A DNA stretch of 64,000 nucleotides from Pseudomonadota bacterium (GTDB lineage: Bacteria; Pseudomonadota; Alphaproteobacteria; Acetobacterales; Acetobacteraceae). Location: the NCBI GenBank assembly GCA_021801255.1, contig JAJYYH010000042.1, forward strand, positions 1 to 64,000, read 5' to 3'. Shown in pieces: positions 1-64,000 of the stretch (positions are counted from its first letter, which is position 1; every line of letters begins with the position of its first letter). A program made the translations under genes and the position numbers. Under the pieces are notes generated by a model. It did no database searches and was not told where the DNA came from. It saw nothing but the letters and a program-made list of their open reading frames with translations.

Positions 1-76
1 GCGAAGCGACAATCAAACCAAAACCACCCCTTGCAAGCAAACCAAAACGCGATATTCTGCCTAAATCGCGGTCAGG

Positions 77-118
77 TTTTCTCATCCTGATTGTCGGTTT
101 TTCTCATCCAGATTGTCG
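77..118. repeat. Two near-identical ~20-bp direct repeats (TTTTCTCATCC[T/A]GATTGTCG) at 77-96 and 99-118, possible IS terminal repeats
   Basis: Read directly; one mismatch. They abut the point where the IS110 transposase loses family similarity. Multiple short terminal repeats resemble IS21-family ends (inference). Confidence 0.5.
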
Positions 119-768
119 CGCCACAGCAGCCGGCGGATCGGTTCATCCTCCAGCGCGTCCTGGGCGATGTCGTGGTCGAGGACAGAGAGATCCGCGGCCA
201 GCCGATCCAGCTCGCGGACATGGCGCGCGATCGCACCCTGCTCGTCGTCTGGAACCGGCTGGCGGGTGAGCCAGTCACGGCCGCGCTGGTTGAAGAGATC
301 GGCATGGGGGCACTTCGGGATCAGATGTGCATGCAGAATGGCATGCACCTCGTTCTTGATCCGGGTCCGATGCCGGACAAGCTGATAGCGGCGCGCGACG
401 AGCCTGCGCAGCCGCTCCGTCGCCGCATCCGGAGTCCAGATTTCCGGCAAATATCCGGCGGCGTGCAGGCTTGCCAGCGTGCCGGCGTCAACCTTGTCGG
501 TCTTGACGTGCGCATGGGCGATGGCCTTGACCTGAAGCGGATTGGCGATCACCACCCGCTTGACGTAGGGCGTGAGCACACGCGATACGGCCATGCAGTT
601 TCCGGTCGCTTCGATGACCACTTCATCCGTCTCCAGAAGCTGTCTGCCAAGGCCCTCCAGAGCCGTTCGGGTCATGTCGACCCGGCCCTCGCGTCTGGTC
701 AGACCGTTCTCCCAGATCACCACCTCGCCAAAGCTGCGGTGGATGTCCATTCCGATCACGCGTCTCAT
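82..768 (-). pseudogene. IS110-family transposase, N-terminal DEDD domain only (C-terminally truncated)
   Basis: MRRVIGMDIHRSFGEVVIWENG...VVIEATGNC...KTDKVDAGTLASLHAAGYLPEIW...RYQLVRHRTRIKNEVHAIL is typical IS110 DEDD_Tnp; ORF ends right after DEPIRRLLW, before the Transposase_20 domain. Confidence 0.85.
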
Positions 769-1009
769 CTGCGCCTCCTCTGCCAGCTGAAAACAACGGG
801 AGCGGCGGGCAACACGACAACTACGGATTCGCGCTCTCGGCGCAACCGGGTGAGTCGCAGAGGCGGCCAGCTGCTAACTCGAGCTCACAGCTCATGGTAC
901 AACATCGGCCTGCCCGCACCTTCGTGCTCCCGGTGCCTCTGTCCCGGACGGTCGCACCATACACCAAGTCCCGAAGAACCTGGCCGGACATCAGCACCAA
1001 GAATCTTAT

Positions 1010-1211
1010 ACCGGTTACGAATTCCATCGAACGCCTGCACGAGGAATGCAAGCGCCGGATCAAGACCCAGACCGTCCTCCCCTCAGCCGAAACCGCGGCA
1101 ATGTTGCTCTGGTCATTGCTCGCCTCCGGACAAATCACCATGCGCAAAGTCGACGGCTGGCAGAGCCTCGGCGAACCTCTTTCCTCAATGCCTCTTGATC
1201 TCGTCGCCTGA
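1010..1211 (+). pseudogene. IS256/mutator-family transposase C-terminal remnant
   Basis: TNSIERLHEECKRRIKTQTVLPSAETAAMLLWSLLASGQITMRKVDGWQSL matches the C-terminal pattern of IS256 transposases; no upstream catalytic domain. Confidence 0.75.
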
Positions 1212-1698
1212 CACCGTCATGGTCCCCTGACCGGAGACGCCACAACAGCAATTTCCACATCATCCGAGACACGACTCCGCAATTTTACGGATGGCGCTGA
1301 GGCCGAGGGCGAAGAGCGACCACGCTCTGCCCTTGGTTCGCGGTCATGGGGCACACGTCGGCAAACAGCGGCTATTTATCGATAATGCACCCATCCGGGA
1401 AATCCGGGTTGAACAGCCATGGGTGGCTTGAGCAATTTCGTTACTATGTGCCATATAAAATGCCTCTGACAGGCTCTCTGCGCTTGCCGATGGCGGCCTC
1501 AGAGTTCCGCACGGGTAATTTCCGATATTCCGGGCATGGCTCCGCCCTCGCGATCGCACCGGCTGACTCGCAGGAAGGGAAAATACCGTGTTTGGTGCTA
1601 GGATGCCTCTCTCATGGCGTCTTTTTTCCCACATGGAAAACGCGCAATATTCGCCAAACAGAGCCAGCCCACCTTGCGCCGTCAGAGCGCCCTGGCCT

Positions 1699-2535
1699 TT
1701 AACCAAGCCTTGCCGCCGCCGCGATCCCCTCGGCGACGCGGGCGCGGAGCAGGGGATGCAGCGCCGGGTTGGCGGCGATGATCTGGCGCGCCGCGCGCGG
1801 ATCGCCGCCCTCGGCGTCGGTCGCAAAGCCGCCAGCCTCGCGCACCAGCAGCACGCCGGCCGCGACGTCCCACGGATTGAGGCCGAGTTCCCAGAAGCCA
1901 TCGAAGCGCCCGGCGGCAAGCCAGGCGAGGTCGAGCGCAGCCGAGCCGAAGCGGCGGATGCCGGCGACCTCGGGGATCAGTCCGCCCAGCGTGCGGGCGA
2001 AGGCCATGCGAACAGCGGGGCTCATGCCAGCGTGCGGAATGCCGGTTGCCAGCACCGCGTCCTTGAATTCGCGCCGGGCCGAGACGCGCAGGCGATGGTC
2101 GTTGAGAAACGCGCCGCCGCCTTTCTCGGCCCAGAACATCTCGTTCTGCGCCGGAGCATAGACGAGGCCGGCCGCCAGTTCCGAGTTGCCATCCGGGAGA
2201 CGGTGCTCAAGCGCGATGCTGATCGCCCATTGCGGCAGGCCGTGGAGGAAATTGGTGGTGCCGTCGAGCGGATCGACAACCCAGCGCCAAGCCCAGTTCT
2301 CCGAGCCGTGGGCGCCCGATTCCTCCATCAGAAAAGCATAGCCAGGGCGCGATTTCCCCAGCTCCTCGTGCAAAACCGCCTCGGCTCGGAGGTCGGCCTG
2401 GGAGACGAAATCGGCCGGCCCCTTGATGCTGACCTGGAGCTGCTCGACCTCGTTAAAATCACGCAACAGGCGCCGCGCCGCCTTCTGCGCGGCCTGGATC
2501 ATGATGGTGAGATGCGGCGAGAACGCCTGCGCCAT
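1699..2535 (-). CDS. inositol monophosphatase family protein
   Basis: WVVDPLDGTTNFLHGLPQWAISIAL and GLNPWDVAAGVLLVREAGG motifs of the IMPase family. Confidence 0.93.
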   Translation of the reverse strand: MAQAFSPHLTIMIQAAQKAARRLLRDFNEVEQLQVSIKGPADFVSQADLRAEAVLHEELGKSRPGYAFLMEESGAHGSENWAWRWVVDPLDGTTNFLHGLPQWAISIALEHRLPDGNSELAAGLVYAPAQNEMFWAEKGGGAFLNDHRLRVSARREFKDAVLATGIPHAGMSPAVRMAFARTLGGLIPEVAGIRRFGSAALDLAWLAAGRFDGFWELGLNPWDVAAGVLLVREAGGFATDAEGGDPRAARQIIAANPALHPLLRARVAEGIAAAARLG

Positions 2536-3101
2536 CAGTTTTTGGCGCGCTCGACATAGGAGCCATCCTCGGTGCGGACGACGATTTTTTCGCCCCTCTC
2601 GATGAACGGCGGCACCATGGTGCGCACGCCGTTCGAGAGTTTCGCCGGCTTGTAGCTCGACGCCGCGGTCTGGCCCTTGACCACCGGATCTGCCTCGACG
2701 ATTTCGAGTACCACCGCGGGCGGCAGATGGATGGCGACCGGCTCGCCCTCCACCAGATCAACGGTGACCTTCATGTTGTCCTGCAGGAACGGCGTGGCAT
2801 CACCGAGCAGATCGGCCGGCACCATGTGCTGCTCGAAACTCTCGTTGTCCATCAGCACGAGATTGGCGCCATCCATGTAGGAATAGGTGTATTCCTTTTC
2901 CTCGGTGAGCAGCCGCTCGACCGTGTCGGCGGTGCGCCAGCGCTCGTTGGTCTTGTTGCCGGTCTTGAGGTCGCGCATTTCGACCTGGATGAAGGCGCCA
3001 CCCTTGCCGGGGGTGATGATCTGCTGCTTGAGCACGGTCCAGCGGCGGCCCCCGTGCTCGATCACCTGGCCGGCGCGAATCTGGTTCGCCTGCTGCTTCA
3101 T
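2535..3101 (-). CDS. efp: elongation factor P
   Basis: MKQQANQIRAGQVIEHGGRRWTVLKQQIITPGKGGAFIQVEMRDLKTGNK...; Lys in the PGKGGAF loop; start chosen at the internal ATG. Confidence 0.95.
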   Translation of the reverse strand: MKQQANQIRAGQVIEHGGRRWTVLKQQIITPGKGGAFIQVEMRDLKTGNKTNERWRTADTVERLLTEEKEYTYSYMDGANLVLMDNESFEQHMVPADLLGDATPFLQDNMKVTVDLVEGEPVAIHLPPAVVLEIVEADPVVKGQTAASSYKPAKLSNGVRTMVPPFIERGEKIVVRTEDGSYVERAKN

Positions 3102-3138
3102 CTCTCTCGCTCTCTCGGGATGGGCGGAAAGCGGGTGT

Positions 3139-4185
3139 CTAGCCCGAAGCCGGCGGCGCGGCAAGGCGATGCCGCCCGCCCCAGGGGTCGCGGACGTGAT
3201 CGGGGGGGTCGAGATAGTCCGGCCCGACCGGCACTTTCCCCCACCCGCCGGGAATATCGAGCACATAGGTCGGCCAAGCGAGGCCGCTGATCCGCCCGCG
3301 TAAAGCCGCGAGCAGCGCGCGGCCCGCGGCGAGCGGAACATGAAACCGCGCGGTGCCGGGGGCGGGGTCGAGCTGGTGCAGGTAATAGGGTTTTATCCGG
3401 GAAGCGAGCATGGCGCGAAAAAGCGCCTCCAGCGCCGCTGCGCTGTCATTCACCCCGCGCAACAGCACGGACTGGCCGAGAACGGCGATGCCGCGTGCCT
3501 GGATGCGGCGCAGCGCGGCGCGGACACCGGGCGTGAGTTCTCTCGCGTGATTGGCGTGGAGGACAACGAACAGCGCTTTTTCGACATCGAGGGCGGCGGC
3601 GAGCGCCGGCGTCACGCGCTCGGGGCAAGCGATCGGAAAGCGGGTGTGGAGGCGCAAGATCTCGACATGCGGGATGGCGGCGAGCGCTGTGAGCAGCGCG
3701 CGGAGCCGGCGCGGCGCGAGCATCATGGGCTCGCCGCCGGAGAGAATAACCTCGCGAATGGCCTTGCGGTCGGCGATCCAGGCGAGGGCGGCGTCAAGCT
3801 CGGCGGGGCTCAGCACGCCGCCATCCGGCCCCACCTGCTCGCGCCGGAAACAGAAGCGGCAATAGACCGGGCAGGCGAGCAGCGGCTTGAGCAGCACGCG
3901 GTCGGGGTAGCGATGGACGATGCCCTTGAGCGGCGAGAGCGCTTCATCGCCGATCGGGTCGGGACGTTCGCCGGGCGCGGTTGTCATTTCGCCGGGGTCG
4001 GGGATGAACTGGCGGCCGATCGGATCGTCGGGCTGCTCGATCAAGGCAAGAAGCGCGGGCGGAATGGCAATGGCGTAGCGCGCGCCAAGCGTCGCCACAG
4101 CCTCGCCCGCCTCGGGCGGGATCAATCCGGCTTCGACAAGGGCGCTTGCGTCGTGCAGCGTGCGATCGCGCGGGTCGATGGTCAT
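3139..4185 (-). CDS. KamA-family radical SAM protein (lysine 2,3-aminomutase-like / EF-P beta-lysylation protein EpmB-like)
   Basis: CPVYCRFCFRREQVG radical-SAM CxxxCxxC motif, LSGGEPMM; adjacent to efp. Confidence 0.9.
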   Translation of the reverse strand: MTIDPRDRTLHDASALVEAGLIPPEAGEAVATLGARYAIAIPPALLALIEQPDDPIGRQFIPDPGEMTTAPGERPDPIGDEALSPLKGIVHRYPDRVLLKPLLACPVYCRFCFRREQVGPDGGVLSPAELDAALAWIADRKAIREVILSGGEPMMLAPRRLRALLTALAAIPHVEILRLHTRFPIACPERVTPALAAALDVEKALFVVLHANHARELTPGVRAALRRIQARGIAVLGQSVLLRGVNDSAAALEALFRAMLASRIKPYYLHQLDPAPGTARFHVPLAAGRALLAALRGRISGLAWPTYVLDIPGGWGKVPVGPDYLDPPDHVRDPWGGRHRLAAPPASG

Positions 4186-4450
4186 CGGTCCATTGAATTG
4201 CGCCGCCCGACTTCGCCTGTCGAGAGAGGCGAGTGTGGCGATTGCGCAACAGTGCGCGGCGTTTGTATGGGGAGGCGATAGATTCTTGCCCCAAACGGGG
4301 GAGGGAGGGCTTCATTTTTGTCGTTCACCGATATCTAATCGCCGATGCGATCCCTGGCGTGGTTTTCGTTCACGCCATGGATCGTGTCGCGATGCCGGAA
4401 ACCGGCGCGCGGCCAGGCTTTTCGCCAACCCTAGGGAAGGGACCACGAAG

Positions 4451-5938
4451 TTGGAACGAGTAGCAGAGAAAAGGCGCGGCGCACCGGCCTGGATTGGCGC
4501 GGTCGCGGTCGCGGTGTTGGCCCTCGGCGCGGTGCAGCAGGCGCACGCGCAATCGGCCTATCTCAATGCGATACTGAACACCCGCAACGATAACGATCAG
4601 CCGCTGCAGACCGCGCAGGATCAATCCCAGGCCCCGGTCGGCACCGCCGCGCAAGCGACGACCCCGGCGCCGGATGGCTATCTGTTCAATTTGCAGGTCG
4701 GCAAGTCGGTCGGCCAGGCGCTCGCCAATCAGGGCATCTATATCGACGGCAGCTACATCAACATCACCGGCTATAACGCCGGCGGCGGGGTGAGCAACGG
4801 CACCTATTCCGATGGCGATGCGACGCTTGGCATCAACCTCGACATGGGCAAGATCGCCGGCATCCAGGGCGCCCAGATCCATTTCTACGTCGATGACCGC
4901 CAGGGCCCCAACGCCATGGGCTTCACCGGCGTCCATACCGACGATCCCTTCGTCTATGGCCCGAACGATGCTTTCCGCCTGACGGAGTTGGACTGGGACC
5001 AGAGCCTGTTCAATGACCATGTGCGGATCCTGGTGGGCCGCATCAACGATCTGGGTGATTTCGATACCTTCGATTTTGCCTGTAACTTCGTGGATTACAC
5101 CTGCGCCAATACGTCGTTCTTCTACTATAACGACAGCAACTCGGCCGATCCGGTCTCGGCCTGGGGCGGGCGCGTCACCTTCAAGCCGACGCTCCAGACC
5201 TATTTCCGCATCGCGGCGGAAGCGTCCGATGGCAGCGGCTTCTACAACGGCCCCAACGAGGGCTGGAACCTCTCGATGACGCATGACAACGGCGTCTTCC
5301 TGCCCGTCGAATTCGGCTACAAGACCGATTTTTCCTCCTCTTCCTACCCGAGCCAGTATGACGTCGGCGGCTTCTATGACAGCGGCAACTACAGCGCCAA
5401 CATGTTCGCCAAGGATGCCGTGACCCAGATGCTGGTGGCCTCGACCTACACTGACGGTGTCCCGCGCGAGGGTTTCTGGGCGCAGGCGGCGCAGATGGTC
5501 TATCGCCCGGACATGAACAGCAAGCGCGGCATTACGCTGTTCGGCGAGGTCGAGGCGATGGCGACCGGCCAGGCACCGATCCAGGATGAACTCGATGGCG
5601 GCATGGTCTGGCGCGGCCCGATCGCCAGCCGGCCCAACGACTCGCTCAACCTGATCGCGGAATACTACAAGTTCAGCAACCAGGTATTTTCCACCACGGG
5701 CGTCGCGATGGGCAACTCGGTCCGCCCCTCGAAAGACATGACGGCACTGCAAGCCGACTACAACTTCGCGCCGGCGCCGGGAATCTCGATCTCGCCGTTC
5801 TATGAGTATTTCATCAACCCCGACATGGACGGGATGGCCGCCCCGAATCGCGTGAAGAGCGCCTCGGAAGTGGGTGGCATGCTCCAGATCATCCTCCCCG
5901 ATCTGCTCGGCCTGCCGACCCTCGCCCGCGTGAACTGA
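4451..5938 (+). CDS. OprB-like carbohydrate porin (copy 1)
   Basis: Signal peptide (AVAVLALGAVQQAHAQ) followed by outer-membrane beta-barrel sequence; TTG start inferred. Confidence 0.82.
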   Translation: MERVAEKRRGAPAWIGAVAVAVLALGAVQQAHAQSAYLNAILNTRNDNDQPLQTAQDQSQAPVGTAAQATTPAPDGYLFNLQVGKSVGQALANQGIYIDGSYINITGYNAGGGVSNGTYSDGDATLGINLDMGKIAGIQGAQIHFYVDDRQGPNAMGFTGVHTDDPFVYGPNDAFRLTELDWDQSLFNDHVRILVGRINDLGDFDTFDFACNFVDYTCANTSFFYYNDSNSADPVSAWGGRVTFKPTLQTYFRIAAEASDGSGFYNGPNEGWNLSMTHDNGVFLPVEFGYKTDFSSSSYPSQYDVGGFYDSGNYSANMFAKDAVTQMLVASTYTDGVPREGFWAQAAQMVYRPDMNSKRGITLFGEVEAMATGQAPIQDELDGGMVWRGPIASRPNDSLNLIAEYYKFSNQVFSTTGVAMGNSVRPSKDMTALQADYNFAPAPGISISPFYEYFINPDMDGMAAPNRVKSASEVGGMLQIILPDLLGLPTLARVN

Positions 5939-5982
5939 CGCGCCTGAGTTGCGCGCGGCCGGTTTTCGGCCGCGAGACCAGG

Positions 5983-6013
5983 GCCGCCCCGGTTTATTCA
6001 GAACCGGGGCGGC
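5983..6013. terminator. Inverted repeat downstream of porin 1 (GCCGCCCCGGTT/AACCGGGGCGGC)
   Basis: Perfect 12-bp stem with 7-nt loop 45 nt after the stop; no strong T-run. Confidence 0.6.
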
Positions 6014-6260
6014 GTGTGGCGTTTGTTGTTGCCAAATTGTCACAGCTTCCATGCAATTTGGTAACGCCAGCGAGATTGCTCTCGCCTTCGTGAAACTTCT
6101 TGGCTTAGATCACCCCGCCTGATCGGACCGATGCCCTCTGGGGGGGCGCGGCCCCGGTTCGGCCGGGGTGCCTTGGCGTGCCGGCGCGGCTTCTCCCCGC
6201 GCTCGCCGCCCAGTTCCCCGCCCGGCAACCACATCTCGTTCCTTATGGGGGGACCACAGG

Positions 6261-7748
6261 GTGCAATCCATCAACCGAACCTCGCACCGCACGACCCGGG
6301 CCATCACGGCCACGGTCGCCGCCGCGATCCTGAGCATGGCCGCGGCCGGTGCCGCGCATGCGCAATCCGCCTATCTCAATTCGATACTGAACGCCCGCAA
6401 CGACAACGACCAGCCGCTGCAGACCGCGCAGGACCAATCCCAGGCCCCGGCCGGCACCGCCGCGCAAGCGACGACCCCGGCGCCGGATGGCTACCTGTTC
6501 AACCTGCAAGTCGGCAAGTCGATCGGCCAGACGCTGGCCAATCAGGGCATCTATATCGATGGCAGCTACATCAACATTACCGGCTACAACGCCGGCGGTG
6601 GCAACCAGAACGGCACCTATTCGGACGGTGACGCGGCCCTCGGCATCAACCTCGACATGAACAAGATCGCCGGTATCCAGGGCGCTCAGATCCATTTCTA
6701 CGTCGATGACCGCCAGGGACCGGGCTGGACCAAGTTCACCGGCGTCGGCACCGACAACACCTTCGTCTTTGGCCCGAACGACGCTTTCCGGCTAACGGAA
6801 CTGGACTGGGATCAGAGCCTGCTCAACGACCATATCCGCATCCTGGTCGGGCGAATCGACGATCTGGGTGATTTCGACACCTTCGATTTTGCCTGCCAGT
6901 TCGTGGATTACACCTGCGCCAATACGTCCTTCTTCTACTATAACAACAGCAACTCGGCGAACCCGGTCTCCGCTTGGGGCGGCCGCATCACCTTCAAACC
7001 GACGCTTCAGACCTATTTCCGCATCGCGGCGGAAGCGTCCGATGGCGATGGCTTCTACAACCGCTCGAACGAGGGCTGGAACCTCTCGATGACGCATGAC
7101 AACGGTGTCTTCCTGCCGGTCGAATTCGGCTACAAGACCGATTTTTCCTCGTCTTCCTACCCGAGCCAGTATGACGTCGGCGGTTTCTATGACAGCGGCA
7201 ACTACAGCGCCACGCTGTTCGCCAAGGATGCTGTCACCCAGGCTCTGGTGGCCTCGACCTATAGTGACGGTGTCCCGCGCGAGGGTTTCTGGGCGCAGGC
7301 GGCGCAGATGGTCTATCGGCCGGATATGAACAGCAAGCGCGGCATCACGCTGTTCGGCGAGGCCGAGGCGATGGCAACCGGCCAGGCGCCGATCGCGGAT
7401 GAGTTCGATGCCGGCATGGTGTGGCGCGGCCCGTTGGCCAGCCGGCCCAACGACTCGCTCAACCTGATTGCGGAATACTACAAGTTCAGCAACCAGGTGT
7501 ACTCCACCATCGGCACGCCGATTGGACAAATCCACCAGTCGAAGGACATGACCGCGCTGCAGGCGACCTACAACTTCGTCCCGGCGCCGGGCCTGGTCAT
7601 CGCGCCGTTCTTCGAATACTTCATCAATCCCGACATGGATGGGATGGTCACTTCCAACCGCCTCAAAAGCGCCTCGGAAGTGGGTGGCATGCTCCAGGTC
7701 ATTCTCCCCGACCTGCTCGGCCTGCCGACCCTCGCCCGCGTGAACTGA
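6261..7748 (+). CDS. OprB-like carbohydrate porin (copy 2, tandem paralog)
   Basis: Highly similar to copy 1 over almost the full length; GTG start with upstream purine-rich RBS; own signal peptide ending AAHAQ. Confidence 0.85.
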   Translation: MQSINRTSHRTTRAITATVAAAILSMAAAGAAHAQSAYLNSILNARNDNDQPLQTAQDQSQAPAGTAAQATTPAPDGYLFNLQVGKSIGQTLANQGIYIDGSYINITGYNAGGGNQNGTYSDGDAALGINLDMNKIAGIQGAQIHFYVDDRQGPGWTKFTGVGTDNTFVFGPNDAFRLTELDWDQSLLNDHIRILVGRIDDLGDFDTFDFACQFVDYTCANTSFFYYNNSNSANPVSAWGGRITFKPTLQTYFRIAAEASDGDGFYNRSNEGWNLSMTHDNGVFLPVEFGYKTDFSSSSYPSQYDVGGFYDSGNYSATLFAKDAVTQALVASTYSDGVPREGFWAQAAQMVYRPDMNSKRGITLFGEAEAMATGQAPIADEFDAGMVWRGPLASRPNDSLNLIAEYYKFSNQVYSTIGTPIGQIHQSKDMTALQATYNFVPAPGLVIAPFFEYFINPDMDGMVTSNRLKSASEVGGMLQVILPDLLGLPTLARVN

Positions 7749-7769
7749 ACGCGGCCCAACCCGGCAACG

Positions 7770-7808
7770 CGGCCCGATCCCCTTGCGCGGGATCGGGCCG
7801 TTTTCTTT
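7770..7808. terminator. Rho-independent terminator after porin 2
   Basis: CGGCCCGATCCC-N7-GGGATCGGGCCG followed by TTTTCTTT; 12-bp perfect stem. Confidence 0.9.
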
Positions 7809-7821
7809 GCACCGTCCGCAA

Positions 7822-9219
7822 TCAGCCACTGGCCGCCGCAAGCCGCGCTGGGTTGAGCATCTCATCGAGCGCGGCATCGCTCAGTGAAAACTTCTCGCGG
7901 GCGAGCGCGCGCACCGTCCGTCCGCTGGCCAGCGCCTCCTTGGCCAATTGCGCCGCCGCCTCATAGCCGATCAGCGGCACCAGCGCCGTCACCGCTCCCA
8001 CGCTCGCCTCGAGATGGCGCGCGCACTCGGCCGGGCGCGGGGTCAGCCCCGCCACGCAACGCGCGGTGAAGACCGTGACCGCGTTGGTCAGCAGCATGAG
8101 CGAGGAATGGATGTTGTGGGCGATCAGCGGCTCGAAGGCGTTGAGCTGCAATTGTCCCGCCTCGGCCGCCATCGTCACCGCGAGATCGTTGCCGATGACC
8201 TGAAAACACACCTGATTGACCACTTCGGGAATGACCGGATTGATTTTGCCCGGCATGATCGAGGAGCCCGGCTGCACCGCCGGCAGCGCGATCTCGCCGA
8301 TGCCCCCGCGCGGGCCCGACGAGAGCAGGCGAAGATCGTTGGCGATCTTGGAGAGCTTGGCGGCAACGCGCTTGAGCACGCCAGAGAACATCACGAACGC
8401 CCCCATGTCCCAGCTCGCCTCGACCAGATTGCTCGACTGCACCAGGGGAAACCCGCTGATCGCGGCGAGTTCGGCGATCGCCGCCGGGCCATAGGCGGGA
8501 TCGGCGTTGATCCGCGTGCCGATCGCGGTGCCGCCGAGATTGACCTCTTGCAACAGCTGCTGGGCCTCGCGCAGGCGCTCGATATCCTCGCGGATGGTGG
8601 TGGCGAAAGCGCCCAGCTCCTGCCCCAGTGTCATCGGCACGGCATCCTGCATCTGGGTCCGGCCGAGTTTGACGACCGCGGCGGTTTCGGCGGATTTGCG
8701 CTCGAACGCGCCGGCCAGTTCGGCGAGGGCAGCGGCAAGTTCCCCGCATGAGAGCAACACTGAAAGCCGCACCGCCGTGGGATAGGTGTCGTTGGTCGAT
8801 TGCGAGAGATTGACGTCGTCATTGGGATGCAGCGCGTGGTAGTCGCCGCGTGCATGCCCCATGAGTTCGAGCGCGCGATTGGCCAGCACCTCGTTCATGT
8901 TCATGTTGGTGGAGGTGCCGGCGCCGCCCTGGATGACATCCACCGGAAACTGGTCGTGGAATTTGCCGTCGATCACCTCTTGCGCCGCCGCGACGATCGC
9001 CCTGGCCTTGTCGGCACTCAGCTTGCCGAGCGCGGAATTGGCCCGCGCCGCCGCCATCTTGACCATGGCGAGCGCCCGCAGCAGCGCCGGGTAATGGGCC
9101 AGATTAACGCCGGTGATGGGAAAATTCTCAACCGCGCGCGCCGTCTGCACCCCCCAATAGGCGGCCTCCGGCACCGCCTTCTCGCCGAGACTGTCGTGCT
9201 CGATCCGAACCCCACTCAT
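7822..9219 (-). CDS. aspA: aspartate ammonia-lyase (class II fumarase/aspartase superfamily)
   Basis: RIEHDSLGEKAVPEAAYWGVQTARAVENFPIT and GSSIMPGKINPVIPEVVNQV signature. Confidence 0.9.
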   Translation of the reverse strand: MSGVRIEHDSLGEKAVPEAAYWGVQTARAVENFPITGVNLAHYPALLRALAMVKMAAARANSALGKLSADKARAIVAAAQEVIDGKFHDQFPVDVIQGGAGTSTNMNMNEVLANRALELMGHARGDYHALHPNDDVNLSQSTNDTYPTAVRLSVLLSCGELAAALAELAGAFERKSAETAAVVKLGRTQMQDAVPMTLGQELGAFATTIREDIERLREAQQLLQEVNLGGTAIGTRINADPAYGPAAIAELAAISGFPLVQSSNLVEASWDMGAFVMFSGVLKRVAAKLSKIANDLRLLSSGPRGGIGEIALPAVQPGSSIMPGKINPVIPEVVNQVCFQVIGNDLAVTMAAEAGQLQLNAFEPLIAHNIHSSLMLLTNAVTVFTARCVAGLTPRPAECARHLEASVGAVTALVPLIGYEAAAQLAKEALASGRTVRALAREKFSLSDAALDEMLNPARLAAASG

Positions 9220-10412
9220 GCGATCCTCCTGAGGGTTGAGCGGCGAAGATGCCCGAAAAGCCCCGCCATGCCGAGAGCCAACCCCAGCCCCCCCACGGCG
9301 CGCCAGCCGCCGATGCCGAAAGCGAGGCCGCCGCAGGCTGAGCCGGCGGCACCGCCGGCGAACATCACCGTTACGAACACCGTGTTGATGCGGCTCCGCG
9401 CCTCGGGCCGGAGCGCGTAGATCACGCTTTGATGGGCGATGAGCGCCATCTGCACGCCGAGATCGAGCAGGATGGTGCCGGCGATCAGCCCGGCGAGGCG
9501 ATCAAGCGCCATGAATACCGCCCAGGCCACGAGCGTCAGCAGCGCCCCGAGCGCGATCACCGGGCGCGACCCGCGCCGGTCGCTGATCCGTCCGGCGAGC
9601 GGGGCGGCAAGCACGCCGGCCAGCCCGACCAGCCCGAATAGCCCGGCCGCCGAGCTCCCGAGGCGAAAGGGTGGGTCGGCGAGATGCAGCGCGAGCGTCG
9701 CCCAGAACGCGCTGAAGGCACCGAACAGCGCCGCCTGCACCAGGGCCGCGCGCCGCAGCGCCGGCAATTCGACGAACAACGCCAGCAGCGAGGCGAGCAG
9801 GCGGCGATAGGACAGCCGCTCCTTGGCGACACCCCGCGGCAAGGTCAGGGCGAGCAAAACCGCGATCACCCCGGCGAGCCCGACGCCCAGCCCGAACACC
9901 GCTCGCCAGCCGAGCAGGGCGGCGAGCGTGCCACTCACCACCCGGCCGAGCAGAATACCCGACAACAGCCCGCTCATGACCGTCCCCACGGTCGCGCCGC
10001 GCCGCGCCGGGCTGGCCAGCTCGGCGGCAAGCGGGACAATCTGCTGGGCGAGCGTCGCCCCGATGCCGATCAGGACCATGCTCGCGAACAGCATCCCCGG
10101 TCCCGGCGCCAGCGCGGCCGCAACGAGGGCGAGCGCCAGCTCGGCGAGCTGGGCGAAAATCAGCGCTCGCCGGTCCATCCCGTCTCCGAGCGGCACGAGC
10201 AGCAAAAGCCCAATCGCGAAGCCGAGCTGATTGGCCGTGGGCAGCAAGCGGACCCAGGTTCCAGCGCCGGGAAATGCCGCGCCGATGACGCCGAGCAGCG
10301 GCTGCACGTAATAGATATTGGCAACCGCCGCGCCGCAGGCGAAAGCCATAGCAGCGAGGGTCGCGCGCGAGAGGCCGGCGGAGGCCGGCTCAGAGTAGGA
10401 GGAAGACGTCAT
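9216..10412 (-). CDS. MFS transporter
   Basis: 12-TM hydrophobic profile, ANIYYVQPLLGVIG start typical of an MFS subfamily. Confidence 0.9.
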   Translation of the reverse strand: MTSSSYSEPASAGLSRATLAAMAFACGAAVANIYYVQPLLGVIGAAFPGAGTWVRLLPTANQLGFAIGLLLLVPLGDGMDRRALIFAQLAELALALVAAALAPGPGMLFASMVLIGIGATLAQQIVPLAAELASPARRGATVGTVMSGLLSGILLGRVVSGTLAALLGWRAVFGLGVGLAGVIAVLLALTLPRGVAKERLSYRRLLASLLALFVELPALRRAALVQAALFGAFSAFWATLALHLADPPFRLGSSAAGLFGLVGLAGVLAAPLAGRISDRRGSRPVIALGALLTLVAWAVFMALDRLAGLIAGTILLDLGVQMALIAHQSVIYALRPEARSRINTVFVTVMFAGGAAGSACGGLAFGIGGWRAVGGLGLALGMAGLFGHLRRSTLRRIA

Positions 10413-10504
10413 GAAGGAGGATGAAACCCCGCGATGAAAAACCAAGCTGCCGAGATAGGCCGCCCGGCGCGCCCCGCCCAGGGGCCAGGGCGAGAGAGCC
10501 AGCG

Positions 10505-11749
10505 ATGAGCGCCGGCGCGGGGCTGACCACCGTTTTCGCCGCCCTCGCCGCCCTCGCGGCGGTTTTGACGCTGCTCAGGGGATGGCGCGGCGCGGCGCGG
10601 GAGGAGACGCTGCGCCTAAAACTCGATCAACTTCTCGCGGGGCAGCAGAGTGCCGCCGAGACCATCGGCCTCCGCCTGCGCGAGACCGAACGCGCGCTCA
10701 CCGCGCCCCTCGGCGATCTCCGCGCGGTGCTTGGCCAGAGCCAGGGCGATCTCCGCACCGCGCTCGCCGAGGGCCAGGACAAAACCTGGCGCCTGATGTC
10801 CGAAAAGCTTCAGGAACTTCGCGAGGGGAATGAGAAAAAACTCGGCGAGATCCAGGCCAGCGTCAACGAACAGCTCCACGCCGCGGTCGAGGCGCAGATG
10901 ACGGTGAGCTTCGCTCGCGTCACCGAGCAGTTCGCGGCCGTGCAGAAGGCGATCGGCGATGTCCAGTCCGTCACCGCGCAGATCGGCGATCTCCGGCGGC
11001 TGTTTTCCAACGTCAAGGCGCGCGGCGGCTGGGGGGAGGCGCAGTTGCAGGCGATGCTCGACGATATTCTGCCCGCGGGCGGCTATCAGATGAATGTGCG
11101 GATGCGCGACGACAGCCAGGAGGCGGTGGAGTTCGCCGTCGTCATGCCGATGCGCGGCGATGTGCGCCCGCTCTTGCCGATCGATGCCAAATTCCCCACC
11201 GAGGACTATGAGCGCCTGCTCGCCGCCGCCGAGATGGGCGATGCCGAGGGCGAACGCGCCGCCCGCCAGGGCCTGGCCCAGCGCATTCGCAAGGAGGCGG
11301 AGAAAATCCGCGATAAATATATTGTTCCGCCGCGCAGCGTGGAATTCGCCGTGCTCTATCTGCCGAGCGACGGGCTGTTTGCCGAAATCGCCCGCATCCC
11401 CGGCCTGATCGATGAGATCAGCAGGCTTACGCGCGTCGTGATCCTCGGGCCGAGCCTGCTGCCGGCGCTGCTGCGCACCATTCTGCTCGGCCATGTCACG
11501 CTGGCACTGGAACAGAAGGCCGATGAGGTGCGCCATCTGCTCGCCGCGACGCGCGGCGAGATGGTCCGGATGGACGCGGTGCTGCAACGGCTCGCCAAAC
11601 AGGCGAGCACCATGGGCAACACCATCGACGAGGCTCGAAGGCGCACCCGCGCCGTCGATCGCAAGCTCAGGGGGGTCGAAGTGCTCGCCCCCGAAGCAGC
11701 GCGCGAGGCGCTCGGGATCGAGGACAGCGTCGAGGCCGAGGAGGGCTGA
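10505..11749 (+). CDS. rmuC: DNA recombination protein RmuC
   Basis: Coiled coil followed by RGGWGEAQLQAMLDDILPAG...PIDAKFPTEDYERLL...IRKEAEKIRDKYI. Confidence 0.93.
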   Translation: MSAGAGLTTVFAALAALAAVLTLLRGWRGAAREETLRLKLDQLLAGQQSAAETIGLRLRETERALTAPLGDLRAVLGQSQGDLRTALAEGQDKTWRLMSEKLQELREGNEKKLGEIQASVNEQLHAAVEAQMTVSFARVTEQFAAVQKAIGDVQSVTAQIGDLRRLFSNVKARGGWGEAQLQAMLDDILPAGGYQMNVRMRDDSQEAVEFAVVMPMRGDVRPLLPIDAKFPTEDYERLLAAAEMGDAEGERAARQGLAQRIRKEAEKIRDKYIVPPRSVEFAVLYLPSDGLFAEIARIPGLIDEISRLTRVVILGPSLLPALLRTILLGHVTLALEQKADEVRHLLAATRGEMVRMDAVLQRLAKQASTMGNTIDEARRRTRAVDRKLRGVEVLAPEAAREALGIEDSVEAEEG

Positions 11750-11751
11750 AC

Positions 11752-12114
11752 ATGGCACGGTTGTGGATTGCGCTCGGCGCGCTCTACGGGCTGCTCGGCG
11801 TTGCCCTGGCGGCCTATTCCGCCCATGCCGGGCTCGACGACAGGGCGGCCATCCTGCTCGGCCGGGCCAGCGAAATCGCGCTCTGGCACGCCCCGGCGCT
11901 GCTGTTTGCCGCGCTCTGGCGGGAACGCGCCGGAAGGCTTGCCGATGCCGCGGGCCTGGCCTTCGCGCTGGGCGTGCCGCTCTTTTCCGGCGCCGTCGCC
12001 GCTCTTGCCCTCGGCCTCGTGCGCCACGCCGCCGCGGCCCCCTTCGGCGGCAGCCTGCTCATGCTCGGCTGGGCGCTGCTCGTGATCTCGGCCGCACGGG
12101 GGAAGCAAAACTGA
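11752..12114 (+). CDS. DUF423 family small membrane protein
   Basis: Four-TM 120-aa protein, MARLWIALGALYGLLGVALAAYSAH pattern. Confidence 0.8.
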   Translation: MARLWIALGALYGLLGVALAAYSAHAGLDDRAAILLGRASEIALWHAPALLFAALWRERAGRLADAAGLAFALGVPLFSGAVAALALGLVRHAAAAPFGGSLLMLGWALLVISAARGKQN

Positions 12115-12116
12115 GG

Positions 12117-12243
12117 GCCTCGTAGGCCAGGGGGCTTTGCCCCCTGCACCCCCAGCAAAGGCGGAGCCTTTGCGATCCATTCCATGATGCGGGTCTGGGG
12201 CCGCTGGCCCCAGCGGGTCCAGGGCGGAGCCCTGGCCTTATCG
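12117..12243. repeat. Multi-hairpin intergenic repeat, copy A
   Basis: Four successive triloop hairpins: GGGGGC-TTT-GCCCCC, CAAAGGC-GGA-GCCTTTG, CTGGGGCC-GCT-GGCCCCAG, CCAGGGC-GGA-GCCCTGG. Confidence 0.9.
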
Positions 12244-12249
12244 CGCATA

Positions 12250-14076
12250 TCAGCCCCAGCCGACAGACAGCCAGGGTAGAGCCGCGACCAGCATCACGGC
12301 GAGCAGCAGGATGCCGAGATAGGGCCAGATGCGGGTGATCGCCTCGTCGGGCGAGACGCGGCCGATGGCGCAGGCGGCATAGAAGCCGACCCCGAAAGGC
12401 GGCGCGAACAGGCCGAGCCCCATGGCCAGCACGACGACGATGGCATAGTGGATTTCGGCGATATGGAGCGCGCGGGCGGCGGGAAACAGCAGCGGGCCGA
12501 ACAAAATGATCGCCGGGATGCCTTCGAGCACCGAGCCGAGCACGGCGAAGGCGGCGATCGAGGCGGCGAAGAACCCCGCCCGCCCGCCGGGCATCGCCGT
12601 CACGGCAGCGACCAGGGCGCGCGAAAAGCCCGATTGCGTGAGGGCCCAACCCATCGCCGTCGCGGTGCCGATGATCAGCAGAATGGCGCCCGAGAGCGAG
12701 GCGGTTTCGATGAGAATCGCGCCCAGGCGTCGCCAGTCGAACTGGCGATAGACCAGCAAGCCCACGACAATGGTATAGACCACGCCGACGGTCGAGACTT
12801 CGGTCGCGGTGGCGATGCCATCGACCACCGCGGCGCGGATCAGAAAGGGCAGCACCAGGGCGGGCAAGGCGATGACGAAGCGCCGCGCGATCTCGCGCCC
12901 GCGCTGGCGCGGCGTAGTGCCGAGCGCCTCCCGCCGCGCCTGAAAGAACACCACGAGCGCCAGCCCGAGCGCGCCGACGGCGGCGGGCAGCACGCCGCCA
13001 TTGAAGAGCCCGGCGATCGAGACGCCGGTGACCGAGCCGATGGTGATCAAGACAAGGCTCGGCGGAATGGTCTCGGCCATCGCCCCCGAGGACGCCAGAA
13101 GCGCCACGAGCTGGCCAGGCTGCGCCCCGCGCGCCCGCATCTCGGGAAACAGCGCCGGCGCCACGGCCGCCATGTCGGCGGCTTTCGAGCCCGAGATGCC
13201 GGAAACCAGATACATCGCGACGATCAGCACATAGGCGAGGCCACCCCGCAAATGGCCGAGCAGGGCGGCGAGAAACCCGACCAGGGCGCGAGCCAGCCCG
13301 GTCATTTCGATGAGCAGACCGAGAAAAATGAACAGCGGCACGGCAAGCAGCACCATGCCTGACATGCCGCCATCCATCCGGCTGACGACGATGCCGAGTG
13401 GGATATGGGTGGTGAGCGCGAGATAGCTCAGGGTCGCGGTGCCGAAGGCGAAGGCGATGGGCACGCCGATCGCGACCGCCAGGGCGACGAGGCCAACAAA
13501 GAAAACCACGAGATTCCAATTGCCAAGCCGCGCGAAGACGGGCTGCGCCAGCACCAGCAAAGCGCCCGTGAGGGCGATCACGGCGAGCGCGCCGAGGCCG
13601 CCCGCGAGGCCGGATGCGGCAAACAACCGCCGCGCCGCCACCAGCGCCATCAGCACCGCTCCGACAACAAGAGAAGCGACCCGGAGCCCGTCGGGAAATT
13701 CCAGCGCCGGGCTGGTGATTTGCCATTGTTCCTGGGCATAGACAAACGCCGGGCCAATGATCTCGATGACGAAGACGATGACAATCGCGCTGGCGAAAGC
13801 GTCGAGCCGGGCGCGGAAGCCGGGCGATGCCAGCGCCACCAGCGTGCCAAGGCGCATATGCTCGCCCCGCCGGAGCGCGATCGCCGCGCCCAGCATCGCG
13901 AGCCAGAGAAACAGCGCGCCCGCCAGTTCATCCGACCAGACCAGCGGATTGCCGAACCCGTAGCGCGCGATGACGCCGGCGAACAGCACCACCACCTCGA
14001 CCACGACGAGGATCGCCGCGACGAGGTCGGTGAGACGGTCGATCAGCCGCGCGAGCGCGCGGAGGCCGTTCCGCAT
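12250..14076 (-). CDS. TRAP transporter fused permease (DctQ + DctM)
   Basis: N-terminal DctQ (FAGVIARYGFGNPLVWSDELAGALFLWLAMLGAAIALRRGEHMRLG) continuous with DctM (GVPIAFAFGTATLSYL...SGSKAADMAAV). Confidence 0.9.
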   Translation of the reverse strand: MRNGLRALARLIDRLTDLVAAILVVVEVVVLFAGVIARYGFGNPLVWSDELAGALFLWLAMLGAAIALRRGEHMRLGTLVALASPGFRARLDAFASAIVIVFVIEIIGPAFVYAQEQWQITSPALEFPDGLRVASLVVGAVLMALVAARRLFAASGLAGGLGALAVIALTGALLVLAQPVFARLGNWNLVVFFVGLVALAVAIGVPIAFAFGTATLSYLALTTHIPLGIVVSRMDGGMSGMVLLAVPLFIFLGLLIEMTGLARALVGFLAALLGHLRGGLAYVLIVAMYLVSGISGSKAADMAAVAPALFPEMRARGAQPGQLVALLASSGAMAETIPPSLVLITIGSVTGVSIAGLFNGGVLPAAVGALGLALVVFFQARREALGTTPRQRGREIARRFVIALPALVLPFLIRAAVVDGIATATEVSTVGVVYTIVVGLLVYRQFDWRRLGAILIETASLSGAILLIIGTATAMGWALTQSGFSRALVAAVTAMPGGRAGFFAASIAAFAVLGSVLEGIPAIILFGPLLFPAARALHIAEIHYAIVVVLAMGLGLFAPPFGVGFYAACAIGRVSPDEAITRIWPYLGILLLAVMLVAALPWLSVGWG

Positions 14077-14108
14077 CGGCTCAAGGCGCCCGTGCCAGGG
14101 CGAGCGTG

Positions 14109-15029
14109 CTAGACCGGATCCCAGGAAAACACCTCGCCACTGCGATCGAGCGGCAGCAGCGCGTCCTGGAGCGCGGGCAGGGCGTGTTCGGCGATCAGCT
14201 CGGGGGTCCAGCCCTCGCCGCGATGGATGCCGCGGATCGGGCGGGGCGAACTCATCAGAAAAATCTCGTTGTGGCGCACCGCGAAAACCTGCCCGGTCAC
14301 GTTCCGCGCGGCGTCGGAGGCAAGAAACACCGCCATCGGGGCGTTTTTCTCGGGTGTCATCTGCTGGATTTTCGCCACCCGCGCCTGCTGCTCCGGCGTC
14401 TCGGCCGGGATCGAGCTGGTCATCCGGCTCCAGGCGAAGGGTGCGATGCAGTTCGAGCGCACATTGTAGCGCTTCATGTCCAGCGCGATCGATTTGGAGA
14501 GCGCGGTGATGCCGAGCTTGGCGGCGGCGTAGTTGGCCTGGCCGAAATTGCCGATCAGCCCCGAGGTGCTGGTCATATGCACATAGGCGCCACCTTCCTG
14601 GGCGCGAAAATGCGGCGCCGCGGCGCGCGAGAGGAAGAAGCTGCCGTTGAGATGGACATTGATCACCGCCAGCCAGTCCTCGGGCGACATCTTGTGGAAG
14701 ATGACATCGCGCAGGATGCCGGCATTGTTGACGACGATATCGACGCGCCCGAAATGATCGAGAGTGGCTTGGACGATGCGCTGCGCCGAGGCCCATTCGG
14801 CGACGCTCTCGGTACTGATCGCCGCCTCGCCACCGCGCTGGCGGATGATCGCGCGGGTCTGCTCGGCGGGTGTGGCCGAGGCGCCCTCGCCGGTGAGCGA
14901 GGCGCCGATATCGTTGATCACCACCTTGGCGCCGGCGAGCGCCATGGCGAGCGCGATCTCGCGCCCGATCCCGCCGCCCGCCCCGCTGACGACCGCGACT
15001 TTCCCCTCCAGCATGCGCTGTTCCGACAT
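14109..15029 (-). CDS. SDR family oxidoreductase
   Basis: VSGAGGGIGREIALAMA Rossmann motif, NNAGI, S-YxxxK (ANYAAAK). Confidence 0.92.
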   Translation of the reverse strand: MSEQRMLEGKVAVVSGAGGGIGREIALAMALAGAKVVINDIGASLTGEGASATPAEQTRAIIRQRGGEAAISTESVAEWASAQRIVQATLDHFGRVDIVVNNAGILRDVIFHKMSPEDWLAVINVHLNGSFFLSRAAAPHFRAQEGGAYVHMTSTSGLIGNFGQANYAAAKLGITALSKSIALDMKRYNVRSNCIAPFAWSRMTSSIPAETPEQQARVAKIQQMTPEKNAPMAVFLASDAARNVTGQVFAVRHNEIFLMSSPRPIRGIHRGEGWTPELIAEHALPALQDALLPLDRSGEVFSWDPV

Positions 15030-15180
15030 GGTCTTCCTCCCGATGGTTACGCCGAGAGGTTAGGCCGACCGCTCGGCGAGGGCTAGTCTCCCCGCGCCCC
15101 TTGACCTTGCCGGGAGGATACGCCAAATGCCCTCTATCAGGACCGTTGAAGTCCTCTTAGGCGATGGGTGCGATCCGGTC

Positions 15181-15636
15181 ATGCTGCGTCTTTCCAAACT
15201 AACCGATTATGCGGTCGTGGTTCTGGTGCAACTGGCGCGCGGCGAGGCGATGCAGACCGCGCCTGGTATCGCGCTCGCGACGATGGTGCCGGAGCCGACG
15301 GTTGCCAAGGTGCTGAAAATCCTGGCTGCCGGCGGGCTGGTCGCCTCGTTGCGCGGCGCGCGCGGCGGCTATCGCCTGCTGCGTCCGCTGGCCGCTATTC
15401 CAGTCGCCGAGGTGATCGCCGCCGTCGATGGGCCGATCGCGCTCACCGCCTGCGTCGAGGGCAGCCTGATCGCCTGCGAGCAGCAGGGCTCCTGCATGAT
15501 GTCGGGCCGCTGGGCGCGGGTGAACGAGGCGATCCAGCAGGCGCTCGAGGGCATCACGCTCGCCGACATGATCGAGGACGCCGTCACACACTACCCGGTG
15601 CGCGAAGGTGCCGCTGCGCGCCCCGCCGCCGAGTGA
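15181..15636 (+). CDS. sufR: SUF system Fe-S regulator, Rrf2 family
   Basis: MLRLSKLTDYAVVVLVQLA..., three Cys (CVEGSLIACEQQGSC), first gene of suf operon; alternative in-frame start at 15127. Confidence 0.9.
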   Translation: MLRLSKLTDYAVVVLVQLARGEAMQTAPGIALATMVPEPTVAKVLKILAAGGLVASLRGARGGYRLLRPLAAIPVAEVIAAVDGPIALTACVEGSLIACEQQGSCMMSGRWARVNEAIQQALEGITLADMIEDAVTHYPVREGAAARPAAE

Positions 15637-15672
15637 GCGATCGTCCGCCACGCTGACCGAGAAAGGCATCCG

Positions 15673-17154
15673 ATGTCCGCCGTAACCGAAACACGCGATA
15701 CCGTCCAGGCCGCAACCCAGTCCGGCTATAAATGGGGTTTCGAAACCGCGATCGAGATGGATATCGCCCCGAAAGGGCTGAACGAGGACACCATCCGGCT
15801 GATCTCGGCGCGCAAGCAGGAGCCCGCGTGGCTGCTGGAATGGCGGCTCAAGGCGTTTGCCGCTTGGCGCGAGACGACCGAGCCGCATTGGGCGCGGGTT
15901 ACACATCCGCCGATCGACTACCAGGACATCCACTATTACGCCGCGCCGAAGCCGAAGCCAGGGCCCAAAAGCCTCGCCGAGGTCGATCCCGAATTGCTGC
16001 GCACCTATGAAAAACTCGGCATTCCGCTCAAGGAGCGCGCCATCCTTGCCGGCGTCGAGGGCGCGGGGACGGAACAGAACGTCGCGATCGATGCGGTCTT
16101 CGACAGCGTTTCCGTCGCCACCACGTTCCGCGAGACGCTGGCCAAGGCGGGGGTGATTTTCTGCCCGATCAGCGAGGCGGTGCGTGAGCATCCCGAATTG
16201 GTGCGGAAATATCTCGGCTCCGTGGTGCCGGCGGGTGATAATTTTTTCGCTGCCCTCAATTCCGCCGTGTTCACCGATGGCAGCTTCGTCTTCGTGCCCA
16301 AGGGTGTGCGCTGCCCGATGGAGTTGTCCACCTATTTCCGCATCAATGCGCGCAATACCGGGCAGTTCGAGCGCACCCTGATCATCGCCGAGGAAGGCAC
16401 CTATGTCAGCTATCTCGAAGGCTGCACGGCGCCGCAGCGTGACGAGAACCAGCTCCATGCCGCCGTGGTAGAACTGGTGGCCTTCGATGACGCACGGATC
16501 AAATACAGCACGGTACAGAACTGGTATCCCGGAAACGCCGATGGCAAGGGCGGGATCTACAATTTTGTCACCAAGCGCGGCGCTTGCCGCGGCGCGCGCA
16601 GCAAGATCAGTTGGACGCAGGTCGAAACCGGCTCGGCGATCACCTGGAAATATCCCTCCTGCATCCTCCAGGGCGAGGGCAGTGTCGGGGAATTCTATTC
16701 GGTCGCCGTCACCAACAATCATCAGCAGGCCGATACTGGCACGAAAATGATCCATATCGGCGCCAACACCAGAAGTACCATCATCTCCAAGGGGATCAGC
16801 GCCGGGCACTCGAACAACACCTATCGCGGCCTGGTGCGCATGATGCCGAAAGCCGCGGGGGCGCGAAATTACACGCAATGCGACAGCCTGCTGATCGGCG
16901 ATCAGTGCGGCGCGCATACCGTGCCCTATATCGAAAGCCGCAACCCGACGGCGCGGGTGGAGCATGAGGCGACGACCTCGAAAATCGCCGAGGATCAGCT
17001 TTTCTATTGCCGCAGCCGCGGCCTTTCGCAAGAAGACGCGGTCAACCTGATCGTCAACGGATTCTGCAAGGATGTCTTGAAGGAGCTGCCGATGGAGTTC
17101 GCCGTCGAGGCGCAGAAGCTGCTCGCCGTGAGCCTCGAAGGCTCGGTGGGCTGA
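15673..17154 (+). CDS. sufB: Fe-S cluster assembly protein SufB
   Basis: Full-length Suf[27 protein letters not shown]..., [25 protein letters not shown]-like C-terminus. Confidence 0.97.
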
Positions 17155-17159
17155 GGGCG

Positions 17160-17915
17160 ATGGGCATGCTCGAAATTCGCGGCTTGCACGCCGGGATCAA
17201 TGGCCAGGAAATCCTGCGCGGCATCGATCTCGTGGTCCCGCAGGGCGAAGTGCATGCCATCATGGGGCCGAACGGCTCGGGCAAATCGACGCTCTCTTAT
17301 ATCCTCGCCGGGCGCGAGGGCTATGAGGTGAGCGCTGGAGAAATTCTCTTCGATGGGCGCGATGTGCTGGTGATGACCCCGGAGGAGCGCGCCGTGGCCG
17401 GGCTGTTCCTCGCCTTTCAATACCCGGTTGAATTGCCCGGCGTGGGCAACGCGAATTTTCTGCGCACCGCGCTCAATGCCCTCCGCCGCGCCCGCGGCGA
17501 GACCGAGCTTGACGCCGTGCAGTTCCTCAAACGCGCGCGCGCCGCGCTCAAGGCTCTGATGATGCCGGACGACATGCTCAAGCGCAATGTCAATGTCGGC
17601 TTCTCGGGCGGCGAGAAAAAGCGCAACGAAGTGCTGCAAATGGCGATTCTCCGGCCGCGCTTCGCCATTCTCGATGAAACCGACAGCGGGCTTGACATCG
17701 ATGCCCTCAAGATCGTCGCCGAAGGCGTGAACGCGCTGCGCGGGCCGGATTTTTCCGCTCTCGTCATCACCCATTATCAGCGCCTGCTCGATCACATCGT
17801 GCCCGATCGCGTGCACGTCCTCGCGGCCGGGCGGATCGTACGCTCGGGTGGGCCCGAACTCGCCCGCGCACTCGAGGAAAGCGGCTACGCGGGCATCGCG
17901 GCCGAGGCGGCATGA
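17160..17915 (+). CDS. sufC: Fe-S cluster assembly ATPase SufC
   Basis: GPNGSGKSTLSYILAGR Walker A, FSGGEKKRNEVLQMAIL signature. Confidence 0.97.
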   Translation: MGMLEIRGLHAGINGQEILRGIDLVVPQGEVHAIMGPNGSGKSTLSYILAGREGYEVSAGEILFDGRDVLVMTPEERAVAGLFLAFQYPVELPGVGNANFLRTALNALRRARGETELDAVQFLKRARAALKALMMPDDMLKRNVNVGFSGGEKKRNEVLQMAILRPRFAILDETDSGLDIDALKIVAEGVNALRGPDFSALVITHYQRLLDHIVPDRVHVLAAGRIVRSGGPELARALEESGYAGIAAEAA

Positions 17916-19159
17916 GCGCCGCCCTCGCGGAGCGGGGCGAGGATTTTCTCGCCGAGTTTGCCAGGCGTTGTGCAAGCCTGCCGGGGGCGTTGGCGACCCG
18001 CGAGGCGGCGGCGCGCCGTTTCGCGGCCGCCGGCCTGCCGACGCGACGGCTGGAAGCCTGGCGCTACACCGATCTCCGCGCGCTTGCCGCGGTTTCGTTC
18101 GCACCCGCCGCGGCGGGTGCCGATGCCGCGGCGCTGATTTCCGCCCTGCCCGATTTCGCCGCTCCCCGTCTAGTCCTGGTGAACGGCAAGATCGCGCCCG
18201 CTAGCTCGAGCTTCCCCGAGGGTGATGGTGTCGGCTCGTTCGCCCGGACGCCCGATTTCGCCCTCCGCTGCGTCCCGCTTGCCGCGCTCAACACCATGCT
18301 CGCCGAGGATGGCGCGGTGATCCGCGTCGCCGATGGCGTTGATGCCGCAACGCTGGCGCTCGCCCATCTCAGCCTTGCCGAGGCCGGGCAACCGATCGCC
18401 GTCCATCCCCGCCATCTGATCCGGCTCGGCGCCGGCGCGCGCCTCACCTTGATCGAATACGCCACCGGCCAGGGCTGCTACTGGCACAATATGGTGGCCG
18501 AGATCGCGCTCGGCGCGGGCGCGCAACTGACCCATATCCGCCTGCAAACCGAAGCGACGGCGGCGTTTCACGTCGCGACGATATTTGCCGATATTGGCGC
18601 TGCCGCCCGCTACGATTGTTTCACACTTGGGCTCGGAGCGCGGCTTGCCCGCACCGAAATCCACGCTCGCCTCGATGGCGCTGGCGGCATCGCGCATCTT
18701 AACGCCGCGCAGTTGCTGCGCGGGGCGCAGCATGGCGATATCACCACCATCGTCGCTCATGACGCGCCCGGCGGCGCCTCGCGCCAGACCGTCAAGAGCG
18801 TGCTCGCCGATCGCGCCCGCGGCGTGTTCCAGGGCCGTATCGAGGTGGCGCGCGCGGCACAGAAAACCGATGGCTATCAGATGAGCCAGGCGCTGCTGCT
18901 GTCGCCAGAAGCCGAGATCGATTGCAAGCCGGAACTGGAAATTTTCGCCGACGACGTCAAATGCAGCCATGGCGCGACGATCGGCGCGCTCGACCCCGAC
19001 CAGCTTTTCTATCTGCGCGCCCGCGGCATCCCCGAGAAGCTGGCGCGCACCATGCTCGTGCGCGCCTTTCTCGACGAGGCCATCGAAGGCATCGCGCATG
19101 CGGGCGCCCGCGCCGTGCTCGATCGCGCCATCGCGCGCTGGTGGGAGGCCGAGGGATGA
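17912..19159 (+). CDS. sufD: Fe-S cluster assembly protein SufD
   Basis: SufBD fold; KCSHGATIGALDPDQLFYLRARGI C-terminal motif; operon position. Confidence 0.95.
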   Translation: MSAALAERGEDFLAEFARRCASLPGALATREAAARRFAAAGLPTRRLEAWRYTDLRALAAVSFAPAAAGADAAALISALPDFAAPRLVLVNGKIAPASSSFPEGDGVGSFARTPDFALRCVPLAALNTMLAEDGAVIRVADGVDAATLALAHLSLAEAGQPIAVHPRHLIRLGAGARLTLIEYATGQGCYWHNMVAEIALGAGAQLTHIRLQTEATAAFHVATIFADIGAAARYDCFTLGLGARLARTEIHARLDGAGGIAHLNAAQLLRGAQHGDITTIVAHDAPGGASRQTVKSVLADRARGVFQGRIEVARAAQKTDGYQMSQALLLSPEAEIDCKPELEIFADDVKCSHGATIGALDPDQLFYLRARGIPEKLARTMLVRAFLDEAIEGIAHAGARAVLDRAIARWWEAEG

Positions 19160-20400
19160 ACGCCGGAACCCCTTCCGCCCCTCTCGACGTGATGCGTCTG
19201 CGCGCGGATTTTCCCATCCTCGCCGAGAAAGTGCATGGTCGCGATCTCGTCTTTCTCGACAGCGCCGCCTCCGCGCAAAAGCCGCGCGCCGTCATCGCGG
19301 CGATGGCGACGGCGATGGAGCGGCAATACGCCAATGTCCATCGCGGCCTGCACTGGATGAGCGAGCGCACCACCGAGGCCTATGAGGGGGCGCGCGATGC
19401 CGTGGCGCGGCTGCTCAACGCGCCTGATCGCCACGAGATTATTTTCACCCGCAACAGCACCGAAGCCATCAACCTCGTTGCGCATAGCTTCGGGCGTGGC
19501 GTGCTCCGCCCCGGCCAGGCAGTGGTGATTTCGGAGATGGAACACCACGCCAACATCGTGCCGTGGCAGATGCTGCGCGATGCGCACGGCATCGAACTCC
19601 GCATCGCGCCGATCACCGACGCCGGCGAGATCGATATGGCGGCGCTTGAGGCGCTGCTCGCCGATCGCAAGGTCGGTCTCGTTGCGATCACGCACATGTC
19701 GAATGTGCTCGGCAGCTACACCCCGGCCGCCCGGCTGGCGCGCCTCGCGCACGCCTTTGGCGCAAAAATTCTGCTCGATGGCTCGCAAGCCATTGTTCAT
19801 CGCCGCGTCGATGTGCAGGTGCTCGATGCCGATTTCTACGTTTTCACCGGCCACAAACTCTATGGTCCAACCGGGATCGGCGTGCTCTGGGCGCGGCGCG
19901 AGCTGCTTGAGCGCATGCCGCCTTTTCTCGGCGGCGGTGACATGATCTCCTCGGTCAGTTTCGCGCGCTCGACATGGGCTGCGGTGCCGCATAAATTCGA
20001 GGCGGGCACGCCGGCGATCCTGGAAGCCATCGGACTGGCCGCGGCGATCGCCTATGTCGAAGCGATCGGCTACGAGGCGATCGCGGCGCATGAAGCGGCC
20101 CTCACCGAGCATGCGCTGGCACTGCTTGCCAAAATTCCTGGTCTTTGCGTTTTCGGCGCGGCGCAGGATCGTGGCGGCGTCGTGAGTTTTACCCTCGAGA
20201 GCGCGCATCCTCACGATGTCGCGACCTTGCTCGATCGCCAGGGCATCGCGGTGCGCGCCGGGCATCACTGCGCCGAGCCGTTGATGCACCGCCTCGGCAT
20301 CGAGAGCACGGCGCGGGCGAGCTTCGCGCTCTACACCACGCAGGGTGAGGTTGATGCGCTGGCCGAGGGGATCCTGAAAGTGCGGGAGTTCTTCACCTGA
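19156..20400 (+). CDS. sufS: cysteine desulfurase SufS
   Basis: FLDSAASAQKPRAVI, FTRNSTEAINLVA, DFYVFTGHKLYGPTGIGVLW, RAGHHCAEPLM. Confidence 0.96.
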   Translation: MNAGTPSAPLDVMRLRADFPILAEKVHGRDLVFLDSAASAQKPRAVIAAMATAMERQYANVHRGLHWMSERTTEAYEGARDAVARLLNAPDRHEIIFTRNSTEAINLVAHSFGRGVLRPGQAVVISEMEHHANIVPWQMLRDAHGIELRIAPITDAGEIDMAALEALLADRKVGLVAITHMSNVLGSYTPAARLARLAHAFGAKILLDGSQAIVHRRVDVQVLDADFYVFTGHKLYGPTGIGVLWARRELLERMPPFLGGGDMISSVSFARSTWAAVPHKFEAGTPAILEAIGLAAAIAYVEAIGYEAIAAHEAALTEHALALLAKIPGLCVFGAAQDRGGVVSFTLESAHPHDVATLLDRQGIAVRAGHHCAEPLMHRLGIESTARASFALYTTQGEVDALAEGILKVREFFT

Positions 20401-20864
20401 TGTTCGAGGAGCTGCGCGATCTCTATCAGGAAGTCATTCTCGATCATGGCCGCCGGCCGCGCCATGGCGAGAAATTGGCGTGTTTCGACGCCGAGGCGCG
20501 GGGCAACAATCCGCTATGCGGCGATCGCATCGATCTCACGGTGAAATACGGCCCCCAGGGGGAGATCGCGAAAGTCGGATTTGCCGCCCGCGGCTGCGCG
20601 ATCAGCATCGCCGCCGCCGATCTCATGGCCGAGACCGTCGCGGGTTTGAGCGTGACGGCAGCGGAAACCCTCTCGCGGGCATTCCAGACCCTGGCGCGCA
20701 CCGGCGTGCCGCCGGCGCTGGATCCCCCGCTCGCCGAACGGCTCGAACGCCTGGCGCCGCTCGCCAGCGTGCATGAATTTCCCTCGCGGGTGAAATGCGC
20801 AACGCTCCCCTGGCATGCGCTCCATGCGGCTCTCGCCGGCAACAAGGAGGCCAGCAGTGAGTGA
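20400..20864 (+). CDS. sufU: SufU-type Fe-S assembly scaffold/sulfurtransferase
   Basis: LYQEVILDHGRRPRH, NPLCGDRI, GCAISIAAADLM, RVKCATLPW. Confidence 0.93.
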   Translation: MFEELRDLYQEVILDHGRRPRHGEKLACFDAEARGNNPLCGDRIDLTVKYGPQGEIAKVGFAARGCAISIAAADLMAETVAGLSVTAAETLSRAFQTLARTGVPPALDPPLAERLERLAPLASVHEFPSRVKCATLPWHALHAALAGNKEASSE

Positions 20865-21219
20865 GAACTTGGCACAAGGCCACGCCGCCTGGACACCAGA
20901 GGGCGAGACACCGCCGAAGCCCAGCGAGGATGCCGTGATCGCTGCCATCGCGACCGTCTATGACCCCGAAATCCCCGTTAATATCTATGAACTCGGCCTG
21001 ATCTACGCGATCGAGATCGACGAGACGGGCGCCGTGAAGATCGAGATGACACTGACCGCTCCGGCCTGCCCGAGCGCGCAGGAACTACCCGAGCAGGTCG
21101 AGGAAGCGGTCGCCGCGGTGCCGGGGGTGCGCGCCGTCACGGTCGAGACAGTGTGGGATCCGCCCTGGGAGCCGAGCCGGATGAGCGAGGAAGCCCGGCT
21201 CGCGCTGAATATGTTCTGA
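20857..21219 (+). CDS. sufT: SUF system protein SufT (DUF59)
   Basis: VIAAIATVYDPEIPVNIYELGLIYAIEID...LTAPACPSAQELP; GTG start overlapping sufU end. Confidence 0.9.
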   Translation: MSENLAQGHAAWTPEGETPPKPSEDAVIAAIATVYDPEIPVNIYELGLIYAIEIDETGAVKIEMTLTAPACPSAQELPEQVEEAVAAVPGVRAVTVETVWDPPWEPSRMSEEARLALNMF

Positions 21220-21234
21220 GTAGGAGCAAAAGCG

Positions 21235-21609
21235 ATGACGACGACGCTGCCGACGCAAAAATCACCGCCCCGTCGTGCCCTGCCGCCCTTGATGCGTCTC
21301 AGCGACGGCGCGGCCGAGCGGCTGCGCGCACTTTATGCGAAAGGTGAGCAGGGTCGGCTGCTGCGCATTTCGGTCGGCACCAAGGGCTGTTCTGGCCTCT
21401 CCTACCAGCTCGACTGGGTGGATGCCCCGGGCCCCGGCGATGAAATAGTGGCGGATCAGGGCGTGCGCGTCATTGTCGATCGCCATGCCTCGCTGTTCCT
21501 GATCGGAACAGTGATGGATTATCAGGAAAATCCGCTCGAATCCGGCTTCACCTTTAGCAATCCCAACGAGAAGGGCCGCTGCGGCTGCGGCGAAAGCTTC
21601 CATGTCTGA
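21235..21609 (+). CDS. sufA: A-type Fe-S carrier (SufA/HesB/IscA)
   Basis: GTKGCSGLSYQLDWV...NPNEKGRCGCGESF three-Cys motif. Confidence 0.93.
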   Translation: MTTTLPTQKSPPRRALPPLMRLSDGAAERLRALYAKGEQGRLLRISVGTKGCSGLSYQLDWVDAPGPGDEIVADQGVRVIVDRHASLFLIGTVMDYQENPLESGFTFSNPNEKGRCGCGESFHV

Positions 21610-21683
21610 AAGCTGAGCGAGCACGCCATCGCCATCTCTCCTCTCGGACCCGCTGGAGCCGAGTGGCCTCAGCGCTGAGGCGC

Positions 21684-22793
21684 TCAGTACATCCGCCGGC
21701 GCACCAGCCAGGCGGCGATGATCATGCTGGCAAGGCCCAGGCCGGCGAGTGGCCAGTACTGATTGGCGAGTTGCCTGATACCATCGCCTTCGAGGAAAGC
21801 GCCGCGTAGAATGACCATGAGATAGCGCATCGGGTTGAGCAGCGTCAGATACTGCACCGCCTCGGGCATGTTGGCGATCGGGGTCGCGAAGCCCGAGAGG
21901 ATGATGGCGGGGACGAGAAACAGGAAGGCGCCGAGCAGGCCCTGTTGCTGGGTTGCCGCCAGCGCCGAGATCATCAGCCCGATGCCGATCGCCGAGACCA
22001 GGAACAGCGCGAGTCCAAGCGCCAGCGCCAGCGGATTGCCGGTGAGGGGGACGCGAAACCACAGCACCGCGGCGGCGGTAATGAGCGCCGCCTCGGCCGC
22101 GCCGATGACAAACCCCGGAATGGCCTTGCCGAGCAGAATTTCCCATGGCCGATAGGGGCTGACCAGAAGCTGGTCGTAGGTGCCGGATTCGCGCTCGCGC
22201 ACCACCGAAAGCCCGCTCACCAGGATGGTAACGACGAAGGTGAGCAGGCCGACGATTCCCGGCACGACGAACCAGCGCGACAAGAGATCGGGATTGTACC
22301 AGGCACGCATTACGAGGGTTGCGGGGGTGGGCGGCGTGCCGTGCGCCGCTGCCCATTCGGCTTCGAAGTCGAGCACGATGTTGTTGGCGTAGTTCAATGC
22401 GATGGTCGCGGTGTTGGAATTGCGCCCGTCGATGATGATCTGCACCGGGCCGGGGCGGCCCACGAGCAGGTTTTGTGTGAAGTCGCGCTCGATATGCACC
22501 GCCATGAGTGCCCGGCCGCTATCGATGAAATCGGCGATGCCGGCGGTCGAGGGCAGAGTTGCCACCTGATTGAAAACCGGCGCGCCGGTCAGGCGCGCGA
22601 GCAATTGCCGCCCAGCGAGACCGGGGTCGTCGTTGACCACGACAAAGGCGATATTGGAAAGATCAAAAGTGGCAGCATAGCTGAAGACGAGAAGCTGGAC
22701 CAGCGGCGGGCCGACGAGCACGAAGCGGCTCGCCTTGTCGCGCAACAGGGCAAGAAATTCCTTGTGAATGAGCGCAACCAGACGGCCCCACAT
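21684..22793 (-). CDS. ABC-2 type transporter permease
   Basis: YbhR/YhhJ-like: HKEFLALLRDKASRFVLVGPPLVQLLVFSYAATFDLSN...RERESGTYDQLLVSPYRPWEILLGK. Confidence 0.92.
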   Translation of the reverse strand: MWGRLVALIHKEFLALLRDKASRFVLVGPPLVQLLVFSYAATFDLSNIAFVVVNDDPGLAGRQLLARLTGAPVFNQVATLPSTAGIADFIDSGRALMAVHIERDFTQNLLVGRPGPVQIIIDGRNSNTATIALNYANNIVLDFEAEWAAAHGTPPTPATLVMRAWYNPDLLSRWFVVPGIVGLLTFVVTILVSGLSVVRERESGTYDQLLVSPYRPWEILLGKAIPGFVIGAAEAALITAAAVLWFRVPLTGNPLALALGLALFLVSAIGIGLMISALAATQQQGLLGAFLFLVPAIILSGFATPIANMPEAVQYLTLLNPMRYLMVILRGAFLEGDGIRQLANQYWPLAGLGLASMIIAAWLVRRRMY

Positions 22794-22810
22794 GTCAACG
22801 GCCCCACATT

Positions 22811-23926
22811 TCAGTCAAGCCGCTTGTGCGAGCGCGCGAGCGTCACGCCCAGGAAGAAAACCGCCATCAGCGCCAGCATCGCCATGTCGGGCAAAATGAC
22901 CGACCAGACATTGCCGGCGAGAAACACACTTTGCAGGATTGAGACGAAATAGCGCGCCGGCAGAATGCGGGTGATGATCTGCACCGCCATCGGCATCGAG
23001 CGGATATCGAAAATGAAACCCGAGAGGATGAAAGCCGGCAGAAAGGTCACGACAATGGCGATCTGGCCGGCGACGAACTGGTTGCGCGCGAGCGAGGAAA
23101 TCAGCAACCCCATGCCGAGCGCGACCAGCATGAACAAGGCCGAGGCGAGGGCCAGAATGAGCACGCTGCCATGGAGCGGCACCGCGAAGACAAAGACCGC
23201 GAGCGCCACCGAAAGCGCCATGCCGCCCATGCCGAGCACGAAATAGGGCAGGAGTTTGCCGGCAAGAATCTCTGCCATCGTCACCGGCGCCGCCATCAGC
23301 GCCTCCATGGTGCCGCGCTCCCATTCGCGCGCCACCACCATCGCGGTGAGGAGCGCTCCGATCAGCGTCATGATCACCGCGATCAGGCCGGGCACGAGGT
23401 AATCCTGGCTGCGCAGCGCCGGGTTGAACCAGATGCGAAATTGCAACGCGACCGGCAGGCCGAGCGGGTGCGAAGCCACCTGGTTCTGCTGCGCGAGCCA
23501 GATCATCCAGGATTGCATGACGTAGCCTTCAACCAGGTTCGCCGTGTTGGCATCCGTGCCATTGACGATGAGGCCGATGCTGGCCGGTGCATTGACGAGG
23601 GTCTGGCGCGTGAAATCGTTGCGGAGCCACAAGATCGCGTCGATCTCGCGCCGCGACAGCAGATCGCGCGCCATTTTGAGGCCAGGCAGCGGCCGGACCT
23701 CGAAATAGCGCGAGTGACGCAAGGCCGCGACAAGGGGATCGGTCGTGGGGTCGGGATGATCGGCCACCACGCCGATCGGCACATGCTCGGCATTGAGCGA
23801 AACCCCAAAGCCGAACAGCAGCAACAAGAACAGCGGCAGGATGAAGGCGATGCCGAGTGCCGAGGGATCGCGGAGGATCTGCAGCGTCTCCTTGGTGATC
23901 AGCCCGCCGAGCCGGCGCGCGTTCAT
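22811..23926 (-). CDS. ABC-2 type transporter permease
   Basis: YbhS-like; KETLQILRDPSALGIAFILPLFLLLLFGFGVSLNAEHVPIGV. Confidence 0.92.
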   Translation of the reverse strand: MNARRLGGLITKETLQILRDPSALGIAFILPLFLLLLFGFGVSLNAEHVPIGVVADHPDPTTDPLVAALRHSRYFEVRPLPGLKMARDLLSRREIDAILWLRNDFTRQTLVNAPASIGLIVNGTDANTANLVEGYVMQSWMIWLAQQNQVASHPLGLPVALQFRIWFNPALRSQDYLVPGLIAVIMTLIGALLTAMVVAREWERGTMEALMAAPVTMAEILAGKLLPYFVLGMGGMALSVALAVFVFAVPLHGSVLILALASALFMLVALGMGLLISSLARNQFVAGQIAIVVTFLPAFILSGFIFDIRSMPMAVQIITRILPARYFVSILQSVFLAGNVWSVILPDMAMLALMAVFFLGVTLARSHKRLD

Positions 23927-25659
23927 GCCGCCCGCCGGATGGTTTGTTCATGGGCCGCGATCAGCGCGATGAAGGCGTCTTCCATACTGGGATCGGGATT
24001 GTCCGCGCTCGCCGCCTGGGCGCGAATCGCCGCCGGCGTGCCGGCGGCGAGGGACGCGCCGAGCGACATTAGCAGCAGATGGTCGCAATATTCCGCCTCA
24101 TCCATGAAATGCGTGGTGACCAGAACGGTGGTGCCGTTGGCGGCGTATTGGTTGATGCGCTGCCAGAATTCCGCGCGGGTCAGGGGATCGACTCCCGAGG
24201 TCGGCTCGTCGAGAAAGAGGATCGGCGGCTCGTGCAACAGCGCGCAGGCCAAGGCGAGGCGCTGCTTGTAGCCGAGCGGCAGATCGGCGGCGTTCATCGC
24301 CTGGAACGGGCCAAGCTCAAATTCTTCCTCCGCCCAGGCAAGGCGTCGTGCCCGCCGCTCGCCGCGAAGACCGTAGGCCGCGGCAAAGAACGCGAGATTC
24401 TGCGCAACACTCAAGGCCCCATAGAGAGAAAATTTCTGCGCGACATAGCCGATCTGCCGTCGCGCCTCGGCCGGCGCCTTGAGGAGGTTCTGCCCGGCCA
24501 CCAGCAAGGTTCCCGAGGAGGCGGGCAACAGGCCGCAAAGCATGCGAAACGTCGTCGTCTTGCCCGCGCCATTGGCGCCGAGCAGGCCGAAGACCTCACC
24601 CCGCGTCACCTCGAAAGTGATGTCCTTGACGGCATGAAAATCGCCGAAATAGCGGTTCAACCCAGCAACCTGGAGCACCGGCGCATGATCCCGCGGCGCC
24701 ATCGCGGCGACGGGTGCCACGGGCGCGCGGGCCGGGCGGCGCGCGTGCAACTGATCGACGAAAACATCGGCGAATTGTGCCGCAACACCCTGCCATGCCG
24801 CGCCCGCGATCTCCGGGGGAGGGATGTCAGGCGCCAGCAACACATGCACGCTGGTGGCATCGAGCCGCGCCTCAAGAACCTCGGGCTGTGCGAGAAGTGT
24901 CTGCTGGAGCGCACGGCGCGGCATCGTCGGATGCGTAACCTTGAAGCAACGGCCTTGCAGCAACGCTTCCATCGCTGCCGGGTTCGCTTGCGCGAGCACC
25001 CGGCCATGATCGAGCAGCACCACCTCGTCGCAACGCTCGGCCTCATCGAGATAAGCGGTCGAGACCAACACACTGACACCCGCGACGCGCAGCCCGTCAA
25101 TAATATGCCACAACTCCCGTCGCGAAATCGGATCGACCCCGACGGTCGGCTCATCGAGCAGCAGCAATTCGGGAACCCGCAGCAAAGCACAGGCCAACCC
25201 CAGCTTCTGCTTCATCCCGCCGGAGAGTTTCCCCGCCGGGCGGGCGCGGAACGGGCCAAGTGCTGTGAGTTTCAGCAACTCCGCATAGCGCGCCGGGCGC
25301 GCCGCCGCCGCGAGTCCTTGCAGGCGCGCATAGAGATCAAGATTTTCCTGGACCGTGAGATCCTCATAGAGCCCGAAACGTTGCGGCATGTAGCCGATGC
25401 GGCTTTGCACCGCGCGGGCGGTTTTGGTGATGTCTTCCCCGAGCACATGGACACGGCCGCGATCGGGGCGGAGGAGGCCGGCGGCAAGCCGCATCATCGT
25501 CGTCTTGCCGGCGCCATCGGGGCCAAGCATCCCAGTGACGCGCCCGGCCTTGATGGCGAGCGAGAGATCGTCGAGCGCGGTGATGCGCGTCGTGCCGGCG
25601 CCGAAGACCTTGCTCACCCCGGCGAAGACGAGCGCATCGGCCCCGGCCGGCTCAGCCAC
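23923..25659 (-). CDS. ABC transporter ATP-binding protein with two fused ATPase domains (YbhF/RbbA-like)
   Basis: Two Walker A (GPDGAGKTTMMR; GANGAGKTTTFR), two signature regions (LSGGMKQKLGLA; LPLGYKQRLALA). Confidence 0.93.
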   Translation of the reverse strand: MAEPAGADALVFAGVSKVFGAGTTRITALDDLSLAIKAGRVTGMLGPDGAGKTTMMRLAAGLLRPDRGRVHVLGEDITKTARAVQSRIGYMPQRFGLYEDLTVQENLDLYARLQGLAAAARPARYAELLKLTALGPFRARPAGKLSGGMKQKLGLACALLRVPELLLLDEPTVGVDPISRRELWHIIDGLRVAGVSVLVSTAYLDEAERCDEVVLLDHGRVLAQANPAAMEALLQGRCFKVTHPTMPRRALQQTLLAQPEVLEARLDATSVHVLLAPDIPPPEIAGAAWQGVAAQFADVFVDQLHARRPARAPVAPVAAMAPRDHAPVLQVAGLNRYFGDFHAVKDITFEVTRGEVFGLLGANGAGKTTTFRMLCGLLPASSGTLLVAGQNLLKAPAEARRQIGYVAQKFSLYGALSVAQNLAFFAAAYGLRGERRARRLAWAEEEFELGPFQAMNAADLPLGYKQRLALACALLHEPPILFLDEPTSGVDPLTRAEFWQRINQYAANGTTVLVTTHFMDEAEYCDHLLLMSLGASLAAGTPAAIRAQAASADNPDPSMEDAFIALIAAHEQTIRRAA

Positions 25660-26764
25660 AGGGTTTTTCTCCGCGCGCGCGCGGCGGGTTGTTGGCGAGC
25701 GGGATCTTCACGCTGACCGGCGCGCCGAGCCGCAAGCGGCCATCGGGATTGCAGGCATAGACATGCATGCGATAGACGAGTTCGGTGCGGATCTCGGTGG
25801 TTTCGACGGTTTTCGGGGTGAACTCGGCGGTGGTCGCGATAAAGCCGACCCAGGCGGGAAACTGTTCGCCGGGATAGGCGTCGGTTTCGATCACCGCGCG
25901 CATCCCTGGGCGCACCCGGCCCAATTCGCGTTCGGGCAGATAGGCGCGGGCATAGACCGGCTCGGTGAGATCGAGGGTGAAGACCGGGGTTTGCGGCGTC
26001 ACCATGTCGCCGGGTTCGAGAATGCGGTCTTCGATGAACCCGTCGGCGGGGGCCAGGAGTTCGGCGTCCTTGAGCTGCTGCTGGACATAGACCAGCTCCG
26101 CCTGCGCCGAGGCGAGCTGCGCGCGCGCGACCGCGATATCCTCCCAGCGCGGCCCTTCCACCGCGAGCGCCAGCGCCTGCTCGGCGGATTGGCGGTTGGC
26201 GGTCGCGACCTTCAAGGTCTGTTCGGCATTGTCGCGGTTCTGTTTGGTCTCCGCCCCGCTCGGCGAAAGTTTATTATAGCGCACAAAATTGACCCGCGCG
26301 TTGACCTCCGTCGCCTGCGCCGCCGCGAGGGCGGCGCGCGCCTCGGCGATCTCTTCGGGGCGCGAGCCATCGAGCAGGCGGGTCAGCGTCTTCTGCGCCG
26401 CCTCGACATCGGCGGCGTCCTTGTCGGCATTCGCCTTGAGGCGGCTGGTGTCGAGGGTTGCGAGCAACTGGCCGCGCGTGACATGATCGCCTTCCTGCAC
26501 CAAAAGCCGCGCGATGCGATCGCTGTCGTTGAAGGAAAGGGAGACCTGGCGGATATCAATCGTGCCATAGACCGCGACCGCGGCGATCACCGCCGGGGGA
26601 TGCGCCCTGCGCCAATAGACCGCGCCGCCGCCCGCCAACAGCACCAGCGCGAGCAGCAGGATCAGGAAACGCAGCCGCCGCCTTGGCCTGCGCGACGCAG
26701 CCACAGACGCCCCCGGCGGCGCCACAACCTCGCCCGGAGTCCGCTGCACAGCCTTCATTTCCAT
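25652..26764 (-). CDS. HlyD family secretion/periplasmic adaptor protein
   Basis: N-terminal TM, ...VYGTIDIRQVSLSFNDSDRIARLLVQEGDHVTRGQLLATLDT..., coiled-coil; in operon with ABC-2 components. Confidence 0.92.
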   Translation of the reverse strand: MEMKAVQRTPGEVVAPPGASVAASRRPRRRLRFLILLLALVLLAGGGAVYWRRAHPPAVIAAVAVYGTIDIRQVSLSFNDSDRIARLLVQEGDHVTRGQLLATLDTSRLKANADKDAADVEAAQKTLTRLLDGSRPEEIAEARAALAAAQATEVNARVNFVRYNKLSPSGAETKQNRDNAEQTLKVATANRQSAEQALALAVEGPRWEDIAVARAQLASAQAELVYVQQQLKDAELLAPADGFIEDRILEPGDMVTPQTPVFTLDLTEPVYARAYLPERELGRVRPGMRAVIETDAYPGEQFPAWVGFIATTAEFTPKTVETTEIRTELVYRMHVYACNPDGRLRLGAPVSVKIPLANNPPRARGEKPCG

Positions 26765-26845
26765 GACAAAATTTCCCTCCGCCCCGATCGACGCACGCTC
26801 GTTCAACCCATGACAATAATCCTAGCACGTCAGGGCGGATAAAAA

Positions 26846-26859
26846 TTGATCAAAATCAA
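26846..26859. promoter_or_regulatory. FNR/FixK-type box TTGAT-CAAA-ATCAA
   Basis: Exact match to TTGAT-N4-ATCAA in the divergent intergenic region between the HlyD/ABC operon and the CMD-family gene. Confidence 0.65.
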
Positions 26860-26966
26860 GAGCAGCCAACTGGGCGCCAGGCATGTTGATGCCGTGCCGG
26901 CTCGTTTTGACAGCACCCGGCTGGTAGGGTCTGTTCACGCTATGAATTTTTTGGAGGAGGACCGGA

Positions 26967-27326
26967 ATGGTCGAAGACTGGCTGGCACTGATCACCAACA
27001 TGAACGGCGCGGTGCGCGATTTGCGTCAGGCGGCGCCGGAGGTGATGAAAACCTTCTCGGAGATGGCGCGCGCGGCGCATGGCGGGGCGGCGCTCGACCA
27101 CAAAACCAAGGAGTTGATCGCGCTGGCGATCAGCGTCGCGACGCGTTGCGCCCCGTGTATCGCTTATCACGCCGAAGGCGCGGTGAAACAGGGCGCCACG
27201 CGCACCGAGGTCGCCGAAACGCTGGCCATGGCGGTCTATATGGGCGCCGGCCCCTCGGTGATGTATGCCGCCGAGGCGCTGGAGGCGGTCGATCAGATCG
27301 CCGCCAAATCAGCCAGCCCGGCGTAA
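26967..27326 (+). CDS. carboxymuconolactone decarboxylase/AhpD-like family protein
   Basis: ELIALAISVATRCAPCIAYHAEGAVKQGATRTEVAETLAMAVYMGAGPS, with CxxC. Confidence 0.92.
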   Translation: MVEDWLALITNMNGAVRDLRQAAPEVMKTFSEMARAAHGGAALDHKTKELIALAISVATRCAPCIAYHAEGAVKQGATRTEVAETLAMAVYMGAGPSVMYAAEALEAVDQIAAKSASPA

Positions 27327-27335
27327 TACCAGCCG

Positions 27336-27366
27336 CCGGAAAGCTTGATTCTTTCAAGCTTTCCGG
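27336..27366. terminator. Inverted repeat after the CMD-family gene
   Basis: CCGGAAAGCTTGA-N5-TCAAGCTTTCCGG, perfect 13-bp stem, 10 nt after stop. Confidence 0.75.
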
Positions 27367-27408
27367 CTGGACCGCGCGCCGCCCGTCTCACGAGGCGGCA
27401 GGCGCGAG

Positions 27409-28659
27409 TTAGGCCGCCCGGCTGTTTGCCCCAGCGGTGCGCGGCGTGAAATGTCCGCGCGCGCGTTGGCGCTGGCGGTGGCGCGGCGGTGCGCGGTCAG
27501 CTTGATGCCCGCGCTCGGGCTCCGGGGCGGGCATGCCGGAGGCAATCTCGATCCCGGTGCCGGTCAGCCGCTCGATCGCGCGCAGCGCGCCGCGCTCGGC
27601 GGCATCGCAGAACGAGATGGCGATGCCGTGCGCGCCGGCGCGCGCGGTGCGGCCGATGCGGTGGATGTAATCCTCCGGCTGGGCGGGCAAATCGAAATTG
27701 ATGACATGCGAGATGCCGCTCACATCGATGCCGCGCGCCGCGATGTCGGTTGCGACCAGCACGCGGGCGCGACCGTCGCGGAACTGGTCGAGCGCCTTCT
27801 GGCGCTGCGGCTGGCTCTTGTTGCCGTGGATCGCGCTGACCCGCACCCCTTCGAGATCGAGCGTCTCGGCAAGCCGATCGGCGGCGCGCTTGGTGCGGGT
27901 AAAGACGATGACCCGCGACAGCGCCGGATCGGCGAGAAGCTGGCTGAGCAGGGCACGCTTGCCGGGAGGGGCGACAAAATGCACCTGCTGGGCGATGCGC
28001 GGCACCGCGACCACGGCCGGGGTGATCGCGACACGCACCGGATCGCGGAGCAGCCCCTCGGCGAGTTTCCCCACCTCGGCCGGCATGGTCGCCGAAAACA
28101 GCGCCGACTGGCGACCCTCCGGGAGGGTTGCCGCGATGCGCCGGATCTCGGCGATGAAACCGAGATCGAGCATGCGATCGGCCTCGTCGAGCACGAAATG
28201 GCGCACCTCGTGCAGGCGGAGTTCGCGCGAGGCCATCAGGTCACGCACACGCCCGGGCGTGCCGATGACGATATCGGCACCCCCGCGCATCCGCTGCACC
28301 TGCATGGCGCGGCTGAGCCCGCCAACGATGGCGACGACGCGCCGGCGCCGGTCGCCGCTCAGGCGATTGATACTTTCCTCGATCTGCAGCGCCAGTTCCC
28401 GCGTTGGCGCGAGGATCAGGGCACGGGCGGCAAAGGGTGGAGGCGAACCGGCCTGTGCGGCGAGGTGCTGGAGGATGGGCAGGGCGAAGGCGAGCGTCTT
28501 GCCGGTGCCGGTCTCGGCGACGCCAAGCAGATCACGCCCGGCCAGCAGCGGCGGGAGGGCGGCGGCCTGGATCGGGGTTGGAGTGTGGAAATTTAGCCGC
28601 GCGAGGGCAGCCAGAAAGGGCTCGGCGAGGCCGAGCGTGGCAAAGCTGGTCGATGACAC
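27409..28659 (-). CDS. DEAD/DEAH-box RNA helicase
   Basis: ETGTGKTLAFALP, PTRELALQ, DEADRML, SATMP, HRIGRTARAG; GTG start inferred (upstream ORF extension not supported). Confidence 0.93.
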   Translation of the reverse strand: MSSTSFATLGLAEPFLAALARLNFHTPTPIQAAALPPLLAGRDLLGVAETGTGKTLAFALPILQHLAAQAGSPPPFAARALILAPTRELALQIEESINRLSGDRRRRVVAIVGGLSRAMQVQRMRGGADIVIGTPGRVRDLMASRELRLHEVRHFVLDEADRMLDLGFIAEIRRIAATLPEGRQSALFSATMPAEVGKLAEGLLRDPVRVAITPAVVAVPRIAQQVHFVAPPGKRALLSQLLADPALSRVIVFTRTKRAADRLAETLDLEGVRVSAIHGNKSQPQRQKALDQFRDGRARVLVATDIAARGIDVSGISHVINFDLPAQPEDYIHRIGRTARAGAHGIAISFCDAAERGALRAIERLTGTGIEIASGMPAPEPERGHQADRAPPRHRQRQRARGHFTPRTAGANSRAA

Positions 28660-28891
28660 GAAAATAAGATCTCCAGCGCCTACCCGTCGCGAAGCCTTGC
28701 CCGCAGCCCGATTGGCGCCTGAATGTTCGCCTGCCCGCGTGATCGTGGAGCGAACGATGATTGGGAAAACCTTCCGCGACAGCACCGCCTGTTCCCCAGG
28801 CGAAGCACCCATCACGCATTCGCGGAAAGCCTCCCTCATATCGGTCATCCGCCCGCCGAACGCAAGCCCCGCGTTCGGCGCCGCCCGCCGA

Positions 28892-29458
28892 TCACCCGGG
28901 ATGGGCACGCGCCAGCGCCGCGAGGCGCGCCAGAACCGGCGCCACCCCGGCATGGAGTTCGAAAAAATCACGGGCGTCGGTGGGGGCGAAGCCGGCGGCG
29001 ATCGCGGCATCGATCAGCGCCACCAGCGGCACCGCGGTACCGGCGACGTCGCAAAGCAGCACCGGCTTGGCGTGCAGGCCGAGCTGGCGCCAGGTGAGGA
29101 TCTCGACGGTTTCATCGAGCGTGCCAAGCCCGCCCGGCAGCACGACAAAGGCATCGGCGAGGTCGAACATCAGCTTCTTGCGCGCGTGCATGCTGGTCGT
29201 CACCACCAGCTCGCTCACCCCCTGATGGGCGACTTCGAGGCGGGTGAGGAAATCGGGGATGACGCCGATCACCGCGGCCCCGCCGGCGAGCGCGGCATCC
29301 GCCACCGCCCCCATCAGCCCAACCCGCCCGCCGCCGAAGACCAGACGCATGCCGGCTCGCGCCAGGCCGGCGCCGAGCGCACTCGCCCCGGCGTGATAGT
29401 CGGGAAGGCGCCCGGCATGGGCGCCACAGAAGACAGTGACGGTGAACGGATTGGCCAT
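28892..29458 (-). CDS. LOG family protein (TIGR00730 type)
   Basis: VFGGGRVGLMG, ARKKLMFDLADAFVVLPGGLGTLDE motif. Confidence 0.93.
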   Translation of the reverse strand: MANPFTVTVFCGAHAGRLPDYHAGASALGAGLARAGMRLVFGGGRVGLMGAVADAALAGGAAVIGVIPDFLTRLEVAHQGVSELVVTTSMHARKKLMFDLADAFVVLPGGLGTLDETVEILTWRQLGLHAKPVLLCDVAGTAVPLVALIDAAIAAGFAPTDARDFFELHAGVAPVLARLAALARAHPG

Positions 29459-29520
29459 GCGTCTCTCCAGGATTGCTTCCGCAACATGCCAGAAAACCGG
29501 TCGCGGCCAAAAACGCCGCG

Positions 29521-29632
29521 TGAAAGGCCAGGGGCGCTGCCCCTTGGACCCCACCAAGGGCGGAGCCCTTGGAACCCTTCCCATGACGTCGGTTCCTAAT
29601 GATTCCCGTCTGGGGACGCTGCCCCTTGCCGC
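29521..29632. repeat. Multi-hairpin intergenic repeat, copy B
   Basis: GGGGC-GCT-GCCCC, CCAAGGGC-GGA-GCCCTTGG, then GTCTGGGGACGCTGCCCC. Confidence 0.85.
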
Positions 29633-29659
29633 CTGACCAAAGAGCGGCATGCTGAAAAA

Positions 29660-31120
29660 ATGTCGGATCAGCAGGTTCTTGCCGAGACCCCGCCGTCGGC
29701 CGGCGCAGCGCCCATGCGGTTGACGGCGATGATCGTCGCCTCGGCGCTGTTCATGCAGAATCTCGATTCGACGGTGATCGCGACCGCCCTGCCGGCGATG
29801 GCGCGGGCGTTTGGCGCCGATCCGGTGCATATGAGCGCGGCGCTGACCTCTTATCTCCTGAGCCTTGCGGTGTTCATCCCGGCGAGCGGCTGGATGGCCG
29901 ATCGCTTCGGGGCGCGCACCGTATTCCGTGCCGCGATCGGCGTTTTTACCCTGGGCTCGGTGCTGTGCGGCGAGGCCGGCAATTTCCCGCTGCTGATCGC
30001 CGCGCGCATCCTGCAAGGTACCGGGGGCGCGATGATGGTGCCGGTCGGGCGATTGCTGCTGTTGCGCACGGTGGCCAAGTCGGAGCTGGTGGCGGCGATG
30101 GCCTGGCTCACCGTGCCAGCGATGCTCGGCCCGGTGATCGGCCCGCCGCTCGGCGGCATGATCGTGAGCTATGCCTCCTGGCGGTGGATTTTTTACATCA
30201 ACGTGCCGATCGGCCTGTTGGGCATCCTACTGGTCACGCTTTTCATCGCCGATGTCCGCGAGGAGGCGCCGCAGCGTTTCGATGGGCTCGGCCTGCTGCT
30301 GAGCGCGGTTTGTCTCGCCGGCGCGATGTTCGGCTTCGAGACCATCGGGCGCGGCCTGGTTTCGGGCCCCACGAGTGCCGCGCTGGTCGGCCTCGGCGCA
30401 GCCGCCGGGCTGCTCTATCTCCGCCACGCGCGGATTCACGCCAGCCCGGTGCTCGACCTCACGCTCTTTCGAATTCCGAGTTTCGGCATATCGGTGGCGA
30501 GCGGCTCGCTATTTCGCATCGGCGTCGGCGCCGTGCCGTTTCTGCTGCCGCTGATGATCCAGCTTGGCTTTGGCCGCTCGGCGGCGCAAAGCGGGGCGAT
30601 CACCTTCGCCGCCGCGGCGGGCGCGCTGGTGATGAAACCGGCGACGCAATTCGTGCTGCGCCGCTTCGGCTTTCGCGTGACCCTGATCTGGAACGGCACG
30701 CTGGCAGCACTGCTGCTCGGCGCGACCGCGGCGCTCCGCCCGTCCTGGCCGCTCGTCGCGATCTATGCGCTGTTGCTCACTGGCGGGTTTTTCCGCTCGC
30801 TGCAATTCACCGCCTATAACACTCTCGCCTATGCCGATATTCCGCGCCCGCGGATGAGTGCCGCAACCAGCCTCTATTCGACGGTCCAGCAGATTTCCCT
30901 CACGTTCGGCGTCGCCGCAGGCGCCGCGGCACTCGAATTCGGCCGTACGCTCGGTGGCCATCGCGCCCCCGATCTCGGCGATTTCTCGATCGCCTTTCTT
31001 GTCGTTGCCGGCGCCTCCTTGCTCGCCATTCCGTTGGCTGCCCGCTTGGCCCCCGATGTTGGGGCGGAGATGAGCGGGCAGCGCGTGCGGGGCGAAGCGC
31101 GCGCTTGCCCCGGCCGGTGA
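29660..31120 (+). CDS. MFS transporter, DHA2/EmrB-like drug efflux
   Basis: LFMQNLDSTVIATALPAMARAFGADPVHMSAALTSYLLSLAVFIPASGWMADRFGAR. Confidence 0.92.
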   Translation: MSDQQVLAETPPSAGAAPMRLTAMIVASALFMQNLDSTVIATALPAMARAFGADPVHMSAALTSYLLSLAVFIPASGWMADRFGARTVFRAAIGVFTLGSVLCGEAGNFPLLIAARILQGTGGAMMVPVGRLLLLRTVAKSELVAAMAWLTVPAMLGPVIGPPLGGMIVSYASWRWIFYINVPIGLLGILLVTLFIADVREEAPQRFDGLGLLLSAVCLAGAMFGFETIGRGLVSGPTSAALVGLGAAAGLLYLRHARIHASPVLDLTLFRIPSFGISVASGSLFRIGVGAVPFLLPLMIQLGFGRSAAQSGAITFAAAAGALVMKPATQFVLRRFGFRVTLIWNGTLAALLLGATAALRPSWPLVAIYALLLTGGFFRSLQFTAYNTLAYADIPRPRMSAATSLYSTVQQISLTFGVAAGAAALEFGRTLGGHRAPDLGDFSIAFLVVAGASLLAIPLAARLAPDVGAEMSGQRVRGEARACPGR

Positions 31121-31155
31121 ATGCGCATGAAATCACGTCATGGAAGGAACGTCCA

Positions 31156-32277
31156 ATGAAACAATTCCCGCTACCGCAGGCATCTCCCGCCGAACTCGGT
31201 TTTGCCCCCGGCCCATTGGCGCAGCTCGAACATCTGATCGAGCAGCATATTGCCGAGGGGCGCTATCCCGGAGCACAGATCGCGCTGGCCCGCCATGGCA
31301 AGCTCGCCCTGTTCAAGAGCTTTGGGGATGATCGCATCGAACCCGCGCGGCGGGCGGCGGGCGACGCGACGCTCTGGCTGCTGTTCTCCAACACCAAGGT
31401 GCTGACCATGGCGGCGATCTGGAGCCTGATCGAGGACGGAAAAATTTCGCTCAATGACTGCGCGGCCGACTACCTCCCGGAATTCGCCGCGCACGGCAAG
31501 GGCGAGATCACGCTCTTTCAACTCGCCACCCACCAGGCGGGGTTTCCCAACGCCACCGTCTCACGCGAGACGTGGGCGGATCATGCGCGGATGCGCGCGG
31601 AGGTATGCGATTTTTCCCTGGAATGGACGCCGGGGACGCGCGTTCACTATCACGGCCGGAGCGCCCACCTCGCGCTCGCCATGGTGATCGAGGCGGTGAC
31701 CGGGCGGGACTTCCGGCACGCAATCCATGACCGGGTGATCGCCCCCCTCGGTCTCGCGGGCGAGTTGTTCGTGGGCGTGCCGGAGAGTGCGCAGGCACGC
31801 TGCGCCGATATCCACGGTCCGGCGGGAAGCGAGGTGCCGGGCGAAAACAGCGCGGCCTTCCGCTCAGCCGGGCTTCCCGGCAGCGGCGGCTATGGCACGG
31901 CGCGCGCTATGGCGGCGTTCTATCAGATGATGGTCGGCAGCGGGCGTCTCGGCGAGGTGCGGCTTTTCTCGCCGCGCCTGATCGCCTTGGTTACCCGCGA
32001 CTTCACCGGCGAACGCGGCGATGAGGGGATGGCCGGGATCGCCATGCATCGCGGGTTGGGACCACATCTGCGCGGCACCGGCCCGCTGATCCGTGGCCTC
32101 GGCAGTCTCGCCCACCCCGCGACCTTCGGCCATGGCGGGGTCGGCACCTCCTATTGCTGGGGCGATCCGGAAAGCGGGGTTTCCTTCGCCTACATCACCA
32201 ATTTCGTCGCCCCCGATCCCTGGCACTCGGCGCGGCTCGAGCGCATCAGCAATCTCGTCCATGCCGCGATCGACTGA
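31156..32277 (+). CDS. serine hydrolase, class C beta-lactamase/esterase family
   Basis: [15 protein letters not shown] SxxK motif, [21 protein letters not shown]. Confidence 0.88.
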
Positions 32278-32372
32278 AGCAATGGCTTGATAGAAAACAG
32301 CGTCTTTTGCCGGCGCGGCGATTATGCTTTCATGCCTCGGTAATTTCGACATCAAAAAAAACTGGAGGAAAC

Positions 32373-34091
32373 ATGCTGCTCGGAAATGGAATGCGCGTCG
32401 GGCTCGGGGCCACCGCGGCGCTGGCGCTCGGCACCTGCCTCGCCACGGGAGCGCTGGCCGATGAAACCAGCAATGCCACGCTCTTTGGCAACATGACAGC
32501 GGTCTCTCAGGACATGCTCAACCGCGCCGGCCAGGACGCCAATAACTTTCTCATGACGCATGGCGACTACACGCAGAAGCGCTATTTCCCCAACCGCCAG
32601 ATCAACACTATGAACGTCCGCCACCTGCACCCGGCGTGGATTTTTCAGACCGAGGTGAAGGAGACGCTGGAAACTGCGCCGATCATCGTCAACGGCGTGA
32701 TGTATGTCACCACCGCGTTCGATCATGTCTATGCGCTCGATGCCCGCACTGGCGCGGAGATCTGGCACTACAAACAGCCGCTCGGCCCGATCACCGTCTA
32801 TTGCTGCGGCCCGAACAATCGCGGCGTCGCGGTCGATGGCGGCATGGTCTATCTCGCGACCCTCGATGCGAAACTGGTGGCGCTCGATGCCAAGACCGGC
32901 AAGGTCGCCTGGCAGAGCGATATCGCCGACCCCGAACTCGGCTATAGCGAAACCATGGCGCCGACCGCGGTGGACGGCAAAATCCTCATCGGCACCAATG
33001 GCGGCGAATACGGCATTCGTGGCTTCGTCAAGGCGTTCGACGCCAAGACCGGCAAGCTGCTTTGGACTTTTAACACGATCCCGGAAAACACGGTCGGCGA
33101 ATGGGCCACCAAGGATGCCACGGGGCAGGATCTGCATCGCGACATCGCCGCGGAAAAAGCCGCCCTCGCCAAGCTCGGCGATCCGTTCAAGAAACTCGGC
33201 GGCGGCGTGTGGCAGAATCCCTCCGTCGACCTCGCCAACCGGCGGATCTATTTCGTCGTCGGCAATCCCTCGCCCGATCTCGACGGCGCGCCACGCCCGG
33301 GCGACAATCTCTATACCGACAGTCTGGTCTCGGTCGATCTCGATACCGGCAAGTATGTCTGCCACTTCCAGTATATCCCGCACGATGTCTGGGATCTCGA
33401 CGCGGTGAGCGCCACCGTGCTGGTCGATGCCAAGGATCAGAACGGCGCGCTGGTTCCGGCCGTGCTGCACGCCGGTAAGACCGGCTTCGTCTATGTCAAC
33501 GACCGCAAGGATTGCCACCTGATCCGCTTCTCGGAGGCGATGGTGCCGCAGGAAAACATGTACGCCCTGCCCACCGCCTCACCCGGCACGCGCATGTTGC
33601 CCGGCGCCAATGGCGGCGTCGAGTGGTCGGCGATGGCAGTCGATCCGACGCTCAACCTCACCTACGCCCTCAACCTGCACCAGCCGATGCACTACTCGGT
33701 CAAGATGGCTGACTATCCGGGCGGCGATAAACTCTGGCTCGGCGGCGCCTTCACCGTCATTCCCGAGGAAGAGCAATGGGGCAATGTCACTGCCGTTGAC
33801 TACAACACCGGGAAAATTCGCTGGCAGGTGAAAACCCCGCAGCCGATGATCGGCGGCATTCTCGCGACCGCCGGCGGCCTCGTCTTCACCGGCGAAAGCA
33901 ACGGCTTCTTCAAGGCCTATGATTCGGCGACCGGTGCCGAACTCTGGCGCTTCCAGGCCGGCGCCGGGGTGAACGCGCCGCCCAGCGGCTATACCGTGGA
34001 AGGCAAGGAGTTCATCGTGGTCGGCGCCGGCGGCAACGCGCAGGTCGATTCGAAGCGCGGCAACAACATCATCGCCTTCACCCTCGACTGA
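32373..34091 (+). CDS. PQQ-dependent alcohol/methanol dehydrogenase-type quinoprotein
   Basis: Signal peptide, [21 protein letters not shown], vicinal Cys ([10 protein letters not shown]), [10 protein letters not shown] catalytic region, propeller W-motifs. Confidence 0.92.
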
Positions 34092-34182
34092 CATCCCCCC
34101 GACATTCCGCCGCTTCGCGGTGCCGGGCGGGATCATCGCGATCCCGCCCGTTTCTGTGGAAAAACCCTGACGAGACCCGCCT

Positions 34183-34746
34183 ATGCCAACCTGGCTCTTT
34201 GCCATCTTCGCTCTGATGGCCTTCATTGTTCCCGCCCACGCCGAGGACATCGCCGAAAAGGCGACGCTCTGCGCCTCCTGCCACGGCGAGAACGGCGTGC
34301 CGATCGACCAGACGATTCCGGTGATCTGGGGACAGAACGCCGGCTATCTCTATGTCGAACTGCGCGATTTCAAGCGCGGCGCCCGCACCGACCCGATCAT
34401 GTCGCAGATGGCAACCGGCCTCTCGCGCGAGGACATGATGGCGCTGGCCGAGTATTTTTCGAAAAAACCCTGGCCCAATCTCGGCCAGAAGCCAGCCGAT
34501 GCGGCCACCGCCGAACGCGCCCAGGTGATCGCCAATTCGGCGCAATGCTCGCAATGCCACCTCGCGGGATTTCTCGGCGCCAGCCTCGTGCCCCGCGTCT
34601 CCGATCAGAATCACGACTATCTGCTGGCGACACTCCGGGCCATCCGCTCTGGCGAGCGGGGCAACAACAATTGGATGACCGAGTTGATGAAGGCCTATTC
34701 AGACCAGGACATGGCGGCGTTGGCGGCATATCTGGCCGGGCTCTGA
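34183..34746 (+). CDS. diheme cytochrome c (c4-like)
   Basis: Signal peptide and two CxxCH (CASCH, CSQCH). Confidence 0.93.
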   Translation: MPTWLFAIFALMAFIVPAHAEDIAEKATLCASCHGENGVPIDQTIPVIWGQNAGYLYVELRDFKRGARTDPIMSQMATGLSREDMMALAEYFSKKPWPNLGQKPADAATAERAQVIANSAQCSQCHLAGFLGASLVPRVSDQNHDYLLATLRAIRSGERGNNNWMTELMKAYSDQDMAALAAYLAGL

Positions 34747-34819
34747 AGCGCGAAAAGGGTCGGGCGCCGCCACTTTCCCATCAGCGCTCCGCCAAAGGTC
34801 GCAGCTTGGGAAACCCTGC

Positions 34820-35368
34820 CTATTCCTCCAATTCCGAATCCCAGTAGAGGAAATCGACCCAGGTGTGATGAACCTGCTCGCGCGCCACCGGGGCCGCGGC
34901 ATGGGCGAGTTCGCGCCGGCTCGGCCGATAGGGGCGGCGCGGCAGGTGCATTCCCGCCTCGCGTGGGGTTCTGTTGGCCTTGCGCAGATTGCAGTGCGAA
35001 CAGGCGGTGACGACATTCTCCCACGTCGTGCGACCGCCGCGCGAGCGCGGGATGACGTGATCGAAGGTGAGTTCGCTGGAGGTGAATTCGTTGACGCAAT
35101 ACTGGCAGGTCCAGCGATCACGGCAATAGATGTTGAAGCGCGTGAAAGCGGGATAGCCATCGAGATGCAGATAGCGCTTGAGTGCCACCACGCTCGGCAC
35201 CCGCATCGCCCGGCGCGGCGAGCGGATCACCTCGTCGTACTCGGCAACAAGATTAACGCGGCTCAAAACCAGGGCGCTGACCGCGTCCTTCCAGTGCCAG
35301 GACGAAAGCGGGAACCGCGAAAGCGGCCGGAAATCGGCATTCAGAACCAGGGTTTGCAGATCGTTCAT
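34820..35368 (-). CDS. HNH endonuclease
   Basis: CQYCVNEFTSSELTFDHVIPRSRGGRTTWENVVTACSHCNLRKANRTP. Confidence 0.93.
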   Translation of the reverse strand: MNDLQTLVLNADFRPLSRFPLSSWHWKDAVSALVLSRVNLVAEYDEVIRSPRRAMRVPSVVALKRYLHLDGYPAFTRFNIYCRDRWTCQYCVNEFTSSELTFDHVIPRSRGGRTTWENVVTACSHCNLRKANRTPREAGMHLPRRPYRPSRRELAHAAAPVAREQVHHTWVDFLYWDSELEE

Positions 35369-35653
35369 TCGCGGCCAGGCGCTTGTTCAGCGGCGGCGCG
35401 CCGCCTTCGCCGCGACAAAACCGGTTTCGCGTGTCGGCGAAACACGGCGGGAGAAATATCGTCGGTCTGCCGGTCTCGGGGCAAAAGCCGCTCCTTCTCG
35501 GGCAAGGCCCAATGCCTGGGACGGAACGAACACCCCGACCGCCAGATATTGTGCGCTACAGAGATGTGGGGCTTTTATCGCAGAGCGCCAAGGGGCCTGC
35601 AACCCCGGTTGCGGCCAATTCATCGATCCGTCATGGAAATCCGAGCCTCCCGC

Positions 35654-36502
35654 ATGGCCTTCACCACCCGCTTCGCCCCTTCCCCGACCGGATATCTCCA
35701 TCTCGGCCATGCCTTCAGCGCGCTGTTTGCCGCCGAGGCGGCGGGCGGCGGGCGTTTCCTGCTCCGCATCGAGGATATCGACCCGGCGCGCTGCCGCCCC
35801 GCGTTTACGGCGGCCATTCTGGAGGATCTCGCCTGGCTCGGGCTCACCTGGGCAGGCGAGGTGCGCGAGCAATCGGCGCATTTCGCCGAATACCGCGCTG
35901 TGCTGATGGCGCTTCTCGCACGCGGTCTGGTCTATCCCTGTTTCTGCTCGCGCGCCACGATCGCGCGCGAAATCGCCGCCGCCGCCGTCGCCCCGCATGC
36001 GCCGGACGGTGCGCCACTCTATCCCGGCACCTGCCGCGGGCTCGATGCGGCGACCCGCCATGCCCGGATCGCGGCCGGCGAGCCCCATGCCTGGCGGCTC
36101 GACATGGCGCGCGCGCTGGGCGCTCTCGATGGCCCGCTCGGGTATGAGGAGCGCGGGGTTGGGTTGGTCCGCTGCGATCCCGCCGGTTTCGGCGATGTCG
36201 TGCTCGGGCGCAAGGATGTGCCGGCGAGCTATCATCTGGCGGTGACCCATGACGACGCCCTGCAAGGCGTGACGCTGGTAACAAGGGGCGAGGATCTGCG
36301 CCCGGCGACCGATCTGCATCGGCTGCTCCAGGCGCTGATGGGCTGGCCGACGCCGGCCTACGCGCATCATCCGCTGCTCCGCGACGCCGCCGGCAGGCGG
36401 CTCGCCAAGCGGGATGGCGTGGCGAGCCTGCGCAGCCTCCGGGCGCGGGGGCTGACGCCCGCGGAAGTCCGCCGCCTCGCGAGACCGACCCCCGCCCCCT
36501 GA
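35654..36502 (+). CDS. gluQ: glutamyl-Q tRNA(Asp) synthetase
   Basis: TTRFAPSPTGYLHLGHAFSAL HIGH motif; lacks anticodon-binding domain; ends ~280 aa. Confidence 0.93.
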   Translation: MAFTTRFAPSPTGYLHLGHAFSALFAAEAAGGGRFLLRIEDIDPARCRPAFTAAILEDLAWLGLTWAGEVREQSAHFAEYRAVLMALLARGLVYPCFCSRATIAREIAAAAVAPHAPDGAPLYPGTCRGLDAATRHARIAAGEPHAWRLDMARALGALDGPLGYEERGVGLVRCDPAGFGDVVLGRKDVPASYHLAVTHDDALQGVTLVTRGEDLRPATDLHRLLQALMGWPTPAYAHHPLLRDAAGRRLAKRDGVASLRSLRARGLTPAEVRRLARPTPAP

Positions 36503-36507
36503 CTCTC

Positions 36508-36567
36508 CGGGACGGGGGTCTGGGGCCTCAGGCCCCAGCGGGTCGAGGGCAGAGCCCTCGCCCTATA
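36508..36567. repeat. Multi-hairpin intergenic repeat, copy C (short)
   Basis: CTGGGGCC-TCA-GGCCCCAG and CGAGGGC-AGA-GCCCTCG. Confidence 0.85.
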
Positions 36568-36607
36568 CTATCATTTGGCCCGCCGCCGCCGACCCACCCG
36601 GCGCGCT

Positions 36608-38308
36608 TCATGCGGCACGACTGGCGCGGCCGAGTGCCAGCAGCGCGGCGGCACCCAGTCGATCGCAGAAATCGCCAAAACCCTCCCCGGGCTGGCGGGT
36701 TTGGGCAAAAGCGGCGAAGAGCGGCGCGAGAGTGGCGGCGAGATCGGCCTCGGCGATTTTGTCGAGGAGCTTGAAGGAGAGCCGCGTGCCCGCGAAATCC
36801 CCCCCGACATAGAGCGCGTAATGCCCCGGCATCCGCCCGACGATGCCGATATCCCCGGCATAGGGCCGGGTGCAGCCATTGGGGCAGCCGGTGATGCGGA
36901 GGCTGATGCGCTCATCGGCGAGATCGTAGCGCGCCAGCGCCGCCGCGATTGCCGTGACGATCGGCGCGCGCACCCGCTCGGCCTCGGCGAGCGCGAGGCC
37001 GCAGGTGGGCAGCGCCGGGCAGGCCAGCGCCCAGCGCGCCAGCGGCGTCAGATCCTCGGCCAAAGCGACGCCATGGGCGCGCAGCACCGCCTCGACCGGC
37101 GCGCGCTGATCGGGCGCGAGGTCAGCGAGCAGAACATCCTGCTGCGGCGTCATGATCGGGGCGGCGGTGAAGCGGGCGATGATGTCGCGGAGCGCGGTGC
37201 GGAGCGCGCAGCCGGGGCGATCCTCGATCCGCCCGGAGGGAACCGGCACGCCAAGCCAGAAGCGGCCATCGCCTTGGGCGTGCCAGCCGAGGATTTCGGG
37301 CATTTCGAGCTTCGGCAGCGGCAGCGATGGGGCGAGCGGGGCGCCGAAATAGAACGCCAGTTTTTCCCGCACCCAGGCCGGGCCGCGATCGTCGAGGAGG
37401 TATTTCAACCGGGCGCGGCGCCGATCGGCACGGTTGCCCCAGTCGCGCTGGAGCGCAATGACGGCCTCGACTCCGCGCAGCAGATCGTCAGGGGCGATGC
37501 AGGCGAGGGGCGTGGCCAGGCGCGGATAGGTCGCGGGCTTGTTGTGCGTCATGCCGAGCCCGCCGCCGAGCGCGAAATTATAGCCGAGCAGGCGCTCGCC
37601 CTCATGGAGCGCTATGATCCCAAGATCATTGGTCAGCACATCGATCGCGTTGTCGGCGGGTACGGCGAGGCCGATCTTGAATTTGCGCGGCAGATAGGTC
37701 GGGCCATAGAGCGGCTCGGTCTCGGGCGCGGCGCCGAGTTCGGCTTGCGCGGCCGCGTCGAGAAAGAGTTCGTGATAGGCGCGGCTGGCCGGCAGGAGGG
37801 CCGCGGAAAGCCTGCGTGCGTCGCTGCGGAGCCGGCGATGGATCGCGTCCTGACGCGGTGCCGGGGTGGTGGTGATGTTGCGCACGACATCGCCGCAGGC
37901 CGCGCTCGTGGTCAGCAGGGCGCGGTTGATGGCGGCGATGGCGGGTTTGAGATCGCCCTTGATGACGCCGTGGAACTGCACGCCCTGGCGGGTGGTGATA
38001 CGGAGCGTGCCATTGGCGTAGTCGTCGGCCAGCGCGTCGAGGGCAAGATATTGCGCCGGCGTCAGCATTCCCCCCGGCATGCGCACCCGTACCATGAAGG
38101 AGAATTCCTTCGCCTCGCCGCGCTGCTTGCGCGCGGTCGCGGTATCACGGTCGTGCTGTTCGTAGGTGCCGTGGAATTTCAGCAGGTTATAGCTTGCCTC
38201 GCTGACCTCGGTACCGGGGGCGGCGAGATCGGCGGCGATGTCGCCGCGCAGAAGGCGGCTAGCCTCCTTGAGGCGTTCGACGCCACTCGGCGGGAGAGAA
38301 AGGGTCAT
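36608..38308 (-). CDS. cysI: assimilatory sulfite reductase hemoprotein subunit (nitrite/sulfite reductase family)
   Basis: YNLLKFHGTYEQHDRDTATARKQRGEAKEFSFMVRVRMPGGMLTPAQYLALD; C-terminal ITGCPNGCTRPYAGDIGIVG siroheme/4Fe4S motif. Confidence 0.93.
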   Translation of the reverse strand: MTLSLPPSGVERLKEASRLLRGDIAADLAAPGTEVSEASYNLLKFHGTYEQHDRDTATARKQRGEAKEFSFMVRVRMPGGMLTPAQYLALDALADDYANGTLRITTRQGVQFHGVIKGDLKPAIAAINRALLTTSAACGDVVRNITTTPAPRQDAIHRRLRSDARRLSAALLPASRAYHELFLDAAAQAELGAAPETEPLYGPTYLPRKFKIGLAVPADNAIDVLTNDLGIIALHEGERLLGYNFALGGGLGMTHNKPATYPRLATPLACIAPDDLLRGVEAVIALQRDWGNRADRRRARLKYLLDDRGPAWVREKLAFYFGAPLAPSLPLPKLEMPEILGWHAQGDGRFWLGVPVPSGRIEDRPGCALRTALRDIIARFTAAPIMTPQQDVLLADLAPDQRAPVEAVLRAHGVALAEDLTPLARWALACPALPTCGLALAEAERVRAPIVTAIAAALARYDLADERISLRITGCPNGCTRPYAGDIGIVGRMPGHYALYVGGDFAGTRLSFKLLDKIAEADLAATLAPLFAAFAQTRQPGEGFGDFCDRLGAAALLALGRASRAA

Positions 38309-38315
38309 GGCCGGC

Positions 38316-38352
38316 CTCCGTTGCGGCGCCTATCAACGGCGCCGCAACGGAG
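38316..38352 (-). promoter_or_regulatory. Perfect 15-bp hairpin in cysI leader overlapping the Shine-Dalgarno
   Basis: mRNA sense: CTCCGTTGCGGCGCC-GTTGATA-GGCGCCGCAACGGAG-GCCGGCC-ATG. Confidence 0.85.
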
Positions 38353-38408
38353 TTAGCAAAATTTATGCTAAATTAAAACGTGAAATTTCATATTCCACAA
38401 AATTTTGT
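38353..38408. promoter_or_regulatory. AT-rich palindrome cluster upstream of cysI
   Basis: TTAGCA-N7-TGCTAA (38353-38371), TGAAATTTCA (38381-38390), ACAAAATTTTGT (38397-38408) read directly. Confidence 0.7.
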
Positions 38409-39047
38409 CTACCCTTCGCGCGGCAGATCGACGATGCGCAGATAAGGCTTCAGCGTCTTCCAGCCCTGGGGAAATCGCTCTTTCGCCTCTGCGTCAGAAA
38501 GGCTCGGCACGATGATCGCGGGCTGGCCCTTCTGCCAGTTCACCGGGGTCGCGACCTTCATCCGGTCGGTGAGCTGGAGACTGTCCACCACCCGCAGGAT
38601 TTCGGCGAAATTCCGCCCGGTGGCCGGCGGATAGGTCATGGTGAGGCGGATTTTCTTTGCCGGGTCGATGATGAAGACGCTGCGCACGGTGAGGAGCGGG
38701 TCGGCCAGGGGGTGCACCATGCCGTAGAGCGTCGAAACCTTGCGGTCGGCGTCCGCGAGCATGGGGAAATTCACCGTCTGGCCCTGGGTCTCGGCGATGT
38801 CCTTCTCCCAGCCCTTGTGGCTGTCGGCGGGATCGACCGAGAGGCCGATCACTTTGACGTTGCGTTTCTCCCACTCCGGCTTGAGCCGCGCCACCTCGCC
38901 CAGTTCGGTGGTGCAGACCGGGGTGTAATCCTTCGGGTGGCTGAACAGAATGCCCCAGGAATTTCCCAGCCATTCGTGAAACCGGATGCGGCCCTCGGTG
39001 CTCTCTTGTTCGAAATCGGGCGCGATCTGCCCGAGCTGGATGGTCAT
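38409..39047 (-). CDS. peroxiredoxin (1-Cys, Prx6-type)
   Basis: FSHPKDYTPVCTTELGEVARL; long C-terminal Prx6-like region. Confidence 0.93.
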   Translation of the reverse strand: MTIQLGQIAPDFEQESTEGRIRFHEWLGNSWGILFSHPKDYTPVCTTELGEVARLKPEWEKRNVKVIGLSVDPADSHKGWEKDIAETQGQTVNFPMLADADRKVSTLYGMVHPLADPLLTVRSVFIIDPAKKIRLTMTYPPATGRNFAEILRVVDSLQLTDRMKVATPVNWQKGQPAIIVPSLSDAEAKERFPQGWKTLKPYLRIVDLPREG

Positions 39048-39074
39048 GCGAGGTCTCCTTATGACGCGTTGAAG

Positions 39075-39524
39075 TCAGATGACAAAAGCGATCGGCTCGC
39101 TCGCCGGGGGACGGAGCCCGGCGGCACGGGCGCGGCGCAGCAATTCATCGAGGCTGACGGCCGCGAGGCGCGCGGCCAGTGCCGCCTCAAGCTCCGCCCA
39201 GAGCGGCAGCACGACAGCGCGTGCCAAACCGCCGCTTGCCGCCACCTCGTCCAGCTCGCCCGCCTCGGCGCTCGCGCTGAGGATCTCATCGAGACGGATA
39301 TCACGCGCCGAGCGGCCCAGACGGTAGCCGCCGCGCGGCCCGCGCAGGCTTTCCAGCAAACCAGCGCGCGACAGCGCCTGCAGCAGCGGCTCCATCCCGC
39401 GCCGCGCGAGGCCGAGCCGCTCGGCGATGTCAGCCGCGCTCACCGTCGCGTTGCGCCCGCCATGAAAGGCGATGTCCAGCATCACGGCAACCGCCATCAG
39501 GCCCTTCTCGCGCCGCAATAGCAT
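39075..39524 (-). CDS. Rrf2 family transcriptional regulator
   Basis: LMAVAVMLDIAFHGGRNATVSAADIAERLGLARRGMEPLLQALSRAGLLESLRGPRGGYRLGR. Confidence 0.92.
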   Translation of the reverse strand: MLLRREKGLMAVAVMLDIAFHGGRNATVSAADIAERLGLARRGMEPLLQALSRAGLLESLRGPRGGYRLGRSARDIRLDEILSASAEAGELDEVAASGGLARAVVLPLWAELEAALAARLAAVSLDELLRRARAAGLRPPASEPIAFVI

Positions 39525-39582
39525 CTTTCACGCCGCTCCCCGGTCGATTTCACCGCTTTTCCTGGTGGATTTTCGGGATATA

Positions 39583-40581
<999 letters not shown>

Positions 40582-40610
40582 AGCGAAGCAGGGACCACGC
40601 ACCGGCGTCC

Positions 40611-41168
40611 TCAAGCGGGCGGGGTCGCGACACCGGGCATGGCGGGCGCGTCCGTTCCCTCGCCGACATCCGGCCCCGCGGCCGAGGCAAGGCCGCGCGC
40701 CGCCACGATCTCTTGCCATAGGCGCAAGACACTCACCGCCGTGCCATCGGCGATGATGCAATGTCCCTGGCCATCAAGCGCGTAGAGCGTGGCCTCCGGT
40801 TCGCCGCGCAGCCGCCTGATCCCGTCATTGATGACCTCGAGCGCCGCGATGATCTGGTCGGGGCTCTCTAACCGGGCATGGCGCTGCATATCGGCGAGCC
40901 GGAAGGCCCGCAGCCCTGGTGCGGCCGGCATTGCCGGCTCGCGCCCAAGCTCGAAAAACACCGCGACCACCGGCAGCATCCCAGCGATCGAGGAAAGCAG
41001 AACACGCGCCTCTTCGAGGCTGCAACTAATCAGATGCTGCCGCGGCGCGGCCGGGGCGGCGGCATTCAAGCCAAAACCGAGCGCGGTCGAGATCTCGTGC
41101 TCCAGCCAGCGCCGCACGTCCGGGGGCGCGGCGCGGATTTGCTCCGGCGATAAAGTAATCCCGACCAT
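40611..41168 (-). CDS. hypothetical protein
   Basis: 185-aa ORF with normal composition between cysK and hsp20; no motif recognised. Confidence 0.65.
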   Translation of the reverse strand: MVGITLSPEQIRAAPPDVRRWLEHEISTALGFGLNAAAPAAPRQHLISCSLEEARVLLSSIAGMLPVVAVFFELGREPAMPAAPGLRAFRLADMQRHARLESPDQIIAALEVINDGIRRLRGEPEATLYALDGQGHCIIADGTAVSVLRLWQEIVAARGLASAAGPDVGEGTDAPAMPGVATPPA

Positions 41169-41200
41169 CGCTCGTTCTCCTTACTTGCCCAAACCCTGCT

Positions 41201-41707
41201 TCAGGTTGCTGCGGTCTTGATATCGATCTTCTTTTGCTGCTGCTGCGCCGCCGGGGTTTTGGGCAGTGTCAGATGCAACACACCTTTGTTGAACTCGGCA
41301 CTGATCTTGTCGCGGTCGATGCCGTCGGGCAGCGCGAAGGCCCGCTGGAACGCGCCGTACGAGCGTTCGGCGAGATAGTAGTCCTTCTCCTTGCTCTCGC
41401 TTTCCTGGCGCTTTTCACCTTTCAGCACGAGCGTGTCGCCATTGAGCGCGATTTCGATGTCTTTCTCACTCATGCCGGGTAGCTCGGCGGCGATCCGATA
41501 GGCCTCGGTATCCTCGCTGATATCAACCGCCGGCAGCGCCACAGCGGCCGCCGCCTCGCTCCGAAAGAACGGGAACGAGGGCATGCCGAAACCGGTGGTA
41601 AAGCGATCGAAAAGCCGGTCCATCTCGTTGCGGAAAGACCGGAAGACATCCGTCGAGCCGACCGGCGTCGGCGCGGCGGGCTTGACCTGGAGGGGTTCGT
41701 TGGCCAT
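41201..41707 (-). CDS. Hsp20/alpha-crystallin family small heat shock protein
   Basis: PAVDISEDTEAYRIAAELPGMSEKDIEIALNGDTLVLKGEKRQE...FNKGVLHLTLPKTPAAQQQQKKIDIK. Confidence 0.95.
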   Translation of the reverse strand: MANEPLQVKPAAPTPVGSTDVFRSFRNEMDRLFDRFTTGFGMPSFPFFRSEAAAAVALPAVDISEDTEAYRIAAELPGMSEKDIEIALNGDTLVLKGEKRQESESKEKDYYLAERSYGAFQRAFALPDGIDRDKISAEFNKGVLHLTLPKTPAAQQQQKKIDIKTAAT

Positions 41708-41743
41708 CGCTCGATCTCCTTGATTGCATAGAGAACAACAGTT

Positions 41744-41779
41744 TCCGTTGCGCCGGGGCAACGCAACGGACCCCGGCGC
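41744..41779 (-). promoter_or_regulatory. Overlapping, mutually exclusive hairpins in hsp20 5' leader
   Basis: mRNA sense GCGCCGGGG-TCCGTTGCG-TTG-CCCCGGCGC-AACGGA: two alternative 9-bp pairings in a-b-a'-b' order. Confidence 0.6.
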
Positions 41780-41892
41780 ATATTCAATCATGGCCGCATC
41801 CGCCGCGCGGCGCATTGACCTGGATCAGAGACGATCCTTGACGCGGCGTTCGCTAAGGCGGTGTTAAGAAATAAACGCCGCATGGCAATTAT

Positions 41893-42006
41893 CAGACCAG
41901 GGGCTTCGCCCCTGCCCCCACCAAAGGCAAGGCCTTTGGAAACCTTCCCGAAACGCGGGTCTGGGGCCGCTGGCCCCAGCGGGTCCAGGGCAGTGCCCTG
42001 GTCTTG
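41893..42006. repeat. Multi-hairpin intergenic repeat, copy D
   Basis: CAGGGGC-TTC-GCCCCTG, CCAAAGGC-AAG-GCCTTTGG, CTGGGGCC-GCT-GGCCCCAG, CCAGGGC-AGT-GCCCTGG. Confidence 0.9.
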
Positions 42007-42033
42007 TTTTAATGCGATATTTCTACACGAGCC

Positions 42034-43698
42034 CTAAGGCGCCTCCGCGGGCAGCACCGGGCGAAAGCGCGCTGGAAGCTCCGCGAGGCTTTCCGGCGTA
42101 TCGACATCACGCAACACCGCCTCCTCGCCGATTTCCACCTCGGCTACCTGCTCGGCGTGACGGGCGAGGAGGGCACGCGCCCCGGTATCGCCGGAAAGTG
42201 CTCGCATCTCGGCGAAAAATCCCCGGTCCCAGAGGATCGGATTCCCCCTCTGGCCGCGATGGGTCGGCACCACGATCCGCCGCCCCTCATCGGGATCGTA
42301 GGCCGCGACCAGCCGCTCGATGACGCGCGCGGTGATAAGCGGCATGTCGCCCAAACACACCAGCGCCGCCGCGACCTCGGCGGGCAATGCGGAGAGGCCG
42401 GCGCGCAGGCTTGCCGACAGCCCCTCGGCATAATCCGCCGCCTCGACAAACTCGATTTGCCGCCCGCGCAGCGCGGCGCGGACATCCGCCCCGCGATACC
42501 CGAGCACGACGACAATCGGCCGGGCCGGGGAAGACAGCAGATTGTCCACCACGCGCGCGATGATCGGCTTGCCGGTACGGTCGGCGAGCAGCAATTTATG
42601 ATGTGGCGCCATGCGCGACGACCGCCCGGCGGCCAGCACGACGGCGGCGATGCAAGGCCGCCCCGGCGCCGCCGCCACAACCGCCGCTGGCACCGCCCGC
42701 GCCCTCGGCAGCGGCCGGGCGCTGATATCCTTGAGGAGACCACCGACTCCAAGCCGCGTCACCTCCGCCGGCCCGACATCGAGGCCGGCGGCGAGGCGTC
42801 GCAGCACGAAATCGATGCCGTTGGGCTTCGGGCTGCCGGCGCAACCGGGCAGCACCAGCGCTGGCTTGGCGCCGATGTGCCCGATGCAGATCAGATTGCC
42901 GGGATCGACCGGCATGCCGAAATGGCGGATCTCGCCGCCCGCCCGCACAATCGCCATTGGCCCGACATCGCGCCGATCGACCACCGCCGAGGCCCCGGCG
43001 ATCAGCAGAAGTTCGGCCCCCGCGGCTTGCAGGGCAACCAGTTCAGCGCTGATCGCTGCTTCCTCGTGCTTGCAGCGTCGCGGCGGGAGCAAGCTGCCAC
43101 CAAGCCCGTTGATGCGCGCCTCGGTCGCCGCGATGGTGTTTTCGGCAATGCTTTCCTTGAGCCCCGGCAATTCGGTGAGCACCAGCCCGACCTTGAGCGG
43201 GCGGAAGGGATGCACCGCCAACATCGGCCCGGCGGCGCGCGCCAACGCTTCGACGCGGGCGAGTTTTTCTTCTCCAACCGCAAAGGGGATGATTTTTACG
43301 GTCGCCACCATCTCGCGTGGGGCAACGAGGCTGCCATCCGCGAGCGTCCCGAGGGTGAGCGCTTCATCGACGGCATTGAGCCGATCGACGGCCGCGCGAT
43401 CGACAATGAACAGGCCGCGCGCCGCCGCACTCAGATTGACCCGCCCGGTGCCGGCGCGGCTGGCCACGATCCCCGGCGCTGAAAGCGCCGCGGCGAGCCG
43501 GCTCGCCGCCTCGTTCTCGCCGACATCGCCGGCTTCGAGCTTCGCCGCGATGACCTGCTCATAGCCAGCCTCGCGCAAAGCAGCGACGGCGTCGGCGTCG
43601 AGCACCGTGCCTTTCTTGATCACGCGCCCCGGCAGGCGAAGCGTGTGCGCGAGGATCGCACCCTCGGCCTCGCCCAGCGCCACGCCGCCGAAAATCAC
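42034..43698 (-). CDS. molybdopterin-binding (MoeA-like) / MocA-like NTP transferase fusion
   Basis: IFGGVALGEAEGAILAHTLRLPGRVIKKGTVL N-domain and AAVVLAAGRSSRMAPHHKLLL nucleotidyltransferase C-domain; GTG start at 43698 (alternative 43707). Confidence 0.9.
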   Translation of the reverse strand: MIFGGVALGEAEGAILAHTLRLPGRVIKKGTVLDADAVAALREAGYEQVIAAKLEAGDVGENEAASRLAAALSAPGIVASRAGTGRVNLSAAARGLFIVDRAAVDRLNAVDEALTLGTLADGSLVAPREMVATVKIIPFAVGEEKLARVEALARAAGPMLAVHPFRPLKVGLVLTELPGLKESIAENTIAATEARINGLGGSLLPPRRCKHEEAAISAELVALQAAGAELLLIAGASAVVDRRDVGPMAIVRAGGEIRHFGMPVDPGNLICIGHIGAKPALVLPGCAGSPKPNGIDFVLRRLAAGLDVGPAEVTRLGVGGLLKDISARPLPRARAVPAAVVAAAPGRPCIAAVVLAAGRSSRMAPHHKLLLADRTGKPIIARVVDNLLSSPARPIVVVLGYRGADVRAALRGRQIEFVEAADYAEGLSASLRAGLSALPAEVAAALVCLGDMPLITARVIERLVAAYDPDEGRRIVVPTHRGQRGNPILWDRGFFAEMRALSGDTGARALLARHAEQVAEVEIGEEAVLRDVDTPESLAELPARFRPVLPAEAP

Positions 43699-43704
43699 GC
43701 CGCC
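43693..43704. repeat. 12-bp direct repeat (AATCACGCCGCC), left copy
   Basis: Identical to 44580-44591; spans the ORFan stop / mocA-like start. Confidence 0.9.
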
Positions 43705-44585
43705 CACCCGAAATCACGCAGCAGAAATCCGATCAGCGAGACGGCCAGCGAAGCGTCTTCATTCGAGAGAGAGCGAATTTCCTGCCCCTTCCCCGCTTGG
43801 CATTCCCGCTCCGAAGATTTGCCGCGCGGATGGAGGCGGTTGATGACGGAAGCGGCGTTTGCGATGGCAACGCGATCTTTGGGAACTTTATTCACCAACT
43901 TACCCAAATCCTTGGCGGTGTCGGCGACGCCGATAGTCGGCAGCCACGCGGCGAGCAGCAGCCGGGCAAATTCGCGAGAGACATCGACAACGGATTCGGC
44001 GATCTGGATGGGCGCCACGTCCACCACTTTCTCGAACCCTTCTTGGATTTCCTTCTTTTTCTCCGGGGGCAGTTTTTCTTCAATCAGTTCCGGCAGTGTT
44101 CCGAGTGTGGACATGGATTTCAGCGTAAATAACGTTTCACGGGTAAACAGAAGCTCCATGTCTACGATACGCCAAGGAGTGATAAAATCCCCACCTCCAA
44201 GAAAAATAACCGAAATACGTTTCATATTTACCAAATTATTGTGGGAATAATTTGTATAAAATTCAAATTCATTATTATGTTTTTGTCCTGCGCTAGATGG
44301 AGTAAAGGGAGAGGGGAATCTACCAAAATCCGCGTAAATTTGATTATGCGGATATGCAGAGTAATGTTCGTAAATTCGTCCCCTTCTAATCCGGCTTGTC
44401 GGGTCGAACGAATCTTCTCGGAAGAGAGTCCTAAAATTTGGCGTAATTTGTGAAAACTCCGGCTTTCCTTCCTTGATTGAACAGGAAAAAACTTCCGAAA
44501 GATGTGGCTGCGGGTCTATCGCAGAAAATCGCTCGTTAACCCCCTCAAAAACAATAGAAGAGCTATGGTGAATCGCCAGAATCAC
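43695..44585 (-). CDS. ORFan protein of unknown function (296 aa), low-GC insertion
   Basis: Uninterrupted ORF, GTG start overlapping xdhC stop, stop overlapping mocA-like start; 5' half visibly AT-rich against a GC-rich background; no family recognised. Confidence 0.75.
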   Translation of the reverse strand: MILAIHHSSSIVFEGVNERFSAIDPQPHLSEVFSCSIKEGKPEFSQITPNFRTLFREDSFDPTSRIRRGRIYEHYSAYPHNQIYADFGRFPSPFTPSSAGQKHNNEFEFYTNYSHNNLVNMKRISVIFLGGGDFITPWRIVDMELLFTRETLFTLKSMSTLGTLPELIEEKLPPEKKKEIQEGFEKVVDVAPIQIAESVVDVSREFARLLLAAWLPTIGVADTAKDLGKLVNKVPKDRVAIANAASVINRLHPRGKSSERECQAGKGQEIRSLSNEDASLAVSLIGFLLRDFGWAA

Positions 44586-44591
44586 GCCGCC
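44580..44591. repeat. 12-bp direct repeat (AATCACGCCGCC), right copy
   Basis: Identical to 43693-43704; spans xdhC stop / ORFan start. Confidence 0.9.
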
Positions 44592-45280
44592 GCCTTCCGC
44601 CCCATCGCGGCGCCGCGCCGCACCGCGACGATTTCGGCGAGGATGGCGAGCGCGATTTCGGGCGCGGTGACGGCTTCGATATCGAGCCCCACGGGGCCGT
44701 GGATGCGCGCCAGCGTCGCCTCGTCATGGCCCAGTTCACGAAGCCGCTTGAGCCGCGCCGCGTGGGTTTTGCGTGAGCCCAGCGCGCCGATATAGAACGC
44801 CTCCGAACGAAGGGCCGCGTCGAGCGCCGGGTCGTCAAGTTTTGGGTCATGGGTCAGCGTCACCACGGCGCTGCGGCTGTCGGGGGCGAAGGCGTCCATC
44901 GCCTCGTCCGGCCAGGCGGTGGTGATGGTGACGCCGGGGAAGCGCTCGGTGGTGGCGAAGGCGCCGCGCGGGTCGATCACCGTCACGCCGAAGCCAAGCC
45001 CGGCCGCCATCGGCGCGAGCGCCTGCGCGATATGCACAGCACCGACCACGGCGAGGCGCGGCGGCGGGTTGAACACCTGGAGAAACCAGCGCTCGCCGCC
45101 GATCTCGACGGTCTCGGCGGCATCCGCGCGCAACGCCGCCCGCGCCGCCGCGTTCAGCGCGGGATCGGCGTCGGGGTCGGGCAGCAGGCGTTCGGTGCCG
45201 TCGGGCAGGCGGGTGGCGCGGACGATCGGGCGTTTTGCCGCCCGCGCCGCTTGCAGCCGGGCGAGGGTTTCCGGCGTCAT
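44582..45280 (-). CDS. XdhC family protein (C-terminal Rossmann-type XdhC domain)
   Basis: RLAVVGAVHIAQALAPMAAGLGFGVTVIDPRGAFATTERFPG...FYIGALGSRKTHAARLKRL. Confidence 0.93.
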   Translation of the reverse strand: MTPETLARLQAARAAKRPIVRATRLPDGTERLLPDPDADPALNAAARAALRADAAETVEIGGERWFLQVFNPPPRLAVVGAVHIAQALAPMAAGLGFGVTVIDPRGAFATTERFPGVTITTAWPDEAMDAFAPDSRSAVVTLTHDPKLDDPALDAALRSEAFYIGALGSRKTHAARLKRLRELGHDEATLARIHGPVGLDIEAVTAPEIALAILAEIVAVRRGAAMGRKAAA

Positions 45281-45615
45281 CCGAGCTTCTCCACGAACAC
45301 CTTGACCTTGCCGCCGCAGGCCAGCCCGACTTCCCAGGCGCGCTCGTGGGTGACGCCAAAATCGAGCAGTTGCGGCGCGCCGGTGGCGATGGTTTTGCGC
45401 GCCGCCTCGGCGACCGCGCCCTCGATGCAGCCGCCGCTCACCGAGCCCGCCATGCGCCCGCTCAGGCTCACCGCCATCTGGCTGCCGGCGGGGCGCGGCG
45501 AGGAGCCCCAGGTTTCCGTGACCGTCGCGAGCGCCACATCCTCGCCCGCCGCCTTCCACGCGGCCGCCAGCGACAGCACGTCCTCGGCCTCAAAGGTCTC
45601 GTTTTGGGTGTTCAT
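45277..45615 (-). CDS. XdhC/CoxI N-terminal family protein
   Basis: VALATVTETWGSSPRPAGSQMAVSLSGRMAGSVSGGCIEGAV. Confidence 0.93.
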   Translation of the reverse strand: MNTQNETFEAEDVLSLAAAWKAAGEDVALATVTETWGSSPRPAGSQMAVSLSGRMAGSVSGGCIEGAVAEAARKTIATGAPQLLDFGVTHERAWEVGLACGGKVKVFVEKLG

Positions 45616-46808
45616 GACATTTTCCTCATCGCATCCCGCGCCGGGGCTGGGCGGGAGAGCAGGTCAACGAGCGCGCGCAGGCTCGCCAGATTATGCACCG
45701 GGCGGAATTCGTCCACATAGGGCAGCATGGCGCGCACACCTTGCGATTTGGGTTGGAAGCCTTCCCAGCGCAACAGCGGATTGAGCCAGATCAGGCGCCG
45801 GCAGGAGCGGTGCAGGCGGTCCATGTTTTCGGCCAGGCCGACCGCGCCGTCGCGATCGAGCCCGTCGGTCACCAGCAGCACCACCGCGCCCTGGCCGAGC
45901 ACGCGCCTGGCCCAGCGCCGGTTGAACTGCGCCAAAGCCTCACCGATGCGCGTCCCGCCCGACCAGTCGGGAACGATTTGGGCGATCATCTGAAACGCCA
46001 CCTCGGGATCACGGTGGCGAAGCTGGCGGGTGATGTTGGACAACCGCGTACCGAACAGGAACACCTGCACCCGTTCGCGGTCATTCGCGACGGCGTGCAG
46101 GAAGTGCAGCAGGATCTGGGCGTAGCGCGCCATCGAGCCGGAGATGTCGCAGATCACCACGAGCGGCGGCGGGCGGGTCGCGCGGCGGGCGCGCGCCAGG
46201 CTCAGGATTTCGCCGCCCCCGCGCAGGCCGGCGCGGAGCGTGGCGCGGAGATCGATCAGCGCGCCTCTCGGGTCGGGGCGACGGCGGCGGATGGGCCTGG
46301 CATCGAGCGGCAGCGTGAGGCGGCGGATATCCGCTTTGGCGGCGACGATCTCGGCCGCGCTCATCGCCTCGAAATCCATGGTTTGCAAGCGTTCCTGGGC
46401 GCTTGCGGTCAGCACCGCGTCGAGTTGTGGCGGCTCGGGGATGGCCTCGGGGGCGATACGCGGGCGCGCGAAGGCCTCGGCGACACGGCGGGCGGCAGGG
46501 TTTTTGCGCGGCTCGGGCGGCTCCTTGCGGCCCTCCATCAGCGCCATGGCGGCAGCGTGGCGGGCGGCGGTGCTATCGCGCCAGAACAGGGCAAAAGCCT
46601 GGTCGAAAATCTCGCGATGCTCGCGCCGATGCACCATGGTGGTGGCCAGCGCCGCCTTGGCCTCGTTTTTTTCCATAAGATCGATGCGGGTCAGTGCCTC
46701 GGCCGCGGCCAGGGTTTCGGCGGGGCCGACGGGCAACCCGGCGCGGCGCAGGAGATGGCCGAACTGCATGACATTGGCCAGCAACTGGCCGTTTTCAGAA
46801 TGACTCAT
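45612..46808 (-). CDS. CoxE-like VWA domain protein
   Basis: VVICDISGSMARYAQILLHFLHAV MIDAS motif; cluster context. Confidence 0.92.
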   Translation of the reverse strand: MSHSENGQLLANVMQFGHLLRRAGLPVGPAETLAAAEALTRIDLMEKNEAKAALATTMVHRREHREIFDQAFALFWRDSTAARHAAAMALMEGRKEPPEPRKNPAARRVAEAFARPRIAPEAIPEPPQLDAVLTASAQERLQTMDFEAMSAAEIVAAKADIRRLTLPLDARPIRRRRPDPRGALIDLRATLRAGLRGGGEILSLARARRATRPPPLVVICDISGSMARYAQILLHFLHAVANDRERVQVFLFGTRLSNITRQLRHRDPEVAFQMIAQIVPDWSGGTRIGEALAQFNRRWARRVLGQGAVVLLVTDGLDRDGAVGLAENMDRLHRSCRRLIWLNPLLRWEGFQPKSQGVRAMLPYVDEFRPVHNLASLRALVDLLSRPAPARDAMRKMS

Positions 46809-46821
46809 CTTGAGGATCGCT

Positions 46822-46932
46822 TGCCAAAGGCAATGCCTTTGGTGGGGGTGCAGGGGGCAAAGCCCCTGCTTTCTTTCCTGGAACGCAAACCTCTTGGGGT
46901 TTGTTTGGGGGCAAAGCCCCCCGCCTGGTCAT
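46822..46932. repeat. Multi-hairpin intergenic repeat, copy E (opposite orientation)
   Basis: CCAAAGGC-AAT-GCCTTTGG, GGGGC-AAA-GCCCC, GGGGGC-AAA-GCCCCC; lies between coxD- and coxE-like genes. Confidence 0.85.
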
Positions 46933-46973
46933 TGTTCTGGACCGCAAAGCCACTTTTGATCGCATCCCGCGCC

Positions 46974-47885
46974 TCAACCGGCGCTTGCCGCCTCTTTTGC
47001 CTCGCCGACCAGGCGGGCGGCCTCGGCGCCGCGGATTTTGGCGATGTCGTCCTGATATTTGAGCAGCGCGCCGAGCGTTTCATCGACCGCGCCGGGGGTC
47101 AGCTCGACCTGGTCGAGATGGCGGAGTGCTGCCGCCCAATCGATGGTCTCGGCGACGCCGGGCGATTTGAACAAATCCGTCCCGCGCAGGCGCTGCACGA
47201 AGCCCACTACCTCGGCGGAGAGTTTTTCCGGCACCTCGGGCGCCTTGACGGCGAGGATGGCGCGCTCGCGCGGGGCGTCGGGATAATCGACCCAGTGATA
47301 GAGACAGCGGCGGCGGATGGCGTCATGCACTTCGCGGGTGCGGTTCGAGGTGATCACCACCGGCGGCGGCTCGGTGGCGCGGATAGTGCCATATTCCGGC
47401 ACGCTGATCTGGAAATCAGCGAGCAGTTCGAGCAAAAAAGCCTCGAACGGCTCATCGGCGCGATCCAGCTCGTCGATCAGCAGCACCGCTGGCGGGAGGT
47501 CCGGATCGATCGCCGAGAGCAGCGGGCGTTCGAGGAGGAATTCGCGGGTATAGATCGAGCGGGCGAGATTGTCCCGGTCGGTCTCGCCGGCGGCCTCGGC
47601 GAGGCGGATCGCCATGAGCTGGCGGGCGTGGTCCCACTCATAGGCGGCGGCGGAGAGGTCAAGCCCATCATAGCATTGCAGCCGCACCAGCCGCCGCTTG
47701 AGGCCGCCCGCCAACACCTTGGCGATTTCAGTCTTGCCGGTGCCGGGTTCCCCTTCGAGGAAGAGCGGGCGGCGCATGGTGAGCGCGAGGTGGACGGTGG
47801 TCGCGAGATCGTGATCGGCGACGTAGCCGCCTTCCGCCAAGAGCGCGGCGGTTTCGGCGACGGTGCGCGGCAGGGCGCGCGGCAC
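46974..47885 (-). CDS. MoxR/CoxD-like AAA+ ATPase
   Basis: FLEGEPGTGKTEIAKVLA, LLIDELDRADEPFEAFLLELL, NRTREVHDAIRRRCLYHWVDYP. Confidence 0.94.
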   Translation of the reverse strand: MPRALPRTVAETAALLAEGGYVADHDLATTVHLALTMRRPLFLEGEPGTGKTEIAKVLAGGLKRRLVRLQCYDGLDLSAAAYEWDHARQLMAIRLAEAAGETDRDNLARSIYTREFLLERPLLSAIDPDLPPAVLLIDELDRADEPFEAFLLELLADFQISVPEYGTIRATEPPPVVITSNRTREVHDAIRRRCLYHWVDYPDAPRERAILAVKAPEVPEKLSAEVVGFVQRLRGTDLFKSPGVAETIDWAAALRHLDQVELTPGAVDETLGALLKYQDDIAKIRGAEAARLVGEAKEAASAG

Positions 47886-48484
47886 TAGAGCATGGATCCA
47901 AGAAACAGCAGCAGGATGGCGAGGAAGATGACGCCACCGATCCAGGCCGCCAGGGGCAGCCCGAGGACGTCGGGGGGCGCCACCGGCACCGTGCCCGGGA
48001 TCATCGCCATCTCGGTCTCCGCCAGTTCCGGGGGGGCGAGGGCGGCGGCGAAGCGGTTGAAAAACTGATCGGCCAGGGATTTCGCCGTGGCGTCGATCAG
48101 GCGGGCGCCGAGTTGGGCGATCTTGCCGCCAACTTGCGCGTTCACCTCATAGCGCAGCAGCGTCGCCGCGCCGTCGGGATCGAGCCTGACCTTGGCGCTA
48201 CCCCTGGCGAAGCCGGCGACGCCGCCCTGGCCCTCACCACTGATGGTATAGGAATTCGGCGGGTCAATATCGGCAAGCTGCACCTTGCCGGTGAAACGCG
48301 CAGCGATCGGGCCAATTTTCACCGCCGCCGTCGCTTTCATCTCATTGTCGGAGGTTTTTTCCAGGCTTTCGCAGCCGGGAATGGCGGCGCGCAGCGCCTC
48401 GGGGTCGTTGAGCGCCTGCCAGACTTTTTCGCGCGGCGCGGGAATGCGCCGCTCGCCGGTCATGTCCATCGGCATTCCTTGCAC
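47885..48484 (-). CDS. CoxG-like SRPBCC protein with C-terminal TM
   Basis: MTGERRIPAPREKVWQALNDPEALRAAIPGCESLEK; C-terminal hydrophobic helix. Confidence 0.92.
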   Translation of the reverse strand: MQGMPMDMTGERRIPAPREKVWQALNDPEALRAAIPGCESLEKTSDNEMKATAAVKIGPIAARFTGKVQLADIDPPNSYTISGEGQGGVAGFARGSAKVRLDPDGAATLLRYEVNAQVGGKIAQLGARLIDATAKSLADQFFNRFAAALAPPELAETEMAMIPGTVPVAPPDVLGLPLAAWIGGVIFLAILLLFLGSML

Positions 48485-48540
48485 GATATTGCGTGGGCCC
48501 GTTATTGCGTGGCGCGGACGTTACTTGCAGGGTGCCCGGC

Positions 48541-49869
48541 ATGCAACCCGTGCCCCTCCCCGCCCCGACCCTCGTCGAGGCCGTGCCCTTCATCGGGCTG
48601 CTCGGCTCGATCGCGCTCTTTCCCATCGTCGCGCCGCGTTTCTGGCACCGCCATCTCGGCGCCATCGCGCTTTTCTGGAGTCTGGTCCTGCTGGCCCCGA
48701 TGGTGCCGCACGATGGCGTGAGCGGGGCGTTCGCCGAGGCGTGGCATGCGCTGCTTGGCGAGTATCTGCCGTTCATCAGCCTGCTTTTCGCGCTCTATGC
48801 GGGGGCCGGTGGCATCCTGATCCGCGGCGGGCCGGGAGGGACACCGCTCACCAACACGCTCTGGCTCGCGGGCGGCACGCTGCTCGCCAGCGCTATCGGC
48901 ACAACGGGGGCGGCGATGGTGCTGATCCGTCCGCTGCTCCGCGCCAATGCCCATCGGACGCGAAAATTCCATCTCGTGCTGTTTTTCATCCTGCTCGTCG
49001 GCAATGCCGGCGGCATGCTGTCGCCGCTCGGCGATCCGCCGCTCTATCTCGGATTTCTCGAAGGCGTGCCGTTTTTCTGGCCGTTCCGCCATCTTTTGGC
49101 GCCCTTGCTGGTGTTTTCCACCCCCCTGCTCGGCGCCTTCTGGCTGATCGATCGCCGGAGCGCGGCCGAGGCACCAGCGGCCCCGCCGGCCCGACCGCTC
49201 CGGCTGCGGGGATGGAGCAATCTCGCGCTGATCGGGATGGTGGTCGTCGGCGTGCTCGCCCAGAGCGCCTGGCAGCCCGGCGCTGTCGTGCTGCTCGGCC
49301 AGCCGATAGCGGGAGAAAAACTCGTGACGAGCCTCGCCTTCCTGGCGCTCGGCGGGCTGGCCGCGCTGACCACCCCACGCGCGGTGTATGAGGCCAACCT
49401 CTTCGAGTGGGAGCCGATCGCCGAGGTAGCGAAACTGTTTCCGGCGATCTTCATTACCATTTTACCCGTGCTGGCACTGATAGCTGCGGGGACCACGGGA
49501 CCGCTGGCGCCGCTCATCACCCTCACCGCGCGGGCCGACGGCACGCCCTCGGTACCCGCCTATTTCTGGCTCACCGGCATCGTCGGGGGATTTCTCGACA
49601 ATGCCCCGACCTATCTGCTGTTCTTTCGCCAGGCCGGGATCGATGCCGCCCGGCTCGACGGCGCGCCGGGCGATATTCTCCGGGCCATCAGCGCGGCTTC
49701 GGTGCTGTTCGGCGGCCTCACCTATATCGGCAACGCGCCGAATATGATGATCCGGGCGATCGCTGCCCATCGCGGCGTACGCATGCCGGGATTTTTCGGC
49801 TATCTGGCGCGCGCGGGCCTGGCGCTGGTTCCCGCGCTGGCTCTGGTCAGTATGGTGTTCTTCGGTTAG
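48541..49869 (+). CDS. sodium:proton antiporter / citrate-transporter (NhaD/ArsB-like) family
   Basis: Multi-TM; LVGNAGGMLSPLGDPPLYLGFLEGVPFFW, GGFLDNAPTYLLFF. Confidence 0.88.
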   Translation: MQPVPLPAPTLVEAVPFIGLLGSIALFPIVAPRFWHRHLGAIALFWSLVLLAPMVPHDGVSGAFAEAWHALLGEYLPFISLLFALYAGAGGILIRGGPGGTPLTNTLWLAGGTLLASAIGTTGAAMVLIRPLLRANAHRTRKFHLVLFFILLVGNAGGMLSPLGDPPLYLGFLEGVPFFWPFRHLLAPLLVFSTPLLGAFWLIDRRSAAEAPAAPPARPLRLRGWSNLALIGMVVVGVLAQSAWQPGAVVLLGQPIAGEKLVTSLAFLALGGLAALTTPRAVYEANLFEWEPIAEVAKLFPAIFITILPVLALIAAGTTGPLAPLITLTARADGTPSVPAYFWLTGIVGGFLDNAPTYLLFFRQAGIDAARLDGAPGDILRAISAASVLFGGLTYIGNAPNMMIRAIAAHRGVRMPGFFGYLARAGLALVPALALVSMVFFG

Positions 49870-49900
49870 ACCCACCGCCATCACCGCCATCGGAGGCCCT

Positions 49901-50824
49901 ATGACCTACCTCCTCGCCAGCGACCTGCCGCAGCTTCCTGCCGGCCAGCGCTTCCGCGCCCTGCTCGAGCGCGGGGGCATCCTGCAAATGCCCGGCGCCC
50001 ATAACGGGCTGGCGGCGCTACAAGCCAAGGAGGCTGGTTTCGAGGCGCTCTATCTCTCGGGTGCCGCAATGACCGCCTCGATGGGTCTGCCCGATCTCGG
50101 CATCATCACGGTGGACGAGGTCACCTTCTTCATCCGCCAGATCGCCCGTGCCACCGGCCTGCCGGCGCTGGTCGATGGCGATACCGGCTACGGCGAGACG
50201 CTGAATGTCATGCACATGGTGCGCGCCTTCGAGGAGGCAGGCGCCGGGGCAGTGCATATCGAGGACCAGTTGCTGCCCAAGAAATGCGGCCATCTCAACG
50301 ACAAGAAACTCGCCGAACCGCATGACATGGCGGCCAAGATCGCGGCGGCGGCCAAGGCGCGCCGGCACCTGTTCCTGATCGCCCGTACAGACGCCGCGGC
50401 GAGCGAGGGGATGGATGGCGCGGTCGGGCGCGCTGAACTTTACGTGAAGGCGGGAGCGGATGCGATCTTCCCCGAGGCGCTGACGACCGCCGAAATGTTC
50501 CGTGAATTCGCCGTCCGCCTGCCTGGCGTTGCCCTACTCGCCAACATGACCGAGTTCGGCCGCACGCCGTTTTTCACCGCGCGTGAATTCGCCGAAATGG
50601 GCTATCGCATGGTGATCTGGCCGGTGAGTTCGCTCCGCGTCGCGGCCAAGGCGCAGGCCGAGCTTTATGCTGCCATCCGCCGCGACGGGGGGGCACACAA
50701 AATGATCGGGCACATGCAGACCCGCACGGAGCTTTATGCCACCATCGCCTATCGCGACTACGAGACGCTCGATGCCTCGATCATCGCGACCGTCGTCCCG
50801 CAAGGCATGCCGCAGCGCGACTGA
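49901..50824 (+). CDS. prpB: isocitrate lyase/PEP mutase family, methylisocitrate lyase-like
   Basis: MPGAHNGLAALQAKEAGFEALYLSGAAMTASMGLPDLGI, VHIEDQLLPKKCGHLNDKKL. Confidence 0.88.
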   Translation: MTYLLASDLPQLPAGQRFRALLERGGILQMPGAHNGLAALQAKEAGFEALYLSGAAMTASMGLPDLGIITVDEVTFFIRQIARATGLPALVDGDTGYGETLNVMHMVRAFEEAGAGAVHIEDQLLPKKCGHLNDKKLAEPHDMAAKIAAAAKARRHLFLIARTDAAASEGMDGAVGRAELYVKAGADAIFPEALTTAEMFREFAVRLPGVALLANMTEFGRTPFFTAREFAEMGYRMVIWPVSSLRVAAKAQAELYAAIRRDGGAHKMIGHMQTRTELYATIAYRDYETLDASIIATVVPQGMPQRD

Positions 50825-50927
50825 GCGTTTGAAAAAGAATGCCCTCACCTTCCGGAATTGATCGGAAAAGGCAATGTTTCCAGAGGGTATTCGTTTTCAA
50901 GTTCGATTGATTTTCAGGCTCTGACGC

Positions 50928-52058
50928 ATGGCCAGCCCCCCCCACGGGACACCGCTTTATATCGGCAGCGAAATTTATCGCCACTCAACCTATGGGCCGG
51001 GCCATCCGCTGGCGATTCCGCGTGTTTCAAGCTGCACCGATCTTTGCCGGGCGCTCGGCTGGCTGCCCGAGACGGTCTATCGCGAGGCGCCGCAAGCGAG
51101 CATCGCGGCGCTTGCCCGGTTTCACGACCCCGCCTACCTCGCCGCCCTCCAGCGCGCCGAGGCAAGCCAAAGCGTAAGTGAGGCGGATCGCGCGCGGTTT
51201 CGCATCGGCACCGACGGTAACCCGGTCTATGCGGAGATTTTCCGCCGCCCCGCGACCTCGGCCGGCGGCGTGCTGCTGGCGGCGCGGTTGACGGAAGCGG
51301 GCGGTATCGTCCATTGCCCGGGTGGCGGCACGCATCACGGGCGCGCGGCGCGGGCCGCGGGATTTTGCTATCTCAACGACCCCGTGCTTGGCCTCCTTGC
51401 CTGGCGCGATGCCGGCATTGCGCCGATCGTCTATCTCGATATCGACGCCCATCACGGCGACGGCGTCGAGGAAGCTTTTTTCAACGACGATCGGGTTTTC
51501 ACCATCAGCATCCATGAAGCCGGGCGCTGGCCGGGTAGCGGCGCCGCGAGCGATCGCGCCGGCGGGGCAGCACGCAATCTGCCCGTGCCGCCCGGCTTCA
51601 ACGATACCGAGTTCCGTTTTCTTTTTACCACGGCCATCTTCCCGCTCATCGCCCGGCTGCGGCCCCAGGCGATCATGCTGCAATGCGGGGCGGATGCGCT
51701 GGAAGAAGACCCGCTGGCGCGGCTGTCGCTGTCGAACAACGCGCATTGGTGGCTCATCGAGCAAATCCGCGACCTCGTCCCGCGCCTCATCGTGCTTGGC
51801 GGCGGCGGCTATAATCCGTACGCCGTCGCGCGGCTCTGGGCCGGGGTATGGGGAACCCTCAACCGGTTTGCCATCCCCGGGACTTTACCCCCCCAAGCCG
51901 AGGCCGTGCTCCGCGCCCTCACCTATGCGCGCGCCGCCGGGCGCAATCCGCCGCCGCACTGGTTCACCACATTGCGCGATGCGCCGCGCGAGGGCGCGAT
52001 CCGCCCCGAAATCGAGCGCCTTGGCCACCTCACCCTCAAGGAGACAATTTTCGCATGA
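50928..52058 (+). CDS. histone deacetylase superfamily protein
   Basis: CPGGGTHHGRAARAAGFCYLND, PIVYLDIDAHHGDGVEEAF, LGGGGYNP. Confidence 0.94.
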   Translation: MASPPHGTPLYIGSEIYRHSTYGPGHPLAIPRVSSCTDLCRALGWLPETVYREAPQASIAALARFHDPAYLAALQRAEASQSVSEADRARFRIGTDGNPVYAEIFRRPATSAGGVLLAARLTEAGGIVHCPGGGTHHGRAARAAGFCYLNDPVLGLLAWRDAGIAPIVYLDIDAHHGDGVEEAFFNDDRVFTISIHEAGRWPGSGAASDRAGGAARNLPVPPGFNDTEFRFLFTTAIFPLIARLRPQAIMLQCGADALEEDPLARLSLSNNAHWWLIEQIRDLVPRLIVLGGGGYNPYAVARLWAGVWGTLNRFAIPGTLPPQAEAVLRALTYARAAGRNPPPHWFTTLRDAPREGAIRPEIERLGHLTLKETIFA

Positions 52059-52537
52059 AATCCGCACGACTGGTCGCGCTGTGTCTTCTCCTCGCCCCGC
52101 TTACCGCTTGGGCGCAAGCCGAGGCCGACATCACCAAGGCGCAGCCCGAATTGCCGAAGCAAAAAATCACCATCACCACTCATGACGGCAAAACCCATGT
52201 CTTCAACGTCGAGATGGCAACAACCTCCGAACAGCAGACCATCGGGCTGATGTTTCGCCATAGCGTGCCGGTGGACGGCGGCATGCTGTTCGACTGGGGG
52301 GTGCCGCGCGAGAGCCAGATGTGGATGCGCAACACCCTGGTCCCGCTCGACATGGTGTTCATCAATGCCGATGGCTCGGTGCGCAGCATCGCCGAGAACA
52401 CCGTGCCGCAGAGCCTCGCGGTGATCGCCAGCCACGGCCCGGTGCGCGCCACCCTCGAACTCGCCGCCGGGGTGACGGAAAAGGACGATATCCGCGTCGG
52501 TGACCGGGTGAGCGGGGCGATTTTTCCGAAAAACTGA
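52055..52537 (+). CDS. DUF192 family periplasmic protein
   Basis: Signal peptide; FNVEMATTSEQQTIGLMFRHSVPVDGGMLFDWG...MWMRNTLVPLDMVFI. Confidence 0.92.
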   Translation: MKSARLVALCLLLAPLTAWAQAEADITKAQPELPKQKITITTHDGKTHVFNVEMATTSEQQTIGLMFRHSVPVDGGMLFDWGVPRESQMWMRNTLVPLDMVFINADGSVRSIAENTVPQSLAVIASHGPVRATLELAAGVTEKDDIRVGDRVSGAIFPKN

Positions 52538-52558
52538 GGTTTTCCGCGCTGCCGCCCG

Positions 52559-53038
52559 CTACGGCGTCACGCGTTGATAGCGCGCGCGGGTCGCACGCTC
52601 GATTGCCTTGGCGATCAGCGGATCGAGGCCGAGCATCCGCTCGACATAGGCGAGCATCTCGAGTGTCGTCCGCTCGGCCACCAGATCGGCGGCGACCACC
52701 TCGCAGGCCAGCGCATAGGCGGTCTCGCAAAGCCGAGGCGCGAGCGCGGCGCTGATCAGGCGGCCGGCATGGGCGAGCCCGTTCTCCTCGCGCAGCAGCG
52801 CGACGGTCATCTCGGTCGCCGTTTTCAGACGCGCCGTGGAAAAGTCCTGAAACACCGGCAAGGTCTGCACGAGGCCCGACATCACCCCGATCTCGCGATC
52901 GGTGATGCCCCCACCACTCGCCGCCACCAGCACCATGGTGCAGATCAGGGCTTCCTCGCAGCCCAGCGCATCGTCGGCGCGCTTCACTTGTTTCTCCAGG
53001 CTCACTGGTTTCTCCCGGCTCGAGGGGTGAAAATCCAT
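52559..53038 (-). CDS. TerB-like domain protein
   Basis: All-helical ~159 aa; EALICTMVLVAASGGGITDREIGVMSGLVQTLPVF. Confidence 0.75.
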   Translation of the reverse strand: MDFHPSSREKPVSLEKQVKRADDALGCEEALICTMVLVAASGGGITDREIGVMSGLVQTLPVFQDFSTARLKTATEMTVALLREENGLAHAGRLISAALAPRLCETAYALACEVVAADLVAERTTLEMLAYVERMLGLDPLIAKAIERATRARYQRVTP

Positions 53039-53123
53039 TGCCCCTGAAAAAGACCGCCTTCGGGAAACATCGGTTTTTTCTTTCTGTCGATTCTCGGGCA
53101 AGGGGGCAGTCCTTGGCAAACTC

Positions 53124-55931
53124 TCAAGAGGCAGGATCGGCGAGGAATTCGGCGGTGGCCGCGACCGCCGCGGCGAGGCCCGCGCGGCGGATTGGCACGC
53201 CCTCGGGAAAGGCGGGATAAAGCCGGCTCGGCATGCGGCGGTCAAGCAGCACGAAAACCCCGCGATCGCGATGGCCGCGGATCAGCCGCCCGAAAGCCTG
53301 GCGCAGCCGCAGCCGCGCCAGCCGGTCATCATAGGCGCCTGGCGCGCCCAGGGCGAGATGGATGCGGCGCTCGCGGTGGAGAATGTCGGGACGCGGCCAG
53401 GGCACGCGCTCAAATACCACGAGGCGGAGTGCCTGGCCCGGCACATCGACGCCGTCGCGCATCGCATCCGTCCCCAAAAGGCAGCTCTCCTCCTCGGCGC
53501 GGAAGATATCAACCAGGGTCGCGTTGTGCAGGGCATCGACATGCTGGGCATAGAGCGCGATTCCGGCCTCGGCGAGGGCGGGGGCAAGGCGGGCATGGAC
53601 GGCGCGCAGCCGCGCGATGGCGGTGAAAAGGCCGAGCGCGCCGCCACGTGCGGCGAGAAATAGGGCGCGGAAGGCGCCCGCGAGCGCCGCGACATCGCCG
53701 ATCGCGAGATCATCGACAACGAACACCCGGGTCTGCGTGGCGTAGTTGAACGGGCTCGGCAACGCGGCGCGGATCGCCGGAAGCGGCAGATAGTTGGCCC
53801 CGACGCGGGCCTCGGCGGCCTCCCAGGCGGCGACCGGATCGCCGGCGCCAGCATCGCGGAGCGTTGCCGAGGTGATCAGGATCCCGTGCGCCGGAGCGGC
53901 CAGGGTGGCGGCGAAAGGCTCGGTGGGATCGAGCCAGTGACGATGGAGGCCGACCTCGACGCCGCGTTCGCCAAATGTCTCGCGGCGGAGGAACTGGATG
54001 TGGCGGGGCCGCGTACCGGGGATGGGTGGCGACGCAGCCAGCGCCGCCAGCATCTCCCGCCAAGCGGCCAGCCGCTCGAGCGCCCGCCGCCGGAGCGTCC
54101 GGCAGGCCGCCTCGATGCGGGTGCGCATCGCGCTGTCCAGCGTCTCGGCCGCCTCGTCGAGCAGCGCGGCCAAGCCGGCGCGGAGTTTTTCGAGCGGCGC
54201 GGCAAGACGGGCCAGCGCCCGGGCGAAAGCCTCTCCCGCGGCCGCTACCGCCGGGTCGAGAGGGAAAAGATCGACCTCGACGGCACCCCGCGACACCCCC
54301 CCGGGGCCCTCCCGCTGGCGCGCCTCGATCTGGTGATCGAGAGCGGCAAAAAACGCTTCCGCCGCGTTGCCGTGCTCGCCGAGCAGATTTTCTCCCGCCG
54401 CCAATCGTCCCGCCCAGCCCGGCGCCGGCAAGGCGTGGGCGGCGATCAGCGCGGCCTCCAGCGCGCTCTCCAGCGCGGGGTGCTCGGCGAGCACGTCGGC
54501 GAGCCGCGCGCGAAGGCCGCGCGCGCGTGAGCGCGACCCCTCGGCGCCGAGCAGCCATCGGCGCAGCTCCGCCGTTTCCAGCCCGGAAAGGGCGACCGCG
54601 AATGCCGCGTCCGCGGCGTCGAAAAGATGATGCCCTTCGTCGAAGACATAGCGGGTGGGCGGCGGCGCATCGTCATGGGCCTCGCCCCAGTTCCAGAAAT
54701 AGGCCGCCTGGCTCATGACCAGCGCGTGGTTGGCGACCACCAGCTCGGCCTCGGCGCTACGGCGGATGGCATGCTCGACGAAACAGCGCCGCCAGTGCGG
54801 GCAGGCAGCGTGAATGCACTCGCCGCGCCGGTCGGCAAGCGCAAGGATAAAATTCTGGCTGAAAAGTTCGGCGAACCAGCCGGGCAGGTCGCCGCCCTGG
54901 ACATCGCCATCCTCGGTGGCGAGCGCCCAGCGCGCGATCAGCCCAAGCCCAACCGGGAGCGCGTCGCCGCCGAGACCGGTCGTCGCGTCCTGGAAATTGA
55001 GCAGGCAGAGATAATTTTCCCGCCCCTTGCGCACCACCGAGCGAAGTCGCCTGAGGGCGCGGTCGGGATAGAGCCGGGTGAGTTCGGCCTCGATCTGGCG
55101 CTGCAGATGACGGGTAAAGGTGCTGATCCACACCGGGGCGTGGTTGCGCGCTGCCCATAGGCTTGCCGGCGCGATATAGCCGAGCGTCTTGCCGATGCCG
55201 GTGCCGGCCTCGGCCAGCATGAGATGCGGCGCGCCACGCGCCGTCCGTGGCGCGAACGCCTCGGTGACGGCGGCGGCGTAATCGGACTGGCCAGGACGCG
55301 CCTCGGCGGTGTCGCCGAGAATTTCGGCCAGCCGCGCCCGCGCCTCGGCCGCGCCCACGGGATGCGCGGAGGGCGGGGGCGGCGGGGCGGCCTCCTGCCA
55401 CTCCGGCAGCCGCCGCCAGATCGCCACTGCCTCGACGGCGGGGCGCGCGGCCGGGGCGCCGAGAGCGGCCAGCACGAGGGGCGCCCACGGCCAGCCGGCA
55501 GCCCCCAGGGCGGCGGCGAGGGCCGCGGCATCGCGGTTGCGCGGCACATTCCGCGCCGCCGCGAGCCCACGCAGCAGAGCCGCCGCAGCGGCGCAGAGAA
55601 CACTAGGCTGGGCCTCTGGCGCCGCCGGCCAGGGGGTCAGATCGAGGGCAGCGGCAAGGCCGCGCGGGGTCGGCACCAACGCCTCGGCGGGACGGACAAA
55701 AGCAAAAAGTTCCAACAGATCGAGCGCTGGGCGCGGGGATAGCCCGAGCCAGCGCCAGGAGGCGGGGGCATGAACGAGAAGCGGCGGCGGCCCCTCCGCG
55801 AGCGCCGCGGCGATCCGACCTCGCGCACCCTGGCCGGCCTTCTCGACGATGATCTCGCCCAGGGCGGTGAGCAGCGCGGCACCCCCGGCATGGGTGATCA
55901 GCGCCGGCAAGGCGGCGCCCGGATCGGTCAT
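53124..55931 (-). CDS. ATP-dependent DNA helicase, DinG/Rad3-like
   Basis: EAGTGIGKTLGYIAPASLWA, VANHALV, FDEGHHLFDAAD, C-terminal helicase motifs (AFGRLIRGHRDRGVFVLLDRR). Confidence 0.92.
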   Translation of the reverse strand: MTDPGAALPALITHAGGAALLTALGEIIVEKAGQGARGRIAAALAEGPPPLLVHAPASWRWLGLSPRPALDLLELFAFVRPAEALVPTPRGLAAALDLTPWPAAPEAQPSVLCAAAAALLRGLAAARNVPRNRDAAALAAALGAAGWPWAPLVLAALGAPAARPAVEAVAIWRRLPEWQEAAPPPPPSAHPVGAAEARARLAEILGDTAEARPGQSDYAAAVTEAFAPRTARGAPHLMLAEAGTGIGKTLGYIAPASLWAARNHAPVWISTFTRHLQRQIEAELTRLYPDRALRRLRSVVRKGRENYLCLLNFQDATTGLGGDALPVGLGLIARWALATEDGDVQGGDLPGWFAELFSQNFILALADRRGECIHAACPHWRRCFVEHAIRRSAEAELVVANHALVMSQAAYFWNWGEAHDDAPPPTRYVFDEGHHLFDAADAAFAVALSGLETAELRRWLLGAEGSRSRARGLRARLADVLAEHPALESALEAALIAAHALPAPGWAGRLAAGENLLGEHGNAAEAFFAALDHQIEARQREGPGGVSRGAVEVDLFPLDPAVAAAGEAFARALARLAAPLEKLRAGLAALLDEAAETLDSAMRTRIEAACRTLRRRALERLAAWREMLAALAASPPIPGTRPRHIQFLRRETFGERGVEVGLHRHWLDPTEPFAATLAAPAHGILITSATLRDAGAGDPVAAWEAAEARVGANYLPLPAIRAALPSPFNYATQTRVFVVDDLAIGDVAALAGAFRALFLAARGGALGLFTAIARLRAVHARLAPALAEAGIALYAQHVDALHNATLVDIFRAEEESCLLGTDAMRDGVDVPGQALRLVVFERVPWPRPDILHRERRIHLALGAPGAYDDRLARLRLRQAFGRLIRGHRDRGVFVLLDRRMPSRLYPAFPEGVPIRRAGLAAAVAATAEFLADPAS

Positions 55932-56015
55932 GGCGGGCGGGAACGGAGACACCAAGTGGAATTATACGATACCAGCCGCATTGACCAATATCCGCGTGGT
56001 TCCTAGCTTGGGCCC

Positions 56016-57719
56016 ATGTCCGACACATTTCGTAACATCAAGCCCGACCTTGCCCCCCCCAAAGCCTTGGACCTCCCCAAAGCCTGGCCCTTCGAGGAAG
56101 CGCTCAGGGTCCAGCGCCGGCTCGCCGCCTCGGGGCGCCAAAGCGCGCTGTTCGCCACCGGCTACGGCCCCTCCGGCCTGCCCCATATCGGCACCTTCGG
56201 CGAGGTCGCCCGCACTTCCTGGGTGCGCCACGCTTTCGGCGCGTTGACCGGCCTGTCCTCGCGGCTGATCGCCTTTTCCGACGACCTCGACGGGCTGCGC
56301 AAGGTGCCCGATAACGTGCCCAACCGGGAGATGCTGGAAAAACATCTCGGCAAGCCGCTCACCCGCATCCCCGATCCGTTCGGCACGCATGACAGTTTCG
56401 GCGCCCATAACAATGCCCGCTTGCAGGGGTTTCTCGACCGGTTCGGCTTCGACTACCAATTCGCCTCGGCCACCGATTATTACACTGCCGGGCGGTTCGA
56501 TGCGGCGCTGCTGCGCCTGCTCGAGGTCTATGACGAGGTGATGGCGGTCATTCTTCCCAGCCTCGGCCCCGAGCGCCGCGCAACCTATGCCCCGATCCTG
56601 CCCATCCATCCCGAAACCGGCGTCGTGATGCAGGTCGCGCTCGAAAAAATCGACCGTGATGCCGCGACAGTGACCTGGCGCGACCCGGAGAGCGGCACAT
56701 TCTACGAAACCCCGGTGACCGGCGGACATTGCAAGCTGCAATGGAAGGCCGATTGGGCGATGCGCTGGCATGCGCTCGGCGTCGATTATGAAATGTCGGG
56801 CAAGGATCTGATCGACAGCGTGCGGCTTTCGGGCAAGATCTGCCGCATTCTCGGCAGCGCGCCGCCGGAGAGCTACACCTACGAATTATTCCTCGACGAA
56901 ACCGGCCAGAAAATCAGCAAATCGAAAGGCAACGGGCTCTCGGTCGAGGACTGGCTGCGTTACGCCCCGCCCGAATCGCTGGCGCAATTCATGTACAACG
57001 CGCCGCAGCGGGCCAAGCGGCTCTATTTCGACGTCATTCCCCGCGCCGTCGATGAATATAACCTCAATCTTGGCAGGGCATTGGAACTCAGCCATTCCGC
57101 AGGACTAGAGAAGCGCGGCGAACTCGACTGGAGAGGAACGGATGGCGCACCCATCACCGATCCCTCGCGCATCGCGAACGTTTATCGTGATCTCATGAGC
57201 ATCTCGGCTTGGCATATTCATTCCGGCCACCTTGAAGGCCAGGCGCCGAGTCCGATCAGCTTCTCTATTCTTCTCAATCTCGCGAGCGTGGTGAATGCGG
57301 AAAATGCGGCAATCCTTTGGAGCTTCGTCAAACGTTATCGGCCGGACGCGACGGCGGAGACGGAGCCATTTCTCGCCCGCCTGATCGATCACGCAATCCT
57401 CTATTACCACGACTTCATTGCCCCTAAGAAACTATACCGCTTCGCCGACGCCACCGAGCGCGCGGCATTGAATGACTTCGCCAAGGCGCTAGCGTGCCTG
57501 CCCGAGGGTGCCCGTGAAGAAGAAATCCAGACCCTGCTCTACGATATCGGCAAGCGCCATCCTTTTCCCGATCTTCGCGCCTGGTTCGGCGCGCTGTATC
57601 AGGTTCTTCTCGGCCAGGATGAAGGACCACGCTTTGGCAATTTCGTCGCGATCTATGGCCGCGCCGAGACCATCGCGCTGATCGAGGCGGCGCTCGCGCG
57701 CCCGGCCGATGCCGCTTGA
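56016..57719 (+). CDS. lysK: lysyl-tRNA synthetase, class I
   Basis: [27 protein letters not shown]-like, [13 protein letters not shown]-like motif; archaeal-type class I LysRS architecture. Confidence 0.94.
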
Positions 57720-59817
57720 GCGAGCAAGGCGGCTCGCCTCGCTGCTCCGTCGCCTGCCGCCGCTGATCGGCCTCGTGCTGCTGATCGGCGCGGTCTTTGT
57801 GGTCCAGCGCGAATTCCGTTCGCTCCGGCTCGAGGACATCCTCGCCGCGGTGGAGGCCATTCCGCGCCGCGCGCTGTTGCTCGCCGCCGGCTTGACCCTG
57901 CTCGCCTATGGCGTGCTCACCTTCTATGACCGGCTAGCGGCGATCTATGCCAAGGCGCGGGTGTCCTATTGGCAAAGCGCCTTTGCCTCGTTCTGCGCCT
58001 ACGCGCTTTCGCATAATCTCGGCTTCGCTGCGGTCTCGGGGGCTGCGGTCAGGCTGCGGCTCTATGCCCATTGGGGTCTCACGCCGGTGCAGATCGGCAA
58101 GGTGATCGCCTTTTGCAGCCTCACCTTCGGTCTTGGCGGCATGGTGCTGGGCGGCGCGATCCTGATTGTCGAACCGCGTGCCGTGCCGCTGCTCGGCAGC
58201 GCCTGGCCGCGACCCGTGCCCTATCTCCTGGGCGCCGGTCTCTGGGCGGTGGTGATCGCCTATGTCTGGATTGCCCGCAGCATCGGCCGGCTCCGCTTGT
58301 TCGGCCAGGAGATCCAGCTTCCTGGCAGCCGCATGGCGGTGCTGCAGGTGCTGCTGGCCACGGCGGATGTCGCGGTGACCGCCGAGATCCTCTACGTCCT
58401 GTTGCCGGACGCCGCGGGGCTCACCTATCTCCGCTGCCTCGCAATCTATGTCGCGGCCTATAGCGCCGGCTTGGCCACCAGCCTGCCGGGTGGCATCGGG
58501 GTGTTCGATAGCGTCATCCTGCTCGGGCTTTCGCCTTATCTCGATGCCCCGCGCATCGTCGGCGCGGTCATCGTTTTCCGCCTCTATTATTACGTCATCC
58601 CGCTGTTCCTCGCCGGCTCCCTGTTCACCGGCAACGAGCTTTTATTGCGTGGGCAAGCGGCCCTGGCGCGCCGCGCCGCCGCCACGGCGGGCGCGGCCGA
58701 GCCTGCTTGGCAGCCGGTCGCGCAATGGAGCGAGCCGGATTTCGCGGTGGCGCTGGCGACCGGGGCGGTGACACTTTCAGGGGCGATGCTGCTGCTGCTG
58801 GGTGTCGTCGGTCCGATGCCGGATATGTCCTGGGTCGATCCCGACCTCGCGGAAATGAGCAGCCCATCGGGGCAGTTCATTCCCTCGCTGATCGGCGCCG
58901 GCCTGCTGGCGCTGGCCTTCGGTCTGTCGCGCCGCGTGACGCTGGCCTGGGGCGCGGTGCTGGTGCTGCTGCTCGGCGCCGCGGCGATCACCGTCGTCGA
59001 GGGCGTGCGCTGGTGGGTTCCCGCCATACTGCTGCTGAGTGCTTTTCTCATCGCGCCCTTCCGCCGCGCCTTTTATCGCCACGCCCATCTCGCCTCCGAC
59101 CCACTCGATCTCGCCACCTCCTTGCCGTTGCTTGCTCTGGTGCTCTGCGTGCTGACCCTTTCGGCCTTCGAGCGCCACATCCGCGGGCTCGCCGATAAGA
59201 GTTGGTGGTCGGTGGTGCTGTCGCCGCAGGCCCCGAACGCGCTTCGGCTCAGCCTGGCGCTCGCGGTGCTGCTCGGGGCGGCAGCGATCTGGCAGCTCGC
59301 CCGGCCGGGACGGGTACGCGCCGAGACCTGGACGGCGGAGGCCGCCTGGCGGTTCCGCGCGCTCGGCGGCGACGCCCCGGCGCCGGCCGACGGGCTGCTC
59401 TGGGGCGAGGCCGGCCGCGCCGCCATCCCGATCCGCCGCGCAGGCCACCTGCTAATCGCGCTCGGCGACCCGGTAGGCGCGGCAGAAGACCGCGTGGCGG
59501 CGATCTGGCGGCTGCGCGATCTCGCCGCCCAGGAAGGATTGCACCCGGCGGTCTATGGCGCGGGAGCGGAATTCCTCAACGTCTATGCCGATATTGGCCT
59601 CTCGCCGGTGCCGCATGAAGGTGCGCCAGGGCGCTATCTGCTCTGCCATAGCGGGCGTGACCTCGCCGCCCTGCTCGCCTCAATGGAACACCAGATTGGG
59701 CAGCCAGAGGGTCAGGATCGGCACATAGGTGATGATGCCGAGGACGATCAGCAGCAGCACGAGAAACGGCAGGATGCCGCGAATCACCTCGCCCACCGGG
59801 GCGTTGGAAATGGTTGA
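57709..59817 (+). CDS. MprF-like membrane protein with truncated phosphatidylglycerol lysyltransferase domain
   Basis: N-terminal UPF0104/flippase TM domain, then [46 protein letters not shown]-terminal ~45 aa read antisense to dctM. Confidence 0.8.
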
Positions 59818-60957
59818 GAGCACGAACAGGTTGAGCCCGACGGGCGGATGCACCAGCCCGATTTCCATGTTGTGGGTGAAGATGATGGCGAAATGCACCG
59901 GATCGACGCCCAAGGGCACCAGCGCCGGGGCGAGCACCGGCAAGACCAGCAGCAGGGTCGCCGTGACCTCGAGAAAACAGCCGAGCACCAGCAACAACAC
60001 GTTAATCGCGAGCAGGAATTGCCAGGTGCGAAAGCCATGCGTCGCGACAAAGCGCACGAGGGCGGCGGGGATGCTCGATTGCGTCATCCAATGGCCAAAG
60101 GCCAAGGCGCTGGCGACGATCAGCATGATCGCCCCGGCGCTGCGCATCGCCTCGGCCACCACCGCCAGCGTCTCGCCGGGGCGAAAACCGCGATAGAAAA
60201 AAAGGCTGACGAATAGCGCCATCACCGCCGCGATCGCCGCCGCCTCGGTCACTGTCACGATGCCGCCATAGATCCCGACCAGCACCACCCCCGGCACCAG
60301 CAGGGCGGGCAGGGCGGCCCGTGTCACGCGAAGGCGCATCGGCCACGAAAGCGCCGGTTCGATGGGAAAATTGTTCCGCCGGGCGGTGAACCAGACCCAG
60401 CCGAAGAACGCCGCCGCCTGCAACAGTCCGGGCAGGACACCGGCCAGGAACAGCCGCGGCACCGATTGCTCGGCGACGATGCCATAGAGAATGAGCGCCA
60501 GCGAGGGCGGCACGACGATGCCGATCGTGCCCGAGGCGCCGATCACGCCGAGCGCGAAGGGCCGCGGATAGCCGCGCGCCAGCATCGCCGGCAACAAAAT
60601 AGTGCCCATGGCGAGCGCGGTCGCGACACTCGAGCCGCAGATCGCGGCAAACAGGGTGCAAGCGACCACGGTGACGAGGCCGAGCGAGCCGCGCACGCCA
60701 CCGAGCCAGGCGGTGGCGAGATCGACCAGCGCCTGCGCCACCCCCCCGCGCCGCATGAAAGCCGCCGCCATGACAAAAAGCGGCAGCGCCATCAGCGTCG
60801 TTGAATTGAGCTGATCGATGATGACCTGAGCAACGCCGATCAGCGGCTGTCCCGACGCCCCGTAGAGCGCCGCGGCGGTGATGCCGAGCACGAGGAAGAT
60901 CGGCATGCCGAGCGCGAGCAGGCCGAAAAACAGCACCAGGAACAGCAAAACCGCCAT
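59680..60957 (-). CDS. TRAP transporter large permease (DctM)
   Basis: LALGMPIFLVLGITAAALYG...GSSVATALAMGTILLPAMLARGYPRPFALGVIGASGTIGIVVPPSLALILYG. Confidence 0.93.
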   Translation of the reverse strand: MAVLLFLVLFFGLLALGMPIFLVLGITAAALYGASGQPLIGVAQVIIDQLNSTTLMALPLFVMAAAFMRRGGVAQALVDLATAWLGGVRGSLGLVTVVACTLFAAICGSSVATALAMGTILLPAMLARGYPRPFALGVIGASGTIGIVVPPSLALILYGIVAEQSVPRLFLAGVLPGLLQAAAFFGWVWFTARRNNFPIEPALSWPMRLRVTRAALPALLVPGVVLVGIYGGIVTVTEAAAIAAVMALFVSLFFYRGFRPGETLAVVAEAMRSAGAIMLIVASALAFGHWMTQSSIPAALVRFVATHGFRTWQFLLAINVLLLVLGCFLEVTATLLLVLPVLAPALVPLGVDPVHFAIIFTHNMEIGLVHPPVGLNLFVLSTISNAPVGEVIRGILPFLVLLLIVLGIITYVPILTLWLPNLVFH

Positions 60958-60967
60958 GCCGCGAGGT

Positions 60968-61510
60968 TCAGTCGATGCGCGGAGGCGAGTGCGCGCCAAC
61001 CGTCATGCGCGCCGGATCGAAGGCGAAAACGTAACGTGCCAGCCGCACGAGATAGCGCAGCGCCATCAGCCCTCCGCCCGCCGGCAGGGCGAGATAATAG
61101 AGCCACATCGGGAATTGCAGGTCGGTCGAACTCCGCTCATCGAGCAGCCAGGCGGTCTCAACGATTTGCCCGCCATACCAGACGAGGCCCGCGCAAAATG
61201 CGATGGCGAGCAGGCAGTTGCAGATTTCGGCGGCGCGCTGGCCGGCGGGAGGCAGCAGGCGAAGCACGAGATCGGGGCGCACATGGCCATCGCTCCGCGC
61301 CAGCTCGGAGGCGACGATCATCACCGCCCAGACCAGCAGGTAGACGATCGCCTCCTCCGCCCAGGAGATCGCATGCGCCGGCCAGAAATAGCGGCCGAGT
61401 ACCTGGACGGTTCCGGCGAGCAGGGCGGCGAGCCCGAGCAGGCCGACGACAATGCGCTCGATGCCACGCCAGAGCCGCCCCGGCACCCCTTCAGGCTGCG
61501 GCGCCGACAT
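60968..61510 (-). CDS. TRAP transporter small permease (DctQ)
   Basis: LAGTVQVLGRYFWPAHAISWAEEAIVYLLVWAVMIVASELARSDGHVRPDL. Confidence 0.9.
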   Translation of the reverse strand: MSAPQPEGVPGRLWRGIERIVVGLLGLAALLAGTVQVLGRYFWPAHAISWAEEAIVYLLVWAVMIVASELARSDGHVRPDLVLRLLPPAGQRAAEICNCLLAIAFCAGLVWYGGQIVETAWLLDERSSTDLQFPMWLYYLALPAGGGLMALRYLVRLARYVFAFDPARMTVGAHSPPRID

Positions 61511-62519
61511 CTTCGGCGACGAGGCGCACGATCTCGGGAGAAATCTTGATTTCGCGGGCAACCCTGTCCTGATCGGGCAGCATTGTGCCCCGCTCGGCCG
61601 TGACCTCGGCGGCCGGCGGCACCGTATAGGTCACGCCATGGGCGATAAGCGCCTGGCGGGCGGCCTCCTGGTCGGCCGCCATCTCGCCGCGATAGGAGAC
61701 GATATTGGCGGCCCAGAGATCGCTCATCAGCTTTTGCAGATCGGCTGGCAGGGTGGTCCAGAAGCGCGTGGCGACGAGGGGGATGTATTCACCGATGAAC
61801 TGGTGATCGGCGAAGGCGTATTTCACCCCGGCCTCCCAGAGCTTGGAGCTTGCGACGCTCTCATCGGTGCTGATCAGCCCGTCGAACGTGCCCTGCGAAA
61901 GCGCAAGCGGCACATTGGGCCAGGCGGTGGTGTTCGGAATGGCCCCGAAAAACCGCGTCCGCCAAGCCACCCCGGCGCCGCCGGAATTGCGGATTTTCAG
62001 CCCCTTGAGATCGCCGTATTCGGTCAGCTTGTGGGCGGCGCTGTACCAGTTCTGATAGCCGAGATCGAGCCACGGGCCGAGCACGCGGCTTTGCAGACGC
62101 TTCTCGATCTCGCCGTTCACCATCGCCCCGGCGCGGCCATCGACGACCTTGTGGGCGATCTCGAAAGGCTGGCCGTAAAGGGCGGGGAGCTGAAACATAT
62201 CGCAATCGGGGATGAAGCCGGTGAGCGTCCAGGTGCCCGGACAAGCCATCTCCACTTGGCCCTGGATCAATCCTTTCGTGACATCGAGATCGGAGAAGAG
62301 CTGGCCGCTCTGGAATAATTCCGTCTTGATCCGGCCCCCCGAGGTGGCTTCAAGTTTTTGCAGATAATCGGCGAGTGATTTGTTGCGGCCATGCGATGGT
62401 GCGGTGTCGAGCGAGCAGCGCAACCGGATCGGCGCCTCGGCGCGGGCGGCGCGCAACAACGCAGGGGCAGCAAGCAAGGCCGCACCAAGGGCGCGGCGGC
62501 GGATCAGGCGCGATGTCAT
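61491..62519 (-). CDS. TRAP transporter substrate-binding protein (DctP)
   Basis: Tat/Sec-like signal peptide (RRRALGAALLAAPALLRAARA); DctP fold pattern GLKIRNSGGAGVAWRTRFFGAIPNTTAWPNVPLALSQGTFDGLIST. Confidence 0.9.
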   Translation of the reverse strand: MTSRLIRRRALGAALLAAPALLRAARAEAPIRLRCSLDTAPSHGRNKSLADYLQKLEATSGGRIKTELFQSGQLFSDLDVTKGLIQGQVEMACPGTWTLTGFIPDCDMFQLPALYGQPFEIAHKVVDGRAGAMVNGEIEKRLQSRVLGPWLDLGYQNWYSAAHKLTEYGDLKGLKIRNSGGAGVAWRTRFFGAIPNTTAWPNVPLALSQGTFDGLISTDESVASSKLWEAGVKYAFADHQFIGEYIPLVATRFWTTLPADLQKLMSDLWAANIVSYRGEMAADQEAARQALIAHGVTYTVPPAAEVTAERGTMLPDQDRVAREIKISPEIVRLVAEDVGAAA

Positions 62520-62589
62520 GGTTTCCTCCCAGGACGACCGAAGCGCCGGCACTTTCCGTGCAAGTCGCCCCGGCCGTCAAGGGCCGGGG

Positions 62590-63771
62590 TTACGCCGCCG
62601 CGTTGCGGCCCGAGGACCAGACCTCGTGATAGAGCGTCAGGATTTCGGCGGCACTCGGCACCCGCGGGTTGTTGGCCGGGCTGCCCGAGGCCAGCGCCTG
62701 CTCGGCCATCAGCGGCAGTTTCGTCTCCCAGGCGACTTGGTCGATGCCGAATTGCCGCGGCCCCGGCACGTCGAGATCGACGTTGAGCCGCGCCAGACCC
62801 GAAGCCAGCTTTTCCGCCGCCGCCTCGTCGCCATCGCCGGCCTCGGCGAAGCCGATCTGGCGCGCCGCCTCGGCATAGCGCGCGAGTGCCTGGCCGAGCC
62901 CGAAGCGGGTCACGGCGGGCAGCAGCATGGCATTCGAAAGCCCGTGCGGGACATGGAAATGCGCGCCGATCGGGCGCGACATGCCATGCACCAGAGCGAC
63001 CGAGCTGTTGGAAAAAGCCAGCCCCGCGAGCGTCGCCCCGAGCATCATTGCCTCGCGTGCGGCGCGGTTCCGCGGATCGCGATAGACGGCGCGCAGATTG
63101 GCCCCGATCAACTGCATGGCGGTGAGCGCCTGGGCGTCGGAATAAGGCGTTGCACGGCGCGAGACGAACGCCTCGAGCGCGTGGGTGAGGCTATCGATGC
63201 CGGTATCGGCGGTGGTGCGCGGCGGCACGGTAAACGTCAGTTCGAAATCGACGAGGGCGGCGAGCGGCAGGGCAGCGAGCCCGGCAATGAGCATCTTTTC
63301 GTCGCGCGCCATATCGGTGATCACGGTGAAGCGTGTCACCTCGGTTCCCGTCCCCGCCGTGGTTGGAATGGCGATGATCGGCAGTGCGGCAAGATCGGCT
63401 TGGTGCGGCACCTTGTAGTCGCGCATCGCGCCACCGCCGGCGGCCAGGATCGCCATGGCCTTGGCGGTATCGATCGGCGAGCCGCCGCCGAAGCCGATCA
63501 GACAGTCGAAATCGCCGCGCCCGATTTCGGCGACCCCAGCCTCGACCACGGTATCGATGGGCTCGGGCACGGTTGCGCTGAACATTTTCGCCGCGATGCC
63601 GGCTTTTTCCAAAGGATCAAGGCAGCGCTGCACGAGGCCGGAGGAGACCATGAAGGGATCGGTGACGATCAGCGGGCGGCGGAGGCCGAATGTCGCGAGC
63701 AGCCCCGCGATGCGCGTCACGCTGCCACCGCCGATCACGATCTGGCGCGGTTGGGTGATGGTGAACTCCAT
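62590..63771 (-). CDS. iron-containing alcohol dehydrogenase
   Basis: IGFGGGSPIDTAKAMAIL, IPTTAGTGTEVTRFTVITD, ALEAFVSRRATPYSDAQALTAM. Confidence 0.93.
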   Translation of the reverse strand: MEFTITQPRQIVIGGGSVTRIAGLLATFGLRRPLIVTDPFMVSSGLVQRCLDPLEKAGIAAKMFSATVPEPIDTVVEAGVAEIGRGDFDCLIGFGGGSPIDTAKAMAILAAGGGAMRDYKVPHQADLAALPIIAIPTTAGTGTEVTRFTVITDMARDEKMLIAGLAALPLAALVDFELTFTVPPRTTADTGIDSLTHALEAFVSRRATPYSDAQALTAMQLIGANLRAVYRDPRNRAAREAMMLGATLAGLAFSNSSVALVHGMSRPIGAHFHVPHGLSNAMLLPAVTRFGLGQALARYAEAARQIGFAEAGDGDEAAAEKLASGLARLNVDLDVPGPRQFGIDQVAWETKLPLMAEQALASGSPANNPRVPSAAEILTLYHEVWSSGRNAAA

Positions 63772-63774
63772 GGT

Positions 63775-64000
63775 CTAGCTCCGATAATCCGGCTGGTCGT
63801 GCGCGATCAGCCGCAGCGCCGCCTGCCAAGCCATGTCGAAGTGTTCGAGCGAGCCTTCGCGGCGGAATTGCCGGGCGGTGTGCAGGCGCACCTCCTCGGG
63901 CGGCAATACCAGTTCGGCGCCACCCGCGAGCGCCTGGATCTGCGCCTGGCAGGCACGTTCGAGATAGTAGATCAGGCTGAACGCCTCCGCGATGGTGCGC
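63775..64000 (-). CDS. class II aldolase/adducin family protein, C-terminal part (runs off window)
   Basis: Own translation: RTIAEAFSLIYYLERACQAQIQALAGGAELVLPPEEVRLHTARQFRREGSLEHFDMAWQAALRLIAHDQPDYRS*. Confidence 0.75.
   Translation of the reverse strand, partial: RTIAEAFSLIYYLERACQAQIQALAGGAELVLPPEEVRLHTARQFRREGSLEHFDMAWQAALRLIAHDQPDYRS

Follow-up and report, generated by a model that had tools for sequence, protein, structure and literature searches.

The locus analyzed here raises a twofold question: how did a single gene come to stand precisely between two tightly coupled genes of a metabolic operon, and what does its product do there? The window (the whole stretch of DNA under analysis, 64 kb in length) carries an operon of the cox/xdh type, engaged in molybdoenzyme maturation, in the order coxG, AAA ATPase gene, coxE-like VWA gene, XdhC_CoxI gene, xdhC, inserted gene and the gene for the MobA-like domain. 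Its features are as follows:

42034–43698, minus strand: mocA-like gene, encoding a C-terminal MobA-like NTP-transferase domain (PF12804); downstream flank, GTG start at 43698
43693–43704, plus strand: repeat copy AATCACGCCGCC at the inserted gene stop and mocA start
43695–44585, minus strand: inserted gene, 296 aa, GTG start and TGA stop; predicted N-terminal beta domain and C-terminal HEPN-like helical bundle
44580–44591, plus strand: repeat copy AATCACGCCGCC at the xdhC stop and inserted gene start
44582–45280, minus strand: xdhC, encoding an XdhC Rossmann domain (PF13478); upstream flank
45277–45615, minus strand: gene with an XdhC_CoxI domain, in 4-nt overlap with xdhC
45612–46808, minus strand: coxE-like VWA gene, in 4-nt overlap with the preceding gene of this list
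46974–47885, minus strand: AAA ATPase gene (coxD-like)
47885–48484, minus strand: coxG

The first-pass annotation of this DNA had described a 296-aa ORF between xdhC and mocA, bounded by 12-bp direct repeats and joined to both neighbors by GTGA overlaps, and this description is accurate. The 12-mer AATCACGCCGCC has exactly two occurrences within the 64-kb window, 887 bp apart, and the ORF shares four nucleotides with the xdhC stop at its start (44582–44585) as well as with the mocA GTG at its stop (43695–43698). The AT-rich 5' half noted at that stage is equally evident, with the GC content of the insert ranging from 0.35 to 0.60 (minimum in the 5' half, 0.35–0.48 in this part) vs. about 0.70 in the flanks. 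Judged by length alone, a 12-mer repeat of this kind is not striking (1.37 matches would be expected if up to one mismatch is allowed), and the notable thing about it is its exact placement at both gene ends. The stop/start overlaps, which had been considered unusual, turned out to be ordinary for this locus: the two junctions that come next in this operon (45277–45280 and 45612–45615) are also 4-nt overlaps, and tight coupling is thus the rule in this operon. No mobile-element gene or recombination site was found within the insert, which consists of one ORF and has no non-coding end, and a Pfam scan of the insert yielded no recombinase. A third, imperfect copy of the repeat, AAATCACGCAGC, is located at 43711–43722, still within the insert and close to its 3' end; this stretch codes for L-R-D-F-G, which is conserved in the family, and the resemblance is probably coincidental.

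A comparison of six genomes of the genus (from G000, the source of the window, to G005) and of the outgroup genus G017, with junctions read upstream of mocA-like protein matches in the relatives, revealed both states of the site. The ORF is present between xdhC and mocA in three of the six genus genomes (G000, G004 and G005), and two others (G001 and G003) have an insert-free junction of the sequence GAAGGCGGCGGCGTGATTTTCGGC in an otherwise intact operon; G002 could not be scored, its contig starting inside mocA with no xdhC found. Subtraction of one repeat copy plus the insert from G005 reproduces the G003 junction exactly. The empty site predicted from the window is, therefore, real, as found in G001 and G003, and in the outgroup genus G017 xdhC is likewise joined directly to mocA. 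The two genes are also adjacent in most other genomes of the bacterial family whose junction was read. The ORF itself occurs in only 3 of 300 sampled genomes of the bacterial family, all three in this genus, and was not found in related genera. These direct junctions and the narrow distribution of the ORF bear out the proposed insertion into an ancestral xdhC–mocA junction; an ancestral operon member shared by all relatives, which would have contradicted it, is not what we observe, as two congeners and G017 lack the ORF.

The history of the gene within the genus was read against a species tree based on gyrB, rpoB and parE, (G000,(G004,((G001,G002),(G003,G005)))), with 99–100% support. Since the gene occurs in the basal G000 and also in two later lineages, G004 and G005, a single early gain is compatible with this tree. 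As proteins, the three genus copies are 65–67% identical, and they group as one clade. In pairwise comparisons of the C-terminal half of the ORF, dS amounts to 0.70–1.13 and dN/dS to about 0.1–0.17, with dS values for the same genome pairs of 0.38–0.76 in xdhC, 0.57–0.79 in coxE and 0.52–0.66 in gyrB. As dS of this half is within or slightly above the range of neighboring and core genes and dN/dS is low, the copies are about as old as the genus and their reading frame is under purifying selection. The flanks of G003 are G005-like up to the junction (identity 0.962 and 0.911, vs. 0.895 and 0.78 to G001), as expected for a local deletion. An early single gain with losses toward G001 and G003 is the simplest reading, although a bare count of events does not favor one gain and two losses over three gains. 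The start codons add an ambiguous point: G004 has ATGATT in both repeat copies and G000 and G005 have GTGATT in both, a pattern which local target duplication in separate insertions would explain directly, and which a parallel change of two start codons would explain as well.

Occupied and empty alleles might instead have been swapped between species by homologous recombination in the flanking genes, with no indel at the repeat. The xdhC tree (orthologues L107–L111) does pair G000 with G005 (92%) against the species tree, which speaks for such an exchange. The excess similarity lies, however, in codons 39–78, toward the 5' end of the gene, and points to a short stretch of recombination that is not adjacent to the insert; the last 39 xdhC codons give no grouping of occupied vs. 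empty genomes. With G003 in addition retaining G005-like sequence on both sides of the junction, we consider allele exchange distinctly unlikely. A recent transfer of the occupied allele together with its flanks was rejected, since junction-adjacent identity does not group the occupied genomes.

The inserted gene, initially regarded as an ORFan, is a member of a previously unnamed protein family with about 55 homologues (full-length or partial), mostly in beta- and gamma-proteobacteria. The earlier statement that no family could be recognized stands as far as reference collections are concerned, with nothing above cut-off in scans of the protein against Pfam, NCBIfam, PHROGs and PADLOC, but not in the sense of an ORFan. 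A tblastn search against plasmids yielded six relatives that cover the full or nearly the full length (~30% identity), in Cupriavidus, Caballeronia, Nitrosospira and Polaromonas. A single-sequence scan of species genomes for homologues returned nothing, and an alignment-based scan was needed to recover 53 loci (among them L045 and L046, which are contigs of G004 and G005). One family match was obtained in viral contigs and none in a phage collection, and a PDB sequence search gave no relative of the protein. The family is rare, being found in 4 of 399 genomes sampled over the phylum.

A substantial part of this family is located in restriction-modification neighborhoods. Among 47 non-redundant loci, hsdS is present in the fetched flank at 12, hsdM at nine and hsdR at six; the chance of 12 out of 47 is near 1e-11 on a rough estimate of about one N6 methylase per Mb, to be taken as an order-of-magnitude guide only, given that the loci are related. 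At five loci (L054, L073, L078, L086 and L090) the gene start is in 4-nt overlap with an upstream hsdS, at L096 this overlap is 8 nt, and at L048 the gene starts in 4-nt overlap with hsdM and is followed by hsdS. Other direct neighbors of family genes are GmrSD, Abi_2 and AAA_13 genes, and BREX or Zorya genes are found near the homologues in Polaromonas and Nitrosospira.

These homologues also bear on the origin of the repeat. Outside the operon they have the same ends, starting with ATGAT (ATGATG, ATGATC and ATGATT in the three nearest ones) and ending with G-W-A-A-stop; the family C-terminal end is G-W-A, and L048 ends in GGTTGGGCAGCATGA. The target GGCGGCGTGATT coincides with these ends, as xdhC terminates in Ala-Ala-Ala-stop and mocA starts with (V/M)-I-F. 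Judging from these sequences, a gene with such ends placed in such a target would give a perfect or near-perfect 12-bp repeat and two NTGA overlaps without any duplication. Gene-end similarity can thereby account for the 12-bp direct repeat of the occupied site and its single copy in the empty site, and shared gene ends are a more plausible source of the repeat than target duplication by a transposon. In the mechanism that we propose, a single event early in the genus would have placed a defense-associated gene between xdhC and mocA. Its ends (start ATGAT.., end ..GGGC-GC-TGA, i.e., G-W-A-A-stop) would have matched the target, and recombination at these short matches would have incorporated it so that it overlaps each neighbor by 4 nt. 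The 12-bp repeat, a by-product of this event, would then have offered a route for exact deletion, so that some lineages may have kept a working gene and others lost it precisely.

The first-pass annotation had suggested a gene-sized cassette, and a site-specific single-gene cassette that inserts at NTGA overlaps, duplicates about 12 bp of target and entered here several times independently is the corresponding alternative. It would account for the fact that in each of the three genomes the two 12-mers are identical to each other (also in their ATG variant in G004), for the patchy pattern of presence and absence and for the 4-nt overlaps with hsdS or hsdM elsewhere. Nevertheless, the insert contains no recombinase, transposase or non-coding end, the three genus copies are one clade with core-like divergence, and most homologues elsewhere do not have an overlap on both sides. 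Since the repeat is already explained by sequence that gene and target each have, and no mobile-element gene or site accompanies it, a target-site-duplicating cassette is not needed as an explanation, and we regard independent cassette entries as quite improbable. A broader version of this idea, a gene-sized mobile unit that has no recombinase of its own, enters precisely at NTGA overlaps of operons, preserves the coupling with both neighbors and can be excised exactly, appears to us highly doubtful; if true, it would let defense genes ride in foreign operons without breaking them.

The insertion can be compared with known modes of gene gain. In common with horizontal gene insertion into operons in general, a foreign, AT-richer gene has joined an old operon on the same strand. 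Unlike the usual case, both 4-nt overlaps are kept here, the repeat of 12 bp is perfect and close relatives offer exact empty sites. The insert also differs from a transposable element or an integron cassette in having no transposase or integrase gene and no recombination site.

The second part of the question, what the protein does, was approached through its predicted structure. The following parts of the gene are distinguished:

44115–44585, minus strand: N-terminal beta-rich domain, residues 1–157, AT-rich, with invariant E57, D61, G69, G130 and E144
43698–44114, minus strand: predicted C-terminal HEPN-like domain, residues 158–296
43818–43832, minus strand: H252-P-R254-G-K256, at the place of RX4-6H in HEPN RNases

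An AlphaFold2 model built with 42 family members (pLDDT 89.9) is beta-rich up to about residue 157 and forms a helical bundle from residue 174; in the HEPN bundle test the pLDDT of the AlphaFold2 model was 91.1. When the C-terminal bundle alone was used in a PDB fold search, the top five matches were all HEPN chains (1wol, 1ufb, then 4nqf and 3o10), those to 1wol and 1ufb having a probability of 0.99 and TM of 0.56–0.64 but weak E-values (0.2), which indicate fold resemblance rather than proof of descent. According to the model, the C-terminal domain is a HEPN-like bundle of four to five helices. The domain alone matched no curated HEPN profile, and a single member out of 47 touches PF05168 (E 0.0025), with no curated HEPN match for the others. 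Ten residues are invariant among the 47 members (E57, D61, G69, G130, E144, P165, R204, L227, H252 and K256), and R254 is present in all but one (46/47), defining the motif H-x-[R/K]-x-K. In the model the H-x-R-G-K stretch occupies the end of a long helix, where HEPN RNases have RX4-6H. This canonical motif is not conserved in the 47 members (no R followed by H at 4–6 residues; R250 in 31/47), and the domain is, therefore, classed as HEPN-like and not as a canonical HEPN RNase.

The two halves of the protein evolve differently, with about 50% identity and GC3 of 0.24–0.36 in the N-terminal half vs. about 80% identity and GC3 of 0.62–0.67 in the C-terminal half among the three genus copies. A fast-changing N-terminal domain would fit a sensing role in defense, and weaker constraint would fit as well. 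For the N-terminal domain, searching viral structures with the full model produced no convincing fold match. Cereblon and LonA, considered as fold relatives of the full model, were rejected (TM about 0.15, probability at most 0.2).

By fold and neighborhood, the product is most likely an orphaned defense-type effector carried on the xdhC–mocA transcript. It may act as a stress- or phage-responsive effector, in which the N-terminal beta domain would sense or bind and the HEPN-like C-terminal bundle would bind or cut RNA; the modeled fold together with the gene neighborhoods would suggest RNase or abortive-infection activity, cleavage or binding of RNA and responsiveness to phage. No PADLOC model for a known anti-phage defense gene matched. 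A search for type I methylases found none in G003, G004 and G005 (G004 being 90% complete); G004 and G005 carry the gene, which in these genomes thus cannot depend on such a partner. This, the weak E-values of the fold search and the missing RX4-6H motif speak against the explanation favored here. In G000, the type I N6 methylase family is represented by three matches, on contigs C28, C38 and C56 (L136, L138 and L139), none of them with a member of the inserted gene's family alongside.

Published work on the HEPN superfamily provides a context for this assignment, describing families with altered motifs, close ties of HEPN proteins to restriction-modification operons and the case of PrrC, a HEPN nuclease held in check by its own type I system (PMC3710099). 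The present family resembles PrrC/RloC, AbiJ, Abi2/AbiF and ApeA (PMC3710099) in combining a HEPN-like bundle with a variable N-terminal domain and in its frequent location inside or beside hsd operons, and differs from them in having no RX4-6H, no ABC ATPase and no Pfam HEPN match above cut-off. Unlike hsd-linked HEPN proteins, the gene in the window is not accompanied by any hsd gene. As to the features of a PrrC-type guard, location inside an hsd operon applies to part of the family elsewhere and not to the window, and the N-terminal ABC ATPase is absent, the N-terminus of the inserted protein being a beta domain with no family match.

The main rival to an orphaned effector is a domesticated role in the operon, in which the protein would serve the cox/xdh-type molybdoenzyme pathway, e.g., as an RNA-binding operon regulator. 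MtlR-type HEPN proteins, for which such a role in an operon has been proposed (PMC3710099), set a precedent: they too are HEPN-type proteins in a metabolic operon, and part of the MtlR family has no catalytic motif (PMC3710099). Maintenance of the gene in frame and coupled on both sides in three species, purifying selection and the lack of a type I methylase in G004 or G005 are in line with this role. On the other hand, the gene is absent from two congeners with an otherwise intact operon, its N-terminal half diverges fast, which suits a sensor under changing selection more than a pathway subunit, and homologues elsewhere sit with defense genes. Unlike MtlR, the protein has no Pfam sequence match, and its family is mainly defense-associated and absent from related operons. 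Domestication is, in our estimate, unlikely. Overall, a single early insertion of a defense-type gene, followed by precise losses and with a stress- or phage-responsive effector as its product, is the explanation that we hold, as a whole, to be reasonably probable.

The locus provides a clean before-and-after case of an accessory, probably defense-related gene that enters and leaves a housekeeping operon with translational coupling undisturbed, as relatives supply the occupied, the empty and the outgroup form of the junction. In addition, the locus draws attention to an uncharacterized family, absent from Pfam, NCBIfam, PHROGs and PADLOC and repeatedly in 4-nt overlap with hsdS/hsdM, with an unusual H-x-R-x-K motif in its HEPN-like domain. 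Both the insertion route and the function are directly testable.

Several individual family loci deserve mention. On an IMG/VR contig classed as viral (L098:101–3352), the family gene starts 21 nt after an AAA_13-domain gene; domains of this type also occur in PrrC/RloC-like proteins. At L050:8001–9030, the family gene is followed by an apparent hsdS remnant (a short start, a stop and hsdS-like sequence), with an Abi_2 gene ~600 nt upstream. Uncharacterized genes with no Pfam match lie 2 and 19 nt after the family members at L052:7290–7880 and L054:8893–9798, respectively, and are possible partners. Finally, one homologue (L043 and L044; G396:C35:18132–19057) is split into an N-terminal ORF (profile positions 1–134) and a C-terminal ORF (133–299) overlapping by a few bases, as a result of either a frameshift or a natural separation of the two domains.
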